Source: Bacillota bacterium
Lineage (GTDB): Bacteria > Bacillota > Sulfobacillia > JACIYH01
Assembly: GCA_014360055.1 (NCBI GenBank)
Contig: JACIYH010000006.1
Span: forward strand, 1 to 60,390
Direction: 5' to 3'
DNA length: 60,390 nt
Shown here: in pieces, positions 1 to 60,390 of the stretch
Numbering within the stretch: position 1 is the stretch's first letter
How the letters are laid out: each line of letters opens with the position of its first letter
Translations under genes and position numbers: made by a program
The notes under the pieces: generated by a model
What the model was told of the DNA's origin: nothing
The model's input: only the letters and a program-made list of their open reading frames with translations
Databases searched by the model: none

Positions 1-148
1 CCAGGGCATCCTCAACCGGGTGGAGATGGCCTTCCGCGCCTACGACCCCTGCTTCGGCTGTGCCACCCACACCCTGCCGGGACAGATGCCCATGGAGGTG
101 ACCGTCCGCGACTGCAGCGGCGAAGTCCTGCAAGTGCTCCGGCGCTAG
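1..148 (+). CDS. [NiFe] hydrogenase large subunit, C-terminal end (partial)
   Basis: Only the last 48 codons are present, in the frame starting at base 2 and ending in TAG at 146-148. The peptide contains AYDPCFGCATH, which fits the C-terminal DPCxxCxxH signature whose two cysteines bind the Ni-Fe centre. About 25 residues follow the final His (TLPGQMPMEV and onward). In this family such a tail is cut off by a dedicated maturation endopeptidase, and a gene for one follows directly downstream. The hydrogenase group cannot be decided from this fragment, although the ATH ending is more like soluble group-3-type enzymes than the membrane group 4 type. The upstream part lies outside the window. 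Confidence 0.85.
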   Translation, partial: QGILNRVEMAFRAYDPCFGCATHTLPGQMPMEVTVRDCSGEVLQVLRR

Positions 149-335
149 TCACGCACCTGCGAGCCCCGGGCACGCTCCCGCCGGCCTCTCTTCGGGGGGC
201 GAACCGGCACGCACGCCGACGGACCCCGCCCCAGGGGCTCGGTTCCACGCAGGCGCAGGCCCGGCATGTCCGGAAGCCGACCAGGCCGCGGCCAGCCCGA
301 GCCGCCTGCGTGACTGCCGCCCCGACCCCACACTG

Positions 336-962
336 GTGGTGGGGGTGGGCAACACGATCCTGCGCGACGACGGTGCCGGTATCCACGCCGTGCGCCGCCT
401 GGCCGAGTTATTGCTGGCCCGGGGTGCCACGCCCGTAGTCCCCGGCCCTCCCGACGCCCACTCCGACGCCGGCACCCCCATACCCCCCGGGCCGACAGGT
501 CAGGTGCCTCCTGGCACTGGGCAACCGCAGGTCACGTCAGACGTAACCGCTCTGGCCCTGCCTGACGGGCGCCAGGTTCACCTGGCGGAGGCCTGCACAG
601 GCGGTCTGGGCCTGGTGGAAATCATGCTGGGCTATTCACATGCGGTAGTGATCGATGCCTGGCCGGGAGTCCCTCCCGGCCAGTTCACCGTGCTTTCGAT
701 CGCGGATCTCGGCCATGCCCCCGCCCCCGCCTCCGGGCACCAGATGGGTCTGCCCGCGGCCATGCGGGCTGCTGACCGCCTGGGCCTTCCCCTTCCCGAC
801 CATGTCGAGCTGTGGGCCATAGGCGTTCAGGACCTCGGGCTGGGAGAGATGTGCACACCCCCTGTGCAGGCAGCCGTCGAAGAGGTGGCCGGCCGCCTCG
901 CCACACTCCTCACCGGCCACACGGACCCCGGCGGGCACTTGCGGGCGCGGCAGAATAGGTGA
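336..962 (+). CDS. Hydrogenase maturation protease (HycI/HoxW/HybD family)
   Basis: This nickel-dependent endopeptidase removes the C-terminal tail of the hydrogenase large subunit after Ni-Fe insertion. The N-terminus VVGVGNTILRDDGAG fits the family motif. Likely metal-site residues are the Asp of RDDG, the Asp of VVIDAWPG and the His of SGHQMGL. Length is 208 residues against roughly 150-170 usual. The excess is mainly a Pro/Gly-rich insertion around residues 30-75, before a second conserved block starting LAEACTGGLGL. The start is uncertain: the GTG at 336 leaves only one residue before the nucleotide-binding-like strand, and the frame stays open upstream (PDPTLVVGVGN), so the true start may be an unusual codon upstream. 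It lies 187 bases after the hydrogenase stop, on the same strand. Confidence 0.88.
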   Translation: MVGVGNTILRDDGAGIHAVRRLAELLLARGATPVVPGPPDAHSDAGTPIPPGPTGQVPPGTGQPQVTSDVTALALPDGRQVHLAEACTGGLGLVEIMLGYSHAVVIDAWPGVPPGQFTVLSIADLGHAPAPASGHQMGLPAAMRAADRLGLPLPDHVELWAIGVQDLGLGEMCTPPVQAAVEEVAGRLATLLTGHTDPGGHLRARQNR

Positions 963-1043
963 TGCGGCGCCGCGCCCGGGGGCCAATCGCTGTGATATGT
1001 CCCGACCTGCAAGGCGTGCGGGAGGCCGAGCCCGAGCCGGCTG

Positions 1044-1421
1044 CTAGCGCCGGCTATAGTGGTCCAGCAACCTGGAGTACAGGATCATCGACACCGGCCA
1101 CAGGAACGCCCCCATGGTCGGATAGATCGCCCACGTTATGCGCCCCTCTTCCCAGTAGTTAACGACAAGTAGTGAAACCGAGATCAACAACCAGCCGACC
1201 ACGGCCAGAAGTACCGGAGGCTTGGACGGGGGCTGCGACGATATCTGACGCCCGTACAGCAAGAGACTCACCGGCCACAGAAGCACCGCCACGAGCACCG
1301 CCACGAGATACAAAGGCGACAGGCCAGTTCTCCAGATGGCGACCCCCACCACGGCTAATACCAGCCATCCAGTGACAAATGCGGTAACAAGCTGGGCCTT
1401 AAAGTGTGCCTGAGGCTCCAT
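1044..1421 (-). CDS. Small four-helix membrane protein, unknown function
   Basis: A 125-residue protein starting at the ATG at 1421 (MEPQAHFKAQLVTAFVTGW). It has four hydrophobic segments, around residues 10-28, 36-57, 68-87 and 98-116. Two of them contain similar LLWPVSLLLYGR and FLWPVSMILYSR stretches, which suggests an internal duplication of a two-helix unit. No catalytic motif is seen and no family is recognised. Its start overlaps the GTG start of the divergent nucleotidyltransferase fusion gene by 18 bases, so one of the two starts is probably slightly misplaced or the pair share control. A much longer open frame extends upstream but is antisense to that gene and has no protein-like character. 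Confidence 0.6.
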   Translation of the reverse strand: MEPQAHFKAQLVTAFVTGWLVLAVVGVAIWRTGLSPLYLVAVLVAVLLWPVSLLLYGRQISSQPPSKPPVLLAVVGWLLISVSLLVVNYWEEGRITWAIYPTMGAFLWPVSMILYSRLLDHYSRR

Positions 1422-2723
1422 GGACCAGCACCCCCCCTCATTGAAGCGTGGCAGGAAAGAGTCCTTCTCGCACTGCTCGAGGCTCTGCAGGGCCGCGATA
1501 TCGCATGGGCTCTGACGGGCAGTATGGCTTTTGCCCTGCAGGGGGTCCCCGTGGCGCCGCACGACATAGATATACAGACCGACGAGGCAGGCGCTTATGC
1601 CATCCAGTCGCTGTTCCGGGATCGGGTGCAGAGGCCGGTGAGGTTCTCGGAAGCCGCAAACGTGCGATCCCACTTCGGCGCCCTCACCCTCGACGGCATT
1701 GAAGTGGAGATTATGGGTGCTCTGCAAAAGCGCCTGCCGTCCGGCGACTGGGAACCCCCCGTGGATGTAAGAGCTTTGCGCATATTCGTCTCGTGGAGAG
1801 GATACCGGGTTCCGGTCCTGCCGCTGGAATACGAGTGCGGGGCCTACGCCAGGCTGGGCAGGTACGAGAGGGCCGCAGATCTGAGGCGGTTTCTGAGGGG
1901 GCAAGCGGAGTCAGGTGAGGTCCCGGCGGTCCAGTGCTCCACCGGTGTCCTTGCCTCTCTGGCCGGCGGCAGGTGGTGGGACACCGACGCCACCCTCAAG
2001 GGCCTCTCCCTCCTGGCCTGGCCCTTCGTTGAACTCCGGCTTTGGGAGGAATGGAATCGCGATTTCGTGGAGATAGCGACGCAGGTCCGCCAGACCGGTG
2101 TAGATGTGCTCACCGTTCACGCACCTTCCCTCGAAGAAATGTTGGCGGTCCCCGGGAGGGGGGATGCCGCTGCCCACATACTGAGAAGGTGCGCCGATGC
2201 AGCGGTAGCCGCTGACGCCCGGGCGGTGGTTGTGCACGCATGGGACCTCCGACTTTCCGGTTTCGACCCGGGCACGCTGACCGCAAACCTCACCCGCGCC
2301 TGCAGGGAACTCTCGGCGCGCGGTCTGGTCCTGAGCATCGAGAACATACCTGGACACAGCGAGGTGTTGCCGGTCGTGCTGGAGGCCTGCCCCGACCTGG
2401 CCGTCACCGTGGACACGCGGTGGACGGTGGCGGAGCAGTCGTGGGATCTCATGCTCTCCCTCGCACCCCGCGTCAACAACATCCATGTCCAGACGTTTCT
2501 AGACGTCGAGGAAGCGCCTGGTGGGGCAGGCCACGTATCGCTGGGCAGGACACCGGACGGCGAGTTTGACTTGCCGGCGGTTCTGAGCGCGTTTCTCTCG
2601 GGGGGATTCCGGGGCACGGTGACCCTGGAGGCGAACAACGTCCCGCAACCTGGCGAAATCCACCTGAGGAATGCCCTGGTGATGCTGCGAAAGCTCACCA
2701 TGCCGACACCGGGCCAGCCGTGA
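1404..2723 (+). CDS. Nucleotidyltransferase domain fused to sugar phosphate isomerase/epimerase-like TIM barrel
   Basis: A single 439-residue frame with two domains. Residues 15-165 look like a minimal nucleotidyltransferase of the MNT/AbiEii type: TGSMAFALQGVP (GS at 39-40) followed by HDIDIQT (acidic pair at 54 and 56), the usual metal-binding GSx...DxD pattern. Residues 185-435 resemble the xylose-isomerase-like TIM barrel of sugar phosphate isomerases and endonuclease IV, with candidate metal ligands Glu313 (SIENIPGH), Asp337 (VDTRW), His361 (NNIHVQ) and a late Glu (VTLEANN). Substrate and product are unknown. The GTG start at 1404 is the only plausible standard start before the nucleotidyltransferase core, but it has no strong ribosome binding site. 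The gene stands alone on its strand; the next gene downstream is convergent. Confidence 0.8.
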   Translation: MCLRLHGPAPPLIEAWQERVLLALLEALQGRDIAWALTGSMAFALQGVPVAPHDIDIQTDEAGAYAIQSLFRDRVQRPVRFSEAANVRSHFGALTLDGIEVEIMGALQKRLPSGDWEPPVDVRALRIFVSWRGYRVPVLPLEYECGAYARLGRYERAADLRRFLRGQAESGEVPAVQCSTGVLASLAGGRWWDTDATLKGLSLLAWPFVELRLWEEWNRDFVEIATQVRQTGVDVLTVHAPSLEEMLAVPGRGDAAAHILRRCADAAVAADARAVVVHAWDLRLSGFDPGTLTANLTRACRELSARGLVLSIENIPGHSEVLPVVLEACPDLAVTVDTRWTVAEQSWDLMLSLAPRVNNIHVQTFLDVEEAPGGAGHVSLGRTPDGEFDLPAVLSAFLSGGFRGTVTLEANNVPQPGEIHLRNALVMLRKLTMPTPGQP

Positions 2724-2920
2724 CACCGAAGAACACGCGACCTTCGCGGGCAGATGGGCAGACGCCGAGTGGTGGGACGGGCACCTGCGCGACGCCGGCG
2801 GTCGGCCCGGTGCACGCCGCCGCCGAAGGTGCGGCCCGCAGCCTCGCTGACGATTGGACTGAGCATCCCCGATGCTCGTGGGTGGGGGCACCAGCGCTGC
2901 GGCCGGGCCGCAACCTGGGC

Positions 2921-3253
2921 TCAGCCCCGGGAGGAAGCGTAGAGGCGGACTCCCTTCGCCAATGCCTCCCGGGCTACCGGATTGTTGAGTTCCGCCACCG
3001 TATAGGGAAAAACTTCCACGGGAAAGCCCAGGTCGAATTTCTCCAGCCACTCGTTGACCCTTTCCAGGAAAGGCCTGTGGTCCTCCTGGAGGACGATCAG
3101 GATATCGGCGTCACTGCCCGGCACAGCTCTTCTTTCCGCCAGGGAGCCGAACAGAACGATCTCCTTCACGAGGGGGTTCTCCCGGCCAGCTTCTTGCGCC
3201 GCCCGACGGATATCCTCCAGCAGCCGGTCGTGTTCAAGCCAGAAGACTCTCAC
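2921..3253 (-). CDS. MNT-type nucleotidyltransferase (minimal nucleotidyltransferase)
   Basis: A 110-residue protein with the pattern VLFGSLAERRAVPGSDADILIV, that is GSx(9-10)SDxD, the metal-binding core of the MNT/KNTase fold. MNT proteins pair with HEPN proteins. In characterised pairs the MNT acts as antitoxin, in some cases by adding AMP to the HEPN toxin. The GTG at 3253 is chosen because it overlaps the end of the HEPN frame by 20 bases and gives a compact N-terminus (VRVFWLEHDRLLEDI). The open frame continues upstream to 3409 but is antisense-like and overlaps HEPN codons. It is cotranscribed with the interrupted HEPN gene, so it may be an antitoxin left with a damaged partner. Confidence 0.82.
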   Translation of the reverse strand: MRVFWLEHDRLLEDIRRAAQEAGRENPLVKEIVLFGSLAERRAVPGSDADILIVLQEDHRPFLERVNEWLEKFDLGFPVEVFPYTVAELNNPVAREALAKGVRLYASSRG

Positions 3254-3623
3254 AGAATGAGAGGATTCCTCGCGCACATAAGATGGCACTTTCGGCGTCT
3301 CCCCTGGTGAAGTATTCATAGGGACTGCCCGCATCAAACCCGTTGGGGTACCGAGCCGGGATGTAAAACCTGTCCAGGGCACGCGCACAGTCAAAGAGTT
3401 CTTCACCAACCGCTACCTTCTGCGACAGTAACCTGAGAAGCTCATACACGGAGTGCCCCCAGGCAGTTCCGCCCAGTTTCTGAAAAACAGCCTTCACGGC
3501 CTTTTCCGCTGCCTGCTACGAGGCAAAACACGCCCACTCGAAGAATCCGCCCGCCAGCATCGCTTCTGCCGATGCCAGGTCCCGGGAGGCCTGTTTTAAC
3601 CAGTCCTTGCTCCGCTCCGGCAA
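3234..3623 (-). pseudogene. HEPN-domain protein interrupted by an in-frame TAG
   Basis: Read from a TTG at 3623 behind an AGGAGG, the frame encodes LPERSKDWLKQASRDL, then WACFAS, a TAG stop at 3516-3518, then QAAEKAVKAVFQKL and on to LDRFYIPARYPNGF and a normal stop at 3234. CFASQQAAEKA with a Gln at the stop position is the recurrent HEPN helix motif, so the stop most simply comes from CAG changing to TAG. Apart from that codon the 129-codon gene looks intact, with no frameshift. It could be a recent nonsense mutation, a sequencing error, or less likely a suppressed amber. In the reading as given, translation would stop after about 35 residues. HEPN proteins are typically RNases of toxin-antitoxin modules; its MNT partner follows with a short overlap. 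Confidence 0.8.
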
Positions 3624-3662
3624 TGCGCGGCCCTCCTGTTCACCCTCTGCGGGACCGGCGTT

Positions 3663-3691
3663 ATCATACCATGGCCTCCCGGACGTGGCAA
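3663..3691 (-). promoter_or_regulatory. Predicted sigma-A promoter of the HEPN/MNT pair
   Basis: On the minus strand TTGCCA (3691-3686) is followed after 17 bases by TATGAT (3668-3663). Transcription would begin near 3656, about 33 bases before the TTG start at 3623. Both hexamers are close to consensus in an otherwise very GC-rich stretch. Confidence 0.6.
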
Positions 3692-3836
3692 CCGCGCGTA
3701 CCAACCATGTCCCCACCCGGGGAACGCCCGGCCACGGTGCTGGACTCCCGGTGCGGTTCCCTGCGCCGGCCGCAGGAATGCCGATCTGCCCCGTCGAAGA
3801 GCGAGGAGCGGCGGTGCGCGAGGGGGGAGACGTTAG

Positions 3837-5525
3837 GTGCAGCAGCGAGTAGCCTTCAAGGGGTGTGGCAGCGCGCTGCGGGTGGCGGCGGCGCTGGTGA
3901 CGGTACTGGCCCTGAGCCTGCCCCTCGCGACTGGTACTGCGTCGGGGAGCGCGCCGGCGGAGGTGCAGCTGGCGTTCGTGGGGGACATCATGCTGGCCCT
4001 GCGGGTGGCGGGGCTCATCCAGGAACAGGGAACCGACTACCCCTGGCGGCAGGTAGCCCCCGTGTTGCAGAAGGCTGACCTGGCGGTGGGCAACCTGGAG
4101 TGCGCGGCGGGCACCACCGGGCGGCCTCAGCAGGGCAAGGAGTACACCTTCCGGGCTCCGCCTGTGGCCCTCGAGGGCCTGGCCCGGGCGGGAATCGACC
4201 TGGTGGGGGTGGCGAACAACCACGCCCTGGATTACGGGCGGGACTGCTTCCTGGAGACGCTGGACAATCTGAAGCGGGTCAAGGTGGGGTACGTGGGGGG
4301 CGGACACAATCTGGAGGAAGCTGCCCGGCCCTACATAGCCGAACTGAAGGGAATCAAGGTGGGGGTCCTGGGGGTGTGCCTGCACCTGCCCGGGGGATGG
4401 GGCGCCACCGACAAAGTGTCCGGCCTCTTCTCCGGGTTCGACACTGCGCGGCTGCTCAAAGCAATCCGCGACCTGGACTCTCAGGTCGACTGGACGGTGG
4501 TGTTCGTCCACTGGGGCAAGGAACGGGCCGACTACCCGGAGAAATGGCACCAGACCCTGGCTCAGCGCATGCTTGAGGCGGGCGCAGACCTCATCATCGG
4601 CCACCACCCCCACGTCTGGCAGGGTATCGACCGGCGCGACCGATCCCTGGTTGCCTACAGCCTGGGCAATTTCGTCTTCACCATCCGTCCCGAGTTCCCC
4701 CAGCAGCAGCAGACCGGCATCCTGCTGGTGACCCTGACGCGCGATCGCATTCAGGAGGTGCGGGTCGTGCCCTGCCACATCCCGCGGGCCGGTGAGACCG
4801 TTCTGGCCCAGGGGGAACTGGCCACCCGCATCCTGAACCGCATCGACCAGGTGTCGGCGCCCTTCGATACCTACGTGACGGCGGACGGCCGCGTGGAGCG
4901 CGCCGCCTTCCCCGATGTACGCGACCACTGGGCCAGGGAACACATAGGTGCTCTGGCCGCCGGGGGTATCATCACGGGTGATGACACCGGCAGGTTCAGG
5001 CCCGATGACCCCACCACGCTGGCGGGGTTGACCGCGCTGGTCGTGCGCACCCTGCGCCTGCCCGACGCACCTGCAGTGGCTTTACCCGCCGACCTCACGG
5101 ACCACTGGGCGGCCCCCCATCTGCGGGCAGCACTGGCGGCCGGCCTCATCTCAGAAGGAGAGATGGTCAGGCGCACGGTCGACGCCCCCGTGCTCCGCTG
5201 GAAGGCGGCACAGATGCTGGCCGCAGCCATGGCGGTCCGCGGACGGCCACTGCCTCCCACCGACGCACTCCCCGGCTACACCGACCTGGGCACCGCCCCC
5301 CGGCCCGCCCTGGACGCCATCGCCCGCGTGACCGCCGCGGGCCTCATGCAGGGGTACCCGGATGGCAGGTTCGCCCCCGCCGATTCGCTCACCCGCGGGC
5401 AAACAGCCAGCATCCTCTTCCGGCTGCTCGGGCACCTGGAGCAGCCGGCGGGAGGCGCCTCAGCAAGTGGGCCGGGGCAGGGCACCACCACGAACACCGG
5501 GCCCGGGCAGGGTGGCCCGCCCTGA
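3837..5525 (+). CDS. CapA-family metallophosphatase-like protein with three S-layer homology domains
   Basis: A 562-residue exported protein. Residues 1-40 are a signal peptide (ALVTVLALSLPLATGTASG). Residues 45-290 are the CapA/PGA_cap fold seen in poly-gamma-glutamate synthesis proteins, with FVGDIMLA, VGNLECA, GVANNHALDYG and LIIGHHPHVWQGI supplying the metal-binding Asp, Glu, Asn and His residues. From about residue 355 there are three S-layer homology repeats (FPDVRDHWAREHIGAL; LTDHWAAPHLRAAL; YTDLGTAPRPALDAIARV with GYPDGRF), which bind secondary cell-wall polymers. The end is a low-complexity Gly/Gln/Pro tail. This suggests a wall-anchored enzyme of surface polymer metabolism. It starts at a GTG. 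No Cap biosynthesis partners are nearby. The next gene begins 5 bases downstream. Confidence 0.88.
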   Translation: MQQRVAFKGCGSALRVAAALVTVLALSLPLATGTASGSAPAEVQLAFVGDIMLALRVAGLIQEQGTDYPWRQVAPVLQKADLAVGNLECAAGTTGRPQQGKEYTFRAPPVALEGLARAGIDLVGVANNHALDYGRDCFLETLDNLKRVKVGYVGGGHNLEEAARPYIAELKGIKVGVLGVCLHLPGGWGATDKVSGLFSGFDTARLLKAIRDLDSQVDWTVVFVHWGKERADYPEKWHQTLAQRMLEAGADLIIGHHPHVWQGIDRRDRSLVAYSLGNFVFTIRPEFPQQQQTGILLVTLTRDRIQEVRVVPCHIPRAGETVLAQGELATRILNRIDQVSAPFDTYVTADGRVERAAFPDVRDHWAREHIGALAAGGIITGDDTGRFRPDDPTTLAGLTALVVRTLRLPDAPAVALPADLTDHWAAPHLRAALAAGLISEGEMVRRTVDAPVLRWKAAQMLAAAMAVRGRPLPPTDALPGYTDLGTAPRPALDAIARVTAAGLMQGYPDGRFAPADSLTRGQTASILFRLLGHLEQPAGGASASGPGQGTTTNTGPGQGGPP

Positions 5526-5530
5526 CCGGG

Positions 5531-6511
5531 ATGATGTCCAGGCTGAGGGCGTGGCAGGCGGACCTGGCCCTGCTGGGGGTGGCGGCGGTGTGGGGGGCCA
5601 CCTTCGTCACCGTGAAGCAGGCCACCCTCACCCTGCCCGTCCTGCCCTTCCTGGCCGTGCGTTTCGCCCTGGCGGGAGCGGTGCTGGCCCTGGCCTTCCC
5701 GTCCGCGTGGCGCCAGTTCCGCGCCCCCCTCATCGCCCGGGGCACCGGCATCGGCGTCTTCCTGTTCCTGGGATACTTCCTGCAGACCTGGGGCCTGCAG
5801 TACACCACGGCGGGCAGGGCCGGCTTCATTACCGGGCTTTCCGTGGTACTGGTGCCCCTCGGCCAGGCCCTCCTCTGGCGGCGCCCACCCGGCGTTCAGG
5901 CGCTGGCCGGCGTGGCCCTGGCCACCGTTGGCCTGGCCGCCATGGGCTGGGAGGCGGGTGAACTGGGGCGGGGAGACCTGCTGGTGCTGGGGTGCGCCCT
6001 GGCCTTTGCCGCCCATATCCTCTCCGTGGCGGCCTGGGCGGCGGACTGCCACCCCGTCCCCATCACAGCCGTGCAGGTGTTCACGGTGGCGGCTGCCAGC
6101 GCCCTGGCTGCACTCCTGCCGGGAGCCCGTCCTCCCGACTGGTCCTGGCAACTGCTCGGGCCTTCGGTAGTGCGGGTGTGGGACGCCCTCCTCCTCACCG
6201 GACTCTTTGCCACTTCGGTGGCCTTCCTGGTGCAGAATGCGGTGCAGCGGTTCACGGAGCCCACCCACACCGCCCTCATATTCGCCGCCGAACCCGTATT
6301 TGCCGCCCTTTTCGCCTGGCTCCTGGGCGGGGAAACCCTCACCCCGCGGGGATTGATCGGGGGAGGACTGGTGGTGCTGGGGATGCTGGCTGCTCAGCTT
6401 CCAGCAAGACCAGTGAAAGCGCCTCGGTCAGGTGATCGATCCCCCGCACCTCCAGGCCGTCTCCCGCCAGGCCCTCGTGAAGGTTGGCGGCGGGGATTAC
6501 GGCCAGGGTGA
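5531..6511 (+). CDS. EamA/RhaT-family drug/metabolite (DMT) transporter
   Basis: A 326-residue inner-membrane permease with ten hydrophobic segments arranged as two EamA repeats, beginning LALLGVAAVWGATFVTVK and repeating from about residue 150. The first repeat has the usual AxxWGxxF signature; the second ends ALIFAAEPVFAALFAWLLGGE, typical of the family. The substrate cannot be read from sequence. The last 40 or so residues after AQLPARPVK are Pro/Arg-rich and hydrophilic, and lie entirely within the 173-base stretch shared with the convergent lonB gene, so the C-terminal tail is probably unconstrained read-through coding. It follows the CapA-like gene by 5 bases and is probably cotranscribed with it. 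Confidence 0.85.
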   Translation: MMSRLRAWQADLALLGVAAVWGATFVTVKQATLTLPVLPFLAVRFALAGAVLALAFPSAWRQFRAPLIARGTGIGVFLFLGYFLQTWGLQYTTAGRAGFITGLSVVLVPLGQALLWRRPPGVQALAGVALATVGLAAMGWEAGELGRGDLLVLGCALAFAAHILSVAAWAADCHPVPITAVQVFTVAAASALAALLPGARPPDWSWQLLGPSVVRVWDALLLTGLFATSVAFLVQNAVQRFTEPTHTALIFAAEPVFAALFAWLLGGETLTPRGLIGGGLVVLGMLAAQLPARPVKAPRSGDRSPAPPGRLPPGPREGWRRGLRPG

Positions 6512-8006
6512 ACCCGGCCCGCCGCGCGGCCGCCACCTTCGGGACGATACCCCCCACCGGCTTCACCTCGCCCCGGATGGAGACCTCGCCGGTGAGGGCG
6601 GCCGTGGGCCGTACCGGCCTCCTCAACAGGGCAGAGGCAACGGCCACGCCCAGGGCAGTTCCCCCGGAGGGACCGTCGACCGGGATGCCCCCCGGCCAGT
6701 TGACGTGCACGTCGTAGTCGCGCAGGTCGGTCTCCAGGATCTCGGTGAGGGCGCTCAGTACCGTCTCCACCGCCCCCAGGGCCTGGCCCTTGCGTCGCAG
6801 GCGGCGGCCGGGCACGCCCACCTCCTCTTCCTCCACCGCTCCCGTCACCCGTACCTGCCCTCGTCGCCCGCCCACATAGCGGCAGGAGGCTTCTACCTCC
6901 ATAACCACCCCCACGTTGGGCCCCGCCACGCCCAGGCCATACGCCACCCCCACGCGGGCCGCCGGCGCAGGGTGAACCTCCAACCGCGGAGAGTACTGGC
7001 CGGTGGTCACCACCCACTCCAGGTCGGCGCGGGTGATGCGACGCCTCCCCTCCACCTGGGCCACCCCGATGGCGGTCTGCACCATGTTGACGGCATCGCG
7101 ACCGTTGCCCGCATACCTGCCTACCACCTCCAGGGCATCGTAGTCCAGGGTGAAGCCCACCTGGGCGGCGGCGTTAGCTGCGATGCGCCGCAGTTCGTCG
7201 GGCTCAAGGGGACGGAAGAACACCTCCATGCAGCGCGATCTGATGGCAGGCGAGATCTCGTCCGGTGACCTGGTGGTGGCGCCCACCAGGCGGAAATCGG
7301 CGGGCAGACCGTTCTCGAAGATGTCCCGGATGTGGCGGGGGATGTTGGGGTCCTCGGGCGAGTAGTAGGCGCTCTCGAAGTGCACGCGACGGTCTTCGAG
7401 CACCTTGAGCAGCCGGTTGAGCTGCACGGGGTGCAGTTCCCCGATCTCATCCAGGAAGAGGATGCCACCATGGGCGCGCGTCACCGCCCCCGGCTTGGGC
7501 TGCGGGATGCCGGCGATGCCCAGGGGACCTGCCCCCTGGTAGATGGGGTCGTGCACCGAGCCGATGAGGGGATCGGCGATGCCCCGCTCGTCGAAGCGGG
7601 AGGCGGTGGCGTCGACCTCCACGAAGCGCGCGTCCGGCCCGAAGGGGGACGCCGGGTTGCGCTTGGCTTCCTCCAGCACCAGCCGGGCGGCCGCCGTCTT
7701 GCCCACGCCGGGCGGCCCGTAGATGATCACGTGCTGGGGGTTGGGACCGCACAACGCGGCCCGCAGCGCGCGCAGCCCGTCCTCCTGCCCCACCACCTCG
7801 GCGAAAGACGCCGGCCGCGTCAGTTCCGTCAGTGGGCGCGACAGGCTTACCGCCCGCATCTTCTGCAGTTTCTCCATCTCGTGGCGCGACTCGCGGTCGA
7901 TGGCCACCCGGCTCCCGTGCTGCGTGCGCAGCAGGGATAGGAAGTAGAGCCCGATCACCACCAGGAAAAAGAGTTGCACCCAGGAAAGGAGCAGAGAAAG
8001 TTCCAC
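6339..8006 (-). CDS. lonB: ATP-dependent protease LonB
   Basis: A 555-residue AAA+ Lon-family serine protease of the Bacillus LonB type, anchored by one N-terminal membrane segment (residues 3-26). It has Walker A GPPGVGKT, Walker B GGILFLDEIGEL, and a C-terminal Lon protease domain with the Ser-Lys dyad Ser447 (DGPSGGTA) and Lys482 (RGEVKPVGG). It degrades misfolded or regulatory proteins at the membrane and, in spore formers, in the forespore. It follows clpX by 55 bases, the order seen in Bacilli and Clostridia, and closes the tig-clpP-clpX-lonB operon. The final 30 residues or so (EQPASPAPPVLPRSIPAG) look unconserved and lie in the overlap with the convergent transporter gene. Confidence 0.93.
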   Translation of the reverse strand: MELSLLLSWVQLFFLVVIGLYFLSLLRTQHGSRVAIDRESRHEMEKLQKMRAVSLSRPLTELTRPASFAEVVGQEDGLRALRAALCGPNPQHVIIYGPPGVGKTAAARLVLEEAKRNPASPFGPDARFVEVDATASRFDERGIADPLIGSVHDPIYQGAGPLGIAGIPQPKPGAVTRAHGGILFLDEIGELHPVQLNRLLKVLEDRRVHFESAYYSPEDPNIPRHIRDIFENGLPADFRLVGATTRSPDEISPAIRSRCMEVFFRPLEPDELRRIAANAAAQVGFTLDYDALEVVGRYAGNGRDAVNMVQTAIGVAQVEGRRRITRADLEWVVTTGQYSPRLEVHPAPAARVGVAYGLGVAGPNVGVVMEVEASCRYVGGRRGQVRVTGAVEEEEVGVPGRRLRRKGQALGAVETVLSALTEILETDLRDYDVHVNWPGGIPVDGPSGGTALGVAVASALLRRPVRPTAALTGEVSIRGEVKPVGGIVPKVAAARRAGFTLAVIPAANLHEGLAGDGLEVRGIDHLTEALSLVLLEAEQPASPAPPVLPRSIPAG

Positions 8007-8061
8007 CGGGGGTCACCCCCCGGTAGTCTTCCTCCGCTCAACCACGGGCATCCCCGCCGCG

Positions 8062-9327
8062 TCAGGCGGTCTCCTCGCGGCGGCGCATCTTGCGGTCGGC
8101 GGTGACCAGGATGGGAGGCTCCCGCCTGAGCACGGCTTCCTTGGTGAGCACGCACTTTACCACGTCGCCCCGGGCGGGCACGTCGAACATGATGTCCAGC
8201 ATGACCTCTTCCAGGATGGCGCGCAGGCCGCGAGCACCCGTGTTGCGCTTCATGGCCTCCTGGGCCACCGCCCGCACGCTTTCCTCGGTGAACTCCAGCT
8301 CCACCCCGTCCAGCTCGAACATGCGCTTGTACTGCCGGATCAGGGCGTTCTTGGGCTCAAGGAGGATGCGCACCAGGTCGTCTTCCGTGAGGGCATCCAG
8401 GGTGACGATGATGGGCACCCGCCCCACGAACTCGGGGATCATCCCGAACTTGAGCAGGTCCTGGGGCATGATCTGGGCCAGGACTTCGCCGACGTTCCTT
8501 TCCTTGCGGGACTTGACCTCGGCGGCAAAGCCCATGGACCGCTGTGCAATCCGCCGCTCGATGATCTTCTCGATACCCTCGAAGGCCCCGCCGCAGATGA
8601 ACAGGATGTCGGTGGTATCGATCTGGATGAACTCCTGGTGGGGGTGCTTGCGGCCTCCCTGGGGAGGCACGCTGGCCACCGTGCCCTCCAGGATCTTGAG
8701 CAGGGCCTGCTGCACGCCCTCCCCCGACACGTCGCGGGTGATGGACGGGTTTTCCGCCTTGCGGGCGATCTTGTCGATCTCGTCGATGTAGACGATGCCC
8801 TTCTCCGCCCTCTCGATGTCGTAGTCGGCCGCCTGGATGAGGCGGAGCAGGATGTTCTCCACGTCCTCGCCCACGTAGCCGGCCTCGGTGAGGGAGGTGG
8901 CGTCAGCTATGGCGAAGGGCACGTTGAGGATCTTGGCCAGGGTCTGGGCGAGCAGGGTCTTGCCGGAGCCGGTGGGGCCGAGCATGACGATGTTGGACTT
9001 CTGCAGTTCCACGTCGTCCTTCTTGTTCCCCACCCGGATACGCTTGTAATGGTTGTACACGGCCACCGACAGGATCTTCTTGGCCTTCTCCTGGCCGATG
9101 ACGTACTGGTCGAGGATGGCCTTGATCTGGGGAGGCTTGGGGATGTCCTTCAGTTCCACCTCCGCCTCTTCGTTCAGCTCATCCTCGATGATCTCGTTGC
9201 ACAGCTCGATGCACTCATCGCAGATGTAGACGCCCGGGCCGGCCACCAGCCTCTTGACCTGGTCCTGGAGCTTCCCACAGAAAGAGCACTTGAGCTGTCC
9301 ACCCCGTTCGTCGGGGTACTTGAGCAC
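8062..9327 (-). CDS. clpX: ATP-dependent Clp protease ATP-binding subunit ClpX
   Basis: The hexameric unfoldase that feeds substrates to ClpP. The N-terminal zinc-binding domain is visible (LKCSFCGK and YICDECIEL, the CxxC...CxxC pairs), followed by Walker A GPTGSGKT, the pore loop AGYVGED, Walker [10 protein letters not shown] and the IGF-loop region. Length is 421 residues, normal for the family. The GTG at 9327 is preferred because it yields [19 protein letters not shown], matching the usual ClpX N-terminus, and has AGGGGGTG six bases upstream. A GTG at 9336 would add three residues and sits directly on that ribosome binding site. It follows clpP in the same operon. Confidence 0.95.
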
Positions 9328-9339
9328 GGATGGCACCCC

Positions 9340-9948
9340 CTACTTTGCCGCGGCCTTTGCCTTCTTCGGTGTCAGGACCTCGTCGATGAGGCCGTAATCC
9401 CGGGCCTCCTCGGGCGACATGTAAAAGTCCCGGTCCGCGTCCTTTTTGATCCGTTCCAGCGGCTGCCCGGTGTGGCGGGCGAGGATCTCCTCCAGCCGTT
9501 GCCGCATGGCCACCACTTCCCGCACGTTGATCTCCAGGTCGGCGGCCGGGCCGCTGAGGCCGTGCATGCTGGGCTGGTGGATCATCACGCGGGCATTGGG
9601 AAGGCCGTACCTCTTACCCTTGGTACCCCCCGTGAGCAGGACGGCCGCAATACTGGCCGCCAGGCCCACGCACACTGTGGACACGTCGGGTTTGATGTGC
9701 TGCATGGTGTCGTAGATGGCCAGACCGGCCGACACCGACCCGCCCGGGCTGTTGATGTAGAGGTTCACGTCCTTGTCGGGGTCTTCCAGTTCCAGGAACA
9801 GCAGCTGGGCGATGACCAGGTTGGCCATGTGATCGTCTACCGGGCCCCCGATGAAGATTATGCGGTCTTTAAGCAGGCGGGAGTAGATGTCATACGCCCT
9901 CTCCCCCCTGCCCGTCTGCTCCACCACCATCGGTACCAGGTACCCCAC
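9340..9948 (-). CDS. clpP: ATP-dependent Clp protease proteolytic subunit ClpP
   Basis: A 202-residue serine peptidase that forms the tetradecameric chamber used with ClpX. The catalytic triad is visible: Ser in [14 protein letters not shown], His in RVMIHQPS and Asp in [33 protein letters not shown] and [14 protein letters not shown] are family hallmarks. The GTG start at 9948 has GGGGGGA upstream and gives the expected short N-terminus [12 protein letters not shown]. It overlaps the end of tig by 59 bases, so translation is probably coupled. The C-terminus is Lys/Ala-rich ([10 protein letters not shown]). Confidence 0.96.
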
Positions 9949-11203
9949 CGGACTCCCCCCTCGTCGCCCTCTCCATCAGCACCCTGAGGGCTTTGCCTCT
10001 CGCCATACTCAGTTCCAGGTCCCGCCACACACCCATCTCCTCCAGGCGGGCGCGCGCCTGCGGGAGGGTTTCCCCTTCCCGAAGGACCTTCCGCAGCAGG
10101 GGTTCCATCTCCTGCTCGGTAGGGAACAGGCCTTCCCGCCGGGCGATGGTCTCCAGGATGATGTTCAGCCGCGCGGAACGCTCCGCCAGGGGACGCAACT
10201 GGACCCTGAGATCGGCCTCCGCTTCCGCGGGCAGAGTGCCCCCGGCGGCGTGGCGGTACCTGCCCAGCAGTCCTTCCAGTTCCTCTTCTACCAGCGGCTC
10301 CGGCACGTCGACCCGGCACCGCCTGAGAAGTTCATCGGTAATTTGGGTCTCGCGCTCGCGCCTTATGCGGTCCAGCTTGGACCCACGCAGGCTATTCTCG
10401 ACCTGCTGGCGCATCTCCTGCAGGGACGAAAACCCGCCCACTTCACGGGCAAAATCGTCGTTCAGTTCGGGCAACTCGGGGCGCTTGATCTCGCGCACGG
10501 TGACCCGGTGTCCCTCCGCCTCACGGGTCTCTCCCACCACCGCCCCCACCAGCCCCCTCACCAGGGAGGCGGGGAGATCCCCTTCCGGACGCGCCGGCTC
10601 GGGGACCCCGGGTGCGCCGGGGACGTCCACTTCACGGGTTGTGGGCCGTGTATCGGGGCCCTTTGCCCCCGCCTCCCCGGGCGGCTCCCACTCCAGCAAC
10701 ACGCGGTCGCCGGGCTGCACCGGCCCATCCGGCACCGCCACCAGGGTGGAGTGCTGGCGCCGGAGCCTGGCCAGTGCCTCCTCCACCTCGGCCGGCTCCA
10801 CCTCTGCCTCCACGGGGTCCAGGTGGATGTCACTCAGGTCGCCGATCTCCGCCTCCGGTCGCGCGGTCACCACGACCTCCAGGCGCAGGGGCTCTCCCTG
10901 CCGGTAGTCTTTGACGGACACCTCGGGGCGGCCCACCGGGTCGATCCCCGCCTGGGCCACCGCCTCCCGGTAGGCGTGGGGCACCAGTTCCTCAAGTGCC
11001 TGACGCTCGATGTAGCCCTTCCCCAGGTGCCGGTCCAGGATGGGCAGAGGCGCCTTCCCGGGACGGAAACCCGGAACGCTTACCTTCTTCACCAGCCTGC
11101 GGTAGGTGGCCTGCACCGCCTGGGACACCCGCTCGGCCTCGACCTCGATTTCCAGCAACGTACGCCCATCTTCCCGGGGCGTAGCGGTAACCTTCAACGC
11201 CAT
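9890..11203 (-). CDS. tig: Trigger factor (ribosome-associated chaperone, peptidyl-prolyl isomerase)
   Basis: A 437-residue chaperone that binds nascent chains at the ribosome exit. The N-terminal ribosome-binding domain has the signature [13 protein letters not shown] central FKBP-like domain spans roughly residues 150-240 and carries a Pro/Gly-rich insertion ([16 protein letters not shown]), and the long helical C-terminal arms follow ([13 protein letters not shown]). The ATG at 11203 ([11 protein letters not shown]) is chosen because the earlier in-frame ATG at 11233 lies inside the -10 element of the predicted promoter. It is the first gene of the operon with clpP, clpX and lonB, the order common in Bacillota. 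Confidence 0.95.
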
Positions 11204-11231
11204 CCCCCATTTCAAGGCCGATCCAACCGGC

Positions 11232-11261
11232 ATTATACGCGAACCGTTCTTCGAAGTTCAA
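11232..11261 (-). promoter_or_regulatory. Predicted sigma-A promoter of the tig-clpP-clpX-lonB operon
   Basis: On the minus strand TTGAAC (11261-11256) is followed after 18 bases by a perfect TATAAT (11237-11232). Transcription would start near 11225, leaving about a 22-base leader before the tig ATG at 11203. It is one of the few AT-rich spots in the region. No CtsR-type or CIRCE operator was seen beside it. Confidence 0.75.
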
Positions 11262-11340
11262 CAACGGCTGCAGTTACCTGCGCATGGTTGAGACGCCGGG
11301 CGACTTCCCCAATCACGGCAGACGGCTCCCACATGAGCCA

Positions 11341-11368
11341 AGCCAGCCGACCACGGAATCGGCTGGCT
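11341..11368. repeat. 10-bp perfect inverted repeat, possible terminator of the upstream leftward operon
   Basis: AGCCAGCCGA (11341-11350), an 8-base loop, then TCGGCTGGCT (11359-11368). The stem is perfect and GC-rich. It lies between the stop of the FAD oxidoreductase gene and the tig promoter, where a terminator of the long leftward operon would be expected. No T-run follows on either strand, so intrinsic termination is uncertain; it could also be a protein-binding site. Confidence 0.45.
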
Positions 11369-11446
11369 CGTTATGGCGCCGCCCGCCATACCTTCGGTGC
11401 CGCCGTACCCTCGGCACCGTCCTCTGGAGCCGCTGCAGTCAGGCCC

Positions 11447-12814
11447 TCAGAGGCGAGCCGGTAGCGCGACGCGCAGGACGGAGCGCAGGAGGCGCACGGC
11501 GTCGTCAGTACGGGAGAGGTGGATGGCCCGGGCTATCAGATTGGCCAGGATACCCGCCGCCTCCACACGTCCCACCAGGAGTGCGCCCACCGGGCGGTCG
11601 TCCTGGAAGGCGATCCTGCCGTAAACCGGCGTGAAGCCGGGCGCCCCGGGTTGCCCCGGAAACCGGCCCCACGGGACGGGGACGGCCGACACCCGCCCCC
11701 ACGCGCCCGATGTGGTCAGCACCCGGGCCGAGGGCCCGCTGGGGAAAACGTCCCCGACGGAGATGACCTGCAGGGGTCCGAGGTGCACGGCATTGACGCG
11801 CAAACCTCCGCGGTAATAACTGCGCAGGCCCGCCATGTTGCGCCCGGCGACACGCCCCTGGGCGACCGCCAGGGGCCAGAGGGGCAGCATGGCCTGCTTG
11901 CCCGTGGCCAGGTCCAGGGTTTGCGCCACGTCGCCAGCCGCCCACAAGTCCGGCACCGTGGTGGCCAGGGTGCCGTCGGTGATGACCCCCTCGCCCACAT
12001 CCGCTCCCGCCTGCCGGGCCAGGGCCAGATTGGGCCTCACCCCCACCGCCAGCACCACCAGCTGGCACGGGATGGCACCGCCCCCCGCACGGACTTTCAG
12101 ATCGTCCCCGCCCGACTCCAGTGCCTCCAGTTCGGTGTTGAGCATCACCCTGATGCCGCTGCGCTCCAGGTGGCCGGCGATCAAGGCCGACGCCTCCGGG
12201 TCGCAGGCACCGGGCAGGAGGGTGGGCATCTTCTCGATCAGGGTAACCCGCAGACCCCGCATGGCCAGGGCCCAGGCCACGTGGACGCCGATGAACCCGC
12301 CCCCCACCACCACCGCACCCCGGGCGCTCCCCGCCGCTCGAGCCAGCCGGCGGGCATCCTGCAGGGTGCGCAGGGCGAACACCCCCGCCGGCAGGGGGTG
12401 GCCGGCGCCACGCCCCCGCGTGCCGGCGGGGGTATCGGGTGCCGGCTCGCCGGAAGGGGGGCACAGGCCGGGGACCGGGGGAACCACGGGGCTGGCACCC
12501 GTGGCCAGGAGCAGGCGGTCGTAGGACAGTTCGCGGCCATCCTCAAGGAAGAGCCGTCGCGCCCCGCAGTCTAGGAAGCGGACCGCCACCCCCGCCATCA
12601 GGTCGATCCCGGCCTGCCGGATGGCGCTCTCCCCGGCGAGTTCGAGGGTCGCAGCATCGACCTTCCCCGCCACCAGGTCCGGCTCCCTCACCTTGGAGTA
12701 GTAGGCCCCCTCGTCCGCCGTCACCACGGTAACCGCATCCTCGGGCCGCGCGGCCCGGATGGTCAGGGCAGCCGTCATCCCGGCGGGGCCGTTGCCCACG
12801 ATAACGTGCTTCAT
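11447..12814 (-). CDS. FAD-dependent pyridine nucleotide-disulfide oxidoreductase family protein
   Basis: A 455-residue flavoprotein of the NADH oxidase/rubredoxin reductase/nitrite reductase-like group. It has an N-terminal FAD-binding GNGPAG loop (HVIVGNGPAGMTAAL), a second Rossmann motif for NAD(P)H (VVVGGGFIGVHVAWAL), LLLATGASP, and VPDLWAAGDVAQT for FAD. No CxxxxC redox disulfide is seen, so it is probably an NAD(P)H:acceptor reductase passing electrons to or from a ferredoxin, rubredoxin or small acceptor. The ATG start has GGGGAGG upstream. It is the last gene of the leftward operon, 76 bases after module protein B1, and is the most likely link of that system to NAD(P)H. An Ala/Gly-rich loop (residues about 120-145) is inserted before the NAD domain. 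Confidence 0.85.
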   Translation of the reverse strand: MKHVIVGNGPAGMTAALTIRAARPEDAVTVVTADEGAYYSKVREPDLVAGKVDAATLELAGESAIRQAGIDLMAGVAVRFLDCGARRLFLEDGRELSYDRLLLATGASPVVPPVPGLCPPSGEPAPDTPAGTRGRGAGHPLPAGVFALRTLQDARRLARAAGSARGAVVVGGGFIGVHVAWALAMRGLRVTLIEKMPTLLPGACDPEASALIAGHLERSGIRVMLNTELEALESGGDDLKVRAGGGAIPCQLVVLAVGVRPNLALARQAGADVGEGVITDGTLATTVPDLWAAGDVAQTLDLATGKQAMLPLWPLAVAQGRVAGRNMAGLRSYYRGGLRVNAVHLGPLQVISVGDVFPSGPSARVLTTSGAWGRVSAVPVPWGRFPGQPGAPGFTPVYGRIAFQDDRPVGALLVGRVEAAGILANLIARAIHLSRTDDAVRLLRSVLRVALPARL

Positions 12815-12890
12815 AACGAGAACCTCCCCGCATGTCCGCTGCCCGGGGATTTGCAGCGGGGACGGTGCCCCCGCCCGCGCCCCGGCAGGA

Positions 12891-13541
12891 TCAGTACACG
12901 GGCCAGTCGGCCACCCAGAGCCCCAGGTTCCGCGCCAGCAGGTCCTGGGCCCGGTTCACGTTGAAGTTGCCGCAGGAGCAGCACCTACCCATGACCACGG
13001 CGGCATCGCGCAGCGAACGCCGTCCCAGCTTGCACTCGGCTATCAAGTGCTTCACCAGGCCCGATGCCACCATGGCGTGGCCGCACATGGTGGTGAACTC
13101 CAGGACCTCATATTCCGGCAGGAGTTCCAGCCGGCCGTGGCTCCCCAGGGAGAACTCCCGGGTGTGAATGCGCTTGAGCCCCGCCTGCCGCACGATGTCC
13201 TCCACCACGTCGTGCAGGCCGGAGATGACCACCGAAACCCCCAGGTCGGCCTCTTTCAACTCGCGGATGAGTTCCACCACGTCCTGCTTGTCGTCGTACG
13301 TCACTTCCAGGATGGTGGTGTTGGAAACCCGGGCGATGATCTCCTCCGGATCGATGTAGAGGAAGTTGCCCGTCTTCATGTCGCCGAAGTTGACCGGGTT
13401 GTGGCGCAGGCAGATGCGGAGGAACTCCTTCCCTTTTTCACCGAAGACGTCGTCGTTGAAACCCTTGGCCGAGCACGACAGCACCACGAAGTCCTTCTCC
13501 AGGCTCTCGCGGGAGCCGCGGCGGTGCAGGCTGTGGGTCAT
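12891..13541 (-). CDS. Unrecognised Cys/His-motif protein, module protein B (copy 1)
   Basis: A 216-residue soluble protein of no family I recognise. A paralogue of exactly the same length is encoded at 19641-20291. Shared features are the start MTHSLHRxGS, an AKGF segment, RHNPVNFGD...TGN near residues 46-59, SVVISGL near 103, EFSLGSHGR near 129, TMCGHAMV (Cys153, His155) and CSCGNFNVNRA (Cys188, Cys190). The invariant MCGH and CxCGxFN motifs look like a metal or iron-sulfur site. Its ATG overlaps the stop of module gene A (copy 1) by 4 bases (ATGA), so the two are translated as a pair. It sits downstream of a CooS-like gene in the putative sigma-54 operon. Function is unknown; a redox or metal-dependent role is inferred from context only. 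Confidence 0.75.
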   Translation of the reverse strand: MTHSLHRRGSRESLEKDFVVLSCSAKGFNDDVFGEKGKEFLRICLRHNPVNFGDMKTGNFLYIDPEEIIARVSNTTILEVTYDDKQDVVELIRELKEADLGVSVVISGLHDVVEDIVRQAGLKRIHTREFSLGSHGRLELLPEYEVLEFTTMCGHAMVASGLVKHLIAECKLGRRSLRDAAVVMGRCCSCGNFNVNRAQDLLARNLGLWVADWPVY

Positions 13542-14293
13542 GCCACATCCTCCTCCCCCGGCTCGCGGAAGCGCGGCCGGCCCATGCCCAGGTTGTTCTT
13601 ACTGTTGGGCAGCACGGTGTACCCCGCCTGCTCGATGATGGGGAGCACGGGCAAAGAACCGTCGGGATGCACCTTGCAGGAGACCTCCAGGGTGTAGACG
13701 GTGTCCAGTTGAGGGGCGATCTCCCGGAGCACGCGTAACACTTCGGCGAGCTTCTCCAGTGGTACGTCGAACTCGATGATGGCCGAGAGCGACTTCTCCT
13801 TCACCACGTCGGGCATGAGGTCGCCCGTGGTACGGTCGGCCATGAAGTGGGTCACCGGGTTACCCTCGCAGAAGCCGACCCCCAGTTTGGCCACGGCGCG
13901 GGTGACCTTCTGCACGTCCTCCCAGGAAGTGCTCACCCCGGGACGGCCCATCTCGATACCCACACCGGCGTACCCGAACCGGATGCGCCCCGTGATCTCA
14001 TTGGTCTTGATCTCCTCGGTGCCGCGCCCCGGCACGCCGGTGGCTTTGAACTCGATGAGGGGATCGGACAGGATGGCCCGGATCAGGCGGGGCATCTCCA
14101 GGGTTTCCTGGAACATGGCGTCGGTGGGACAGATGCCCGAGCGCAGGCATACGCCGCACTCCACGCAGCGGTCGGAGTCGATGATCAGGGTCACCCGCCC
14201 GTTGCCGGGTAGCCTGCCCAGGCTGCGGGCGTCCACCGGACAGAAGGGGATGCACCGGCCGCAGCCCACACACTTCTCGGCATCAACCTGCAC
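13538..14293 (-). CDS. Two-cluster ferredoxin fused to an unrecognised domain, module protein A (copy 1)
   Basis: 251 residues. Residues 1-60 carry two [4Fe-4S] motifs: Cys8, 11, 14, 18 (CVGCGRCIPFCP) with normal spacing, and Cys43, 46, 49, 55 (CVECGVCLRSGICP), which has five residues instead of three before the last Cys. The remaining 190 residues match no domain I recognise but are conserved in the paralogue at 20288-21106: GRGTEEIKTNEITGR, GVGIEMGRPG, LGVGF...NPVT, SLSAIIEF and a C-terminal PNSKNNLGMGRPR. It starts at GTG, 3 bases after the CooS-like stop, and overlaps protein B by 4 bases. Inferred to transfer electrons for the partner B protein. Confidence 0.78.
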   Translation of the reverse strand: MQVDAEKCVGCGRCIPFCPVDARSLGRLPGNGRVTLIIDSDRCVECGVCLRSGICPTDAMFQETLEMPRLIRAILSDPLIEFKATGVPGRGTEEIKTNEITGRIRFGYAGVGIEMGRPGVSTSWEDVQKVTRAVAKLGVGFCEGNPVTHFMADRTTGDLMPDVVKEKSLSAIIEFDVPLEKLAEVLRVLREIAPQLDTVYTLEVSCKVHPDGSLPVLPIIEQAGYTVLPNSKNNLGMGRPRFREPGEEDVA

Positions 14294-14296
14294 GGC

Positions 14297-15844
14297 CTAC
14301 GCCCCCTCCCCGTCCCGCAGAACCGCCGCCACCTGCTCGGGCCTGCGCACCTGGCCCGGCCCCATCAGCGCCTTGCCGCCCGTCTCCCGCAGCACCCGCC
14401 CGAAGAGGTCGCGGGCTTCGCGGGTGCCGTCCAGGGGCAGCACGGGACCCAGGTAGGTGGGGATGCCCCGGGCCGCCGAGGCCACCGCCGTGGCCCAGGC
14501 CGCCGGCCGCGATGCCTCCGGGAAGGAAGCCAGTACCGGGACACCCGCCCTGGCCAGGTCCGCCAGCAGGGCCAGGGTGTGCCCGTCAGACCAGCAGGAC
14601 CCCAGGTGCCAGACGGGCGGCAGTGCCAGGCCGGCAGTCTCCTTTGCGCGGCCCAGGAACTCGGCCAGGCCCCGGCCCACGGGGTGGTCGCGGCGATCGG
14701 GGTCGAGCAGGCCGGCGGACGCCAGGGCCGCCCCCGCGCACCCGGAGGCCAGCACCAGCACGTCCGCCGCCAGCAGGGCCCGCGCCTGGTCCAGGATGGG
14801 GCCCCGGTGGGTGGCTCTGGTGTTGTTGCAACCTCCCAGCCAGGCCACTCCCCGCAGGCCGGATGCGGTGGCAGCCCCGCCAGCGACCGCCGTCAGCAGG
14901 TCGCGGGCCACACCGCCCAGGCCCACCATGGCCTCAGGACCGTCGGGCCAGGGGCGGGTTGACCTCCCCGCCGCCCGCCGGAAGTGGCCCTCGGCCGCCC
15001 GCGCCACCTGTTCCACGTCTCCCGGGCTGCCGAACCGGGCACTGCCGAAGGTGGCCCCGCCGAACACCGCGCTCTCCGATGGGTTTCCGGCACCCAGGCG
15101 GAAGAAGGGGACACCGGCGGCCTGTGCCGCCTTCTCCAGGCCGGGGGCCACGCAGGCCTCGCCCGCCACCACGGCGTCCACCACGCCCGAGGCCACCAGC
15201 ACTTCCTGGGACCCGTAATCGCCCGCCACGGGGAAGCGCCCCTCACCCTCGGCTCCGCAGGCGCCGGCCACGTTCACCCCGGCCCCACGGCCCCCCGCGA
15301 AGGCCCCGGCAGCGGCAGCGCTGAACCGACCCACCAGCAGCACGTTGGCCTCGTCCCGGCCCAGGGCGGCCGGACCTGCCTTCGTGCGCACCGTGGCCCC
15401 ATCCGCAGGCACCAGGGCCAGGGCGGAGGCACCCGCCAGGGCGGCCCGCACCGCCGCCATGAGGGTATCCTCCGCAGAGCGGTCGCCCTCCCGGGCCACT
15501 TCCATTGCCTGCAGCACCGGGCCTGCGTCCGGGGTACCGCCCCCTGCAGCCGGCCAGGCGTGGGCCAGTTGGGAGGCAGCCCCCTCGGCCACCTGGCGGC
15601 AGAACTCGGCCGCCACCAGGGCGGTCCGCGTGCGCCCGCAGGTGGTGGTCTCCACCTGCCCGAAGGGGTCGATGCGGCACGGGCCCTGGCTGCACGCCCG
15701 GCAGCACAGCCCCATGGTCCCGAAGGCACAGTTGGGCACCTGTCCCTCGAACCTGTCCCAAACCGAAGGCCACGATCCTCCCCGTGCTTCCGCCATGAGC
15801 CGCTCGGTCAGAGCGTCAGCGGTCCTCTTGCGCAGCGTCCTCAC
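14297..15844 (-). CDS. CooS-like (Ni-Fe-S carbon monoxide dehydrogenase family) protein, shortened and lacking two catalytic residues
   Basis: 515 residues against roughly 620-680 for CooS. The N-terminus VWDRFEGQVPNC...GLCCRACSQGPCRIDPFG...TTC retains all six Cys of the B and D clusters (39, 47, 48, 51, 56, 69). All five C-cluster cysteines appear present: Cys196 (VAGACGAEG), Cys231 (GEACVAPG), Cys339 (LGGCNNTR), Cys369 (ASGCAG) and Cys417 (HLGSCWSD). By my manual comparison from memory, the ligand His of the canonical GHNP motif is replaced (VGRFS, Arg173) and the catalytic Lys of the SEKA motif is Ala. About 100 residues are missing between the N-terminal clusters and Cys196. It may therefore bind a C-like cluster but not be a normal CO dehydrogenase. 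The GTG start has GGAGG upstream. It overlaps the CooF-like gene by 29 bases. Confidence 0.82.
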   Translation of the reverse strand: MRTLRKRTADALTERLMAEARGGSWPSVWDRFEGQVPNCAFGTMGLCCRACSQGPCRIDPFGQVETTTCGRTRTALVAAEFCRQVAEGAASQLAHAWPAAGGGTPDAGPVLQAMEVAREGDRSAEDTLMAAVRAALAGASALALVPADGATVRTKAGPAALGRDEANVLLVGRFSAAAAGAFAGGRGAGVNVAGACGAEGEGRFPVAGDYGSQEVLVASGVVDAVVAGEACVAPGLEKAAQAAGVPFFRLGAGNPSESAVFGGATFGSARFGSPGDVEQVARAAEGHFRRAAGRSTRPWPDGPEAMVGLGGVARDLLTAVAGGAATASGLRGVAWLGGCNNTRATHRGPILDQARALLAADVLVLASGCAGAALASAGLLDPDRRDHPVGRGLAEFLGRAKETAGLALPPVWHLGSCWSDGHTLALLADLARAGVPVLASFPEASRPAAWATAVASAARGIPTYLGPVLPLDGTREARDLFGRVLRETGGKALMGPGQVRRPEQVAAVLRDGEGA

Positions 15845-16406
15845 CTGCGGTGCCTCCTTCCCATACCAGCGCCAGTGCTTTCACCAAAGCTCCCTGCCGC
15901 GTGCCCGCCACTTCCTGCCATGCCGGCCGCTCCCGGAACTGCAGGGCCCCCGTCGGGCAGGCATCCACGCAGAAGGGATACTCCATCTGGGTGCAGCGAT
16001 CGCACTTAAGAACCCGGCCTCCGTGTCCGGGCCTTACCGCCCCGAAGGGGCAGACCGCCACGCACATCAGGCAACCCATGCATTTGGCCTCATCGTATAG
16101 CACGGCACCTTCCGGCTCCGGCCTGTGCATGGCTCCGGTCGGGCAGGCGTCCAGGCAGGGGGCATCCAGGCAGTGCCGGCACTGCAGGGGGAACCCCGCC
16201 CCCGCCGGGTGGCCCGCTGCCCCGCCCAGGGCCTCGGGAATAGCCAGCGGCAACGGACTTCCCCGCACCGACACCCGGGGCCTGGGCACGGGTTCCTCCT
16301 CCAGTGCCCCCACCACGGTGCGGGAAGCCGAATCCCGGCCCAGCGCACACGCCACCTGGCAGGAACGGCAGGCCATGCAGCGGCCCGGATCAACCACGAT
16401 CTCCAA
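15816..16406 (-). CDS. CooF-like polyferredoxin (DMSO reductase HycB/CooF type iron-sulfur protein)
   Basis: An electron-transfer protein of 196 residues with four Cys motifs: CMACRSCQVAC, CRHCLDAPCLDACP, CMGCLMCVAVCP and CDRC...CVDACP, the pattern of 16-Cys, four-[4Fe-4S] subunits such as CooF, HycB and DmsB. The TTG at 16406 is chosen because it has AGGAGG nine bases upstream and gives the typical start MEIVVDPGRCMACRSC. An ATG at 16427 would place that ribosome binding site inside the gene. It immediately precedes the CooS-like gene, mirroring the cooF-cooS pairing, and probably wires that protein to other redox partners. Confidence 0.88.
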   Translation of the reverse strand: MEIVVDPGRCMACRSCQVACALGRDSASRTVVGALEEEPVPRPRVSVRGSPLPLAIPEALGGAAGHPAGAGFPLQCRHCLDAPCLDACPTGAMHRPEPEGAVLYDEAKCMGCLMCVAVCPFGAVRPGHGGRVLKCDRCTQMEYPFCVDACPTGALQFRERPAWQEVAGTRQGALVKALALVWEGGTAGEDAAQEDR

Positions 16407-16535
16407 ACTCGCCCACCTCCTCGTCATACCTGCTCGTCTTACCCCTCGTCCTGCGCAACCTCCCGCGCGCCGACCCACGCGGACCGCGGAGGCACCCGCC
16501 TCGAGAGCGGACCGCCGCCCAGGGGGAACCCGCTG

Positions 16536-18059
16536 TCATCCCTGGCCCTCTGCGGGCTGCCGGGAAGGGGAACGGCGCCGGCGCAAGAGCCCGCCGATGG
16601 CGGGAGCGCTCAGGAACAGCGCCGTGGCGATCAGGAGGCCAAGGGCAATGGGCCGGGTGAAGAAGATGGCCACCGACCCTTTGGAGAGCATGAAGGACTG
16701 TCTCATGGCCGTCTCCAGGTCCGGCCCCAGCACCAGGCCCAGCACCACCGGGGGCACGGGGATCTTCAACTTGTGCATGAAGTACCCCAGCACCCCCGCC
16801 CCCAGGGCCAACCAGATGTCGAAGACGCTGTTGTCGATGCAGTAGGCCCCCACGATGCTGATCACGGAAACGATGGCCATGAGCACCGGGGCCGGGATGC
16901 TCAGGATGCGGATCATGGGAGGGATGGCCAGGGTGTTCACCGCCAGCAGCAGGAAGTTGGCCACGTACATGCTGGCGATAAGGCCCCACACGAACTCGGG
17001 CGCGTCCCGGAACAGCAACGGCCCCGGCCGCAGGCCCCACAGCATGAGGCCGCCCATGAGCACGGCCGTGGTGGCCGAACCCGGTATCCCCAGGGACAGC
17101 AGGGGCACGTAGGCGGCGATGGCGGCGGCGTTGTTGGCCGATTCGGGGGCCGCCACCCCCTCGATGGCCCCCTTCCCGAACAGGTGCGCGCGCCGGGACG
17201 ACTGCCGCTCTATGGTGTAGGACAGGAAGGAAGCCGTGGTGGCGCCCGCCCCCGGCATCAGCCCCACGAAGAACCCGATGATGGTTCCCCGCACGATGGC
17301 CCACTTCGACACCGCCCACTCCTGCACGGAGGGCAGGATGGCCCGCAGCCCCAGGTTGGCCTTCATCACCTTCCATTGCGCCCGGCTCTCCAGCCAGAGC
17401 AGCACCTGGGTGATCCCGAATATGCCGATCACGACCGGCAGGAAGGGGATGCCGTCCATGAGGTCGATGACCCCCATGGTGAAGCGGGGACGCCCCGAGA
17501 CGCTGTCCACCCCGATCACGGCCAGAAAGAGTCCCAGAAGGGCCGAGAGCAGGCCCTTGGCGGCCGACTCTCCCGTCAGCCAGCCCAGACTGGTGAGGGC
17601 AAGGAGCATGAGGGCGGCCGTCTCCGGAGGACCGAAGCGCAGGCCGAAGCGGGCCAGCGGCGGAGCGAAGAGGGTGAGCATCAGGATGCCGAACGTCCCC
17701 GCGATGAAGGAGCCCACCGCCGCCATGAAGAGGGCCTGCCCGCCCCGTCCCTGCAGGGCGAGGCGGTGCCCGTCCAGCCCGGTCATGATGGCCGCCGAAT
17801 CCCCGGGGATGTCGATGAGCACGGCGCTCACCGTGCCCCCGTACATGCAGCCGTAATAGATGCCGGTGAGCATGATGATGGCGGACTCGGGGTCCATGCC
17901 GAAGGTGAGGGGGAGGAGCAGCGCCACCCCCGATACCGAACCGATGCCGGGGAGGGCACCGATGACCTGCCCCGCCACCACGCCGATGACGCAGAAGAGG
18001 AGGTGCTGGGGCTGGAACACGGAGAGAAAACCCTGCCACAGGTAGGACCAGGTGTCCAT
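16536..18059 (-). CDS. tctA: Tripartite tricarboxylate transporter, large permease TctA
   Basis: A 507-residue membrane protein with about 11-12 hydrophobic segments and family blocks GALPGIGSVSGVALLLPLTF, YYGCMYGGTVSAVLIDIPGDSAA and GLMPGAGATTASFLSY, the two duplicated Pro-Gly motifs of TctA. With TctB and TctC it forms an ion-coupled, binding-protein-dependent importer of carboxylates such as citrate or other di- and tricarboxylic acids. Substrate cannot be fixed from sequence. It lies 12 bases after tctB. Finding the importer in the middle of this redox operon implies that the pathway acts on an imported organic acid. Confidence 0.93.
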   Translation of the reverse strand: MDTWSYLWQGFLSVFQPQHLLFCVIGVVAGQVIGALPGIGSVSGVALLLPLTFGMDPESAIIMLTGIYYGCMYGGTVSAVLIDIPGDSAAIMTGLDGHRLALQGRGGQALFMAAVGSFIAGTFGILMLTLFAPPLARFGLRFGPPETAALMLLALTSLGWLTGESAAKGLLSALLGLFLAVIGVDSVSGRPRFTMGVIDLMDGIPFLPVVIGIFGITQVLLWLESRAQWKVMKANLGLRAILPSVQEWAVSKWAIVRGTIIGFFVGLMPGAGATTASFLSYTIERQSSRRAHLFGKGAIEGVAAPESANNAAAIAAYVPLLSLGIPGSATTAVLMGGLMLWGLRPGPLLFRDAPEFVWGLIASMYVANFLLLAVNTLAIPPMIRILSIPAPVLMAIVSVISIVGAYCIDNSVFDIWLALGAGVLGYFMHKLKIPVPPVVLGLVLGPDLETAMRQSFMLSKGSVAIFFTRPIALGLLIATALFLSAPAIGGLLRRRRSPSRQPAEGQG

Positions 18060-18071
18060 GGGCTCGCCCCC

Positions 18072-18515
18072 TCAGAGCGGCAGGATGCCGGTGGGGAACG
18101 GCACCCGCAGCCACAGCACGAAGATAAGATACACCGCCAGCACCGTGCCCGCCGCCAGAGCCACCACCCGGGGCCAGGCGTACCGGCCCACCAGGCGCAG
18201 CCAGACCAGAGTGTAGAGGCCCACGGTGACCAGCATCCCCAGCCAGCTGACGAGCCAGATGGTGACGGCGAAGGCCAGAGCCCCCGCCCCTACCGCCCGC
18301 AGCCCGCTCCGGCTCCAGTCGGGCTTCTCCCCGACCGTCCTGCCCCCCACCACCAGGAGGACGGCCACGGGTTGCAGCAGCAACCCCAGCACCACCGGGA
18401 AGAACCCGGGACCCGGCCCGCTCAGATGCACCCAGTATCCAAACCCCCGGCCCTGCCAGATGAGGAGCAGCCCTCCCACCGAAGCGGCCACACCCAGCAC
18501 AGAATCAACACTCAT
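18072..18515 (-). CDS. tctB: Tripartite tricarboxylate transporter, small permease TctB
   Basis: A 147-residue protein with four membrane segments (residues about 5-20, 38-57, 78-103, 115-140). It contains GPGPGFFPVVLGLLLQPVAVLLV, the typical GPxxFP segment of TctB. Small TctB subunits are poorly conserved, so position between tctC and tctA is the strongest evidence. It begins at an ATG 72 bases after tctC. Confidence 0.88.
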   Translation of the reverse strand: MSVDSVLGVAASVGGLLLIWQGRGFGYWVHLSGPGPGFFPVVLGLLLQPVAVLLVVGGRTVGEKPDWSRSGLRAVGAGALAFAVTIWLVSWLGMLVTVGLYTLVWLRLVGRYAWPRVVALAAGTVLAVYLIFVLWLRVPFPTGILPL

Positions 18516-18587
18516 GGCATTCTGCCTCCATAAGGGGGAGGTGGGCCCGGCGCGGGACCCCGCGCCCCGCGCCGGGCGTGCCGCAGC

Positions 18588-19571
18588 TTACTTGATCAAC
18601 CCCAGGGCTTTGAGCAACTCGGTGGTGAGTTGATCGACCTCCTTCATGTAGGCAGCGAATTCCTCCGGTCCCTGGTAGGCGGAGGTGAGGGCGTTCTTCT
18701 CGATATAGCGCGTCTGCCAGTCCTGGGACTCCGACAGCTTCTTGAAGGCCTCCGCCAGGACCTTGACCGCCTCCTGGGGCATTTCGGGCGGTCCCACGAT
18801 GCCGCGGAACTGCTCGAAGACCACGTTGTAGCCCTTCTCCTTCAGGGTGGGCGCATCGGGCCACTTCTTGAGGCGCTGCGGGGCAGCCACCGCGATCACC
18901 TTGGCCAGACCCCCGTCCACCTGAGAGACGCACTCGTTGGGATTGGCCCAGGCGGCGTCGATGTGCCCGCCCAGCAGGGCCTTCATCACCTCGCCACCGG
19001 AGTCAAAGGGGATGTAGTTGAACTTGACACCCGAAGCCTGCTCAAGCATCACGGTGACCATCTGGTCTTCCTGGCCGACCGCGGTACCGCCGATGGAGAC
19101 CGCCTTCTCACCCTGCTTGGCCGCCTCCATCAACTGCTCGATGGTCTGGTACTTGGAATCGATCTTGACCACGATGCACTCTTCGTCGAGAGCCAGCCGG
19201 GCAATGGGGGTGAACACCGAGGCCGGCACCGCTCCCGGCACCGTCTTGGGGCCGGAAACCTGCCCGGTTATGAACGTGAGTATGACGTAGGGATCGCCCT
19301 TCTTGGTGTTCACGTAGCTCATGCCCACCTGGCCACCCGCCCCCGGCTTGTTGACCACGTTGATGGGCTGGGGCAGGATCTTCTCCTTCTGGATGATGTC
19401 GGCGATGTGGCGACCCAGCACGTCGCTGCCGCCGCCGGGCGCATACGGTACCACCAGTTCGATGGGCTTCTCGGGGTACGCAGCCTTCTTCTGGCCCGTA
19501 CAACCTGCGGCGAGGGCGGAGAGCAGCATCGCCGCCACCAGGCCGAACACCAGCACTCTCGACCGATGCAC
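18588..19571 (-). CDS. tctC: Tripartite tricarboxylate transporter substrate-binding lipoprotein TctC (Bug family)
   Basis: 327 residues, exported, with a lipoprotein signal (LLSALAAGCTGQ, lipid-attached Cys at about 24). The mature start KPIELVVPYAPGGGSDVLGR and NKPGAGGQVGMSYV are the Bug-family loops that hold the substrate carboxylate through main-chain groups and waters. GQEDQMVTVMLEQASGVKFNYIPFDSGGE and GHIDAAWANPNE are also typical. Most Bug proteins bind small carboxylates; the ligand here is unknown. It starts at a GTG 69 bases after module protein B2. Confidence 0.93.
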   Translation of the reverse strand: MHRSRVLVFGLVAAMLLSALAAGCTGQKKAAYPEKPIELVVPYAPGGGSDVLGRHIADIIQKEKILPQPINVVNKPGAGGQVGMSYVNTKKGDPYVILTFITGQVSGPKTVPGAVPASVFTPIARLALDEECIVVKIDSKYQTIEQLMEAAKQGEKAVSIGGTAVGQEDQMVTVMLEQASGVKFNYIPFDSGGEVMKALLGGHIDAAWANPNECVSQVDGGLAKVIAVAAPQRLKKWPDAPTLKEKGYNVVFEQFRGIVGPPEMPQEAVKVLAEAFKKLSESQDWQTRYIEKNALTSAYQGPEEFAAYMKEVDQLTTELLKALGLIK

Positions 19572-19640
19572 CTGCGGATTCCCCCTTTCTCTGCCTCACG
19601 GTTCCTCGCTGCCCGCACGCGGCCACCAATCTGCGCTCTC

Positions 19641-20291
19641 TTACCGGGTGATCCCACCCCCTCCCGTCTGCCGGCGGGCCAGGGCGGATATCAGTGCTGC
19701 CGCCCGGCGCGGGTTGAACACCCCGCAGTGGCAGTTGGCGGCCATGGTGGCCGCCGCCCGGTCGGGGTCCAGGCGCCCGGCGGCGACTTCCCCGGCCAGA
19801 TGCGAAATCAGGCGGTAAGAAACCATGCCGTGCCCGCACATGGTGTGGATGCCCATCACCAGCGGGTCGGAGGGCAGGCCCTCAACCCGACCGTGGACCC
19901 CCAGGGAGTACTCGATGGTATGGGGCTCCAGGCCCGCCTCACGCACGCACGGGTGCACGCGTTCGAACAGCCCGGAGACCACCACCGACATGCCCGTGTC
20001 AAGCTCCCGCAGTTCGCGGAGCACCCGTGCCACCGTGTCCGGGTCGGTGAACACACCGTGGATCACGGAATTGTCGCCCGTGCCTTCCAGGATCTCCTCC
20101 CGGCGGCGGGAGAACGCGTTACCCGTGCGCCCGTCCCCCCAGTTCACGGGATGGTGACGCAGGATCACCTCCAGGCATCGCCGGAGGGCCGGGGCCGCCC
20201 CCTCACGGGTGAACCCTTTGGCGCCCATCACCAGCACCACGTAGTCGCCGGCGAGGTCATGGGATCCCTGCCTGTGCAGCGTGTGGGTCAC
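19641..20291 (-). CDS. Unrecognised Cys/His-motif protein, module protein B (copy 2)
   Basis: 216 residues, the same length as copy 1 at 12891-13541, and clearly homologous by eye: MTHTLHRQGS, VMGAKGFT, RHHPVNWGDGRTGN, SVVVSGL, IEYSLGVHGR, TMCGHGMV (Cys152, His154) and CHCGVFNPRRA (Cys187, Cys189). The Cys and His of TMCGH and the two Cys of CxCG are kept in both copies, whereas Cys187 of copy 1 has no counterpart. The GTG start at 20291, with GGAGG upstream, overlaps the stop of module gene A (copy 2) by 4 bases, the same linkage as in copy 1. It precedes tctC. Function is unknown. Confidence 0.76.
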   Translation of the reverse strand: MTHTLHRQGSHDLAGDYVVLVMGAKGFTREGAAPALRRCLEVILRHHPVNWGDGRTGNAFSRRREEILEGTGDNSVIHGVFTDPDTVARVLRELRELDTGMSVVVSGLFERVHPCVREAGLEPHTIEYSLGVHGRVEGLPSDPLVMGIHTMCGHGMVSYRLISHLAGEVAAGRLDPDRAAATMAANCHCGVFNPRRAAALISALARRQTGGGGITR

Positions 20292-21106
20292 CGCGTCCCC
20301 TCCTCTCCCCCGACCGGGCCAGTTCCCGTCCCCCGGCCCGCGGCGGCACCGCCCGCCCCGCCTCCGGTCCCGCTTCCCGCCCCACCGGGACCGCCGGCCC
20401 ACGCTGCGCGCCGGTGCCCGAGGCCCACGTTGGTCTTGCCGTTGGGCCGCACCGGGAACCCCGCCTCGCGGCACAGGCGGGCCACTTCTTCTGCGTGGCG
20501 CCCGGGGTCGGGCACGATAACATCCAGGCTGAAGACGGTCTCGATGAGAGCACCTGCTTCACGCACTGCGGCCAGCACCTGGGGCAACCGGTCCTGGGGG
20601 ACGGTGAACTCGATGATGGCCGAGAGGGCGCGCTCGCCCAGGACGTCCGGGCGCAGATGCCCGGCTCCGTCCACCATGAGCTGGGTGACCGGATTGTCGG
20701 GCTCGAACCCGACACCCAGGGCGGCAAGTCGGGTAGCCATCACCTCCACATCCCGGAAGGAAGTGCCCATCCCGGGGCGGCCCAGTTCGATCCCCACCCC
20801 CACCTGACCGGGTCGAAAGCGACCGGTGACGTCGTTGGTCTTCATCTCCTCGGTGCCGCGACCCAGCACCCCGGTACCGGGGTGGGCCAGCAGGGGGTCA
20901 GAAAACAGGGCCCGTACCAGCCGGGGCCAGGTGAGCCAGTGCAATTCCAGCGCGTCCACCGGGCAGATTCCCGAGCGATGGCAGATGGCACATTCCACAC
21001 AGCGATCCTGATCGATCACCGCCACATCTCCGACGGTGATGGCGCCCACCGGGCAATAGGGCTGGCACAGCCCGCACCCCGTACAGAGGTCATCTCTCAC
21101 CAGCAT
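20288..21106 (-). CDS. Two-cluster ferredoxin fused to an unrecognised domain, module protein A (copy 2)
   Basis: 272 residues. It has two [4Fe-4S] motifs with Cys8, 11, 14, 18 and Cys36, 39, 42, 48; the second again has the unusual CX2CX2CX5CP spacing (CVECAICHRSGICP), as in copy 1. The unrecognised domain repeats the copy 1 landmarks: GRGTEEMKTNDVTGR, GVGIELGRPGMGTS, LGVGFEPDNPVT, ALSAIIEF and PNGKTNVGLGHRR. A 45-residue Gly/Ala-rich tail follows the conserved end. It starts at ATG 21106, overlapping the PorG-like gene by 17 bases. Position directly behind the oxidoreductase genes suggests that it exchanges electrons with them. Confidence 0.78.
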   Translation of the reverse strand: MLVRDDLCTGCGLCQPYCPVGAITVGDVAVIDQDRCVECAICHRSGICPVDALELHWLTWPRLVRALFSDPLLAHPGTGVLGRGTEEMKTNDVTGRFRPGQVGVGIELGRPGMGTSFRDVEVMATRLAALGVGFEPDNPVTQLMVDGAGHLRPDVLGERALSAIIEFTVPQDRLPQVLAAVREAGALIETVFSLDVIVPDPGRHAEEVARLCREAGFPVRPNGKTNVGLGHRRAAWAGGPGGAGSGTGGGAGGAAAGRGTGTGPVGGEEGTR

Positions 21107-21488
21107 CCCGCCCGTCTCCCCCTTCCACCAGATCCAGCACCGCGGGCACGATCTGCCTCACCCAGTCCGGCAGGGCCACTCCCGCCACGGGGACGACTTC
21201 GGGAGAGATACCCCCCGCAGGACCTTCTCCGGCCAGGTGGGCCGCCCACCCCGTCAGGGCACCGTCCAGGCAGAAGACGCGCCGGGGTCGAGGACGCTGC
21301 CGCCCCCGCTCCCGCACATAGCACCGGCCCACGCGCACCGCCACCCAGCGGGGCGCACCCGGTCGCAGGTTGCCGAAGGAGGGCTGCACCTGCACCATCA
21401 TCCCCCGGTCGAGGAACGCCCGCCCCAGTGCCAGCCCCAGCTCGAGCAGGGGTTGCTCCGCCCACCCGCACAGCAGGACCTCGCTCAC
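21090..21488 (-). CDS. Short, degenerate gamma-subunit-like protein of 2-oxoacid:ferredoxin oxidoreductase
   Basis: 132 residues. Its position after the beta subunit and its pattern LLELGLALGRAFLDRGMMVQVQPSFGNLRPGAPRWVAVRVG resemble the PorG/KorC gamma domain, but the N-terminal GxGGQG loop reads CGWAEQPLLELG and the protein is much shorter than the usual 170-190 residues. It is therefore probably a divergent or degenerate gamma subunit. The GTG start at 21488 has only a weak G-rich ribosome binding site. It lies 23 bases after porB and overlaps module gene A2 by 17 bases. I am sure that it is a gene in this operon, less sure of the family. Confidence 0.6.
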   Translation of the reverse strand: MSEVLLCGWAEQPLLELGLALGRAFLDRGMMVQVQPSFGNLRPGAPRWVAVRVGRCYVRERGRQRPRPRRVFCLDGALTGWAAHLAGEGPAGGISPEVVPVAGVALPDWVRQIVPAVLDLVEGGDGRDAGER

Positions 21489-21511
21489 GCCCCGGTCGTC
21501 CCCCACCGCCG

Positions 21512-22285
21512 TCACCGCCTCCCACCACGGCGTACGCGGCCATCCTCGGCTTCCCAGAGGGGCCATACCCCCTCCTCCACCGCCCGGCGCGCCATCTCCA
21601 CCGTCCGGGATGGCTCGCACCCCTGGGCCAGGGGACAGGGTGCCAGCACCTGCACGTAGCGGAAGCCGCTCAGGGACGCCGCCCGACGCAGCTTGCGGGC
21701 GAAGTCTGCCGGATAGGCGATACTGGCGGTAGCGACGTAGGGCACCCCGTGGGCCAGCATGATCCGGGGAAGATCTTTCTTGGCCGTGGCCTTCCCGGCC
21801 GGGGTGGTGGTGGTACGGACACCCGGTCGGGTGAGGCCGCTGGCCTGGCCGCCCGTGTTCATGCACGCCTCGTTGTCATAGCAGACGTGGAGCACATCGT
21901 CGCCCCGGGCGGCCGCCCCCGAGAGGGCTTGCAGGCCGATGTCGCCGCTGCCGGCATCCCCGGCCCACGAGATCACCGTCACCCCGCGCTTTCCCCGCGC
22001 CGCCAGGCCGGCGGCAATCCCGGCCGCCGCCGCGGCCGCGCAGGGAAACAGGGTGTGGTAGAACGGCACCCGCCAGGCGGTGACGTCGTCCCAGCCCCCG
22101 ATGCTGGCCACACACGAGGCGGGCACCACCACGATCACCCGCTGCCCCAGCGCCAGCAGGGCCTGGCGCAGGGCGATGGTGGCACCGCAGCCCGGGCAGG
22201 CCCGGTGCCCGGGCGAAAACCCCTCCACCGCTACCGGGGGCATCAACTCCCGCAGATCCGCCCCCGGGTCAGCCCGCCGCGACAA
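21512..22285 (-). CDS. porB: Pyruvate/2-oxoacid:ferredoxin oxidoreductase beta subunit
   Basis: A 257-residue thiamine-diphosphate-binding subunit. GHRACPGCGATIALRQ near the N-terminus supplies cluster-ligand cysteines. The ThDP motif is GDAGSGDIGLQALSGAAARGDDVLHVCYDNEACMNTGGQ, closely matching PorB of pyruvate-type enzymes. It decarboxylates a 2-oxoacid to an acyl-CoA with reduction of ferredoxin, or the reverse. The TTG start at 22285 has GGAGGGG upstream and overlaps the porA stop by 17 bases. Confidence 0.93.
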   Translation of the reverse strand: MSRRADPGADLRELMPPVAVEGFSPGHRACPGCGATIALRQALLALGQRVIVVVPASCVASIGGWDDVTAWRVPFYHTLFPCAAAAAAGIAAGLAARGKRGVTVISWAGDAGSGDIGLQALSGAAARGDDVLHVCYDNEACMNTGGQASGLTRPGVRTTTTPAGKATAKKDLPRIMLAHGVPYVATASIAYPADFARKLRRAASLSGFRYVQVLAPCPLAQGCEPSRTVEMARRAVEEGVWPLWEAEDGRVRRGGRR

Positions 22286-23456
22286 ACCAGTCCCCTCCCG
22301 CCGCCTCGGCCGTGAGGTCCGAGGCCGACACCGTTACCTGCACCAGGTCCTCCACCGTGATGTCCCCGCCTCCCAGCCCGGCCACTACTCCCACCACGCG
22401 CGGCTGGGCCGCAGAAGGCATCTCGGCCACCGCCGCCCTTACCTGGCGGGCCAGGAACCCTCCCTGGCCGGGGATGAGATTGCGGTCCACCACCACCAGT
22501 TCCCGGGCGGGCGCCGCAGCCCGCCGGAAGGCCGCCCGGGGGAAGGGCACGGGGCAGCGTATCTTGATCATCCCCACCGCCAGCCCGCTCTCCCGCAGGG
22601 AATCCACCGCGATGCGGGCCGTGCTGGCCGGGGCACCCATCACCACCAGCAGGGTGGAGGCGTCGCCGGTACGGTACTCCTCGAGCAGTCCGTTCCAGGT
22701 GCGCCCGAAGGCCTCGGCGAACTCGGCCGCCACCTGCATGATGACACCCTCCGCCGCCGCCATGGCGGCGTGCTGCGCCTGGCGGTAGCGCTGGTACCAG
22801 GCGGGCGACGCCACCGTGTTCACCGCCCGGGGGTGGTCGGGATCCAGGACCGGCCGGGGGCGGTGGTGAAGGAAGTCCCGCACCGCGGCCGGTTCGGGCG
22901 CCTGCACCGGCTCGGCCGTGTGGCTGATCACGTACGCCTCGTAGTTCACCATAACCGGAAGCTGCACGCGGGGGTCCTCGGCCACCCGGAAGGCCTGGAT
23001 TACGGTATCAAGCACCTCCTGGGCGCTCTCGCAGTGGAACTGGATCCAGCCCGCCGCCTCCTGCCCCAGGGCATCTCCCTGGTCGGCGAAGCGGGAGTGG
23101 GGCGCGGACATGGCCCGATTGACTACGGCCATCACGATGGGCAGGCGCAGGCCGGAGGCGTGGTAGAGCAACTCGCTCATGTAGGCCAGACCCTGGGAAT
23201 TGGTGGCCGTGAACACCCTCGCCCCCGTCAGGCTGGCGCCCACGGCAGCGGCCAGGGCACTGTGGTCCGACTCCACTGCCAGGAGGCGCGCCTCCAGGCG
23301 TCCCCCTGCGATCATGGCCGCCAGGTGCTCCATCACGGGGGAGGCGGGCGTGATGGGGTAGGCCGGGATCACCTCGACCCCGCACAGGCAGGCACCCTCG
23401 GCCGCAGCCCGGTTTCCGTCCATCAGCGAGAACAGAGGCCGACCCTCCCCCAGCAC
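22269..23456 (-). CDS. porA: Pyruvate/2-oxoacid:ferredoxin oxidoreductase alpha subunit
   Basis: 395 residues. AEGACLCGVEVIPAYPITPASPVMEHLA carries the Thr of the YPITP loop that contacts the substrate in pyruvate enzymes. AVESDHSALAAAVGASLTGARVFTATNSQGL and RLPIVMAVVNRAMSAP are core PorA blocks. The YPITP Thr favours a pyruvate or simple 2-oxoacid substrate over oxalate. GTG start at 23456; an ATG 11 codons downstream is an alternative. It overlaps the delta subunit gene by 34 bases. Confidence 0.93.
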   Translation of the reverse strand: MLGEGRPLFSLMDGNRAAAEGACLCGVEVIPAYPITPASPVMEHLAAMIAGGRLEARLLAVESDHSALAAAVGASLTGARVFTATNSQGLAYMSELLYHASGLRLPIVMAVVNRAMSAPHSRFADQGDALGQEAAGWIQFHCESAQEVLDTVIQAFRVAEDPRVQLPVMVNYEAYVISHTAEPVQAPEPAAVRDFLHHRPRPVLDPDHPRAVNTVASPAWYQRYRQAQHAAMAAAEGVIMQVAAEFAEAFGRTWNGLLEEYRTGDASTLLVVMGAPASTARIAVDSLRESGLAVGMIKIRCPVPFPRAAFRRAAAPARELVVVDRNLIPGQGGFLARQVRAAVAEMPSAAQPRVVGVVAGLGGGDITVEDLVQVTVSASDLTAEAAGGDWFVAAG

Positions 23457-23788
23457 TCCCCCTCACCCGTGCACCGGTCACCCTCCCCGCCTCTGGCCCC
23501 GCCCGCCGCGGCCGCCCGCCCCCGCCCGGGCCCGGCCATGTCCGGCTGGAAGGCCTGGCGGGGGCACTCGCGCACACAGATGCCGCAGCCCTTGCACCAC
23601 TCCACTACCACCCGGACCGGGGGTCCCGGCTCGACGGCCCCGTGGGGGCAGAAGTAATAGCACACGAGACAGCCGTCGCACCGTTCTTCCCGCAGTCGGG
23701 GAGGGGGAAACCGCACCGGCTCCCTGGCCGCCAGGGCGGCACTTCCCGGCCGGTCGGAGCCGGGAGTGGGAAGCAACACCTGCCTCAC
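23423..23788 (-). CDS. porD: 2-oxoacid:ferredoxin oxidoreductase delta (ferredoxin) subunit
   Basis: A 121-residue ferredoxin-type subunit with two [4Fe-4S] motifs, CDGCLVCYYFCPHGAV and CKGCGICVRECPRQAF, which pass electrons from the alpha/beta core to ferredoxin. It is the first gene of the leftward operon. The GTG at 23788 is the best start (AAGGACAGGGG upstream), but it lies only about 9 bases from the transcription start predicted from the sigma-54 promoter. The message would then be nearly leaderless, or translation begins further in, for example at the GTG before RFPPPRLREERC. The Gly/Ala-rich C-terminus runs into porA. Confidence 0.85.
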   Translation of the reverse strand: MRQVLLPTPGSDRPGSAALAAREPVRFPPPRLREERCDGCLVCYYFCPHGAVEPGPPVRVVVEWCKGCGICVRECPRQAFQPDMAGPGRGRAAAAGGARGGEGDRCTGEGECWGRVGLCSR

Positions 23789-23808
23789 CCCCTGTCCTTC
23801 GCGAGGAC

Positions 23809-23823
23809 GCAAGCGGCGTGCCA
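23809..23823 (-). promoter_or_regulatory. Sigma-54 (-24/-12) promoter of the leftward por/tct/CooS-like operon
   Basis: On the minus strand the bases read TGGCACG-CCGC-TTGC, an exact match to the sigma-54 consensus TGGCACG-N4-TTGC. Transcription would start near 23797, just upstream of porD. A sigma-54 activator gene is divergent at 23969, and a perfect palindrome lies 64-84 bases upstream, the usual enhancer distance. Confidence 0.88.
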
Positions 23824-23886
23824 CAGCAGCACGTCCCTCTGAAACGGCTTGATGTCGCGCTTTCTGGCCGGCGGGCTTTCCCCGGC

Positions 23887-23907
23887 CCTGAAACAATCTG
23901 TTTCAGG
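23887..23907. promoter_or_regulatory. Palindrome, probable enhancer (activator-binding) site
   Basis: CCTGAAAC (23887-23894), a 5-base centre, and GTTTCAGG (23900-23907) form a perfect 8-bp inverted repeat. A further CTGAAAC half-site occurs at 23839-23845, 49 bases away. The location between the divergent activator gene and the sigma-54 promoter suits binding of the activator at 23969-25915. Confidence 0.65.
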
Positions 23908-23968
23908 CACCGGGAGCGTTCCGGGAGGAAACAGACGCGGAACAGCGAAGGTGGTGGGGGGAGGGGAA

Positions 23969-25915
23969 ATGGTGCGGGAGATCGTGTGCATTGCCCCCTA
24001 TCGGGAACTGGCCCACCTGGTGGAACGCGTGGCAGCAGAACTGGCCATGGAAGTGGATGTGATGGTGGGCCGCATGGAGACAGGGGTTGAGATGGCACTC
24101 GCCTGCCAGGCCGAGGGGGCGGAAGTGCTGGTGAGCCGGGGAGCCACCACCTGGTGGATACGCCACGCCGCCATCTCCCTGCCCGTGGTGGACATAACCA
24201 TCACGGGCTACGACCTGCTCGACGCGTATTACCGCGCGCGCGAACTGGGGCATCCCATCGGCATCACCGACCTGCCCGAAGTGCTGCGCGGAGCCGAGAG
24301 CCTGGAAGAAATCGTGGGGGAGAAGTTCATCAAAGTCCCTCTCCCCGACTACGACCAGATCGAACGGGGTATCGCCGCTCTCAAGGCGGCCGGCGCCCGG
24401 GTGGTGATCGGCAAAATCGTCATGGCCAGCCTGGCCGAGCGGTACGGCATGCGCGGGGTGACCATCAACTCCGGCCGGGAGGCGGTGGCGGTGGCTCTGG
24501 AGGAAGCCTCCCGCGTACTGCAGGTACGCAAGATGGAGCGTCAGCGGGCGGAGCAGGTCAAGGCCATCCTCGACTTTGCCTACGAGGGCATCGTGGCCGT
24601 GGATGCGAGCGGGAGGGTGGCCGTGTTCAATCCGGTGGCCGAACGCATCATGCAGGTGCGGGCGCGGGACGTCATCGGCCGTCCCGCCGCCGAGGTGATC
24701 CCCAACACCCGTCTGCCCCAGGTCCTGGCCAGCGGAAAGCCCGAACTGGGGGAGATCCAGGATTTGGGGCGGACCCGTATCGTCACCAACCGGGTCCCCA
24801 TCCTGGTCAACGGCCGCATCGCCGGGGTGGTGGCCACCTTCCAGGAAGTGGGCAGCATCCAGCGCCTGGAGCAGAACATCCGGCGGAAGCTGGCCGCCCG
24901 CGGGCATGTGGCCCGCTGGACCTTCGCCGATATCCAGGGCGAGAGCCCGTCCATAAAGCACGCCATCCGCCAGGCCCGCCGCTTCGCCCAGGTGGATTCC
25001 ACCGTGCTCATCACGGCGGAGACGGGCACCGGCAAAGAAATGTTCGCCCAGGCCATCCACCTGGATAGTCCCCGGCGCGACGGACCCTTCGTGGCCGACA
25101 ACTGCGCCGCCCTGGCGGAAGAACTGCTGGAAAGCGAGCTATTCGGCTACGCGGAGGGCGCCTTCACGGGGGCCCGCCGGGGCGGCAAGCCGGGCCTCTT
25201 CGAACTGGCCCACGGGGGCACCATCTTTCTGGATGAAATTGCGGAAATGTCGGAGCGCCTGCAGGCCAAGGTGTTGCGCGTCCTCGAGCAGCACGAGGTG
25301 GCCCGGCTGGGGGACGACAAGGTCATCCCCGTGGACGTGCGGGTCATCGCCGCCACCAACCGCAACCTGGCCGACCTGGTCAGACAGGGACGCTTCCGCG
25401 ACGATCTCTATTACCGCCTCAACGTGCTGCGCCTGAGCATTCCGCCCCTGCGCGAGCGCAAGCAGGACATACCCATTCTGGCCCGTACCATCCTCCGGGA
25501 ACTTCACCAGCGCTACGGCCGGGGTCCCGTGGACTTCTCCCCGGAGGCCCTCACCCTCCTGGGGGCGTGGGACTGGCCCGGTAACGTGCGGGAACTGCGC
25601 AACCTGGTGGAACGGCTGGCCATCCTCACGGACGGGCCCACCCTGGAACGGGATGCCGTGGCCGCCGCCCTCGACTGGCCCCGCGACCACCCCTGCCCCG
25701 CTGCCCCGCCCGAACCAGGACCCGTCCCCTGTCCCGTCCAGCCGGCCGCGGGCGTGCGGAGCAGCCACGGGCGGAGGGGGGCCCTGGCGGAACTGGAAGA
25801 CGAGGCCATCAGGCAGGCCCTGATCCAGACCGGGGGGAACAAAACGCAGGCAGCCGCCCTGCTCGGCATAGGCCGCACCACCCTCTGGCGGCGCCTGCGC
25901 GCCGGTCGCCCCTAA
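23969..25915 (+). CDS. Sigma-54-dependent transcriptional activator with PrpR-type N-terminal sensor
   Basis: 648 residues. Residues 1-175 resemble the PrpR_N sensor domain of propionate-catabolism activators (MVGRMETGVEMALACQAEG, EVLVSRGATTWWIR). A PAS domain spans about 190-300 (ILDFAYEGIVAVDASGRVAVFNPVAERI). The AAA+ domain from about 320 has Walker A ETGTGKE, the sigma-54-contacting GAFTGA loop, Walker B GGTIFLDEIAEM and the arginine-finger region. A Fis-type HTH (GNKTQAAALLGIGRTTLWRRL) ends the protein. ATG 23969 follows GGGGGGAGGGG; the upstream extension of the frame crosses the palindrome and is rejected. It almost certainly activates the divergent operon in response to a small organic acid or its CoA derivative; the ligand is unknown. 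Confidence 0.93.
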   Translation: MVREIVCIAPYRELAHLVERVAAELAMEVDVMVGRMETGVEMALACQAEGAEVLVSRGATTWWIRHAAISLPVVDITITGYDLLDAYYRARELGHPIGITDLPEVLRGAESLEEIVGEKFIKVPLPDYDQIERGIAALKAAGARVVIGKIVMASLAERYGMRGVTINSGREAVAVALEEASRVLQVRKMERQRAEQVKAILDFAYEGIVAVDASGRVAVFNPVAERIMQVRARDVIGRPAAEVIPNTRLPQVLASGKPELGEIQDLGRTRIVTNRVPILVNGRIAGVVATFQEVGSIQRLEQNIRRKLAARGHVARWTFADIQGESPSIKHAIRQARRFAQVDSTVLITAETGTGKEMFAQAIHLDSPRRDGPFVADNCAALAEELLESELFGYAEGAFTGARRGGKPGLFELAHGGTIFLDEIAEMSERLQAKVLRVLEQHEVARLGDDKVIPVDVRVIAATNRNLADLVRQGRFRDDLYYRLNVLRLSIPPLRERKQDIPILARTILRELHQRYGRGPVDFSPEALTLLGAWDWPGNVRELRNLVERLAILTDGPTLERDAVAAALDWPRDHPCPAAPPEPGPVPCPVQPAAGVRSSHGRRGALAELEDEAIRQALIQTGGNKTQAAALLGIGRTTLWRRLRAGRP

Positions 25916-25969
25916 CGGGCTGAATACGATACCGCCAGGCAGGTCACGCAGTTGGGTACCCGGGGCGCC

Positions 25970-25987
25970 GGTCAGGACAGCCTGACC
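25970..25987. terminator. Short hairpin between convergent genes
   Basis: GGTCAGG, a 4-base loop ACAG, then CCTGACC form a perfect 7-bp stem covering the stop of the M42 peptidase gene and lying 55 bases after the stop of the activator. It could end transcription from both sides. No T-run is present, so the call is tentative. Confidence 0.35.
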
Positions 25988-27045
25988 GCGTGCCCCAGGG
26001 CGGCGTCGAGCAGGCGCAAGGTGTAGATCACGTCGGAAACGTGGGCCATCTCCACCGGCGAATGGGAGCACCGGCGCGGGATAGTGATCACCCCGGTGGG
26101 CACACCCTGCCTGGCCAGGTGGATGGCGCTGCCGTCGGTGGTGCCCCTCGTGAAAGCGACGGTCTGGTAGGGGACCCCCGACCGGCAGGCCGCCTCCTCC
26201 AGCAGGTCGCGCACGTGGGGCGACAGGATGTGGCCCCGCTGGCCCGAGCCGCTCATCAACTGGATTACCGGGCCCTTGCTCAAGGCCACGGGGAAGAAGG
26301 GCCGGGGCGAGGCCATGTCGGGCGTGTCGCCGGAGGGGATGGTGTCCACCACCAGGGCCAGGTCGGGGTTCACCCGGTAGGCCGCCACGGTGGCACCCCG
26401 CAGCCCCACTTCCTCCTGCACGGTGAAGGCCACCACCACGGTGGCATCGAGGCGACGCCCCTCCTCGTGGGTGTGGCGGAACCACTCCACCACCACCGCG
26501 CACCCCAGGCGGTCGTCCAGGGCTTTGCCCGCCACCATGCCCCCTGCCATGCGCACCAGGGGACTGTAGAAGGCAACCGGGTCCCCCGCCCGGATGCCCA
26601 GTGCAGTTACCTCGGTAGCACTCCTGGCTCCCACGTCGATGTACAGGTCGCGGTGCTCCCTGACACGCCGGCGTTCTTCCTCGCCCAGGAAGTGCGCGGG
26701 CTTACAGCCGATGATGCCCAGGTGGCCCCGTATGCGTACGAACCGGCCCGGCAGGAGCGGGTCCTGCCAGCCACCCAGCTTCTCGAAACGGAGGAAACCG
26801 CTCGGCTCGACCTGAGAGACCATGCCCCCGATCTCGTCGGTGTGAGCGGCCACCATGACCCGCGGTCCGCCCGGGCGCCCTTCGCGCACCAGGTAGAGAT
26901 TCCCCATGCCATCGGCCTCCACCCGGTCCGCGAGAGGCTCCAGCTCCCGCCGGAGCCAGGCAGCCACCGGTTCCTCGAACCCGGAGACACCGTCGAGGGC
27001 GGTCAGGGCTTCCAGAGTGTCCACAAGGCGATCGCGGTTTTCCAC
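25972..27045 (-). CDS. M42-family metallopeptidase (aminopeptidase/FrvX-like)
   Basis: A 357-residue cytosolic aminopeptidase of the M42 family, which forms large tetrahedral complexes that trim peptides. Metal-site residues visible are His in VMVAAHTDEIGG, Asp in GKALDDRLG, the Glu pair in TVQEEVGLRG, Asp in LVVDTIPSGD and the late His in RRCSHSPVEM. The start is a GTG (VENRDRLVDTLEAL). It is convergent with the sigma-54 activator gene and not obviously part of an operon. It suits a peptide-using organism. Confidence 0.92.
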   Translation of the reverse strand: MENRDRLVDTLEALTALDGVSGFEEPVAAWLRRELEPLADRVEADGMGNLYLVREGRPGGPRVMVAAHTDEIGGMVSQVEPSGFLRFEKLGGWQDPLLPGRFVRIRGHLGIIGCKPAHFLGEEERRRVREHRDLYIDVGARSATEVTALGIRAGDPVAFYSPLVRMAGGMVAGKALDDRLGCAVVVEWFRHTHEEGRRLDATVVVAFTVQEEVGLRGATVAAYRVNPDLALVVDTIPSGDTPDMASPRPFFPVALSKGPVIQLMSGSGQRGHILSPHVRDLLEEAACRSGVPYQTVAFTRGTTDGSAIHLARQGVPTGVITIPRRCSHSPVEMAHVSDVIYTLRLLDAALGHAVRLS

Positions 27046-27129
27046 CCCGACCGACCACCTCCCCTATGTGCGGGTACCGGAAAATGGCACCAAAAAGCCG
27101 CCTGTCCGACCCACGCATTCCGACCAGAC

Positions 27130-27801
27130 TTACCTGGTCAGGATGACGGTGGTCATGAGACCCAAGAAGCCAAGTACCACGGTAACGATAGTTCCGACGA
27201 TCCAGTACCTTAGGCTCCGCTCCACGGTCTTGAGTTCCTGCCGCAGGCCCTCGAGTCGCCCGTCTACGGCCTCAATCCGATCACCGAGCTTCTGCTCGAC
27301 GCTACTGAGCTTCCCGTCCATCGCCTCAATCCGATCACCGAGCTTCTGCTCGACGCTACTGAGCCTCCCGTCCAGGGCCTCAATCCGATCACCGAGCTTC
27401 TGCTCTACGGTACTGAGCTTCCCGTCCATCGCCTCAATCCGATCACTCAGCCTCTGCTCGGCGATGCTGAGCTTCCCGTCCAAGGCATCGATGCGAGTGC
27501 TCAGCTTTCCGTCCACGGCCTCAATCCGATCACTCAGCCTCTGCTCGACGACGCTGAGCTTTCCGTCCAGGGCCTCAATGCGATCACTCAGCCTCTGCTC
27601 GAGGGCATCGATGCGAGTGCTCAGCTTTCCGTCAACCGCGTCAATGCGCGTGCTCAGCTTTTGGTCCAGGGAGTCGATCCGACCGCTGAGCGTTCGATCC
27701 AGCCCGTCTATACGGTGCAATATGTACAGAAACTCCTGTGGACGGACCTTCCGCGTACGTCCGTGCCAAGCGCCCGAATTGTCCCCACCGTTGACTGGCA
27801 T
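27130..27801 (-). CDS. Repeat-built coiled-coil protein with C-terminal membrane anchor
   Basis: 223 residues. After a short head (MPVNGGDNSGAWHGRTRKVR), about 130 residues consist of near-identical units such as EQRLSDRIEALDGKLSVV, 18 residues long, with interspersed 11-residue units (KLSTRIDALDG). That periodicity (11+7) fits a continuous coiled coil. One membrane helix ends the protein (YWIVGTIVTVVLGFLGLMTTVIL), leaving the coil in the cytoplasm if the tail is a simple anchor. The ATG at 27801 is preferred: an upstream ATG at 27819 lies within a TATAAT sequence that is probably the promoter -10. No enzyme motif. A scaffold, tether or phage-like structural role are all possible. Confidence 0.75.
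   Translation of the reverse strand: MPVNGGDNSGAWHGRTRKVRPQEFLYILHRIDGLDRTLSGRIDSLDQKLSTRIDAVDGKLSTRIDALEQRLSDRIEALDGKLSVVEQRLSDRIEAVDGKLSTRIDALDGKLSIAEQRLSDRIEAMDGKLSTVEQKLGDRIEALDGRLSSVEQKLGDRIEAMDGKLSSVEQKLGDRIEAVDGRLEGLRQELKTVERSLRYWIVGTIVTVVLGFLGLMTTVILTR
27269..27660. repeat. 54-bp tandem repeats with 33-bp sub-units inside a gene
   Basis: The block gcctcaatccgatca recurs at 27269, 27323, 27377 and 27431 with a strict 54-bp period, then at 27518 (87 bp, that is 54+33) and at 27572 (54 bp; here the block reads gcctcaatgcgatca). The unit encodes 18 residues of the coiled coil. Near-identity at the DNA level suggests recent expansion or gene conversion by slippage. Confidence 0.85.
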
Positions 27802-27817
27802 GGCGTCCACCGCCCCC

Positions 27818-27823
27818 ATTATA
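27818..27823 (-). promoter_or_regulatory. Candidate -10 element of the coiled-coil gene
   Basis: A perfect TATAAT on the minus strand, with transcription expected near 27811, ten bases before the ATG at 27801. No good -35 hexamer is seen 16-18 bases upstream, so this is only a weak prediction. Confidence 0.4.
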
Positions 27824-27896
27824 CCACCGCCCCGGACCGGAAGCTCTGTGGCAGCAGCTACCACCTCTGCCAGTATATCTCACGAGTCGACAGCCG

Positions 27897-28898
27897 TCAA
27901 GTGCTGTCAGAGCCTGTCGGGGGCGGGGAAATCCACCAGCCTTCCAGTTGTCGGTAACGCTCGCGCAGAGGTCGGATGGCGTCTCGGCAGGCAAGATAAC
28001 GGTCCCGGGTACCCATGACCCAGCCTTCGATGTGCTCGCGCGCGGGCACCGGGTCCCAGCGGTGACCGAGGGGTCCCGGGGGACGAAACTCGCCTACCCC
28101 TTCCGCACCCAGCAGCGCCCGGGACGAACAAACGGGGCACTCCACCTCGCCCCGCCCCACGCGCAGGACCGGGCTGCCACAGAACGGGCAGGCGAACACT
28201 CCCTCGTCCGTGAGGGGAGAACGGGTGCGTTCGCGCGGGTTCTCCCGGCCAACCGTTGCCGCGCGACCTTCTTCACCGACGCCCGGGGTGCACTGCTCCG
28301 GGCGCGCGCCACCCTCCGGTTGCAGGGCGGACGGATCGGGCGGCGGGCCGGTCGCCACCAACCGGCCCAGGGCGTGGGCGCGCTCGACCAGACCTTCTTC
28401 CAGCAGCACCTCCCCGGGTCCGGGGGCGTACGCTTCCAGCCACCCCACCGGGGGAGCCTGCATGGCCAGGAGGAACACGTTGAGGAGGCTGGCTCCAAAG
28501 GGATTCCATCCCCGCAGGCCGGACACGCTGATGGCCGCTCCCCGGCGGCCGCGCCTCCCCAGCTCCTCCACGAGGTGCCCCAACATGAGGTACCGGTCCA
28601 GGATCATCTTGATGACGCCGGCGGGCCCCAGCACGTAGGTGGGGGCCCCCACCACCAAGCCATCGGCCTCCAGCATGCGCTCGAACAGCCAGGGCACGTC
28701 GTCCCCCAGGCGGCAGGGGCGGCGGCTGAACACGCACGACATGCATCCGTCGCAGGGCAGGATGTGAAGGTCCGTGAGGCGGACCATGGCCACACTGGCC
28801 CCCGCCTCCTGCGCTCCGGCCAGCGCTTCCTTCACCAGGATTTCCGTGTTGCCCAGGCGGCGGGCGGACCCCACCAGACCGAGCACCTTCACGCTCAT
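27897..28898 (-). CDS. Iron-sulfur flavoprotein-like (flavodoxin-fold) protein with C-terminal zinc ribbon
   Basis: 333 residues. Residues 1-190 form an NADPH-dependent FMN reductase/iron-sulfur flavoprotein fold: VLGLVGSARRLGNTEILV binds FMN phosphate, LPCDGCMSCVFSRRPC gives the compact CX2CX2CX6C iron-sulfur site of the ISF family, and GLVVGAPTYVLGPAGVIK is the second flavin loop. After a Gly/Pro-rich linker a zinc ribbon (CPFCGSPVLR...ECPVCSS) and about 70 further residues follow. ISF proteins carry out one-electron transfer or reduce small oxidants in anaerobes. The zinc ribbon fusion is not part of the basic family. The ATG at 28898 has AAGGAGGGG directly upstream; the longer frame to 29015 has no support. 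Confidence 0.85.
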   Translation of the reverse strand: MSVKVLGLVGSARRLGNTEILVKEALAGAQEAGASVAMVRLTDLHILPCDGCMSCVFSRRPCRLGDDVPWLFERMLEADGLVVGAPTYVLGPAGVIKMILDRYLMLGHLVEELGRRGRRGAAISVSGLRGWNPFGASLLNVFLLAMQAPPVGWLEAYAPGPGEVLLEEGLVERAHALGRLVATGPPPDPSALQPEGGARPEQCTPGVGEEGRAATVGRENPRERTRSPLTDEGVFACPFCGSPVLRVGRGEVECPVCSSRALLGAEGVGEFRPPGPLGHRWDPVPAREHIEGWVMGTRDRYLACRDAIRPLRERYRQLEGWWISPPPTGSDST

Positions 28899-29044
28899 CC
28901 CCTCCTTCCCCGGCCCACCGACCCTTTCCTTTTCGCGCCTGGCACGTGCCCCTCCCGCACCTGGCCCGACCCGGCCTCCCGCGAGTCCCGCGACGCCCCG
29001 CCCGGCCGCCGGCAACTGCGGCGACCCGAACGCGTCGGGTGCCG

Positions 29045-30172
29045 TCAGCGGAGAAGGTGCGACGCGATCACCACCCGCATGATTTCCGAAGTACCTTCGT
29101 AGATCTCCGTCACCTTCACGTCGCGCATGAGGCGTTCCACCGTGTAGTCACGCAGGTATCCGTATCCCCCGTGGATCTGGACTGCCTCCTCGCAGCAGCG
29201 CATGGCCATGCGCGTGGCGAACAGCTTGGCCTGGGCTGCTTCCATGGTGAACCGCTCTCCCCGGTCGGCCAGCGTGGCCGCCCGGTGACAGAGCAGGCGG
29301 GCGGCCTCGATGTCGGTGGCCATGTCCACCAGTTTCCACTGGATGGCCTGGAAGCTGGCGATGGGTTGCCCGAACTGCTCCCTGCGCCGGGCGTAGTCCC
29401 GGGCCCGCTTGAAGGCGGCGCGGGCGATGCCGATGGCCTGGGCGGCGATGCCCACCCGGCCCCGGTCCAGAGCCGACAGGGCGGTCCTGAACCCTTCCCC
29501 CTCCCGGCCCAGCCGGTTCTGCTCGGGGACCCGGCAGCCGTGCAGGTACACGGCGCTGGTGACCGACGCCCGCAATCCCATTTTCTCCAGGGGCGGCCCG
29601 AAGGAGATACCGGGGCGGTCCCGCTCCACCAGGAAGGCGGTGAGACCCCGCGACCCCTGCGCCGGGTCCGTGGAGGCCACCACCAGGTAGAGGTCGGCCA
29701 CGCCGCCGCTGGTGATGAACATCTTCTCCCCGTCCAGTATGTATCCCGAACCCTCGCGCCGTGCCAACGTCTTCACGGCCCCCGCGTCGGAGCCGGCACC
29801 CGGCTCGGTCAGGCAAAAGGCACCCAGCATTTCCCCCCGGCCCAGGGCGGGCAAAAAGCGGCCCTTCTGCTCTTCGGAGCCCCACGCCAGGATGGAACCA
29901 GCCACCAGGGCGCTGCTCACCCCCCAGATGAGGGCAGTCGACGCGCAGGCCGAGGCGATTTCCTCCATCACCACGGCGTAGGCCAGCAGGCCCCGTCCCA
30001 TTCCCCCGTACTCGGGCGGGATCATGAGGCCGAAGAAGCCCTCCTCTGCCAGCCGCTTTATGCTTTCCCGCGGGAATAGAGCATCCCGATCGTAAACCGC
30101 CGCCCGCGGCTCCAGTTCCCCGGTGGCCAGGTCGGCCGCCCGGCGGCGCAGCTCCTCATACGGGTCCTCCAT
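29045..30172 (-). CDS. Acyl-CoA dehydrogenase (short-chain/branched-chain type)
   Basis: A 375-residue FAD enzyme that oxidises an acyl-CoA to the 2-enoyl-CoA with electron-transfer flavoprotein as acceptor. It contains GAFCLTEPGAGSDAGAVKT, KMFITSGGVADLYLVVAST, the QIHGGYGYLRDYTVERLMRD block, and EIYEGTSEIMR, whose Glu is the catalytic base in butyryl/short-chain enzymes. ATG 30172 gives [15 protein letters not shown]. It overlaps meaB by 17 bases and is the last gene of the rex-mutase operon, so isobutyryl- or butyryl-CoA are natural substrate candidates. No electron-transfer flavoprotein genes lie in the window. Confidence 0.93.
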   Translation of the reverse strand: MEDPYEELRRRAADLATGELEPRAAVYDRDALFPRESIKRLAEEGFFGLMIPPEYGGMGRGLLAYAVVMEEIASACASTALIWGVSSALVAGSILAWGSEEQKGRFLPALGRGEMLGAFCLTEPGAGSDAGAVKTLARREGSGYILDGEKMFITSGGVADLYLVVASTDPAQGSRGLTAFLVERDRPGISFGPPLEKMGLRASVTSAVYLHGCRVPEQNRLGREGEGFRTALSALDRGRVGIAAQAIGIARAAFKRARDYARRREQFGQPIASFQAIQWKLVDMATDIEAARLLCHRAATLADRGERFTMEAAQAKLFATRMAMRCCEEAVQIHGGYGYLRDYTVERLMRDVKVTEIYEGTSEIMRVVIASHLLR

Positions 30173-31112
30173 GATCAGCCCCCCGCAGACCGTCGGCCAG
30201 CATGGCGGCGGCGGTGTAAGGGTCGACCCGCCGACCCGCCACCTCCTCCAGCAACCGGGGCAGGAGCCCCCGTTCCCCCCCGCGCCGCCAGGCCTCATCC
30301 AGCAGGCGGGCGGTGAGAATTCCCCTCACCTCGGCTTCCGCCCGGGCCCTGAGCTTCTCCTCCCAGAGGCCGCTCCGGCGGGCGAAATCGCGGTGACCGA
30401 CCAGGGCCTGCCAGAGTTCGGCCACGCCGGTACCCTCACGCGCCACCGTGAGCACCACCGGCGGGCGCCACGCCCGCGGGCCGGCCAGGTCCAGCATGGC
30501 CTCTAGTTCCCTCGCCAGGCGGTCCGCCCCCTCCTGGTCAGCCTTGTTGACCGCGAAGACGTCGCCGATCTCCATGATGCCAGCCTTGAACACCTGCACT
30601 TCGTCCCCCATCCCCGGAGTCACCAGCACCAGGGTGGTGTGGGCGTAGCGCATGATGTCCACCTCGGCCTGCCCCGCTCCCACCGTCTCCACGAAGATGA
30701 CGTCGAACCCGGCCACGTCCAGCAGGCAGACCACGTCTCCCGTGGCGCGGGACAGCCCGCCCAGCGAACCCCTGGTGGCCAGGCTGCGGATGAACACCCC
30801 CGCATCCAGGGCGTGTTCCTGCATGCGCAGGCGGTCGCCCAGCAGGGCTCCCCCGGTGAACGGGCTGGTGGGGTCGACGGCCACCACTCCCACCGTCAGC
30901 CCCTGACCCCGGCAGTGGCCCGTGAGCGCACCCACCAGGGTGCTCTTCCCCGCCCCCGGAGCGCCGGTGACTCCCACGACAAAGGCATGGCCGCTATGCG
31001 GGAACGCCTCTTTGATCAGTTGCCGGCCTTCTTCCCCTCCCTCCTCGACGATGGAGATGGCCCGCGCCAGTACCCGACGGTTGCCGTGTCTGATCTCGTC
31101 TATGAGCGACAT
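30156..31112 (-). CDS. meaB: MeaB/ArgK-type GTPase, chaperone of B12-dependent acyl-CoA mutase
   Basis: A 318-residue G3E-family GTPase that loads and protects adenosylcobalamin in acyl-CoA mutases. It has Walker [34 protein letters not shown], the switch region [17 protein letters not shown] and the guanine motif [15 protein letters not shown] 31112 ([20 protein letters not shown]) matches the family start and overlaps the small mutase subunit gene by 13 bases. Its place between that gene and the acyl-CoA dehydrogenase fits coordinated production. Confidence 0.95.
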
Positions 31113-31510
31113 TCCTGCCCCCGCAGTCTCCCGGTAATAAAGCTCGCGATATCCTCCGTGGAAGTCCCCGGCCCGAATACGGCCGCCACCCCCTGCTCCT
31201 GCAGGAAGGGGACGTCTTCCTCCGGGATTATACCACCCACCAGCACCATGACATCCTGCCTGCCCTTTTCCCGCAGGAGATCCAGCACCCGGGGCACCAG
31301 GGTGTTGTGCGCCCCGGAGAGGATGCTCAGGCCCACCACGTCGACGTCCTCCTGCACCGCGGTCTCGGCGATCTGCTCTGGAGTCTGGTGCAGACCCGTG
31401 TAGATGACCTCCATGCCGGCGTCCCGCAGAGCACGGGCCACCACCTTGGCCCCCCGGTCGTGGCTGTCCAGCCCGGGCTTGGCAATGAGAACACGCACCG
31501 GCCTCCTCAC
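31100..31510 (-). CDS. icmB: Acyl-CoA mutase small (cobalamin-binding) subunit, IcmB-like
   Basis: A 136-residue B12-binding domain with [21 protein letters not shown], containing the DxHxxG motif whose His replaces the lower ligand of cobalamin, then LSILSGAH and VGGIIPEED. The GTG at 31510 is chosen for the GGGGAGG eight bases upstream; GTG 31519 is an alternative. The length equals that of two-subunit isobutyryl-CoA mutase small subunits, and differs from methylmalonyl-CoA mutases in which this domain is part of a long alpha chain. It lies 22 bases after the large subunit. Confidence 0.88.
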
Positions 31511-31532
31511 CCAACCCACCTCCCCGTGCCGC

Positions 31533-33176
31533 TCAGTAGATGGCCGGCTCCCGGTAAGTGCCGAACACCCGGCGCAGGGTGTCCATCATTTCTCCCAGGG
31601 AACAGTAGGCCCGCACGCATTCCAGGATGGGGTACATCAGGTTGCCGGTGCCGCGGGCTTCGTCCTCCAGGCGCCGGAGGCACTCGCGCACCGCCCCCCC
31701 GTCCCGTTCTGCCCGGATGCGCTGCAGCCGGGCAATCTGCCGGCGTTCCACCTCGGGGTCGACCCGCAGGATGGGAATGGTAATCTTCTCCTCCAGCACG
31801 TACTTGTTGACCCCCACCACCACCTGCTCCCCCGCCTCCAGGGCCTTCTGGTACCGGTAGGCGCTGTCGGCGATTTCCCGCTGGGGGAACCCCAGTTCGA
31901 TGGCCCGGACCATGCCGCCCAGGGCCTCGATCTTGCGGAAATACTCCTCCGCCTGTTCCTCCATCTGGTTGGTGAGGGCCTCCACGAAATATGACCCCGC
32001 CAGCGGGTCGATGGTGTTGGCCACGCCCGACTCTTCCGCCAGGATCTGCTGGGTGCGCAGGGCGATGCGCACCGCCTTCTCGCTGGGGAGGGCCAGGGCC
32101 TCGTCCATGGAGTTGGTGTGCAGGGACTGGGTGCCGCCCAGCACGGCCGCCAGGGCCTGCACGGTGGTGCGGATGATGTTGCACTCGGGCTGCTGGGCGG
32201 TGAGGGAACAGCCCGCCGTCTGCGTGTGGAAGCGCATCAGCCACGAGCGGGGGTTGCGCGCGCCGAACCGTTCCCGCATCTGCCGCGCCCAGATGCGGCG
32301 GGCGGCCCGGTACTTGGCCACCTCTTCAAAGAGATCGTTGTGGGCGTTGAAGAAGAACGAGAGGCGAGGGGCGAACTCGTCCACGTCCAGGCCCCGCTCG
32401 ATGCCGGCCTGCACGTACGCCATGCCGTCGGCGAGGGTGAAGGCCAGTTCCTGCACCGCGGTGGCCCCCGCCTCGCGGATGTGGTACCCGGAGATGGAGA
32501 TGGTGTTCCAGCGCGGCACGTGGCGGGAGCCGAACTCGAAGGTGTCCACGATGAGGCGCATGGAGGGCTGCGGGGGAAACACAAAGGTCTTCTGTGCGAT
32601 GTACTCCTTCAGGATGTCGTTCTGGATGGTCCCCGACACCTGATCCCAGCTGACGCCCTGCTTCTCGGCCACCACCAGGTACATGGCCCACAGGATGGCG
32701 GCGGGGGCGTTGATGGTCATGGAGGTGGACACCCGATCCAGCCGGATGCCGGAGAACAGCCTCTCCATATCGTCCAGCGTGTCGATGGCAACCCCCAGCT
32801 TGCCCACTTCCCCCATCGCCCGGGGGTGGTCGGAGTCGTACCCCAGCAGGGTGGGGAAGTCGAAGGCAGTGGAGAGGCCGGTCTCCCCGTGTTCCAGCAG
32901 GTACTTGAAGCGGGCGTTCGTATCCTCAGCCGTACCGAAGCCGGAGAACTGGCGCATGGTCCAGAGCCGCCCCCGGTACATGGTCGGGTAAACACCGCGC
33001 ACGAAGGGGTACTGCCCCGGGTCCCCCAGGTCGCGCTGGTAATCAAGGTCAGCAATGTCCTCGGGACGGTACACCGCCTTCACGGGCTGGCCGGAAACGG
33101 TGCTGAACACAGCCTTGCGCTCCATGGCACCGGGCACACCCAACCCCTCCCCGCTCATGGTATGCCTGGCGGTCAC
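31533..33176 (-). CDS. icmA: Acyl-CoA mutase large subunit, isobutyryl-CoA mutase-like by specificity residues
   Basis: A 547-residue catalytic subunit of an adenosylcobalamin-dependent acyl-CoA mutase (TIM barrel). Two positions known to set specificity can be read. [13 protein letters not shown] has Phe77 where methylmalonyl-CoA mutase has Tyr. [12 protein letters not shown] has Gln195 where methylmalonyl-CoA mutase has Arg. Phe plus Gln, 118 residues apart as in IcmA (Phe80/Gln198), indicates isobutyryl-CoA/n-butyryl-CoA mutase rather than methylmalonyl-CoA mutase. The GTG at 33176 overlaps the rex stop (GTGA), though an ATG at 33158 is possible. A hydroxyacyl- or pivalyl-CoA preference is not excluded. 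Confidence 0.85.
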
Positions 33177-33808
33177 AGGTAGAAAGCAAGTTGTTCCAGC
33201 TCAAGGCTCACGTCGGATTGCTGGAGGTGGACCTGGGGCGGTACCTGCAGCTTGCAGGGGGCGAAGTTGAGGATGGCCCGCACGCCGCCCGCCACACACA
33301 GGTCAGCCACACCCTGGGCGGCGGAAACCGGGACCGCGATCATCATGATGCGCACCTTGAGGTCCCGGGCCAGGGTGGGGATGGAGGAAGCGGGGGAGAT
33401 CTCCAGATTCTCCACCCGGGTGCCCACCTTGGCGGGGTCGTTGTCAAACAGCGCCACCAGCCGGAAAGGATAGTTCTGATCCGCCGCCCAGCGCCTCAGG
33501 GTGTACCGGGCGAGGGCCGTGCCCAGTTCACCCACACCCACGATGCCCACGTTGAGGGGCCGACTGATATTGAGGATGCGGCGCAACTCGTCACGCAAAA
33601 AGCGCGCCTGGTACCCCACGCCCTGCTTCCCGAATTCACCGAAAAGGGCCAGATCCTTGCGCACCTGAGCCGCCGATACCCCGGCCCTATCCCCCAATTC
33701 CTGGGATGAGATGAAGCGGTCGGGATCCCCGGGCCCCATTTCCTCCAACACCCGCAAGTACATGGCCAGCCTGCGTACCACCACGTCGGGGACCCGCCTC
33801 TTCCGCAC
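33173..33808 (-). CDS. rex: Redox-sensing transcriptional repressor Rex
   Basis: A 211-residue NADH/NAD+-sensing repressor. The N-terminal winged helix ([49 protein letters not shown]) is followed by a Rossmann domain with the NAD loop [16 protein letters not shown] and by the C-terminal swapped helix. GTG start with a G-rich ribosome binding site. It heads an operon with the acyl-CoA mutase genes, which may therefore be under NADH-responsive control. I found no convincing Rex operator (TTGTGA-N6-TCACAA type) upstream. Confidence 0.95.
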
Positions 33809-33850
33809 CGGAAGCCCCCCTCGCTGGCTGGATTCGGCCTTCGGTGCAGA

Positions 33851-34693
33851 CTATTCTACGCAGGCCGGTCCCTTCCCTTGTTGCGCACCGTGTGCAGGGC
33901 CACCGCACCTGTCGGGCACCGTGCCCTGGTGCAGGGCCACCACGCCCGGCGGTAACACGCGGTAGCTCACCCCCGTGAGGCCGGCGGACCTGAGGGCATC
34001 AGCGAGTTCCTCCAGGCCGGGCAGGTAGGCGAGAGACCTGGGCAGGTAACCGTACGGGCGCAACCGCCGCTGCGCCCGGTGCCCGCGCGGGCGCATGGGC
34101 CCCCGCGGGCGCGGGTGCCCGCGCTCCGGTGGGCTCCCCTCGTCGACCCCGCGCACGAATCCGGCCAGCACGCCGAGCAGGGGAACCACGCTGTGGAAGT
34201 ACGGGTAAAACCAGGCGCGCACCCAGGGCGAGGGCGGACGACACACCTCCAGGGCCAGCACCCGGCCGCCCGGCCTTACCACCCGGGCCATCTCGGCCAG
34301 GCAACGCGGGATGTCGTTGACGTTGCGCAGGGCAAAGCCTATCACCGCACAGTCGAAGGACCCGTCCGGGAACGGAAGGTCCAGCGCATCCCCCCGCACG
34401 AATTCGATCTCCACCGCGGCGGCCTGCCCGCGGGCGGCTTTGCGACGAGCGATCTCCAGCATACGGGGTGAGAAATCCACCCCCACCACGCGCCCCCCCG
34501 GTGCTACCTGGCGGGCCATGATGAGGGCTAGGTCCCCCGTGCCGCAACACACGTCCAGGGCGTGCCCTCCCGGACCCAGACCGGTCACCGCGGCCAGGCA
34601 TCGCTGCCAGCGCGGGTAGAAACCCGCCGTCATCAACCGGTTCATGAGGTCGTACCGGGGTGCGATGGTATCAAAAAGGGTGCGCACAAACAT
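33851..34693 (-). CDS. menG: Menaquinone/ubiquinone-type C-methyltransferase (UbiE/MenG family)
   Basis: 280 residues. FVRTLFDTIAPRYDLMNRLMTAG, LDVCCGTGDLALIMA (SAM-binding) and GFALRNVNDIPRCLAEMARVVRPGG are UbiE/MenG signatures; the enzyme methylates demethylmenaquinone. A 30-residue Pro/Arg/Gly-rich stretch (about residues 185-215, SPPERGHPRPRG and onward) is inserted just before the conserved YLPRSLAYLPG segment, replacing the usual short GxxxAYxYLPxS link, and the C-terminus is extended. ATG 34693 has GAGGAAAAGG upstream. It is the last gene of the UbiD-UbiA-ABC transporter run. Confidence 0.88.
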   Translation of the reverse strand: MFVRTLFDTIAPRYDLMNRLMTAGFYPRWQRCLAAVTGLGPGGHALDVCCGTGDLALIMARQVAPGGRVVGVDFSPRMLEIARRKAARGQAAAVEIEFVRGDALDLPFPDGSFDCAVIGFALRNVNDIPRCLAEMARVVRPGGRVLALEVCRPPSPWVRAWFYPYFHSVVPLLGVLAGFVRGVDEGSPPERGHPRPRGPMRPRGHRAQRRLRPYGYLPRSLAYLPGLEELADALRSAGLTGVSYRVLPPGVVALHQGTVPDRCGGPAHGAQQGKGPACVE

Positions 34694-34814
34694 GGCCTTT
34701 TCCTCGCCCGGCCGCGGCAGGCCAGTACCCTGTCGGCGGGCCTGCCGGGAGCAGCCGGGGCTACCGCAGCGCGCGTTCACGCCCGACCCCCTCCCCCACG
34801 GCGCGGTCGTCCGG

Positions 34815-35657
34815 TCACACGTATCGCCAGGGGCAACTCACCCTTTCCAGAAGGTCAAGTATCAGGTAGAGGCCCATACCCAGGGCCCCCATGGCCAGCA
34901 CCCCGGCCATCACCTCGTCCCACCCGAGGCGGGTCCAGGCCAGCATGATGAAATAGCCGATCCCGCTCTGGGAGGCCCAGGTTTCCGCCAGGAACAGCAC
35001 CGCGATGGCGGTCCCCAGACCCACCCGCAGCGAGGTGAAGACGGCAGGCAACACCGCCGGCCACACCACGTGCCGGTATACGTCCCGGGCCGACGCCCCC
35101 AGGGAGTGCACAGAGTGGAGGAACTGGGGCGACAGCGACCGGGAAGCATCACGGGTGCCCACCAGCACCTGGAAGAACACCACCAGCCATACCAGGAAAA
35201 TGCGGGCGACATCGCCCAGGCCCAAGACGGCCATGACCACGGGCAGAAAGACACTCTTGGGAACCGGGTAGGTCAGGTAGATGGCGGGGCCGGCCAGGCG
35301 GTCAGCCACCCGCGCCTGCCCCAGCACCATTCCAGCAGGCACGGCCGTGACCGCGGCCAGGCAGAGGCTGGACACCACCCGCCAGGTGGAAATCGCCGTG
35401 TGGTAGGCGAGCCCGTGCCCCCAGGCCCGCCCCAGGGCCCGGAAGCTGGCAACGGGATCGGGGAGGGCGGGCAACCCCAGCCCCCGGCTCAATGCCCACC
35501 ACGCGCCCAGGAGCAACACCACCACGCCCAGGTACGACAACGTCAGCGCCGCGGTCGCCTTGCCGCGGGATCGCACCCGCTTCCCCACACCCGTGCCAGC
35601 GGCCCACCGCCGGCCGGGCCTCGCCTCACCCTCGTGCGCAGTCACCCGGTCAGGCAC
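34815..35657 (-). CDS. ABC transporter permease (SsuC/TauC/ThiX-like)
   Basis: A 280-residue permease with six or so membrane segments and the cytoplasmic EAA-type loop (HSLGASARDVYRHVVWPAVLPAVFTSLRVGLG) of the BPD_transp_1 family. These permeases import sulfonates, taurine, pyrimidine precursors or aromatic carboxylates. The GTG at 35657 overlaps the ATPase stop by 8 bases. It lies in an operon between UbiA- and MenG-type genes, so a quinone-related cargo is possible but unproven. Confidence 0.88.
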   Translation of the reverse strand: MPDRVTAHEGEARPGRRWAAGTGVGKRVRSRGKATAALTLSYLGVVVLLLGAWWALSRGLGLPALPDPVASFRALGRAWGHGLAYHTAISTWRVVSSLCLAAVTAVPAGMVLGQARVADRLAGPAIYLTYPVPKSVFLPVVMAVLGLGDVARIFLVWLVVFFQVLVGTRDASRSLSPQFLHSVHSLGASARDVYRHVVWPAVLPAVFTSLRVGLGTAIAVLFLAETWASQSGIGYFIMLAWTRLGWDEVMAGVLAMGALGMGLYLILDLLERVSCPWRYV

Positions 35658-36399
35658 TGCGGGCCATCACCTCGGGGCGGCACAGTTCACGTAACCTGGT
35701 GCAGAGGTCCAGGAACTGCCCGGTGGCCCGGTAACCCGGCTCCATCGCCCCCGGGTTGGACACCTGCCATGAGATACGCCCCGGGGCCATGACCAGGATC
35801 TGCTGCCCGAGAAAGGCCGCCTCGGCGATGTCGTGAGTCACCAGCACCGCGGTGATCTCCCCCCGCCGCAAGATTCCCGCCACCAGTTCCTGCATGGCCT
35901 CCCGGGTGAGGGCATCCAGGGACGAGAAGGGCTCGTCCATGAGCAGGAGGTCCGGCTCCAGGGCCAGGGCACGGGCGATGGCCACCCGCTGTCGCTGCCC
36001 CCCGCTCAACTGGGCCGGAAACCGGTGGCGCAGTTCCCACAGACCCATTTCCCGCAACAGCCCTTCCACTCGCGCGCGCCCGGCCCGAAGCCGGCCCCGG
36101 ATCTCGAGCCCCAGGGCCGCGTTGGCCCAGACCGTCTTCCAGGGAAACAGGCCCCAATCTTGGAGGATGACGGCGGTGCGCTCGCGCGGACCGCGCACCA
36201 CCTCACCCCCCACGCGTACCTCCCCGGCCGCCGGGGTGACGAGGCCAGCCAGCGCGTGCAGCAGGGTGGTCTTCCCGCAGCCGGAAGGGCCGATGATGGC
36301 ACAGGCAGTCCCGCGGGGGAGGGAGAAGGACACACCCGCCAGGGCCACCGCGGGAGGCCGTCCCGGGTATTCCACACGCAGGTCCCTAACCTCGATCAC
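35650..36399 (-). CDS. ABC transporter ATP-binding protein (SsuB/TauB-like)
   Basis: A 249-residue ATPase with Walker A GPSGCGKTTLLHAL, ABC signature LSGGQRQRVAIARALAL, Walker B LLLMDEPFSSLD and H-loop VLVTHDIAEA. It powers the permease encoded downstream. ATG 36399 overlaps the binding-protein gene stop by 4 bases. The sequence group (SsuB/TauB) agrees with the NMT1-type binding protein. Confidence 0.93.
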   Translation of the reverse strand: MIEVRDLRVEYPGRPPAVALAGVSFSLPRGTACAIIGPSGCGKTTLLHALAGLVTPAAGEVRVGGEVVRGPRERTAVILQDWGLFPWKTVWANAALGLEIRGRLRAGRARVEGLLREMGLWELRHRFPAQLSGGQRQRVAIARALALEPDLLLMDEPFSSLDALTREAMQELVAGILRRGEITAVLVTHDIAEAAFLGQQILVMAPGRISWQVSNPGAMEPGYRATGQFLDLCTRLRELCRPEVMARSA

Positions 36400-37451
36400 C
36401 TGCCATCCCCCACGAAGCGCCCGTCGATGAGATCCTCATACCGCAGGGGCTGTGCGAGCAGTCCCTTCTCGCCCAACCAGTTGAGGGCGTCCTCCACCTG
36501 CGCCCGCGTGGGCAGTACCAGGCCGGGGAAGTGGAGGGAGCGGTACCAGTCCAGCACCTCCTTGGGGACACCCGCCTTCTCGGTGAGGAGGTCCGCGAAG
36601 CGCGCGGGATCCGCGTTGATGTCGGCCACGGCACGGGCGTAAGCCCGCATCACCTTCTCCACGTCCTCCGCCCTCTCCTCGAGCACGGCCCGGCGGAAGA
36701 TGACAACGGCCTGGGAGATGTTCTCCGCCGTGTCGTCCACCACCAGGTGCGCACCCCGCTTCTGGGCCAGGGCGGCGAAGGGATCGGGCAGGGCGGCCGC
36801 CGTTACCTTGCCGGCCATGAGCAGTTCGAACCGCACCGGGATCTTGGCCACTGCCATGGTCCGGATCTCCTCGGGACGGAACCCCCGCCTCTGGAGCAGC
36901 CGGGTGACGGTGAACTCGATGAGGGAGTTGGGTGAGAGGGCGATCTCCCTCCCCCTCAGGTCATCCACAGCCAGGGCGGTGCCGGGCGGGCTGAGGATGG
37001 CGATGCGTCCCTCGCGCCCGTCCGCACCCAGCGTGAGGCTGACGACCCCCACCCGGGTTCCCCCGGCGTGCAGGAGGGCGACTGCCACCAGGTCCGCCAC
37101 CGCCCCGTCCACCTCTCCGGCAGTGAGGGCGGCGTCCCGCTCGGCGGCGCTGGCGAACGTCATCAGGTTTACGGCGACGCCCTCTTCCCGGAAGTAACCC
37201 TGGCGCTCCGCCACCCAAAAGGGCAGGGTGTCCTCGATGGGGATGAGACCGAGCGTGATGGCCCGCTGTTCTGCCCGACGCCCGCACCCCCCGGCAGCAC
37301 CGCTGGTGAGCGCCATCACCACCAGCGCGGTCACCACCAGGGCAGCGGTCCGTGCACGTCTGCCCGGGGTTTGCCGGCGCCGGGATAACTGCCCCGACTC
37401 AACGGTGGCCCCTCCCTGCAGCCCTCTGGTTCTTGGCTTTCTAACCGTCAC
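36396..37451 (-). CDS. ABC transporter substrate-binding lipoprotein (NMT1/THI5-like, SsuA group)
   Basis: 351 residues. A basic N-terminus precedes a membrane helix and lipobox (LTSGAAGGCGRR), so the protein is lipid-anchored outside the membrane. The mature part ITLGLIPIEDTLPFWVAERQGYFREEGVAVNLMTF is the typical start of NMT1-like binding proteins; LRGREIALSPNSLIEF and EEIRTMAVAKIPVRFELLMAGKVTAAALPDPFA line the ligand cleft in this family. It resembles the fold of the menaquinone enzymes MqnA/MqnD, but it is exported and paired with its own permease and ATPase, so it is a transporter component. GTG start with GGGGAGG upstream; it is 41 bases after ubiA. Confidence 0.88.
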   Translation of the reverse strand: MTVRKPRTRGLQGGATVESGQLSRRRQTPGRRARTAALVVTALVVMALTSGAAGGCGRRAEQRAITLGLIPIEDTLPFWVAERQGYFREEGVAVNLMTFASAAERDAALTAGEVDGAVADLVAVALLHAGGTRVGVVSLTLGADGREGRIAILSPPGTALAVDDLRGREIALSPNSLIEFTVTRLLQRRGFRPEEIRTMAVAKIPVRFELLMAGKVTAAALPDPFAALAQKRGAHLVVDDTAENISQAVVIFRRAVLEERAEDVEKVMRAYARAVADINADPARFADLLTEKAGVPKEVLDWYRSLHFPGLVLPTRAQVEDALNWLGEKGLLAQPLRYEDLIDGRFVGDGR

Positions 37452-37492
37452 GCTGCCACCTCCCCTCCCTGCCCCCTCACCGGGCCCGCCCC

Positions 37493-38362
37493 TCAGCGCA
37501 ATACCGCCGCCAGGGCGGTGGTTGCGAAAAACACCACGCTGATGATGCCGTTGAGATCGAAGAAGGCCCGGTTCAGCCGGGACAGGTCACTCACAGATAG
37601 GATGCTGTGCTCATACACCAGCAGCAGGGCCATGGCCAGCAGCCCCATGGCGTACCAGAAGCCCGCCCCCAGCACGGGCAGCACGGCAAACAGGCAGGCC
37701 CAGGCCAGCACGTGTACCGCCAGGGAACAGCGGAGGGCCGCCCGGATGCCGAAGCGGGCGGGAATCGAGTGGACGCCATGGGCGCGATCGAACTCCACAT
37801 CCGCAAGGGCGTACAGGATGTCGAACCCGGCCACCCACAGCCCCGCCCCCGCTCCTAGCAGATAAGCGGCCGGGTGGGCGGCACCCGTCACCGCGATCCA
37901 CCCCCCGAAGGGCGCGGCGAACTCGGCCAGGCCCAGTACGAAGTGACATCCCCAGGTGAAGCGCTTGGTGTAGGGGTACACCACCAGCACCACCAGGGCC
38001 ACGGGGAAAAGTTTGAGACACAATGGATTCAGCATGGCCGCCGCCAGGGCGAGCAGGGCGAGGGACACCACCACCAGGCCCACCACTTCGCCGGGCTTCA
38101 CCGCCCCGCGCGGCAGGTGCCAGTGGGAGGTGCGGGGGTTGAGGGCATCCAGGGCGCGATCCACCAGGCGGTTCAGGCCCATGGCCGCCGTGCGCGCCCC
38201 CACCATGGCCACCGTCACCCAGAAGAAGTCGTGGCCGCTGGGCCAGCCGCCCGAGGCCAGGAAGGTGGCGGCGTAGGCAAAGGGCAGGGCGAAGATGGTG
38301 TGTTCCCAGCGCACGAGTTCCGCCAGGTGCACCAGCTTCCGTACCAGACCCTCACCTTTCAA
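37493..38362 (-). CDS. ubiA: UbiA-family prenyltransferase (4-hydroxybenzoate octaprenyltransferase-like)
   Basis: A 289-residue integral membrane prenyltransferase with about nine helices. The two Asp-rich motifs are NRLVDRALDALNPRT and DILYALADVEFDRAHGVHSIPARFG, which bind the prenyl diphosphate through Mg2+. With a UbiD homologue upstream and UbiE/MenG downstream, the likely role is prenylation of a naphthoate in menaquinone synthesis (the MqnP role in the futalosine route). None of mqnA-D is in the window. It overlaps the ubiD gene by 11 bases. Confidence 0.9.
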   Translation of the reverse strand: MKGEGLVRKLVHLAELVRWEHTIFALPFAYAATFLASGGWPSGHDFFWVTVAMVGARTAAMGLNRLVDRALDALNPRTSHWHLPRGAVKPGEVVGLVVVSLALLALAAAMLNPLCLKLFPVALVVLVVYPYTKRFTWGCHFVLGLAEFAAPFGGWIAVTGAAHPAAYLLGAGAGLWVAGFDILYALADVEFDRAHGVHSIPARFGIRAALRCSLAVHVLAWACLFAVLPVLGAGFWYAMGLLAMALLLVYEHSILSVSDLSRLNRAFFDLNGIISVVFFATTALAAVLR

Positions 38363-39791
38363 ACCCGTATTCCTCCCAGCGCCGGTCCACCAGTTCGCAG
38401 ATCTCGGCGCTCATCTCCGCCCGCTCCGGCCAGGGACGCACCTGGCCTTCTCCGGGCCACTTGCGGGTGGCGTCTATGCCCATCTTGGTCCCGTAGGCGG
38501 GATACGGGGCAGCGTGGTCGAGGGTGTCCAGCGGCCCCGGCACGATGGTGATGTCCCGCCCGGGGTCCACGCTGGTCCCCACCACCCAGGCCACCTGGCG
38601 GTAGTCGTGTACGTCCACGTCCCCGTCCACCACCACCAGCACCTTGGTGAGGGCCAGCAACCCCAGGCCCCACAGGGCCGACATCACCTGACGGGCGTGC
38701 CCGGGATACCGCTTGCGGATGGAAACTATTGCTAAGTTGTGGAAGACACCCTCCACGGGCAGGTCCAGGTCCACCAGGTCGGGGACGAGGAGGCGCAGCA
38801 GGGGAAGGAAGATGCGCTCGGTGGCCTTCCCCAGCCAGGCGTCCTCCATGGGGGGAGCCCCCACCACCGTAGCCGGGTATACGGGGTCACGCCGCCGGGT
38901 GAGGGCAGTGAGGTGAAACACGGGGTAGGGTTCCGGTGGCGAGTAATAACCGGTGTGATCGCCAAAGGGCCCCTCCAGCCTTTCTTCCCCCACCTCCACG
39001 TAGCCTTCCAGCACGAACTCCGCTTCCGCGGGCACCTCCAGGTCGACACTGACGGCCCTGACGAGTTCCACCGGAGCCCGGCGGAGCAGGCCCGCGAACA
39101 GGTACTCGTCCAGCACCGCGGGCAGGGGTGCGGTCGCGGCGTAAATCAGGGCGGGATCCCCTCCCAGCGCCACCGCCACGGGGAGTCTCTCCCCGGGCCG
39201 TAGCAAGCCCGCGTGGCGCGCTCCGTCCTTGTGGATGTGCCAGTGCACGCCCAGGGTGCGGTCGTCGTACACCTGCATGCGGTACATACCCACGTTGGCA
39301 CGGCCGCTGGCGGGGTCGCGCGTGATCACCAGGGGGAGGGTGAGGAAGCGGCCCCCATCGCCCGGCCAGCACTGCAGCACGGGCAGGTCGCCCAGGGACG
39401 GGTTTTGCTCCACCACCTGCTGACAGGGCGCACGGCTCACTCTCCGCGGGAGGTACGAAGCCGCCTCCGCCAGGCGGGGCAGCGCCCGCAGGCGATCCCC
39501 CCAGTTCTCCAGCCGCGGCAGCTCCAGCCAGGACGCCAGGCGGCGGCCGATCTCGTCCGGGTCACCTCCCAGGGCAAGCCTGACGCGCGCGGGCGTCCCG
39601 AACAGGTTCATGGCCACCGGGTAGGGGGAGCCCCGCGCCCGCTCGAAGAGCACCGCCGGCCCGCCACCCCGCACGAGACGCGCGGCCACCTCGGCCATCT
39701 CCAGCACGGGGTCGACCTCCACCTTCACCCGGTGCAGTTCTCCCCTTTTCTCCAGGTCGGCCAGGTACTCGCCCAGGTTCCGGTACGCCAC
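38352..39791 (-). CDS. ubiD: UbiD-family decarboxylase (prenylated-FMN dependent)
   Basis: 479 residues. Signatures are GMYRMQVYDDRTLGVHWHIHKDGARH and LEGPFGDHTGYYSPPEPYPVFHLTALTRR, with the conserved Arg and acidic residues of the prenylated-FMN active site, and YGTKMGIDATRKWPGEG near the end. It decarboxylates the prenylated aromatic or naphthoate acid in quinone synthesis. A UbiX flavin prenyltransferase gene, needed for the cofactor, is not in the window. Immediately downstream of the TetR regulator gene (13-base gap) and overlapping ubiA. Confidence 0.93.
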   Translation of the reverse strand: MAYRNLGEYLADLEKRGELHRVKVEVDPVLEMAEVAARLVRGGGPAVLFERARGSPYPVAMNLFGTPARVRLALGGDPDEIGRRLASWLELPRLENWGDRLRALPRLAEAASYLPRRVSRAPCQQVVEQNPSLGDLPVLQCWPGDGGRFLTLPLVITRDPASGRANVGMYRMQVYDDRTLGVHWHIHKDGARHAGLLRPGERLPVAVALGGDPALIYAATAPLPAVLDEYLFAGLLRRAPVELVRAVSVDLEVPAEAEFVLEGYVEVGEERLEGPFGDHTGYYSPPEPYPVFHLTALTRRRDPVYPATVVGAPPMEDAWLGKATERIFLPLLRLLVPDLVDLDLPVEGVFHNLAIVSIRKRYPGHARQVMSALWGLGLLALTKVLVVVDGDVDVHDYRQVAWVVGTSVDPGRDITIVPGPLDTLDHAAPYPAYGTKMGIDATRKWPGEGQVRPWPERAEMSAEICELVDRRWEEYGFER

Positions 39792-39804
39792 CCGCTAACC
39801 CACC

Positions 39805-40521
39805 TCACCTTTCTCCCGCGGCGAAGCCCCCAGGCGCCGCAGCCTGGTCTCGGCCTGCCGAGCGGCGTTCGGCAGGTCCGGCTGAGCGGGCAGCCTGCCC
39901 GCGCTGGGGTTGGCGCGAGCCGGGGGCACCGATGCCTCTGAGGTTGTATGCCACCAGGCCCGGCAGGACTTCCTCCAGGTCGGCAACGTCGCCCCGCACC
40001 CAGGCCAGCAGTATCTCGGCAAAGGAGCCCACCCACGCCCAGGCCGCCACCCGGGCGTCCAGGGGTGGAATGAGCCCGGCGGCCCTTGCCTCCTCCAGGT
40101 CCTGCGCCACGTAATCCGCAAACAGCCGGTGCAGCTGGGCCAGCCTCTCCTCGCACGCGGGCAGGGCCCCGGGTGCCTGCAGGAGCGCCACCCGGGCCAG
40201 ATCACGGTGAGCGGAAAAGGCCCGCACTGCACCCTCCAGGGAGGCGGCCAGTTTGGCGATCACGTCCGGCTTCCCCTGCCGGGCGCGGACGATCCCCTCC
40301 AGCACCGCCCGCGTGCCCCGGTCGATGAGGGCGAGGAAGAGCTCCTCCTTGCTGGGGAAGTACAGGTATACCGTCCCGGTGGCCACCCCGGCCTCCTGCG
40401 CCACGTCCTTCACCGTGGTGGCCGCGTAGCCCCGGGCGGCGAAGACGCGCTCGGCGGCATCCAGGATCATCGTCTCCTTCTCCAGCCGCTTCTCTGCTTC
40501 CATCTGCCGCCCCGCCCCCAT
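39805..40521 (-). CDS. TetR-family transcriptional regulator, FadR(Bacillus)-like by operator
   Basis: 238 residues. HTH region: ILDAAERVFAARGYAATTVKDVAQEAGVATGTVYLYFPSKEELFLALIDRGT, a classic TetR N-terminus. The ligand-binding half has no recognised motif and ends in a Gly/Ala/Gln-rich tail of about 40 residues. The ATG at 40521 is used; ATG 40503 (MEAEKRLEKETMI) is equally possible. A palindrome 31 bases upstream matches the operator class of Bacillus FadR, a TetR repressor released by long-chain acyl-CoA, so acyl-CoA sensing is a testable inference. It is the first gene of the UbiD-UbiA-ABC-MenG run and divergent from the methyltransferase operon. Confidence 0.88.
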   Translation of the reverse strand: MGAGRQMEAEKRLEKETMILDAAERVFAARGYAATTVKDVAQEAGVATGTVYLYFPSKEELFLALIDRGTRAVLEGIVRARQGKPDVIAKLAASLEGAVRAFSAHRDLARVALLQAPGALPACEERLAQLHRLFADYVAQDLEEARAAGLIPPLDARVAAWAWVGSFAEILLAWVRGDVADLEEVLPGLVAYNLRGIGAPGSRQPQRGQAARSAGPAERRSAGRDQAAAPGGFAAGER

Positions 40522-40551
40522 ACCCGCCGTTGCCGCTCCTCGCTCGCGCGG

Positions 40552-40571
40552 CTGAATGACGGTTCATTCAG
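40552..40571. promoter_or_regulatory. TetR-type operator palindrome in a divergent promoter region
   Basis: CTGAATGA (40552-40559), 4-base centre CGGT, TCATTCAG (40564-40571): a perfect inverted repeat. TGAATGA-N4-TCATTCA is the binding pattern described for Bacillus FadR and related TetR proteins. The site lies 31 bases before the TetR start and 129 bases before the divergent methyltransferase gene, so it may control both directions. Confidence 0.75.
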
Positions 40572-40699
40572 TCCCAACGCTACCACCTCAGCCTCGAACA
40601 GTCAAGAGCCAGCAGCGCAGGATTCGCCGGGCGCAATACAGAATCACAAGAGTCGGCGACCTATCCTTCCCCTGGAGCACACCCGTGAAAGAGGTCGGT

Positions 40700-41437
40700 A
40701 TGGGAGACGACTCCCCGAAGGAATTCGACTGGTCCACCGTCCAGTCGGCGGAGGTACTGGAAGAGTCGAGGGCCTACCGGTTCCAGCCCGAGTGGCGACC
40801 CTTACTGTTGCAGTTCCTCGGGCTGGCTCCCGGCATGCACGTCCTGGAGGTGGGGTGCGGCCCGGGGACGCTGGCTCCTTACCTGGCCGAGGCCATCACC
40901 CCGGGTCGCGTTACAGGGGTGGACCTGGACGCAGGCTTCATCGCGCGGGCGCGGAAGAAGGCCGCCCTGGCGGGAGTCACCAACGTGGAATACGTCGTGG
41001 CGGACGCATACCACCTGCCCTTCCCCGACGACACGTTCGACGCCGTGACCAGCTACACCACCCTGGGAGTGCTGAAGGACCCAGAGAAGGCCCTGGGGGA
41101 AATGATCAGGGTCTGCCGACCGGGGGGCACGGTGAGCGTGGCGGAGGGGGTGGCAGGCCCCCAGGGGATTTGCTTCGAGGGCGTGGATTACCTGGGACAC
41201 CCGTGCTATGGGCAGGAACGACGCTACTGGGAGTTGTCCCGGAAGGTCAGGCGGCAGTCCTTATGGAAAGGCGGAGAGGCCGAAGTCCTGTTTCAGCACG
41301 GACTCACTCCGGGCGAACTCGAGGAACTGATCCAGTTGTGCGAGGCCCGCTTCCGGTGGAGTCTGGAACACCCCCTCTACGACTGGGAAGCCAGCCTCTC
41401 AGTGGTGGTCGCGGGGCAAAAGCCCCGGAGACGGTGA
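40700..41437 (+). CDS. Class I SAM-dependent methyltransferase
   Basis: 245 residues. SAM-binding motif I HVLEVGCGPGTLAPYLAEA, acidic motif GVDLDAGFIARARKKA and motif III RVCRPGGTVSVAEG mark a UbiE/Methyltransf_11-like fold. The substrate is unknown. ATG 40700 has AGAGG six bases upstream. It begins the rightward gene run methyltransferase-hexapeptide-NfeD-SPFH-dehydratase, with gaps of a few bases or overlaps throughout, and shares the TetR operator region. Confidence 0.87.
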   Translation: MGDDSPKEFDWSTVQSAEVLEESRAYRFQPEWRPLLLQFLGLAPGMHVLEVGCGPGTLAPYLAEAITPGRVTGVDLDAGFIARARKKAALAGVTNVEYVVADAYHLPFPDDTFDAVTSYTTLGVLKDPEKALGEMIRVCRPGGTVSVAEGVAGPQGICFEGVDYLGHPCYGQERRYWELSRKVRRQSLWKGGEAEVLFQHGLTPGELEELIQLCEARFRWSLEHPLYDWEASLSVVVAGQKPRRR

Positions 41438-41447
41438 GGTGACCGGA

Positions 41448-42140
41448 GTGGCCGAAGCCCTGTTGTTCGACATCTTCACCTGCGCGGAAGAAGAGCTATT
41501 CCTGTTCGAGGACCTGGACTACCCCTGGCAGGCCCTGCCCCTGCTCGCCGAGCGCCTGCGCTCTCGCCTCCCCACCGGCATAGAAGTGGGAGAGGGGGTG
41601 TCCCTGGAAGGGGTTTTCGTGGATTCACCTCAGTTGTACGTTGGCCCCGGTGCGATAATCGAGCCCACCGTGGTGATCAGGGGTGGCCCCGTATTCGTAG
41701 GACCGGGTGCCCACCTGGCGGCGGGGGCGTACGTCCGCGGCCCCGCCTACCTGGGGGCCGGTTCCACCGTCGGCCACAGCAGCGAGGTGAAGAACTCCAT
41801 CCTCCTCCACGGGGCGTCCGCCCCGCACTTCAATTACGTGGGTGATTCCATCCTGGGCCCGGGGGTCAACCTGGGCGCCGGGGTCAAACTGGGAAACCTG
41901 CGGCTCGACCGGGGCCCGGTAAGCGTCCTGTGGCGGGGGGTGCGGGTGGAAACCGGCCTGAAGAAGCTGGGCGCACTCATCGGAGACGGTTGCAGCCTGG
42001 GCTGTAACGCGGTGTGTAATCCGGGGACCGTCCTGTACCCCCGGGTACACGTGCTGCCCTGCGCCGTGGTGGGAGGAACCCACTCCAGGGGAACGGTGGG
42101 ACGTCCCCAGTCGGTCAGCCGGGGGAGGGGAGAACCGTGA
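41448..42140 (+). CDS. Left-handed beta-helix (hexapeptide repeat) protein, GlmU C-terminal-like
   Basis: 230 residues. Hexapeptide repeats run from about residue 60 to 190 (VGPGAIIEPTVVIRG, VGPGAHLAAGAYVRG, LGAGSTVGHSSEVKNSIL), followed by HFNYVGDSILGPGVNLGAGVKLGN, the loop that in GlmU forms the acetyl-CoA site. There is no nucleotidyltransferase domain, so it is probably an acyltransferase or nucleotide-sugar-related protein of unknown substrate. GTG 41448 is preferred because GGTGAGGTGA ends five bases upstream; GTG 41439 is an alternative. Its stop overlaps nfeD by 4 bases. Confidence 0.8.
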   Translation: MAEALLFDIFTCAEEELFLFEDLDYPWQALPLLAERLRSRLPTGIEVGEGVSLEGVFVDSPQLYVGPGAIIEPTVVIRGGPVFVGPGAHLAAGAYVRGPAYLGAGSTVGHSSEVKNSILLHGASAPHFNYVGDSILGPGVNLGAGVKLGNLRLDRGPVSVLWRGVRVETGLKKLGALIGDGCSLGCNAVCNPGTVLYPRVHVLPCAVVGGTHSRGTVGRPQSVSRGRGEP

Positions 42141-42673
42141 GCCTGCAACCGTGGCAGTGGTGGCTGGTGGGAGCCATCGTACTGGCCGTGGTGGAGATGG
42201 TGAGTGCCGGCTTCTTCGTCATCTGGTTCGCCATCGGCTGCGTGGCGGCCATGGTCGCCAGATGGTTGGGAGCCGGGCTGGTGGGCCAGGGGCTGGCCTT
42301 CGTGGTGGTCTCCGGGGTGCTGGTCGCCTTCACCCGCCCCGTGGTGCAGCGCCTGGTCTTCCGGCGCGGACGCGAACCGCGCACGGCGGTGGACGCCCTG
42401 CCCGGGCAGGTGGGGACCGTCACGGAACGGGTGACCCAGCTCGCCCCGGGGCTGGTGCGGGTGGGGGGCGAGGTCTGGTCGGCTATCTCCGCGCGCGACG
42501 AGGAAATCCCGGCGGGGACCCGGGTAAGCGTGGTGCGGGTGGACGGCGTCAAGCTGGTGGTGCAGCCGCTGGAGCCAGAAGCGTGCCCGGGGGACAGGGG
42601 CACGGCGGGCGGCACGCCTGCCGGAACCGCGGCCGGCACCGGTGACGCCACCACCGGGGACAGATCCGGTTGA
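42137..42673 (+). CDS. nfeD: NfeD-family membrane protein
   Basis: 178 residues. Two to three membrane helices (residues 8-65) are followed by an OB-fold domain (ALPGQVGTVTERVTQLAPGLVRVGGEVWSAISARDEEIPAGTRVSVVRVDGVKLVVQPL). This is the short NfeD1b form, without the N-terminal protease domain. NfeD proteins are genetic partners of SPFH proteins in membrane microdomains, and the SPFH gene follows after 27 bases. The C-terminal 30 residues are Gly/Thr/Ala-rich. Confidence 0.92.
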   Translation: MSLQPWQWWLVGAIVLAVVEMVSAGFFVIWFAIGCVAAMVARWLGAGLVGQGLAFVVVSGVLVAFTRPVVQRLVFRRGREPRTAVDALPGQVGTVTERVTQLAPGLVRVGGEVWSAISARDEEIPAGTRVSVVRVDGVKLVVQPLEPEACPGDRGTAGGTPAGTAAGTGDATTGDRSG

Positions 42674-42700
42674 ACCGGGACAGAAAGGAGATGTGAAGAG

Positions 42701-43774
42701 ATGGGCGCAGCCCTGGGAGCGATCGTACTGCTGGTGGTGGTGGCCGGCTTCGTGCTGGCCGTGGCGCTGTCCTCCATCCGCATCGTACAGCAGAGCACGG
42801 TGGGTATTGTGGAGCGCCTTGGACGCTTCCACACCGTGGCCCAGCGGGGGGTCAACTTCCTCATCCCCTTCATCGACCGCATGCGCGCCATTATCGACCT
42901 CCGGGAGCAGGTCGCCGATTACCCGCCGCAGCCGGTTATCACACGCGACAACGTGACCATCCAGATCGACACCGTGGTGTACTTCCAGGTGACCGACGCC
43001 GTCAAGTACACGTACGAGATCGCCAATCCACGGGTGGCCATCGAGTACCTCACGGCCACCACCCTGCGCAACATCATCGGGGAGATGGACCTCGACCAGA
43101 CCCTCACCTCCCGCGACATCATCAACGCCAAGCTGCGCACCATCCTGGACGAGGCCACCGACAAGTGGGGCATCAAGGTCACGCGGGTTGAGCTCAAGAA
43201 CATCACCCCGCCCAAGGATATCCAGGATGCCATGGAGCGGCAGATGCGGGCGGAGCGCGAACGGCGCGAGGTGGTAACCAAGGCCGAAGGCGAGAAGACG
43301 GCGGCCATCCTGCGGGCCGAGGGCGTGCGCGAGGCTGCCATCCGTCAGGCCGAGGGCGAGAAGCAGGCCCGCATCCTGCAGGCCGAGGGCGAGGCCCAGG
43401 CCATCCTAACCGTCCAGCAGGCGCGTGCGCAGGGGGTACGCCTGGTGCTCACCGCCATGCGGGAGGCGGAGCCCAACCCCGAGGTGGTAGCCCTGCGCTC
43501 GCTGGAAGCCATGGAAAAGATGGCGGAGGACCCCGCCGCCAAAATCATCATCCCGGCCGAGGCGGCTGCCCTGCTGGGTGCCCTGGCCGGAGGCCGGGAA
43601 CTGATGGTGGAAGCTGCCCGTCGCTACCGTGGCCAAGGGACACCGACCGAGGGCTCCCGCCCGACCGGCGACGCCCCCCGCTCCGGTGGTGTGCGGCCGA
43701 CCGGCGAGGCCCCCCATGCGGGCGGCCCCCGGCCCACCGGTGATACCCCGGCAGGCGGTGCCCGACACGCTTGA
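42701..43774 (+). CDS. SPFH/band 7 protein (stomatin/QmcA-like)
   Basis: 357 residues. One N-terminal membrane helix, then the SPFH domain (IRIVQQSTVGIVERLGRF, RGVNFLIPFIDRM, DNVTIQIDTVVYFQVTDAVKYTYEI) and a long Glu/Ala/Arg-rich coil (AERERREVVTKAEGEKTAAILRAEG) that drives oligomerisation. The last 45 residues repeat RPTGDAP-like units four times and are probably disordered. Together with NfeD it would form a membrane scaffold. Its stop overlaps the TTG of the next gene (TTGA), tying it to the dehydratase genes. Confidence 0.93.
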   Translation: MGAALGAIVLLVVVAGFVLAVALSSIRIVQQSTVGIVERLGRFHTVAQRGVNFLIPFIDRMRAIIDLREQVADYPPQPVITRDNVTIQIDTVVYFQVTDAVKYTYEIANPRVAIEYLTATTLRNIIGEMDLDQTLTSRDIINAKLRTILDEATDKWGIKVTRVELKNITPPKDIQDAMERQMRAERERREVVTKAEGEKTAAILRAEGVREAAIRQAEGEKQARILQAEGEAQAILTVQQARAQGVRLVLTAMREAEPNPEVVALRSLEAMEKMAEDPAAKIIIPAEAAALLGALAGGRELMVEAARRYRGQGTPTEGSRPTGDAPRSGGVRPTGEAPHAGGPRPTGDTPAGGARHA

Positions 43775-44844
43775 GCGCCTTCCCTCCCCGTGTGTACTAC
43801 ACCTGCAGCTACGTCCCGCCCGAAGCAATCTGGGCGGCGGGCTGCCAGCCCGTGCGCCTGCTCCCCGACGGCCCCGCACCGGGCGAATGCGACGCCTACC
43901 TCCCCCGAGACTTCTGTCCTTTCGTGCGGGCCGCCTTCTGGCAGCTTCACCGCATGGGTGAACCGGCGGCAGTGGTGCTGACCACCTGCTGCGACCCCAT
44001 GCGCCGGCTGGCCGACGTGCTGCAGCACCACCGGCCGGAGTTGACCGTGCTGCTGCTGGACCTGCCCCGCGAAAGGGGGCCGCGGGGGCAGGAACGCTAC
44101 GCCGCCGAACTGGAGCGCCTGCAGAGCAGCCTCAGCGCATGGGCCGCCCGCTCCGGTCGGACAGGCCTCGCTCCGGGAAGCGGGAGAACCCTCGCGCAGG
44201 CGACGGGCACCTTCGACCGCCTGCGCCACCTCCTCCGTGCGGCCCGGGGCGCCATGCCGGCCCCGGCCTTCCACCGCCTGCTGCGCCACCTGCTCACCTG
44301 CCACCCCGAAGAGGCCCTCACCCTCCTGGAGACCGGGAGGGGCGTCGCGGCCCCGGGTGCGCACGCGGCCACGGAGGCGGCGGCACCGGGGAGCACGGAG
44401 GCGGGGGGAGCGGCCGCCGGCGCGCCGGGGGTGATGGTGATCACCTCCCACCCGGTGGACCCCCATGCCCTGGAGGTAATCGAGAAGGCGGGAGCACGGG
44501 TGGTGGCGGAGGACTCCTGCCTGGGAGAACGCCTGCTCGACGTCGCCCCGGGGAGCAGAGATGCGGGTGAGTTGGCGCACGCCTACCTGGAGCGGCCCCC
44601 CTGCCCGCGCATGGAACTCCCCGGGGAGCGCCTGGCCTACCTGGAAGACCTGGCCTGCCGCGGGGGGGCACGCGGGATCATCTTTCTGGCCTTGAAGTTC
44701 TGCGATAACCTGAGTTACGATTTGCCCTGGATATCGGGCAGATCGCTGCCGGTACTCTTACTGGAAGCCGATTGGGGCGTGTCCTCTTCCGGACAGTTCC
44801 TGACCAGGGTGCAGGCGTTCGTGGAAACCCTTCTGCCGGAGTGA
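43771..44844 (+). CDS. 2-hydroxyacyl-CoA dehydratase family subunit (HgdB/FldC-like)
   Basis: 357 residues. VYYTCSYVPPEAIWAAGCQPVRLLP opens the HGD-D family fold. Candidate [4Fe-4S] ligands and active-site residues are the Cys in RDFCPFVRAAF, TTCCDPMRRLAD and LALKFCDNLSYD. A 35-residue Ala/Gly-rich insertion (about residues 190-225) splits the two subdomains. Such proteins dehydrate 2-hydroxyacyl-CoA through a ketyl radical, or reduce benzoyl-CoA-type substrates, after one-electron activation. It begins at a TTG overlapping the SPFH stop, and the next subunit begins 6 bases downstream. Confidence 0.83.
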   Translation: MSAFPPRVYYTCSYVPPEAIWAAGCQPVRLLPDGPAPGECDAYLPRDFCPFVRAAFWQLHRMGEPAAVVLTTCCDPMRRLADVLQHHRPELTVLLLDLPRERGPRGQERYAAELERLQSSLSAWAARSGRTGLAPGSGRTLAQATGTFDRLRHLLRAARGAMPAPAFHRLLRHLLTCHPEEALTLLETGRGVAAPGAHAATEAAAPGSTEAGGAAAGAPGVMVITSHPVDPHALEVIEKAGARVVAEDSCLGERLLDVAPGSRDAGELAHAYLERPPCPRMELPGERLAYLEDLACRGGARGIIFLALKFCDNLSYDLPWISGRSLPVLLLEADWGVSSSGQFLTRVQAFVETLLPE

Positions 44845-44850
44845 GTTCCG

Positions 44851-46140
44851 TTGGCCTCACTTTCTCCCCGCACCCGCCGCCGGGCACTTCACTATGCACT
44901 GTCCCACGCCTGGGTCCTCTCCCTGGCGCGGGCAGGACTGGGCCTGCCCCGTCGCCCCCCCACGGAGGGCTACCTCACGGAGGCGGTCCGCTGGGGGCTT
45001 GGGGAACTGGCCGCCGCTGCCTCCCGCCGCCGCCCGGTGGTGTGGTGCAACGTGGCCCTTCCCAGCGAGTTCGTCTACGGCCTGGGTGCCGTGCCTATCA
45101 TGCCGGAGATGGCCGCCGGCTTTGCCGCCGCCTGGCGCGGCGCGCCGGATTTCATCGTCCGTGCCGACGGGGACGGCTTCCCCCCCGACCTGTGCAGCTT
45201 CCACCGCTGCGCGCTCGGCCTGGCCCGGGAGGGCTGGCTCCCCCGGCCCGATGCCGTGGTGGCCACCTCCCTGTTCTGCGACGGCGCTAAGAAGTTCCTC
45301 GCCCACTGCAGCCGCCTCTTCGGCGTGCCCTTCCACCTGATCGACGTTCCCTACGAGGACGGGTCCCGGGCAGTAGCCCGGGTGGCCGCCCGCCTGCAGG
45401 AGGTGGCGGCGGCCCTGCAGGCCGGCGGGCACGGTTTCGATGCCCGCCACCTGCCCCGCAGCCTGGAACTGTCCAACCGGGCCCGCCAGCACTACCTGGA
45501 GGTGATGCGCCTGCGGCGTCATCGCCCCGCCCCCTGGCGAGGCAGTGAGGCCCTGTCGTACGCATCCGTGTTCTTCATGAGTTTCGGATCGCCAGGTGGG
45601 GTGCGCATTTACGACGCCCTGAGGCGGGCGCTGGCCGCCCGCGTCGCCGGTGGCCGCTTCGCCGTGCCCCGCGAACGGTGGCGCCTCCTGTGGCTGCACT
45701 TCCGGCCCTTCTATCCGGGGAAGCTCATGCCCTTCCTGGAACTGGAACACGGGGCGGTAATCGCGGCGGAGGACATGAGCCACCTCTGGTGGGAACAGCT
45801 CGACCCCGGGCGTCCCTGGGAGTCCCTGGCCCGCAAGATGACCTCCCACTTCATGTGGGGGCCGGTGGAGCGGCGCCTGGAGGTCATGCTGCGCCTGGCC
45901 CGCGACTACGCGGTGGACGGCATCGTCCACTACTCCCACTGGGGTTGTCGCCAGTCCACCGGCGCGGTGAGCATCCTGCGCCAGGCGGCGGTGGGGGCAG
46001 GTATTCCCTTCCTCAACCTGGACGGGGACTGCATCGACCCCCGCAACGGCCGCGAGGAGCAGGCGCGGACCCGCCTGGAAGCCTTCCTGGAGAGCCTGCC
46101 CGAAAGGAGAGATGCCTTTGCCGCTGGTAGCGGGGGTTGA
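44851..46140 (+). CDS. 2-hydroxyacyl-CoA dehydratase family subunit (HgdA-like)
   Basis: 429 residues, longer and more divergent than the preceding subunit but of the same fold. VVWCNVALPSEFVYGLGAVPIMPEM parallels the family N-terminal block. Cys residues occur in PDLCSFHRCALG, TSLFCDGAKKFL, HYSHWGCRQSTGA and NLDGDCID, positions that usually ligate the [4Fe-4S] cluster. The substrate is unknown. It starts at a TTG and overlaps the activator gene by 29 bases, so the three proteins are made together. Confidence 0.82.
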   Translation: MASLSPRTRRRALHYALSHAWVLSLARAGLGLPRRPPTEGYLTEAVRWGLGELAAAASRRRPVVWCNVALPSEFVYGLGAVPIMPEMAAGFAAAWRGAPDFIVRADGDGFPPDLCSFHRCALGLAREGWLPRPDAVVATSLFCDGAKKFLAHCSRLFGVPFHLIDVPYEDGSRAVARVAARLQEVAAALQAGGHGFDARHLPRSLELSNRARQHYLEVMRLRRHRPAPWRGSEALSYASVFFMSFGSPGGVRIYDALRRALAARVAGGRFAVPRERWRLLWLHFRPFYPGKLMPFLELEHGAVIAAEDMSHLWWEQLDPGRPWESLARKMTSHFMWGPVERRLEVMLRLARDYAVDGIVHYSHWGCRQSTGAVSILRQAAVGAGIPFLNLDGDCIDPRNGREEQARTRLEAFLESLPERRDAFAAGSGG

Positions 46141-46894
46141 TGTGGGTTCCCTCACCACCAAGGCCGTCATCCTGGACGGCGACCGCATCTGCGGGTGGTG
46201 CCTGCGTCCTACGGGGGCCTTCAGCCAGCAGAGTGCCCTTGCCGCCCTGGAAGAAGCACTCGCCGCGTGCGGTCGGGCCCGGGAAGACCTCTCCGCCATC
46301 GTGGCCACCGGGTACGGCCGCATCAGTGTCCCCTTCCCCGCCCGCCGGGTCACCGAGATCACCTGCCACGCCCGCGGCGCCTGGGCCGAGTTCCCCCGCA
46401 CGCGCACGGTGATCGACGTGGGGGGACAGGACAGCAAGGTGATCCGCGTAGACGCCCGCGGGCGGGTGACCGACTTCGCCATGAACGACAAGTGTGCCGC
46501 CGGTACGGGCCGCTTCCTGGAGGTAATGGCCCGTGCCCTGGAGATCGACCTGGAAGAGATGGCCCGGCTCTCCCTGAGCGCGCGCGGCCGCGCCACGGTA
46601 TCTTCCACCTGTACGGTGTTTGCCGAATCCGAGGTGATTTCCCTCATCGCCCAGGGCCGGCCCCGGGACGAAATCGTGCGGGGCCTGCACGAGGCCATAT
46701 GCGATCGCCTGCAAGGGCTGGTGGCCCGGGTGGGGGCGGAGGCGGAGATAACCATGACCGGGGGGGTGGCGCTCAACCGCGGACTGCTGGCGGTGCTGCA
46801 GGAACGCCTGGGCCAGCGCATCAACGTGCCCCGCCACCCTCAGTTGCAGGGGGCATACGGCGCCGCCCTCATCGCCGCCGAGCAGGCAGCCTGA
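46112..46894 (+). CDS. ATP-dependent activator of 2-hydroxyacyl-CoA dehydratase (HgdC/BadF family)
   Basis: 260 residues, an ASKHA-fold ATPase that pumps one low-potential electron into the dehydratase. GVDVGSLTTKAVIL (phosphate 1 loop), VIDVGGQDSKVIRV, NDKCAAGTGRFLE and SSTCTVFAESEVISL; the Cys of the last two motifs, one per subunit pair, hold the [4Fe-4S] cluster shared by the dimer. GGVALNRGLLAVL is the adenosine motif. ATG 46112 follows AAAGGAGAG. Normal length for HgdC. Electrons would come from a reduced ferredoxin such as that made by the oxidoreductases elsewhere in the window. Confidence 0.93.
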   Translation: MPLPLVAGVDVGSLTTKAVILDGDRICGWCLRPTGAFSQQSALAALEEALAACGRAREDLSAIVATGYGRISVPFPARRVTEITCHARGAWAEFPRTRTVIDVGGQDSKVIRVDARGRVTDFAMNDKCAAGTGRFLEVMARALEIDLEEMARLSLSARGRATVSSTCTVFAESEVISLIAQGRPRDEIVRGLHEAICDRLQGLVARVGAEAEITMTGGVALNRGLLAVLQERLGQRINVPRHPQLQGAYGAALIAAEQAA

Positions 46895-46991
46895 CACACG
46901 TACCCGGCACAGCTAGCATGGGATGACCACAGCCAGGGCATATTCCCTCCCGGAGCATTCCCTCTTTCTCCGCCGGGGGGTATGACGCCCT

Positions 46992-48044
46992 TTGCACTGG
47001 CGATCACCAGTGGTCCTCGTCCTCATCTTGCTGGCCGGCGTCCTCACCGTGTGGACAGCTTCTCCTGGCGTGCCACGGGAAGGCCAGCTCCCGCACCGCC
47101 TGGGGGTGCAGCCGCAACAGCCTACCACCCTGTCGGCCCAGGTCGGGCCCCCGAGGCCGGTTCCCGCACAGGCCCCGGCCCACCTTCCCGGTGGGGCCGG
47201 ATGCACCTGCCTGGCCCAGGACCGCCCCTTACGCCTCGAGCAGCCCCCCCTGGCCGGACCGGACGTGCAGGAGGTCCAGGAAATCCTGAAGGAACTGGGC
47301 TACCTCACCGAACTCACAGGCCGGTACGATGAGGCCACCGAAGAGGCGGTCAGGCGCTTCCAGCGCGACCACGGCCTGGACGTGGACGGCATCGTAGGTC
47401 CCGCCACCTGGCTCGTGCTCCTGGGTGCCGTGCCGGGGAGGGTGGTGATCCCCGAATTGCTGGAGCTGCCTCCCCTGGAGGAACTCCCCGATCGTTTCGT
47501 GGTGATTGACACCGGCCTGCGTACGCTCACCCTTTACGAAAACGGCCGGCTGCGACGCCGCTACCACGTGGCCATCGGAAAGCCGGGTTCCCCCACGCCC
47601 CTCGGCTCGTGGCAGGTGGTACACAAAGCCAAACACTGGGGAGGCGCCTTCGGCAGCCGCTGGTTGGGACTGGACATCCCCTGGGGTCGCTACGGCATCC
47701 ACGGCACCAACCAGCCCGACCTCATCGGGGGCGAGGTGTCGGCGGGCTGCATCAGGATGCAGAACTGGGCCGTGGAGGAACTGTACGACCTGGTGCCGGA
47801 GGGCACGTGCGTTTACATAGTGGGACCGGTGCCGGTGCGCGACTCCATCTACCCCGGCGAAGCCGGCACTGACGTCCTGGAAATCCAGCGTTCCCTGGCC
47901 GCCCTCGGGCTCTACCGCGGGAACCTGGACGGCTGGTTCGGCCCCGCCACCGCAGCGGGGCTGCGCCTCTTCCAGGAACGCCTGGGCATAGACGAGGGCG
48001 GCAGGGCGGGACCCCACACCCTGGAGGCGCTCGGTTTGCGGTGA
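46992..48044 (+). CDS. L,D-transpeptidase (YkuD) with two peptidoglycan-binding domains
   Basis: 350 residues, exported. The N-terminal helix (VVLVLILLAGVLTVW) is a signal peptide or anchor. Then come a Pro/Gln-rich linker, a PG_binding_1 domain (VQEVQEILKELGYLTELTGRYDEATEEAVRRFQRDHGL), the YkuD catalytic domain with HGTN and SAGCIRM (catalytic Cys) at about residues 235-260, and a second PG_binding_1 domain at the end (VLEIQRSLAALGLYRGNLDGWFGP). It forms 3-3 cross-links or attaches proteins to peptidoglycan. The TTG start is only moderately supported, with GGGGGG upstream. Isolated on its strand. Confidence 0.9.
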   Translation: MHWRSPVVLVLILLAGVLTVWTASPGVPREGQLPHRLGVQPQQPTTLSAQVGPPRPVPAQAPAHLPGGAGCTCLAQDRPLRLEQPPLAGPDVQEVQEILKELGYLTELTGRYDEATEEAVRRFQRDHGLDVDGIVGPATWLVLLGAVPGRVVIPELLELPPLEELPDRFVVIDTGLRTLTLYENGRLRRRYHVAIGKPGSPTPLGSWQVVHKAKHWGGAFGSRWLGLDIPWGRYGIHGTNQPDLIGGEVSAGCIRMQNWAVEELYDLVPEGTCVYIVGPVPVRDSIYPGEAGTDVLEIQRSLAALGLYRGNLDGWFGPATAAGLRLFQERLGIDEGGRAGPHTLEALGLR

Positions 48045-48135
48045 GAGCCCGTGGCGCCACGGACGGGACCTCGCCCTCGAGCGGGCCCCGTCCGCGACGG
48101 CGAGGAACCCCGCAGTCCGTGCCCGGCCACCGGCA

Positions 48136-49329
48136 CTACATGCGGGTGCGCGTCTTCTTCTCCACCCAGATGTACCAGCCTCTCTCCTGCAGCCGGCGGA
48201 AGAAGGGCTCCGGCTCCAGCTGCTCCGGCACCAGCACGCCCTTGCGGGTGATGTGACCCTCGGCCAGCAGTTCCACCCCCACCACCGCGGGGAGGGCGGT
48301 CTGCCACACGGTGGCGTTGACACCGTAGCGGCGGTACACTTCCTCGTGATCGAGCAGGTTGTAGAGGAAGTACTCCACCGGATGCCCGTTTTCGGTACCC
48401 CGCACCAGGGTGCCCACGCACAGGTGACCTTTGATCCTGCCGCCCAGGTCGGCCGGCCTGGGCAGGAGGGCCGTGACCACGTCCCGGGGTGCCACCATGA
48501 CATCGCCCACTCGGATGGGCTCCGGGCTGGCCAGCCCCAGCATGCGGAGGACCTTCAATACCTGCACGTACTTGGGATCGAGGGCGTACTTGAAGTCCAC
48601 GTAACGCAGACCCTTACCGATGTGCAGGGGCAGGGTGCCCACGTCCTCGTGGGGCACCGATCGTACCACCATGGGGCCGACCGGCTCGGGGAAGTTGAAG
48701 GTCTCCACCCCCGTCTCCAGGGGCTCACCCAGCACGTACTCCCCATCCTTGTAGATGTACGAAGGCTGCAGGCATTCCTCGATGGAGGTGTCGGGCGAGA
48801 AGTACACGGCCAGTTCGTAACCCTCCACCGTGGAATTGTCGCCGTCCCGGATCATGATGGCCTCCACGGTATCCATGCGATCCGCCGCCCAGCGGGCGAA
48901 CAGCCCCGTCGCCCCCGGGTCCACGCCCAGGCACAGGATGGCGGTCAGCCCCGCTTCCCGGAAACGGGCGTCGTACTCCAGTTGCTGCCAGATAGTCACC
49001 CGTCCGGGTAGCTCGACCGGACCGTCGGAGGCCATGTCCAGGTAGTTGCATCCCGCCTCCAGGCAGGCCTCCATCACGGTGAGGTTGTAACGGGGGATGA
49101 CCGCGTTCACCAGGATGCCCACCCCGTCCAGGGCGGCCCGCAGTTCCTGCCGGTCACCGGCATCCACCCGGCACGCCCGCACGTGGGCGAGGCCGATCTC
49201 CCCCGCCACCCGGCGTGCCCGCTCCCCGTCCACATCGGCGAGCAGCAGTTCTCCGAACTGGGGAGCCCGGGCCAGTTCCCTGGCTATGACCGTGCCCACC
49301 CCGCCCAGACCCAACACCATCGCTTTCAT
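48136..49329 (-). CDS. Saccharopine dehydrogenase-like NAD(P)-dependent oxidoreductase
   Basis: 397 residues with an N-terminal Rossmann fold (KAMVLGLGGVGTVIARELAR, ADVDGERARRVA) and the saccharopine reductase-like C-terminal fold (ILVNAVIPRYNLTVMEACLEAGCNYLDMAS; CLGVDPGATGLFARWAAD). It resembles lysine 6-dehydrogenases and carboxynorspermidine-type synthases more than true saccharopine dehydrogenase. The substrate is probably an amino acid or Schiff-base compound. The gene is followed, in its direction of transcription, only by the convergent transpeptidase gene. It lies 118 bases downstream of the symporter accessory gene and may share that transcript. Confidence 0.85.
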   Translation of the reverse strand: MKAMVLGLGGVGTVIARELARAPQFGELLLADVDGERARRVAGEIGLAHVRACRVDAGDRQELRAALDGVGILVNAVIPRYNLTVMEACLEAGCNYLDMASDGPVELPGRVTIWQQLEYDARFREAGLTAILCLGVDPGATGLFARWAADRMDTVEAIMIRDGDNSTVEGYELAVYFSPDTSIEECLQPSYIYKDGEYVLGEPLETGVETFNFPEPVGPMVVRSVPHEDVGTLPLHIGKGLRYVDFKYALDPKYVQVLKVLRMLGLASPEPIRVGDVMVAPRDVVTALLPRPADLGGRIKGHLCVGTLVRGTENGHPVEYFLYNLLDHEEVYRRYGVNATVWQTALPAVVGVELLAEGHITRKGVLVPEQLEPEPFFRRLQERGWYIWVEKKTRTRM

Positions 49330-49447
49330 CCACCATTGCCCCCCTGTATGCCCGCACCGTGAAGGGATCCCCGTCCACGATCGTCGTGTGCCCTGCGATC
49401 CCCCGACCGTCCGGGCGTCCGTAGCGTGTAACCAACTCGCCAGTCTG

Positions 49448-49582
49448 CTAGCGACCGCTGCCGCCCAACTCGCCCCGCCTGCTCAGCCGGCGCAACTCGA
49501 GCAGGTAGGCCACGAACACCGCGGTAGGACCGACGATCAGCACCACTCCCGTCAGGTAAGCCACCACGTCCCAGCCCTGCAC
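49448..49582 (-). CDS. Symporter small accessory protein (44 residues)
   Basis: A single-helix protein with helix AYLTGVVLIVGPTAVFVAYLLEL followed by a basic tail (RRLSRRGELGGSGR). GTG 49582 has GGGGAGGTGA six bases upstream, an excellent ribosome binding site. It starts 5 bases after the stop of the sodium/solute symporter gene. Small one-helix proteins of this type are known beside SSS symporters. It is too short to be found by length-based gene calling. Confidence 0.72.
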   Translation of the reverse strand: MQGWDVVAYLTGVVLIVGPTAVFVAYLLELRRLSRRGELGGSGR

Positions 49583-49587
49583 CGCCT

Positions 49588-51126
49588 TCACCTCCCCTGC
49601 ACGCCGGGGACGGCTCTGCGCCGCCACTCCAACGCCACGCCCACCAGGTAGGCGAGCAGGACGAAGGGGATGATGAGGAAGATCCCATATTCCTGCCATA
49701 CCTCGAAGGTACGCCCCAGGAGGGTGATCTCCCAGATCATGGTCGCCCAGTCCTCCGAGAAGGACCCCAGGGTGGTCACCAGGACGTAAAAGATCACGGT
49801 CCCGAAGAAGCCCACTGCGGTGGCCAGGGTGCCCGCCAACCTGAAACGGCGCAGGGCGGGGACGAAGACGGCGATGTAGAGGGGAACCAGCACCGTGTTG
49901 ATGAGCACGCTGGCCTGGAAGACCCACAGCCCCATGATGCGCTCGAACACGAAGGCCAGGGCCACGGAGACGACAGCGGACACGAGGATGCCGTAACGGG
50001 TCAGCCGGATGAGCGATCGGTCATCCAGTCCGGGCCGGAGAAGGGGCCGGTAAATGTCGTATACGAGGTTTCCCGCCGAGACCAGCAGGTAGGAGTCCGC
50101 CGTGGACATGGAGGCAGCCAGCACGCTGGCCAGGAAGAAACCGATGAACCCGGCCGGGATGTAGTGGCTCACCACCATGAGCAGGGCCTGGTTGGGGTGG
50201 GGTTCCACGATCATGCCCAGGCCCACGGCGGCGGCCGCCACCAGACCCAGGAGGGTGCAGGCCAGCTCGTAGGACGCCCAGATAGGGGTGCCGATGAGCA
50301 GGGCGTTGCGGACCGCCCGGGGCGAGCGGGCGGCGAAGATGCGCTGCAGGAAGGCCGGCTCGCAGAGGACCGCCAGGGCGGTGAGGCCGTAGGCGGCTAT
50401 GAGCCCGGGCGTGAGGTACCCCCCGAGCGGGTGCAGGTAGTAAGAGGGATCCTCCCCCACGTAGGCCTCCAGGCCCGCCCAGATGTTCGCGATACCGCCC
50501 ACATCCCGCCAGCCCAGGATGAGGGCCGCGCCCAGGGTCACCGTCATGAAGAAGAACTGCAGGGTGTCGGTGACGGCGTCCGCCCACAGCCCCCCCGCGT
50601 AGGTGTAAGCGACCACGATGACGGCGCTGGCCAGCACGCCCACCCAGAAAGGCACTCCGAACACGAGGGTGAAGATGAAGCCCATCCCCATCATTTCCAT
50701 GGAATTGGTGGAGTAAAGGAAGGAGCAGCAGGCGGCGATCACCCGCGCGCCCTTGCCGTAGGTATCGCCGATGATGTCCGAGAAGGTCCGTCCCTCCATC
50801 TGGCGGAACCTGGGTGCCAGGAAAGCCATCACCACGTAGAGCACAGTGTACACGAGGGCATACCCAAAGAAACCGACCACGCCCTCCATGAAACCGATCT
50901 CCGACGTACCGAAGAGGGTGTCCAGTCCGAAGAAGGTGGACACCAGGGTGGCCACCAGCAGGGGCGTGGTCATCCCCTTACTGGCCAGGAAGTAGTCGTC
51001 GAAGCTCTTGTGCCTGCGGTGGAAGTAGTAACCCACATACAGCATGAGTGCGATGTAGGCGAGGATGACCACCCAGTCGACGGCATTCAACTGGATACTG
51101 AGTTCCCGCGGCACCGTATCCTCCAT
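49588..51126 (-). CDS. Sodium:solute symporter (SSS family)
   Basis: 512 residues with about 13 membrane helices. Family features: YFLASKGMTTPLLVATLVSTFFG near the N-terminus, GGLWADAVTDTLQFFFMTVTL, and ASMSTADSYLLVSAGNLVYDIYRP, the helix-8 serine-rich Na+ site segment. The substrate is unknown; regulation by a sigma-54 activator with a GAF-like sensor suggests a catabolic carboxylate or amino acid. ATG 51126 has GGAGGGA upstream. Transcription is expected from the sigma-54 promoter at 51219-51233, giving an 80-base leader. Confidence 0.92.
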   Translation of the reverse strand: MEDTVPRELSIQLNAVDWVVILAYIALMLYVGYYFHRRHKSFDDYFLASKGMTTPLLVATLVSTFFGLDTLFGTSEIGFMEGVVGFFGYALVYTVLYVVMAFLAPRFRQMEGRTFSDIIGDTYGKGARVIAACCSFLYSTNSMEMMGMGFIFTLVFGVPFWVGVLASAVIVVAYTYAGGLWADAVTDTLQFFFMTVTLGAALILGWRDVGGIANIWAGLEAYVGEDPSYYLHPLGGYLTPGLIAAYGLTALAVLCEPAFLQRIFAARSPRAVRNALLIGTPIWASYELACTLLGLVAAAAVGLGMIVEPHPNQALLMVVSHYIPAGFIGFFLASVLAASMSTADSYLLVSAGNLVYDIYRPLLRPGLDDRSLIRLTRYGILVSAVVSVALAFVFERIMGLWVFQASVLINTVLVPLYIAVFVPALRRFRLAGTLATAVGFFGTVIFYVLVTTLGSFSEDWATMIWEITLLGRTFEVWQEYGIFLIIPFVLLAYLVGVALEWRRRAVPGVQGR

Positions 51127-51218
51127 TGCGTCCCTCCTCCCTTCCGCCCTCCGGTACCGGGATGCCGCTCGCATCCCCGCCGGGGTCTGCTGGGATCCTC
51201 TCTTAACCCGGCACAGGT

Positions 51219-51233
51219 GCAAATCTCGTGCCA
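51219..51233 (-). promoter_or_regulatory. Sigma-54 (-24/-12) promoter of the symporter operon
   Basis: The minus strand reads TGGCACG-AGAT-TTGC, an exact match to the sigma-54 consensus. Predicted transcription start is near 51207. It lies in the 379-base divergent region 51127-51505 between the symporter and its probable activator; the rest of that region shows only the palindrome at 51353 and GC-rich sequence. Confidence 0.87.
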
Positions 51234-51352
51234 GACCGGCGGAGGCGCCGGGTCCGCGGCGCGACGGGCGAGGGCGGGGAACGGGCCGGTAGCAGTGGGT
51301 TTGCTGCCACCCGGTTTCCATGCGCCCGGCACCCGGCAGCCGGGCTCTCACC

Positions 51353-51375
51353 GGTGCGAATATCACTCGCGCACC
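51353..51375. promoter_or_regulatory. Imperfect palindrome, candidate enhancer site for the second sigma-54 activator
   Basis: GGTGCG (51353-51358) and CGCACC (51370-51375) are inverted with an 11-base centre, about 120 bases upstream of the sigma-54 promoter. The distance is right for an enhancer, but 6-bp arms are common by chance at this GC content. Confidence 0.3.
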
Positions 51376-51505
51376 TGCGAGGGCATTCCCTATGCTGAGA
51401 CTGCAGGATAATTCTGGCCCTCCGCAGAACCCCCTTCCCGCAGGACGCAAGCCCCGGGGCGGGGGATTCGGGGCTGGCCCCGCCCCACACAGGGAGGCGA
51501 CGGGA

Positions 51506-53341
51506 GTGTCCGAGCTATGGGCCATCAGGCAAACCTGCCAGCAACTGGCCGAGGTGATATCGGCCGCCCTGGACGTGGAAGCCGAGATCGTGGACGACGA
51601 ACTGCGCATCGTGGCCGGGGTGGGCAAGGACGCCGCACGGGTGGGGGAGTATCGCGAGGGGGGTGACCGCAACGCCGGCTACCTCTACGGGCGCGTGCTC
51701 AACACCCTGCGGCCCGAGATCGTGGAGGATCCCCGCTCCGATCCCACCTACGATCCCTCCGTACTGCGCGGGGAGACCGAGGAACTCGCCGAGATCTGCT
51801 GCCCCATCGTCCTGGAGGGCCGGGCCCTGGGCGTACTGGCCATGGCAGCCATGACCCCTTCCCAGCGGGCCACCCTCATGGAGCGGCCCCGGCACATGCT
51901 GGCCTTCCTGGGGAAGGTGGCCGACCTGCTGGCGAGCAAGGTATCCGAACTCCGGCACCACTCCCTGCTCCAACTGCAGAGCTTGCGCCTGGAAGCCATG
52001 GTCGACACCCTGGTGGAAGGGGTGATCGCGGTCGACGAGGCGGGCGTGGTGACCCACTGCAACCGGGCGGCCCGCAACATCCTGCGCCTCAACGACAGCA
52101 CGGCGGTGGGTCTGCCCCTGGCGCGCATCTGGCCCGGCGCCGGGCTGCTGCGCCTGCTGGAAGGGCACCCCGCCTACCAGAACGAGGAGGAGGTTTTCCC
52201 GGCGGGCCGCCACCAGGTCCACCTGCTGGTGTCCGCCGTCCCCATCGTGGTGGGGGGCAAGACCATGGGGGCGGTGGCGTCGCTCCGCGACCTGCGCGAT
52301 GTCCACCGCCTGGTGTATCACATGAGCCAGCCCTTCCAGCCCTGCTCCTTCGACGACATCATCGGAGAAAGCCCCGTACTGGCCCGGGTGAAGGAGCAGG
52401 CACAACGCGCCGCGGCGGCCACCGCACCCGTCCTCATCACGGGTGAGAGCGGCACGGGAAAGGAGATGTTCGCCCGCGCCATCCACTGGGCCGGCCCCCG
52501 CTCGAGCAAACCATTCCTGAGCGTAAACTGCGGGGCCATCCCCGAGTCCCTGCTGGAGAGCGAACTGTTCGGCTACGAGGGGGGTGCCTTCACAGGAGCG
52601 CGCAAGGAAGGCAAGCCGGGGAAGTTCGAGTTAGCCGACGGGGGCACCATTTTCCTCGACGAGGTGGGCGACCTCCCCCTGCACATGCAGGTCAAACTAT
52701 TGCACGCCCTGCAAAACCGCTGGATCGAGCGGGTGGGCGGTGTCAGGGCCATCCCCGTGGACGTGCGAGTGATCGCAGCCACCAACCGCGACCTGGAGGG
52801 CATGCTGCGCCAGGGCGAGTTCCGCGAGGACCTGTATTTCCGCCTGAGCGTGATACCGCTGCACATACCTCCGCTGCGGGAACGGCCGGAGGACATCCCC
52901 CTCCTGGTACGCTATTTCGTGGCCAAGCACGCGGCCCGCCTGGGCCGGGTGCCCCTGGAGGTAGCGCCCGATGCCCTGGAACTGCTGCGGCGCTACCGCT
53001 GGCCGGGTAACGTGCGCGAACTCGAAAACGTGGTGGAGTACGCTGTGAGCATGGAAACCGGTAGCGTGATCGGCGTACACAGCTTGCCCGTGCGCCTGCG
53101 CGAGGGTGAGCGCGAACATGCTCCGGGCAGGCTGGGCCGCCTGCGCGAAGAGCTGGATGCACTCGAAGAGCGGTTGCTGCGGGAGGTCCTGCGTGCCTAT
53201 CCGGAGCCCAACCAGGAGAGCCGGAAGAAGGCCGCGCGGCTGCTGGGCGTCAGCCCCGCCACCCTGTACCGCAAGATGCAGAAGTTCGGCCTCAGTCCCC
53301 GGCCCCGCCGCACGAACCTGACGTCCGCCGGGAGATCCTGA
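51506..53341 (+). CDS. Sigma-54-dependent transcriptional activator with GAF-like and PAS sensor domains
   Basis: 611 residues. Residues 1-150 look like a GAF-type sensor (CQQLAEVISAALDVEAEIVDDELRIVAG; ICCPIVLEGRALGVLAMAA). A PAS domain covers about 165-270 (MVDTLVEGVIAVDEAGVVTHCNRAARNIL). The AAA+ domain from about 285 has Walker A GESGTGKE, GAFTGA, Walker B GGTIFLDEVGDL and RWPGNVRELENVVEYA. The Fis-type HTH is SRKKAARLLGVSPATLYRKMQKFGL. GTG 51506 follows AGGGAGG; an open frame upstream to 51320 lacks a ribosome binding site and crosses the candidate enhancer. It probably controls the divergent symporter operon. Confidence 0.92.
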   Translation: MSELWAIRQTCQQLAEVISAALDVEAEIVDDELRIVAGVGKDAARVGEYREGGDRNAGYLYGRVLNTLRPEIVEDPRSDPTYDPSVLRGETEELAEICCPIVLEGRALGVLAMAAMTPSQRATLMERPRHMLAFLGKVADLLASKVSELRHHSLLQLQSLRLEAMVDTLVEGVIAVDEAGVVTHCNRAARNILRLNDSTAVGLPLARIWPGAGLLRLLEGHPAYQNEEEVFPAGRHQVHLLVSAVPIVVGGKTMGAVASLRDLRDVHRLVYHMSQPFQPCSFDDIIGESPVLARVKEQAQRAAAATAPVLITGESGTGKEMFARAIHWAGPRSSKPFLSVNCGAIPESLLESELFGYEGGAFTGARKEGKPGKFELADGGTIFLDEVGDLPLHMQVKLLHALQNRWIERVGGVRAIPVDVRVIAATNRDLEGMLRQGEFREDLYFRLSVIPLHIPPLRERPEDIPLLVRYFVAKHAARLGRVPLEVAPDALELLRRYRWPGNVRELENVVEYAVSMETGSVIGVHSLPVRLREGEREHAPGRLGRLREELDALEERLLREVLRAYPEPNQESRKKAARLLGVSPATLYRKMQKFGLSPRPRRTNLTSAGRS

Positions 53342-53454
53342 CTGCCCGGGCTCCTGGGCTGGCAGGCCTCGCTGCGGGGAAGCCCCTGCGGGCGTCGGGT
53401 GCAGACGCTGTCCTCCCCAAGCGACAGGATTCCGGCACCGACCGGCGAACTCAT

Positions 53455-53467
53455 GGAACGTCGTTCC
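53455..53467. promoter_or_regulatory. 13-bp palindrome upstream of the IclR gene, candidate IclR operator
   Basis: GGAACG-T-CGTTCC is a perfect palindrome 78 bases before the IclR-family start. IclR proteins often bind short palindromes with GGAA/TTCC arms and autoregulate. Only one copy was noticed. Confidence 0.4.
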
Positions 53468-53544
53468 CTGTCACGGACCGAACCCTGCCCGGGCGTGCAT
53501 GGGCTCGCCTCCGTGACCGCACGAAACGGAAGGAGGATTCCCCT

Positions 53545-54393
53545 TTGGCCCATCCCAAAAGGAAGACAGGCCAAACACGGTTCTCTTCCACGGAACAGCA
53601 GGTGAAAGACCGGGCCACCCGCAGGTCCCAGCCGGAAGTTACACAGGCGGTCGACCGCGCACTGCAGATCCTTCTCCTCCTGGGGTCGGAAGGTCGGGAG
53701 ATGGGCGTCAGCGAGATCGCCTCCCGCCTGGACCTGTGGAAATCGACCGTGCACCGCACTCTTGCTACCCTCGCCGCGCGGGGCTTCGTCAGCAAGCACC
53801 CCGAGACCGACCGCTACTTCCTGGGAGTCAAACTGTTCAGCCTGGGCATGCGCTGGCGCGAAAAGGCGGGGCTGGTACCCCTCGTGCGCCCCGTGATGGA
53901 GAAGCTGGCGGCCGAGCTGGGAGAAGCCGTACACCTGGTGGTACTCGACCCCGACCCCGAGTCCCCCCACACCGTGGTGGTGGTGGACAGGGTCGATTCC
54001 GCCCACGTCCTGGGCGTGACCCCCAGGGTGGGGTTCGGGTCGGCAGCGCACTGCTCCGCCGTGGGCAAGGTCCTCCTGGCCCATTCCCCGCCGCACCTGG
54101 TCGAGCGCATCATCCGCACCCGCGGCTTGCCCCGGTTCACCCCCAACACCATCACCGACGAGCAGGCCCTGCTGGCCGAACTGGCCCGCACGCGGGAACG
54201 GGGGTACGCCATCGACGACGAGGAGATGGAGATCGGCCTGTACTGTGTGGCCGCTCCCGTGCGGGACGCCCACGGGGAGGTAGTGGCCGCCCTCAGCGTC
54301 TCCGGACCGGCAGCCCGCCTTTCCCCCCGCTACCAGGAAGTGGCCCGTGAAGTGATGCAGGCGGCCGCGGAGGTATCCGCCCGCCTGCACTGA
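53545..54393 (+). CDS. IclR-family transcriptional regulator
   Basis: 282 residues. After a basic 30-residue leader the winged HTH is VTQAVDRALQILLLLGSEGREMGVSEIASRLDLWKSTVHRTLATLAARGFVSKHPETDRYFLG, followed by the IclR effector domain (GSAAHCSAVGKVLLAHSPP; RERGYAIDDEEMEIGLYCVAAPVRD; AALSVSGPAARLS). The TTG start at 53545 follows GGAGG. It is 25 bases upstream of iorA, in the same direction, so it probably regulates the aryl-2-oxoacid operon and may sense an aromatic or acyl intermediate. Confidence 0.93.
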   Translation: MAHPKRKTGQTRFSSTEQQVKDRATRRSQPEVTQAVDRALQILLLLGSEGREMGVSEIASRLDLWKSTVHRTLATLAARGFVSKHPETDRYFLGVKLFSLGMRWREKAGLVPLVRPVMEKLAAELGEAVHLVVLDPDPESPHTVVVVDRVDSAHVLGVTPRVGFGSAAHCSAVGKVLLAHSPPHLVERIIRTRGLPRFTPNTITDEQALLAELARTRERGYAIDDEEMEIGLYCVAAPVRDAHGEVVAALSVSGPAARLSPRYQEVAREVMQAAAEVSARLH

Positions 54394-54418
54394 CCCAAAC
54401 GCGACCGGAGGTGAAGCA

Positions 54419-56347
54419 ATGGCTCAAGAAGCCCCGACGGAAGAGGCGGTGGTGCTGCTCTCGGGCAACGAGGCCATCGCCCGCGGCGCGTACGAGGCCG
54501 GGGTAACGGTGGCCGCAGGCTATCCCGGTACCCCCAGCACCGAGGTCATCGAGACCCTGGCCAGGTACCCTGACATATGGGTGCAGTGGTCACCCAACGA
54601 GAAGGTGGCCCTGGAAATGGTCATCGGGGCCTCCTTCGCGGGGGCCCGTACCCTGGTGGCCCAGAAGCACGTGGGGCTCAATGTGGCCGCCGATCCCTTC
54701 CTCACCTTCTGCTACATGCCGACCAACGGCGGTACGCTGATCGTCTCTGCCGACGACCCCGGCATGCACTCTTCGCAAAACGAACAGGACAATCGCCAGT
54801 ATGGCCGCATGGCCAGGACCCCGGTTTTGATCCCCGCCGACAGCCAGGAGGCCAAGTCGTTCACGGAAGCGGCCTACGAGCTTTCCGAGCAGTTCCAGAC
54901 CCCGGTCATTCTGCGCAGCACCACCCGCGTGTCCCACGGCCGCAGCCTGGTGCGCGTAGGCTCACGGCGCCAGCCACGCCCGCCCCGGTTCGAGCGGCGG
55001 CCGCAGGACTTAGTTATGCTACCGGCCAACGCGCGCCGGCGCCACCCCCTGGTAGAGCAGCGCCTGGACGCCCTCCGCGTCTATGCCGAGGACTGCCCCC
55101 TCAACCGGGTGGAGCCGGGTAGTACGGAGCTCGGCTTCGTCACAGGCGGAGTAGCTTACCAGTACGTCAAGGAAGCTTTCCCCGAAGCCCCGGTGCTCAA
55201 GCTGGGGCTCGCCTACCCCATCCCTTCCGAGCTCATCCGGCGCTTTGCGGCCCGAGTTCGCTACCTCTTCGTGGTAGAAGAGGGTGATCCCTTCTGGGAG
55301 GAACTGATCCTGGCCGCCGGCGTCAAGGTGCTGGGCATGGGCGTAGCCGGGCCGGCGGTATTCCCGCGTGTGGGCGAACTCTCGGTCGAAAAGGTGCGGG
55401 CGGCGGTCCGCGCCTTCCTCGGCACCGGGAGCACCGCCTTCCCCTTGCCCGGCGCACATCCCGGTGCCGGAGCGGCGCTTACCACAGAAGCGTCCGCGGG
55501 CGGAGCAGCACCGCCACCCCCAGCCGCAGGGGCCCCTGCTGCCGGCCAAGCCTGTACCCGAGAGGACTCCGCCACCCCCGAGCCCGGGCCGGGAGAGGAA
55601 CTGCCCGGCCGACCGCCCGTGCTGTGTCCGGGCTGTCCCCACCGGGCGGTGTTCTACGTACTGGCGAAGTACCACCTCACCGTCACGGGCGACATCGGGT
55701 GCTACACCCTGGGGTACGCCCCGCCTTTCCACAGCATCGATACCTGCACGTGCATGGGTTCCTCCATCGGCCACGCCCTGGGGCTGGAGAAGGCGCTCGG
55801 CCCTGACTTCGCTCGCAGGCTGGTAGGGGTGATAGGAGACTCCACCTTCGTGCACTCGGGTATCACGCCCCTCATCGACATGGTCTACAACCGGGGGACG
55901 GGGACGGTGATCATCCTTGACAACGGCACCACCGCCATGACCGGCCACCAGGGACACCCCGCCGCCGGCTGGGACGCCCGCCACCACTCAGCTCCCCGCA
56001 TCGACCTGGAGGCCCTCTGCCGGGCCTGCGGGGTCAGAGACGTCCAGGTGGTGGACGCCTACGACCTGCGCGCGCTGGAGAAGGCGATCAAGGCCGCCAC
56101 CGCCCGTGAAGAGCCTTCCGTAGTGATCGCCAGCAGGCCCTGCGTCCTCCTGCCGGGCGTCAGGAAGCCACCCATCCGCTTCCTGGCTGACCGTTGCATC
56201 GAGTGCGGGGCCTGTTTCCGCCTGGGCTGCCCGGCCCTGGAGAAAGAAGGCAAGCGCCCGCGCCTCAACGAGGTGCTCTGCACCGGCTGCCTGGTGTGCG
56301 TGCAGCTCTGCAAGCCGGGCGCCCTGCTAGCTCCGGAGGAGGAATGA
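54419..56347 (+). CDS. iorA: Indolepyruvate:ferredoxin oxidoreductase alpha subunit
   Basis: 642 residues. The enzyme oxidatively decarboxylates aryl 2-oxoacids (from Trp, Phe, Tyr) to aryl-acetyl-CoA and reduces ferredoxin. N-terminal domain GNEAIARGAYEAGVTVAAGYPGTPSTEVIETLA; central ThDP-binding domain LCPGCPHRAVFYVL ... GDIGCYTLGYAPPFHSIDTCTCMGSSIGHALGLEKA ... IGDSTFVHSGITPLIDMVYN; C-terminal ferredoxin domain with CIECGACFRLGCP and CTGCLVCVQLC. A 60-residue Ala/Pro/Gly-rich linker (about residues 340-400) is inserted between domains. ATG 54419 has CGGAGGTGA upstream. Confidence 0.96.
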   Translation: MAQEAPTEEAVVLLSGNEAIARGAYEAGVTVAAGYPGTPSTEVIETLARYPDIWVQWSPNEKVALEMVIGASFAGARTLVAQKHVGLNVAADPFLTFCYMPTNGGTLIVSADDPGMHSSQNEQDNRQYGRMARTPVLIPADSQEAKSFTEAAYELSEQFQTPVILRSTTRVSHGRSLVRVGSRRQPRPPRFERRPQDLVMLPANARRRHPLVEQRLDALRVYAEDCPLNRVEPGSTELGFVTGGVAYQYVKEAFPEAPVLKLGLAYPIPSELIRRFAARVRYLFVVEEGDPFWEELILAAGVKVLGMGVAGPAVFPRVGELSVEKVRAAVRAFLGTGSTAFPLPGAHPGAGAALTTEASAGGAAPPPPAAGAPAAGQACTREDSATPEPGPGEELPGRPPVLCPGCPHRAVFYVLAKYHLTVTGDIGCYTLGYAPPFHSIDTCTCMGSSIGHALGLEKALGPDFARRLVGVIGDSTFVHSGITPLIDMVYNRGTGTVIILDNGTTAMTGHQGHPAAGWDARHHSAPRIDLEALCRACGVRDVQVVDAYDLRALEKAIKAATAREEPSVVIASRPCVLLPGVRKPPIRFLADRCIECGACFRLGCPALEKEGKRPRLNEVLCTGCLVCVQLCKPGALLAPEEE

Positions 56348-56351
56348 AGCC

Positions 56352-56999
56352 ATGGCTGACGCCAGCGTCCAACCCTTGATTGAAGTCAGCGTGCGCCGCC
56401 GGCCCGAGAAGATACACGACATCGTGGTGGCCAGCGTGGGGGGCCAGGGGGGTATCCTCGCCACCCGCATCCTGGCCACCCTCTTCCTCAACCTGGGCTG
56501 GCAGGTCAAGACCTCGGAAGTGCACGGCATGGCCCAGAGGGGCGGCAGCGTGGAAACCCACGTCCGCCGGGGCCGCGTCGTCTACTCTCCCCTCGTGCCC
56601 CGGGGGGAAGCCGACGCCCTGCTGGCCCTGGAGCAACTGGAGGGCCTGCGTTACCTGCCCTGGATCCGCCCCGGGGGGGCCGTGGTGTGCAGCAGCGAGC
56701 GCATCCCCCCCGTCACGGTGACCCTGGGCGGGCAGCACTACCCCGAGCACGTGCGCGAGACCCTGGAGCAGCGGGCCGGCTTCCTGGTGTGGGTGGACGC
56801 CCTGGGCATCGCCCGGGAGGCAGGCAACGTGCGCGCGGCCAACGTGGCGTTGCTCGGGGCCCTGTCCGCCCTCATGGAGGCACCGGCCGAGGCCTGGCAC
56901 GAGGCCATCTCAGCCCACCTTCCCGCAGGGGCGCGGCCGGTCAACCTCGAAGCGTTCCGGGTGGCCAGGGAGCTTACCCTGGCCCGGGTGGGGGGCTGA
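56352..56999 (+). CDS. iorB: Indolepyruvate:ferredoxin oxidoreductase beta subunit
   Basis: 215 residues of the gamma-like POR domain: HDIVVASVGGQGGILATRILATLFLNLGWQVKTSEVHGMAQRGGSVETHVRRG contains the GxGGQG-type loop and the HGMAQRGG motif of IorB. It begins 5 bases after iorA and completes the heterodimeric enzyme. Confidence 0.95.
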   Translation: MADASVQPLIEVSVRRRPEKIHDIVVASVGGQGGILATRILATLFLNLGWQVKTSEVHGMAQRGGSVETHVRRGRVVYSPLVPRGEADALLALEQLEGLRYLPWIRPGGAVVCSSERIPPVTVTLGGQHYPEHVRETLEQRAGFLVWVDALGIAREAGNVRAANVALLGALSALMEAPAEAWHEAISAHLPAGARPVNLEAFRVARELTLARVGG

Positions 57000-57002
57000 G
57001 CC

Positions 57003-58475
57003 GTGGCCTCACTGGATGCCTTCTTCGCCCCCCGTACGGTAGCAGTGGTGGGGGCTTCCCGCGACCCGGCCAAGATCGGCCACCTGGTGACGAAATACCT
57101 GCTTGAGAGCGAGGCCCGGGTCTACCCCGTCAACCCGTCCGCCCGGGAGATCCTGGGCCGGCCCTGCTACCCTGCCCTCGAGTCTATCCCCGGAGAGGTC
57201 GACCTCGCCGTGCTGGCCGTCCCCGCGCCCGCCACAGTCGAGATGGTCCGGGAATGCGTGAAGAAGGGGGTGCGGGCCATCATCGCCCAGGCCTCCGGTT
57301 TCGGTGAAACCGGAGAAGCGGGCCGGCGGCTGGAGACCGAGATCCGGGACATCCTTTCCTCGGTCCCCGGGGACCGGCGCCCCCGCCTGCTGGGCCCCAA
57401 CACCCTGGGCGTGTACGTCCCGCGCAACAGGCTGGACACCACGTTCACCGTGCGCGAGCGGAGCCCCCGGCCGGGCCCGGGTGACATCGCCTTCATCTCC
57501 CAGAGCGGCGCCACCGCGGTGTGCATCATGGAGGCCGCAGCCTCCATGGGGGTGGGGCTGTCGGCATTCGCGGGCATCGGCAACAAGCTGGACGTAGACG
57601 AAAACGAGCTCCTGGACTACTTCGCCGCCGATCCCCACACCAGGGCCATCGCCTTCTATCTGGAAAACTTCAGGGACGGGCGGGGTTTCCTGGAGAGGTG
57701 CCGCCGCATCACCCCCCGCAAGCCGGTGGTGGTGCTCAAGGCGGGCAGGTCAGCGTCAGGCATGCGCGCCGCCGCCCTGCACACGGGCTCTCTGGCCGGC
57801 TCGGACCGCGTGGTGGAGGGGGCCCTCCGCCAGGTAGGAGCGTTCCGGGCTTACGACGAGGAGGAACTCGTGGACCTGGCGCGGGTCCTGGGTCAGGGCC
57901 GTCCCCTGGCCGGCAGGCGGGTGGCCGTGCTCACCACTGCCGGCGGCCTGGGGGTCATCCTCACCGACCTGCTGGAGTCCCGCGACCGGGGAGTCGGGCT
58001 TGAGCTGGCCCCCATCTCCGAAGAGGGGAAGGCCCGTCTTCGTTCGGCGCTGGTCCCCTTCGCCTCCGTGCACAACCCCATCGACCTCACCGCCAATTCC
58101 AGCAATCAGCACTATGCAGACGCCCTTCGGGTGCTGGAGGAAGAAGAGGACGTGGATGCCATCCTGTGCGTGATGCAGTTCCAGAGCCCGTACGTGGACG
58201 AGGCCCTGGCCGACCTCATCATCGACAGGTTCCACCATGGGCCCAAGCCCATGGTGGTGGTGACCATCGGCGGCGAGCTTTCCTGGCGCGGCCTGCGCCG
58301 GTTGGGCGAGGCCCGCGTACCGGTCTACCCCTCGCTCTGGCGCGCGGTGCGGGCCACCGCCGCCCTCTACCAGCGGGGGTGCTACCTGGCCAGGTGCACG
58401 GGCGTAACGGCACAGGGCACGGCCGCGGCGCAGCTGCGACCCCGGGCCTGGGAGGGAGGGTCCTGCCATGTGTGA
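57003..58475 (+). CDS. ADP-forming acyl-CoA synthetase, alpha subunit
   Basis: 490 residues of the NDP-forming acyl-CoA synthetase family (acetyl-CoA synthetase, ADP-forming). It contains a CoA-binding Rossmann domain (FFAPRTVAVVGASRDPAKIGHLVTKYLLE), LLGPNTLGVYVPRNRLDTTF, and ALHTGSLAGSDRVVEGALRQVG, whose His is the phosphohistidine that carries phosphate to ADP. With the beta subunit it turns an acyl- or aryl-acetyl-CoA into the free acid with ATP formation. Placement just after iorAB makes aryl-acetyl-CoA the likely substrate. It starts at GTG 57003, 3 bases after the iorB stop. Confidence 0.93.
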   Translation: MASLDAFFAPRTVAVVGASRDPAKIGHLVTKYLLESEARVYPVNPSAREILGRPCYPALESIPGEVDLAVLAVPAPATVEMVRECVKKGVRAIIAQASGFGETGEAGRRLETEIRDILSSVPGDRRPRLLGPNTLGVYVPRNRLDTTFTVRERSPRPGPGDIAFISQSGATAVCIMEAAASMGVGLSAFAGIGNKLDVDENELLDYFAADPHTRAIAFYLENFRDGRGFLERCRRITPRKPVVVLKAGRSASGMRAAALHTGSLAGSDRVVEGALRQVGAFRAYDEEELVDLARVLGQGRPLAGRRVAVLTTAGGLGVILTDLLESRDRGVGLELAPISEEGKARLRSALVPFASVHNPIDLTANSSNQHYADALRVLEEEEDVDAILCVMQFQSPYVDEALADLIIDRFHHGPKPMVVVTIGGELSWRGLRRLGEARVPVYPSLWRAVRATAALYQRGCYLARCTGVTAQGTAAAQLRPRAWEGGSCHV

Positions 58476-59133
58476 TCCCAGGGAAATGATCCGCAGCGGC
58501 CTGCCCCTGGCTGAACACCAGGCGAAAGACCTGCTGGCCTCTTACGGTGTGAACGTGCCGCCGCGGGTGGTGCTCTCCCCGGAAGGTACGGGCGTTTCCG
58601 AGGTCCCCTTCCCCTACCCCGTGGCGCTCAAAGTCTCCCACGCGGACATCCTGCACAAGACCGAAATGGGTGGCGTCCGGCTGGGGATCCCGGACCGGGC
58701 TGGCCTGGAAGCGGCCGTGGCCGACATGCGCTCCCGCTTCCCCGGCAAGAGCCTCCTCGTGGAAGCCCAGCAACCGCCCGGGGTTGAGGCCATCGTGGGG
58801 TTGATCTACGACGCGACTTTCGGCCCTTCCCTCATGGTCGGCCTGGGCGGCGTGCTCACGGAACTGTACGAAGACGTCGCCTTTCGGGTCGCCCCCATCA
58901 GCGAAGAGGACGCCCGCGACATGCTGTCCCAGCTGCGGGCCCACCGCCTGTTCGAGGGGTTCCGCGGCATCCGGGCGAGCCGGGACGCTCTGGTCTCGGT
59001 GCTGCTGGGAGTCTCCCGCCTGGCCCAGGAGTTGGGCGAGCACATCGAGCAAATGGACCTCAACCCGGTGATCGTCTACGCCGACCGTGCCGTGGTGGTG
59101 GACGCCAAGATTCGGCCGCGGCAGCCGTCGTAA
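58468..59133 (+). CDS. ADP-forming acyl-CoA synthetase, beta subunit (ATP-grasp)
   Basis: 221 residues of the ATP-grasp domain: LPLAEHQAKDLLASYGVNVPPRVVLSPEG, YPVALKVSHADILHKTEMGGVRLGI, EAIVGLIYDATFGPSLMVGLGGVLTELYEDVAFRVAPI and IEQMDLNPVIVY are characteristic. It binds ADP and accepts phosphate from the alpha-subunit His. ATG 58468 overlaps the alpha subunit stop by 8 bases. Separate alpha and beta genes are common in archaea, whereas many bacteria have the fused form. Confidence 0.93.
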   Translation: MCDPREMIRSGLPLAEHQAKDLLASYGVNVPPRVVLSPEGTGVSEVPFPYPVALKVSHADILHKTEMGGVRLGIPDRAGLEAAVADMRSRFPGKSLLVEAQQPPGVEAIVGLIYDATFGPSLMVGLGGVLTELYEDVAFRVAPISEEDARDMLSQLRAHRLFEGFRGIRASRDALVSVLLGVSRLAQELGEHIEQMDLNPVIVYADRAVVVDAKIRPRQPS

Positions 59134-59232
59134 TACGTCCCGGCGTGGAACCGGCAGGGGCGCGGCGTGCGTATGTGCGGACGGACCGTACCTTGCCCGC
59201 GGCGGCTTGCAGGTGTACCTCTACCGGCCGGT

Positions 59233-60054
59233 CTACAGCCGGTCCCTGATAAAGGGTGGCAGTACAAAGGCGGAGCGGTGGACATCCGGGCAGTAATACA
59301 CGGTGCCCGCAGGCACCTTCGAGCGCACTTCTGCCGGGTCGAGTCCCCCTTTGCTACCCACGGTGAACGTCCAGTACCAGACGGAGTAGACGGGTACCAT
59401 GCTCACGTAAAGCCGGGTGACGGGGAACACGCTCCCCACCGCACGGTAGGCGCCCCGCATGGCTTCCGCCCGGAAAAAGGGTTCTTCGGTCTGGCAGGCG
59501 AGGAATCCGTCGTCCGCCAGGATACGGTGGCAATCACCGTAAAAGTCGGGTGTGAAGAGCCCCAGGGACGGACCCCCGGGGTCGGTGGAATCGACAAGGA
59601 TCACGTCGTAGACTTGCTGGCAGTCACGCACGTACTGCACCCCATCGGCGAAAACCACTTCTACCCTCGGATCGTCCAGCTTACCACTCAGGCCGGGCAG
59701 GTAACGGCGGCAGGCCTCCACCACCCCCCGGTCGATCTCCACCATGGTCACCGCCTCCACGGTGGGATGCCTGAGCACCTCGCGTACGAGCCCCCCGTCG
59801 CCGCCACCCACCACCAGCACGCGGCGCGGACGGGGGTGGGCACACAGGGGGACGTGCGCGAGCATCTCGTGGTAGAACATCTCATCGCGCTCGGTAGTCT
59901 GCAGGACCCCGTCCAGAACCAGGGCACGACCGAAATCCTCGGTCTCGATGATGGCCAGGTCCTGGAACTCGGTCTTCTCCTGGAACAGGACGGAGCGCAC
60001 CCGGAGTCGCAGGTGGGTCCCGTCGGCGTGTTTCTCATCAAACCACATGCCCAT
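59233..60054 (-). CDS. speE: Spermidine synthase (polyamine aminopropyltransferase)
   Basis: 273 residues. It transfers the aminopropyl group of decarboxylated SAM to putrescine or a similar amine. Motifs: TEFQDLAIIETEDFGRALVLDGVLQTTERDEMFYHEMLAHVP, VLVVGGGDGGLVREVLRH, EIDRGVVEACRRYLP and VILVDSTDPGGPSLGLFTPDFY, with the Asp-rich sites for both substrates. ATG 60054 has GGGGGGTGAGG upstream; an ATG two codons downstream is an alternative. No speD or speB is in the window. Divergent from the EamA gene at the right edge. Confidence 0.95.
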   Translation of the reverse strand: MGMWFDEKHADGTHLRLRVRSVLFQEKTEFQDLAIIETEDFGRALVLDGVLQTTERDEMFYHEMLAHVPLCAHPRPRRVLVVGGGDGGLVREVLRHPTVEAVTMVEIDRGVVEACRRYLPGLSGKLDDPRVEVVFADGVQYVRDCQQVYDVILVDSTDPGGPSLGLFTPDFYGDCHRILADDGFLACQTEEPFFRAEAMRGAYRAVGSVFPVTRLYVSMVPVYSVWYWTFTVGSKGGLDPAEVRSKVPAGTVYYCPDVHRSAFVLPPFIRDRL

Positions 60055-60080
60055 CCCTCACCCCCCCGTCAACAACGCCT

Positions 60081-60086
60081 ATTATA
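60081..60086 (-). promoter_or_regulatory. Candidate -10 element of speE
   Basis: TATAAT on the minus strand, 27 bases before the speE ATG, in the only AT-rich spot of the divergent region. No recognisable -35 hexamer is seen upstream in the G/C-only sequence. Confidence 0.5.
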
Positions 60087-60171
60087 ACCGGCCCAGCCCC
60101 GCCCCGCATCCCCCTGCCCCCCGCCCGGGGGGCGAAGGGAGCGGGGGCGGGGAGGGCGAACTTATCCGGGG

Positions 60172-60390
60172 ATGAACACCGAGGGCAGGCGGGGCACGGG
60201 ATACGCGCTGGCGGCGCTCGCCGCCTCACTCTGGGGCACCCTGGGCATCCTGGGGACCATTCTCGGGCGGTACGGGCTCTCCCCTGTCCAGGTCGCCACC
60301 CTGCGGGCGGGCACGGCCTTCGTCCTGCTGGGGCTGGTGCTGGCGGCGGCGGGCCGCCGGCACCTGCGGGTCAAGCTCGCTGACCTGGCC
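60172..60390 (+). CDS. EamA-family transporter, N-terminal part (runs off the window)
   Basis: 73 codons from ATG 60172. GYALAALAASLWGTLGILGTIL and SPVQVATLRAGTAFVLLGLVLAAAG are the first two membrane helices of an EamA/DMT transporter, with the AxxWGxxG signature also seen in the transporter at 5531-6511. The gene continues beyond the right edge. Confidence 0.8.
   Translation, partial: MNTEGRRGTGYALAALAASLWGTLGILGTILGRYGLSPVQVATLRAGTAFVLLGLVLAAAGRRHLRVKLADLA

Follow-up and report, generated by a model that had tools for sequence, protein, structure and literature searches.

Carbon monoxide dehydrogenase (CODH) and the hybrid cluster protein (HCP) are textbook examples of one fold that holds different metal clusters. 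Departures from the Ni-CODH site have been described: ligands are lost in homologues of structural groups A-4 and A-6 and of clades C, D and G (PMC6344411), and altered or small homologues include CooS-V (PMC9311411) and mini-CooS (PMC8776680). In CooS-V, the residues at the places of CODH-II residues 261 and 295 (His259 and Glu295) hold the exo iron of the reduced cluster (PMC9311411). The HCP ligands His193, Glu217 and Glu434 (M. marburgensis numbering) correspond to the places of CODH-II His261, Cys295 and His561 (PMC10502027).

Here we describe CooS', a short CODH homologue encoded in a window of 60,390 nucleotides (the whole stretch of DNA analysed) from a Bacillota bacterium of the class Sulfobacillia. 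It shares with CooS-type Ni-CODHs (CODH-II, clades B-F; TIGR01702) the predicted fold, the D- and B-cluster cysteines, four of the five C-cluster cysteines and a CooF neighbour, but it lacks some 100 residues following the N-terminal clusters, has lost His261, Cys295, His93 and Lys563, and lies in a cassette with two partner proteins, A and B. The mini-CooS of Thermosinus carboxydivorans (WP_007288589; grouped with clade G) is likewise small, divergent and bacterial; its description sets it apart, as a complete metal-cluster motif is reported (PMC8776680), which CooS' does not have. With CooS-V (structural group D-1, a CODH homologue with an Fe/S/O cluster), CooS' shares the CODH scaffold, altered C-site ligands and the expectation of no CO activity; CooS-V, however, is full length and keeps His259 and Glu295 for the exo iron, whereas CooS' has neither ligand. 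In groups A-4 and A-6 (PMC6344411), as in CooS', the C-cluster His, Cys1 and the catalytic Lys are all replaced, yet these are Cdh-type proteins with E and F clusters, while CooS' is a short CooS in an FNOR/A-B operon. CooS-CooF-FNOR modules have the same CooF and NAD(P)-linked flavoprotein neighbours; the CooS' cassette adds A and B, and often a transporter and a sigma-54 activator, appears to have no competent C site, and in four members retains the B-cluster cysteines only. Our literature search, mostly of papers outside subscription, returned no description of this cassette or of a CooS reduced to its B cluster.

The CooS' gene and its predicted fold

The cassette consists of five genes:

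15816-16478, minus strand: CooF-like multi-[4Fe-4S] ferredoxin (domain match, Fer4_11), overlapping the start of CooS'
14297-15844, minus strand: CooS', the protein under study, CODH-fold, 515 residues, start codon GTG
13538-14293, minus strand: partner A (A2), with two [4Fe-4S] ferredoxin motifs and a conserved unnamed domain
12891-13541, minus strand: partner B (B2), matching no Pfam or NCBIfam model; invariant Cys153, Cys188 and Cys190
11447-12814, minus strand: FNOR, an FAD/NAD(P)-dependent pyridine nucleotide-disulphide oxidoreductase, PadH-like

A sequence-only reading of this DNA had proposed the CooS-like open reading frame without giving its strand; the frame is real and lies on the minus strand. 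Both a CooF-like ferredoxin and an FAD/NAD(P) oxidoreductase stand beside the gene, as in CooS-CooF-FNOR modules, and we recognised none of the cassette genes as a CooC-type nickel-insertion gene.

CooS' scored 118.8 bits against Pfam PF03063 (Prismane/CO dehydrogenase superfamily), above the gathering score of 27, and 166 bits against the CODH equivalog TIGR01702, far under the curated cut-off of 478. Its closest solved relatives were CODH-II structures (E about 1e-45). An AlphaFold model built from 40 aligned sequences had a mean pLDDT of 82.9 and a pTM of 0.88, with a few weak loops (among them 42-44 and 253-261, pLDDT < 50). Compared by VIA-align, 505 residues of the model aligned with CODH-II across residues 4-631 (Z 36.1, rmsd 2.5 A), and Z was lower for CooS-V, at 33.2, and for class III HCP, at 25.7. 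As modelled, CooS' is a CODH-fold protein, and the aligned span confirms the earlier estimate that some 100 residues have gone after the N-terminal clusters. Partner B, by comparison, gave a shallow model (pLDDT 65) for which Foldseek returned no match with E < 0.001.

Cluster cysteines and active-site residues

We mapped the residues of CooS' by alignment to CODH-II and to canonical CooS, which assigned the following places:

15638-15730, minus strand: D-cluster Cys39 and Cys47, and B-cluster Cys48, Cys51, Cys56 and Cys69
15326-15328, minus strand: codon of Arg173, at the place of the C-cluster ligand His261
15248-15259, minus strand: Cys196-Gly197-x-Glu199 motif, invariant in the window-type relatives described below
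14594-15154, minus strand: segment with Cys231, Cys339, Cys369 and Cys417 (CODH-II Cys333, Cys446, Cys476 and Cys526)
14501-14509, minus strand: Arg446-Pro447-Ala448 (CODH-II 561-563; Lys563 lost)

CooS' has 12 cysteines in all (39, 47, 48, 51, 56, 69, 82, 196, 231, 339, 369 and 417), and the eleven positions listed in the sequence-only reading proved exact when checked in the protein. All six B- and D-cluster cysteines aligned and are invariant in the complete window-type members. The loss of the catalytic His and Lys, also claimed earlier, was upheld by the alignment, in which CODH-II His261 corresponds to Arg173 and Lys563 to Ala448; the acid-base residue His93 corresponds to Gln92. The claim that every cluster cysteine is kept was wrong by one. 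CooS' keeps four of the six C-cluster ligands (His261, Cys295, Cys333, Cys446, Cys476 and Cys526): some alignments put Gly197 at the place of ligand Cys295 and others leave a gap there, and Cys196 corresponds to the non-ligand Cys294. We rejected Cys196 as the counterpart of Cys295 on the basis of the strand register (GVNVAGAC-G against GINVVGIC-C), which would put it at Cys294; the PDB entry of the C295D variant (GICDTG) confirms which CODH-II cysteine is 295.

With His261 and Cys295 replaced, CooS' lacks both exo-iron ligands, and with His93 and Lys563 gone there would be no proton relay for CO/CO2. The four cysteines left at the C site would be enough for an ordinary cubane. Judging from the sequence, CooS' cannot form a normal C cluster with its acid-base site.

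Two types of cassette, their descent and their surroundings

A scan of 154 genomes of the class recovered window-type CooS' in four: the genome of the window, G002 (83% identity to the window protein), G030 (Candidatus Acetocimmeria pyornia, 36%) and G016 (Firmicutes UBA3570, 35%). Searching outward from partner B added two genomes of that class (G015 and G029) and two from other parts of the phylum (G405 and G237). Family scans contributed G538 and G536, the latter with a fragment at a contig end, which brought the number of CooS' genomes to ten. In all ten, CooS' lies in a cassette with A, B and FNOR. The order is CooF-CooS'-A-B-FNOR in the window, G002, G016, G030, G405, G237 and G538, and CooF-CooS'-FNOR-A-B in G015 and G029; G536 shows CooS'-A-B-FNOR on a contig that ends inside cooS'.

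The CooS' proteins fall into two types. The window type (n=6: the window, G002, G030, G016, G538 and, in part, G536) keeps the D, B and four C-site cysteines, with the G536 fragment ending short of D and B. The B-cluster-only type (n=4: G015, G029, G405 and G237) has lost every D- and C-cluster cysteine and kept the four of the B cluster; one such protein no longer matches any Pfam family. The B-cluster cysteines show no change in any of the nine complete proteins. Looking for a displaced Lys or His gave neither: all ten proteins have another residue in place of Lys563, and the nine complete cassette proteins, which are the ones that cover His261, have no His at its place.

All complete window-type members have lost His261, Cys295 and Lys563, and most have lost His93. 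Their invariant residues include Cys196-Gly-x-Glu199, Cys231, Cys339, Cys369, Cys417 and Trp418. The five complete proteins are mostly 31-41% identical to each other and share 81 invariant positions, among them 11 of the 12 cysteines of the window protein (hypergeometric P about 8e-9, a rough value, as the counts ignore relatedness). The invariance of the four C-site cysteines and of the CG(A/G)E motif makes it probable that the C site binds a cluster of some kind.

The ten B proteins encoded beside CooS' group as one clade (89/86) in a tree of 78, and the two halves of this clade (100/100 and 100/93) match the two CooS' types exactly. The CooS' proteins occupy one side of a branch against CooS (99/98) on very long branches, which leave the internal order of their tree unsure. 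Taken together, the single B clade and the position of CooS' on one side of that branch indicate that the cassette probably formed once. An archaeal short CooS (L083:7639-9282, Thermoproteota archaeon JAADEY010000036.1; 547 residues), which has no equivalents of His261 and Lys563, was rejected as a family member, as it falls outside the cassette group in the tree, and its ligand loss is therefore possibly independent. It lies beside a CooF-like gene in an operon of the membrane [NiFe]-hydrogenase/complex-I-like kind, with NuoH, a fused NuoC-D carrying both CxxC motifs, and NuoB.

Between the window and G002, dN/dS was 0.21 for CooS', 0.19 for CooF, 0.31 for FNOR, 0.08 for A2 and 0.09 for B2. 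CooS' is constrained, which argues that it is not a pseudogene, and it is less constrained than A and B; identity across the families is about 36% for CooS' and 62-66% for A2 and B2. Two cysteines of B2, Cys23 and Cys187, are present in six of six window-type B proteins and in none of the 72 others, and Cys142 of A2 is restricted in like manner. As the six window-type B proteins form one clade, the gain of Cys23 and Cys187 may have been a single event.

Upstream, the operon of the window carries genes for a transporter, a second A/B pair and a 2-oxoacid:ferredoxin oxidoreductase, and is preceded by candidate regulatory elements:

16536-19571, minus strand: TctA, TctB and TctC tripartite tricarboxylate-type transporter genes, named from sequence
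19641-21106, minus strand: second A/B pair, without CooS' (B1 19641-20291, A1 20288-21106)
21090-23896, minus strand: 2-oxoacid:ferredoxin oxidoreductase genes PorD (Fer4), PorA, PorB and, at the low end, a probable gamma gene (assigned by eye)
23808-23823, minus strand: sigma-54-type -24/-12 site TGGCACGCCGCTTGCG, one mismatch, ahead of the operon
23887-23907, no strand assigned: perfect 9-bp inverted repeat CCTGAAACA-ATC-TGTTTCAGG, candidate activator site
23849-25915, plus strand: divergent sigma-54 activator, named by its sequence and by the corresponding genes of G002 and G016; start probably near 23969

The -24/-12-like site and the inverted repeat both lie between the divergent activator and the CooS' operon. 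The number of sigma-54-type promoter matches across the whole window is within chance, and similar sites precede operons at three other loci (L139, L140 and L197). A perfect -24/-12 consensus match occurs elsewhere in the window (51218-51233, minus strand). Tct transporter genes adjoin the cassettes of G002, G237 and G538 as well, and a lactate-racemase-family (LarA) gene lies near the cassette of G015 (L162:4434-5711). The host genome has a separate canonical CooS within a CODH/ACS cluster, and, at a contig end, an incomplete third CooS whose HGH motif is intact (L025:7929-8993, G000:C134).

A/B pairs constitute a large unannotated redox family, with up to 8 copies per genome (window 19641-21106; L163-L167, L195-L246). 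Pairs without CooS' are common, and many of these loci lie beside Tct or other uptake systems, amidohydrolases or peptidases (several names were assigned by eye). No clearly fused A-B frame was found among the phylum-wide B matches, and searches for plasmid relatives of A and B returned none. Together, A and B may resemble the 6-hydroxynicotinate reductase of Eubacterium barkeri.

Proposed role and alternative explanations

Our reading, which we hold with moderate confidence, is that CooS' belongs to an A-B oxidoreductase linked to NAD(P)H or ferredoxin, in which it would act not as a CODH but as an electron-relay and scaffold subunit. This reading starts from what is directly supported: the predicted fold, the residues lost, a cassette that is conserved, its link with a single A/B clade and the B-cluster-only subgroup. 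For the type of cluster, the complex, the direction of electron flow and the A-B substrate, we infer the following. A former CO dehydrogenase subunit would have been kept as a non-catalytic relay and scaffold in a complex with CooF, A, B and FNOR. The window type would still have its D and B clusters, and the old C site would most likely hold an ordinary cubane on Cys231, Cys339, Cys369 and Cys417. Electrons would run between the FNOR flavin, the CooF-like ferredoxin, the clusters of CooS' and the ferredoxin domain of A, and the relay would end in an A-B redox reaction on a small carboxylate or heterocycle imported by the co-encoded transporter. Four cassette relatives have no cluster cysteines but those of the B cluster, so whatever the family does in common should not depend on C-site chemistry. 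A relay and scaffold is thus the most economical reading: beyond a B cluster and the shell of the fold, the shared role would require nothing but CooF, FNOR, A and B alongside. A-B itself would have no general need of this relay, given how common A/B pairs without CooS' are. Against the proposed relay stands the invariance of five C-site cysteines and Glu199 at 31-41% identity, which is more than a pure scaffold needs.

That invariance, together with that of Trp418, is what would be explained by a modified Fe-S (possibly Ni) cluster that uses Cys196 or Glu199 as replacement ligands and has its own redox chemistry, distinct from CO/CO2 conversion; for the window type this is an unlikely but serious contender. 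CooS-V, with its Fe/S/O cluster and slow hydroxylamine reduction (PMC9311411), offers a precedent, although it retains His259 and Glu295 where CooS' has lost both exo-iron ligands. The extra Cys23 and Cys187 of B co-occur with the window type and point to a possible specialised redox site in this subgroup; sister cassettes, however, do without the C site altogether. The sequence-only reading had suggested a modified cluster with non-CO chemistry: its denial of a normal CO site stands, but as the shared function it fails on the B-cluster-only relatives, and such chemistry is possible within the window-type subgroup only. We would similarly rate as improbable the bolder version, in which the window-type C site (four cysteines plus Cys-Gly-Ala/Gly-Glu) and the extra cysteines of B form the redox core of an undescribed oxidoreductase, a site with which the sister cassettes have dispensed.

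The remaining explanations appear far weaker. The PF03063 match and the CooF and FNOR neighbours, which are typical of CO-to-NAD(P) modules (PMC8776680), would fit a CO dehydrogenase that still works through a rearranged active site, in the CooS-CooF-FNOR setting already known; this is extremely improbable, given the replacement of His261, Cys295, His93 and Lys563 in the window protein, the loss of the Lys throughout the family, the TIGR01702 score and the separate canonical CooS of the host. The related fold of HCP could point to a hybrid-cluster-type protein for NO or hydroxylamine detoxification, but the places of the HCP ligands are taken by Arg173, Gly197 and Arg446, and an operon with transporter and Por genes looks catabolic, which makes this very unlikely. 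It is just as hard to credit that cooS' is a decaying gene of little or no function: its fast evolution, very long branches and stepwise loss of ligands are what decay might produce, yet its dN/dS, the invariant B-cluster cysteines and the place of cooS' between CooF and A or FNOR, kept in every genome found, speak for a maintained protein.

Under the relay and scaffold reading, the cooS' gene is an old metalloenzyme gene stripped down, kept by selection and reused as a probable electron wire in a five-gene redox cassette. The lineage appears to add a further outcome to those of CODH and HCP, in which the catalytic cluster is dismantled stepwise and the protein is retained in a fixed operon. 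Short CooS matches beside CooF and FNOR should accordingly not be taken as evidence of CO metabolism. A/B emerges as an unannotated redox pair, multi-copy in several genomes of the phylum and set beside small-acid transporters at many of the loci read. The intact enzyme, the form without exo-iron ligands and the B-cluster-only form make up a natural series for asking which parts of CODH electron transfer alone needs, and if the window-type C site does hold a new type of cluster, the family would preserve a record of how a CO dehydrogenase was turned, step by step, into a subunit for electron transfer.
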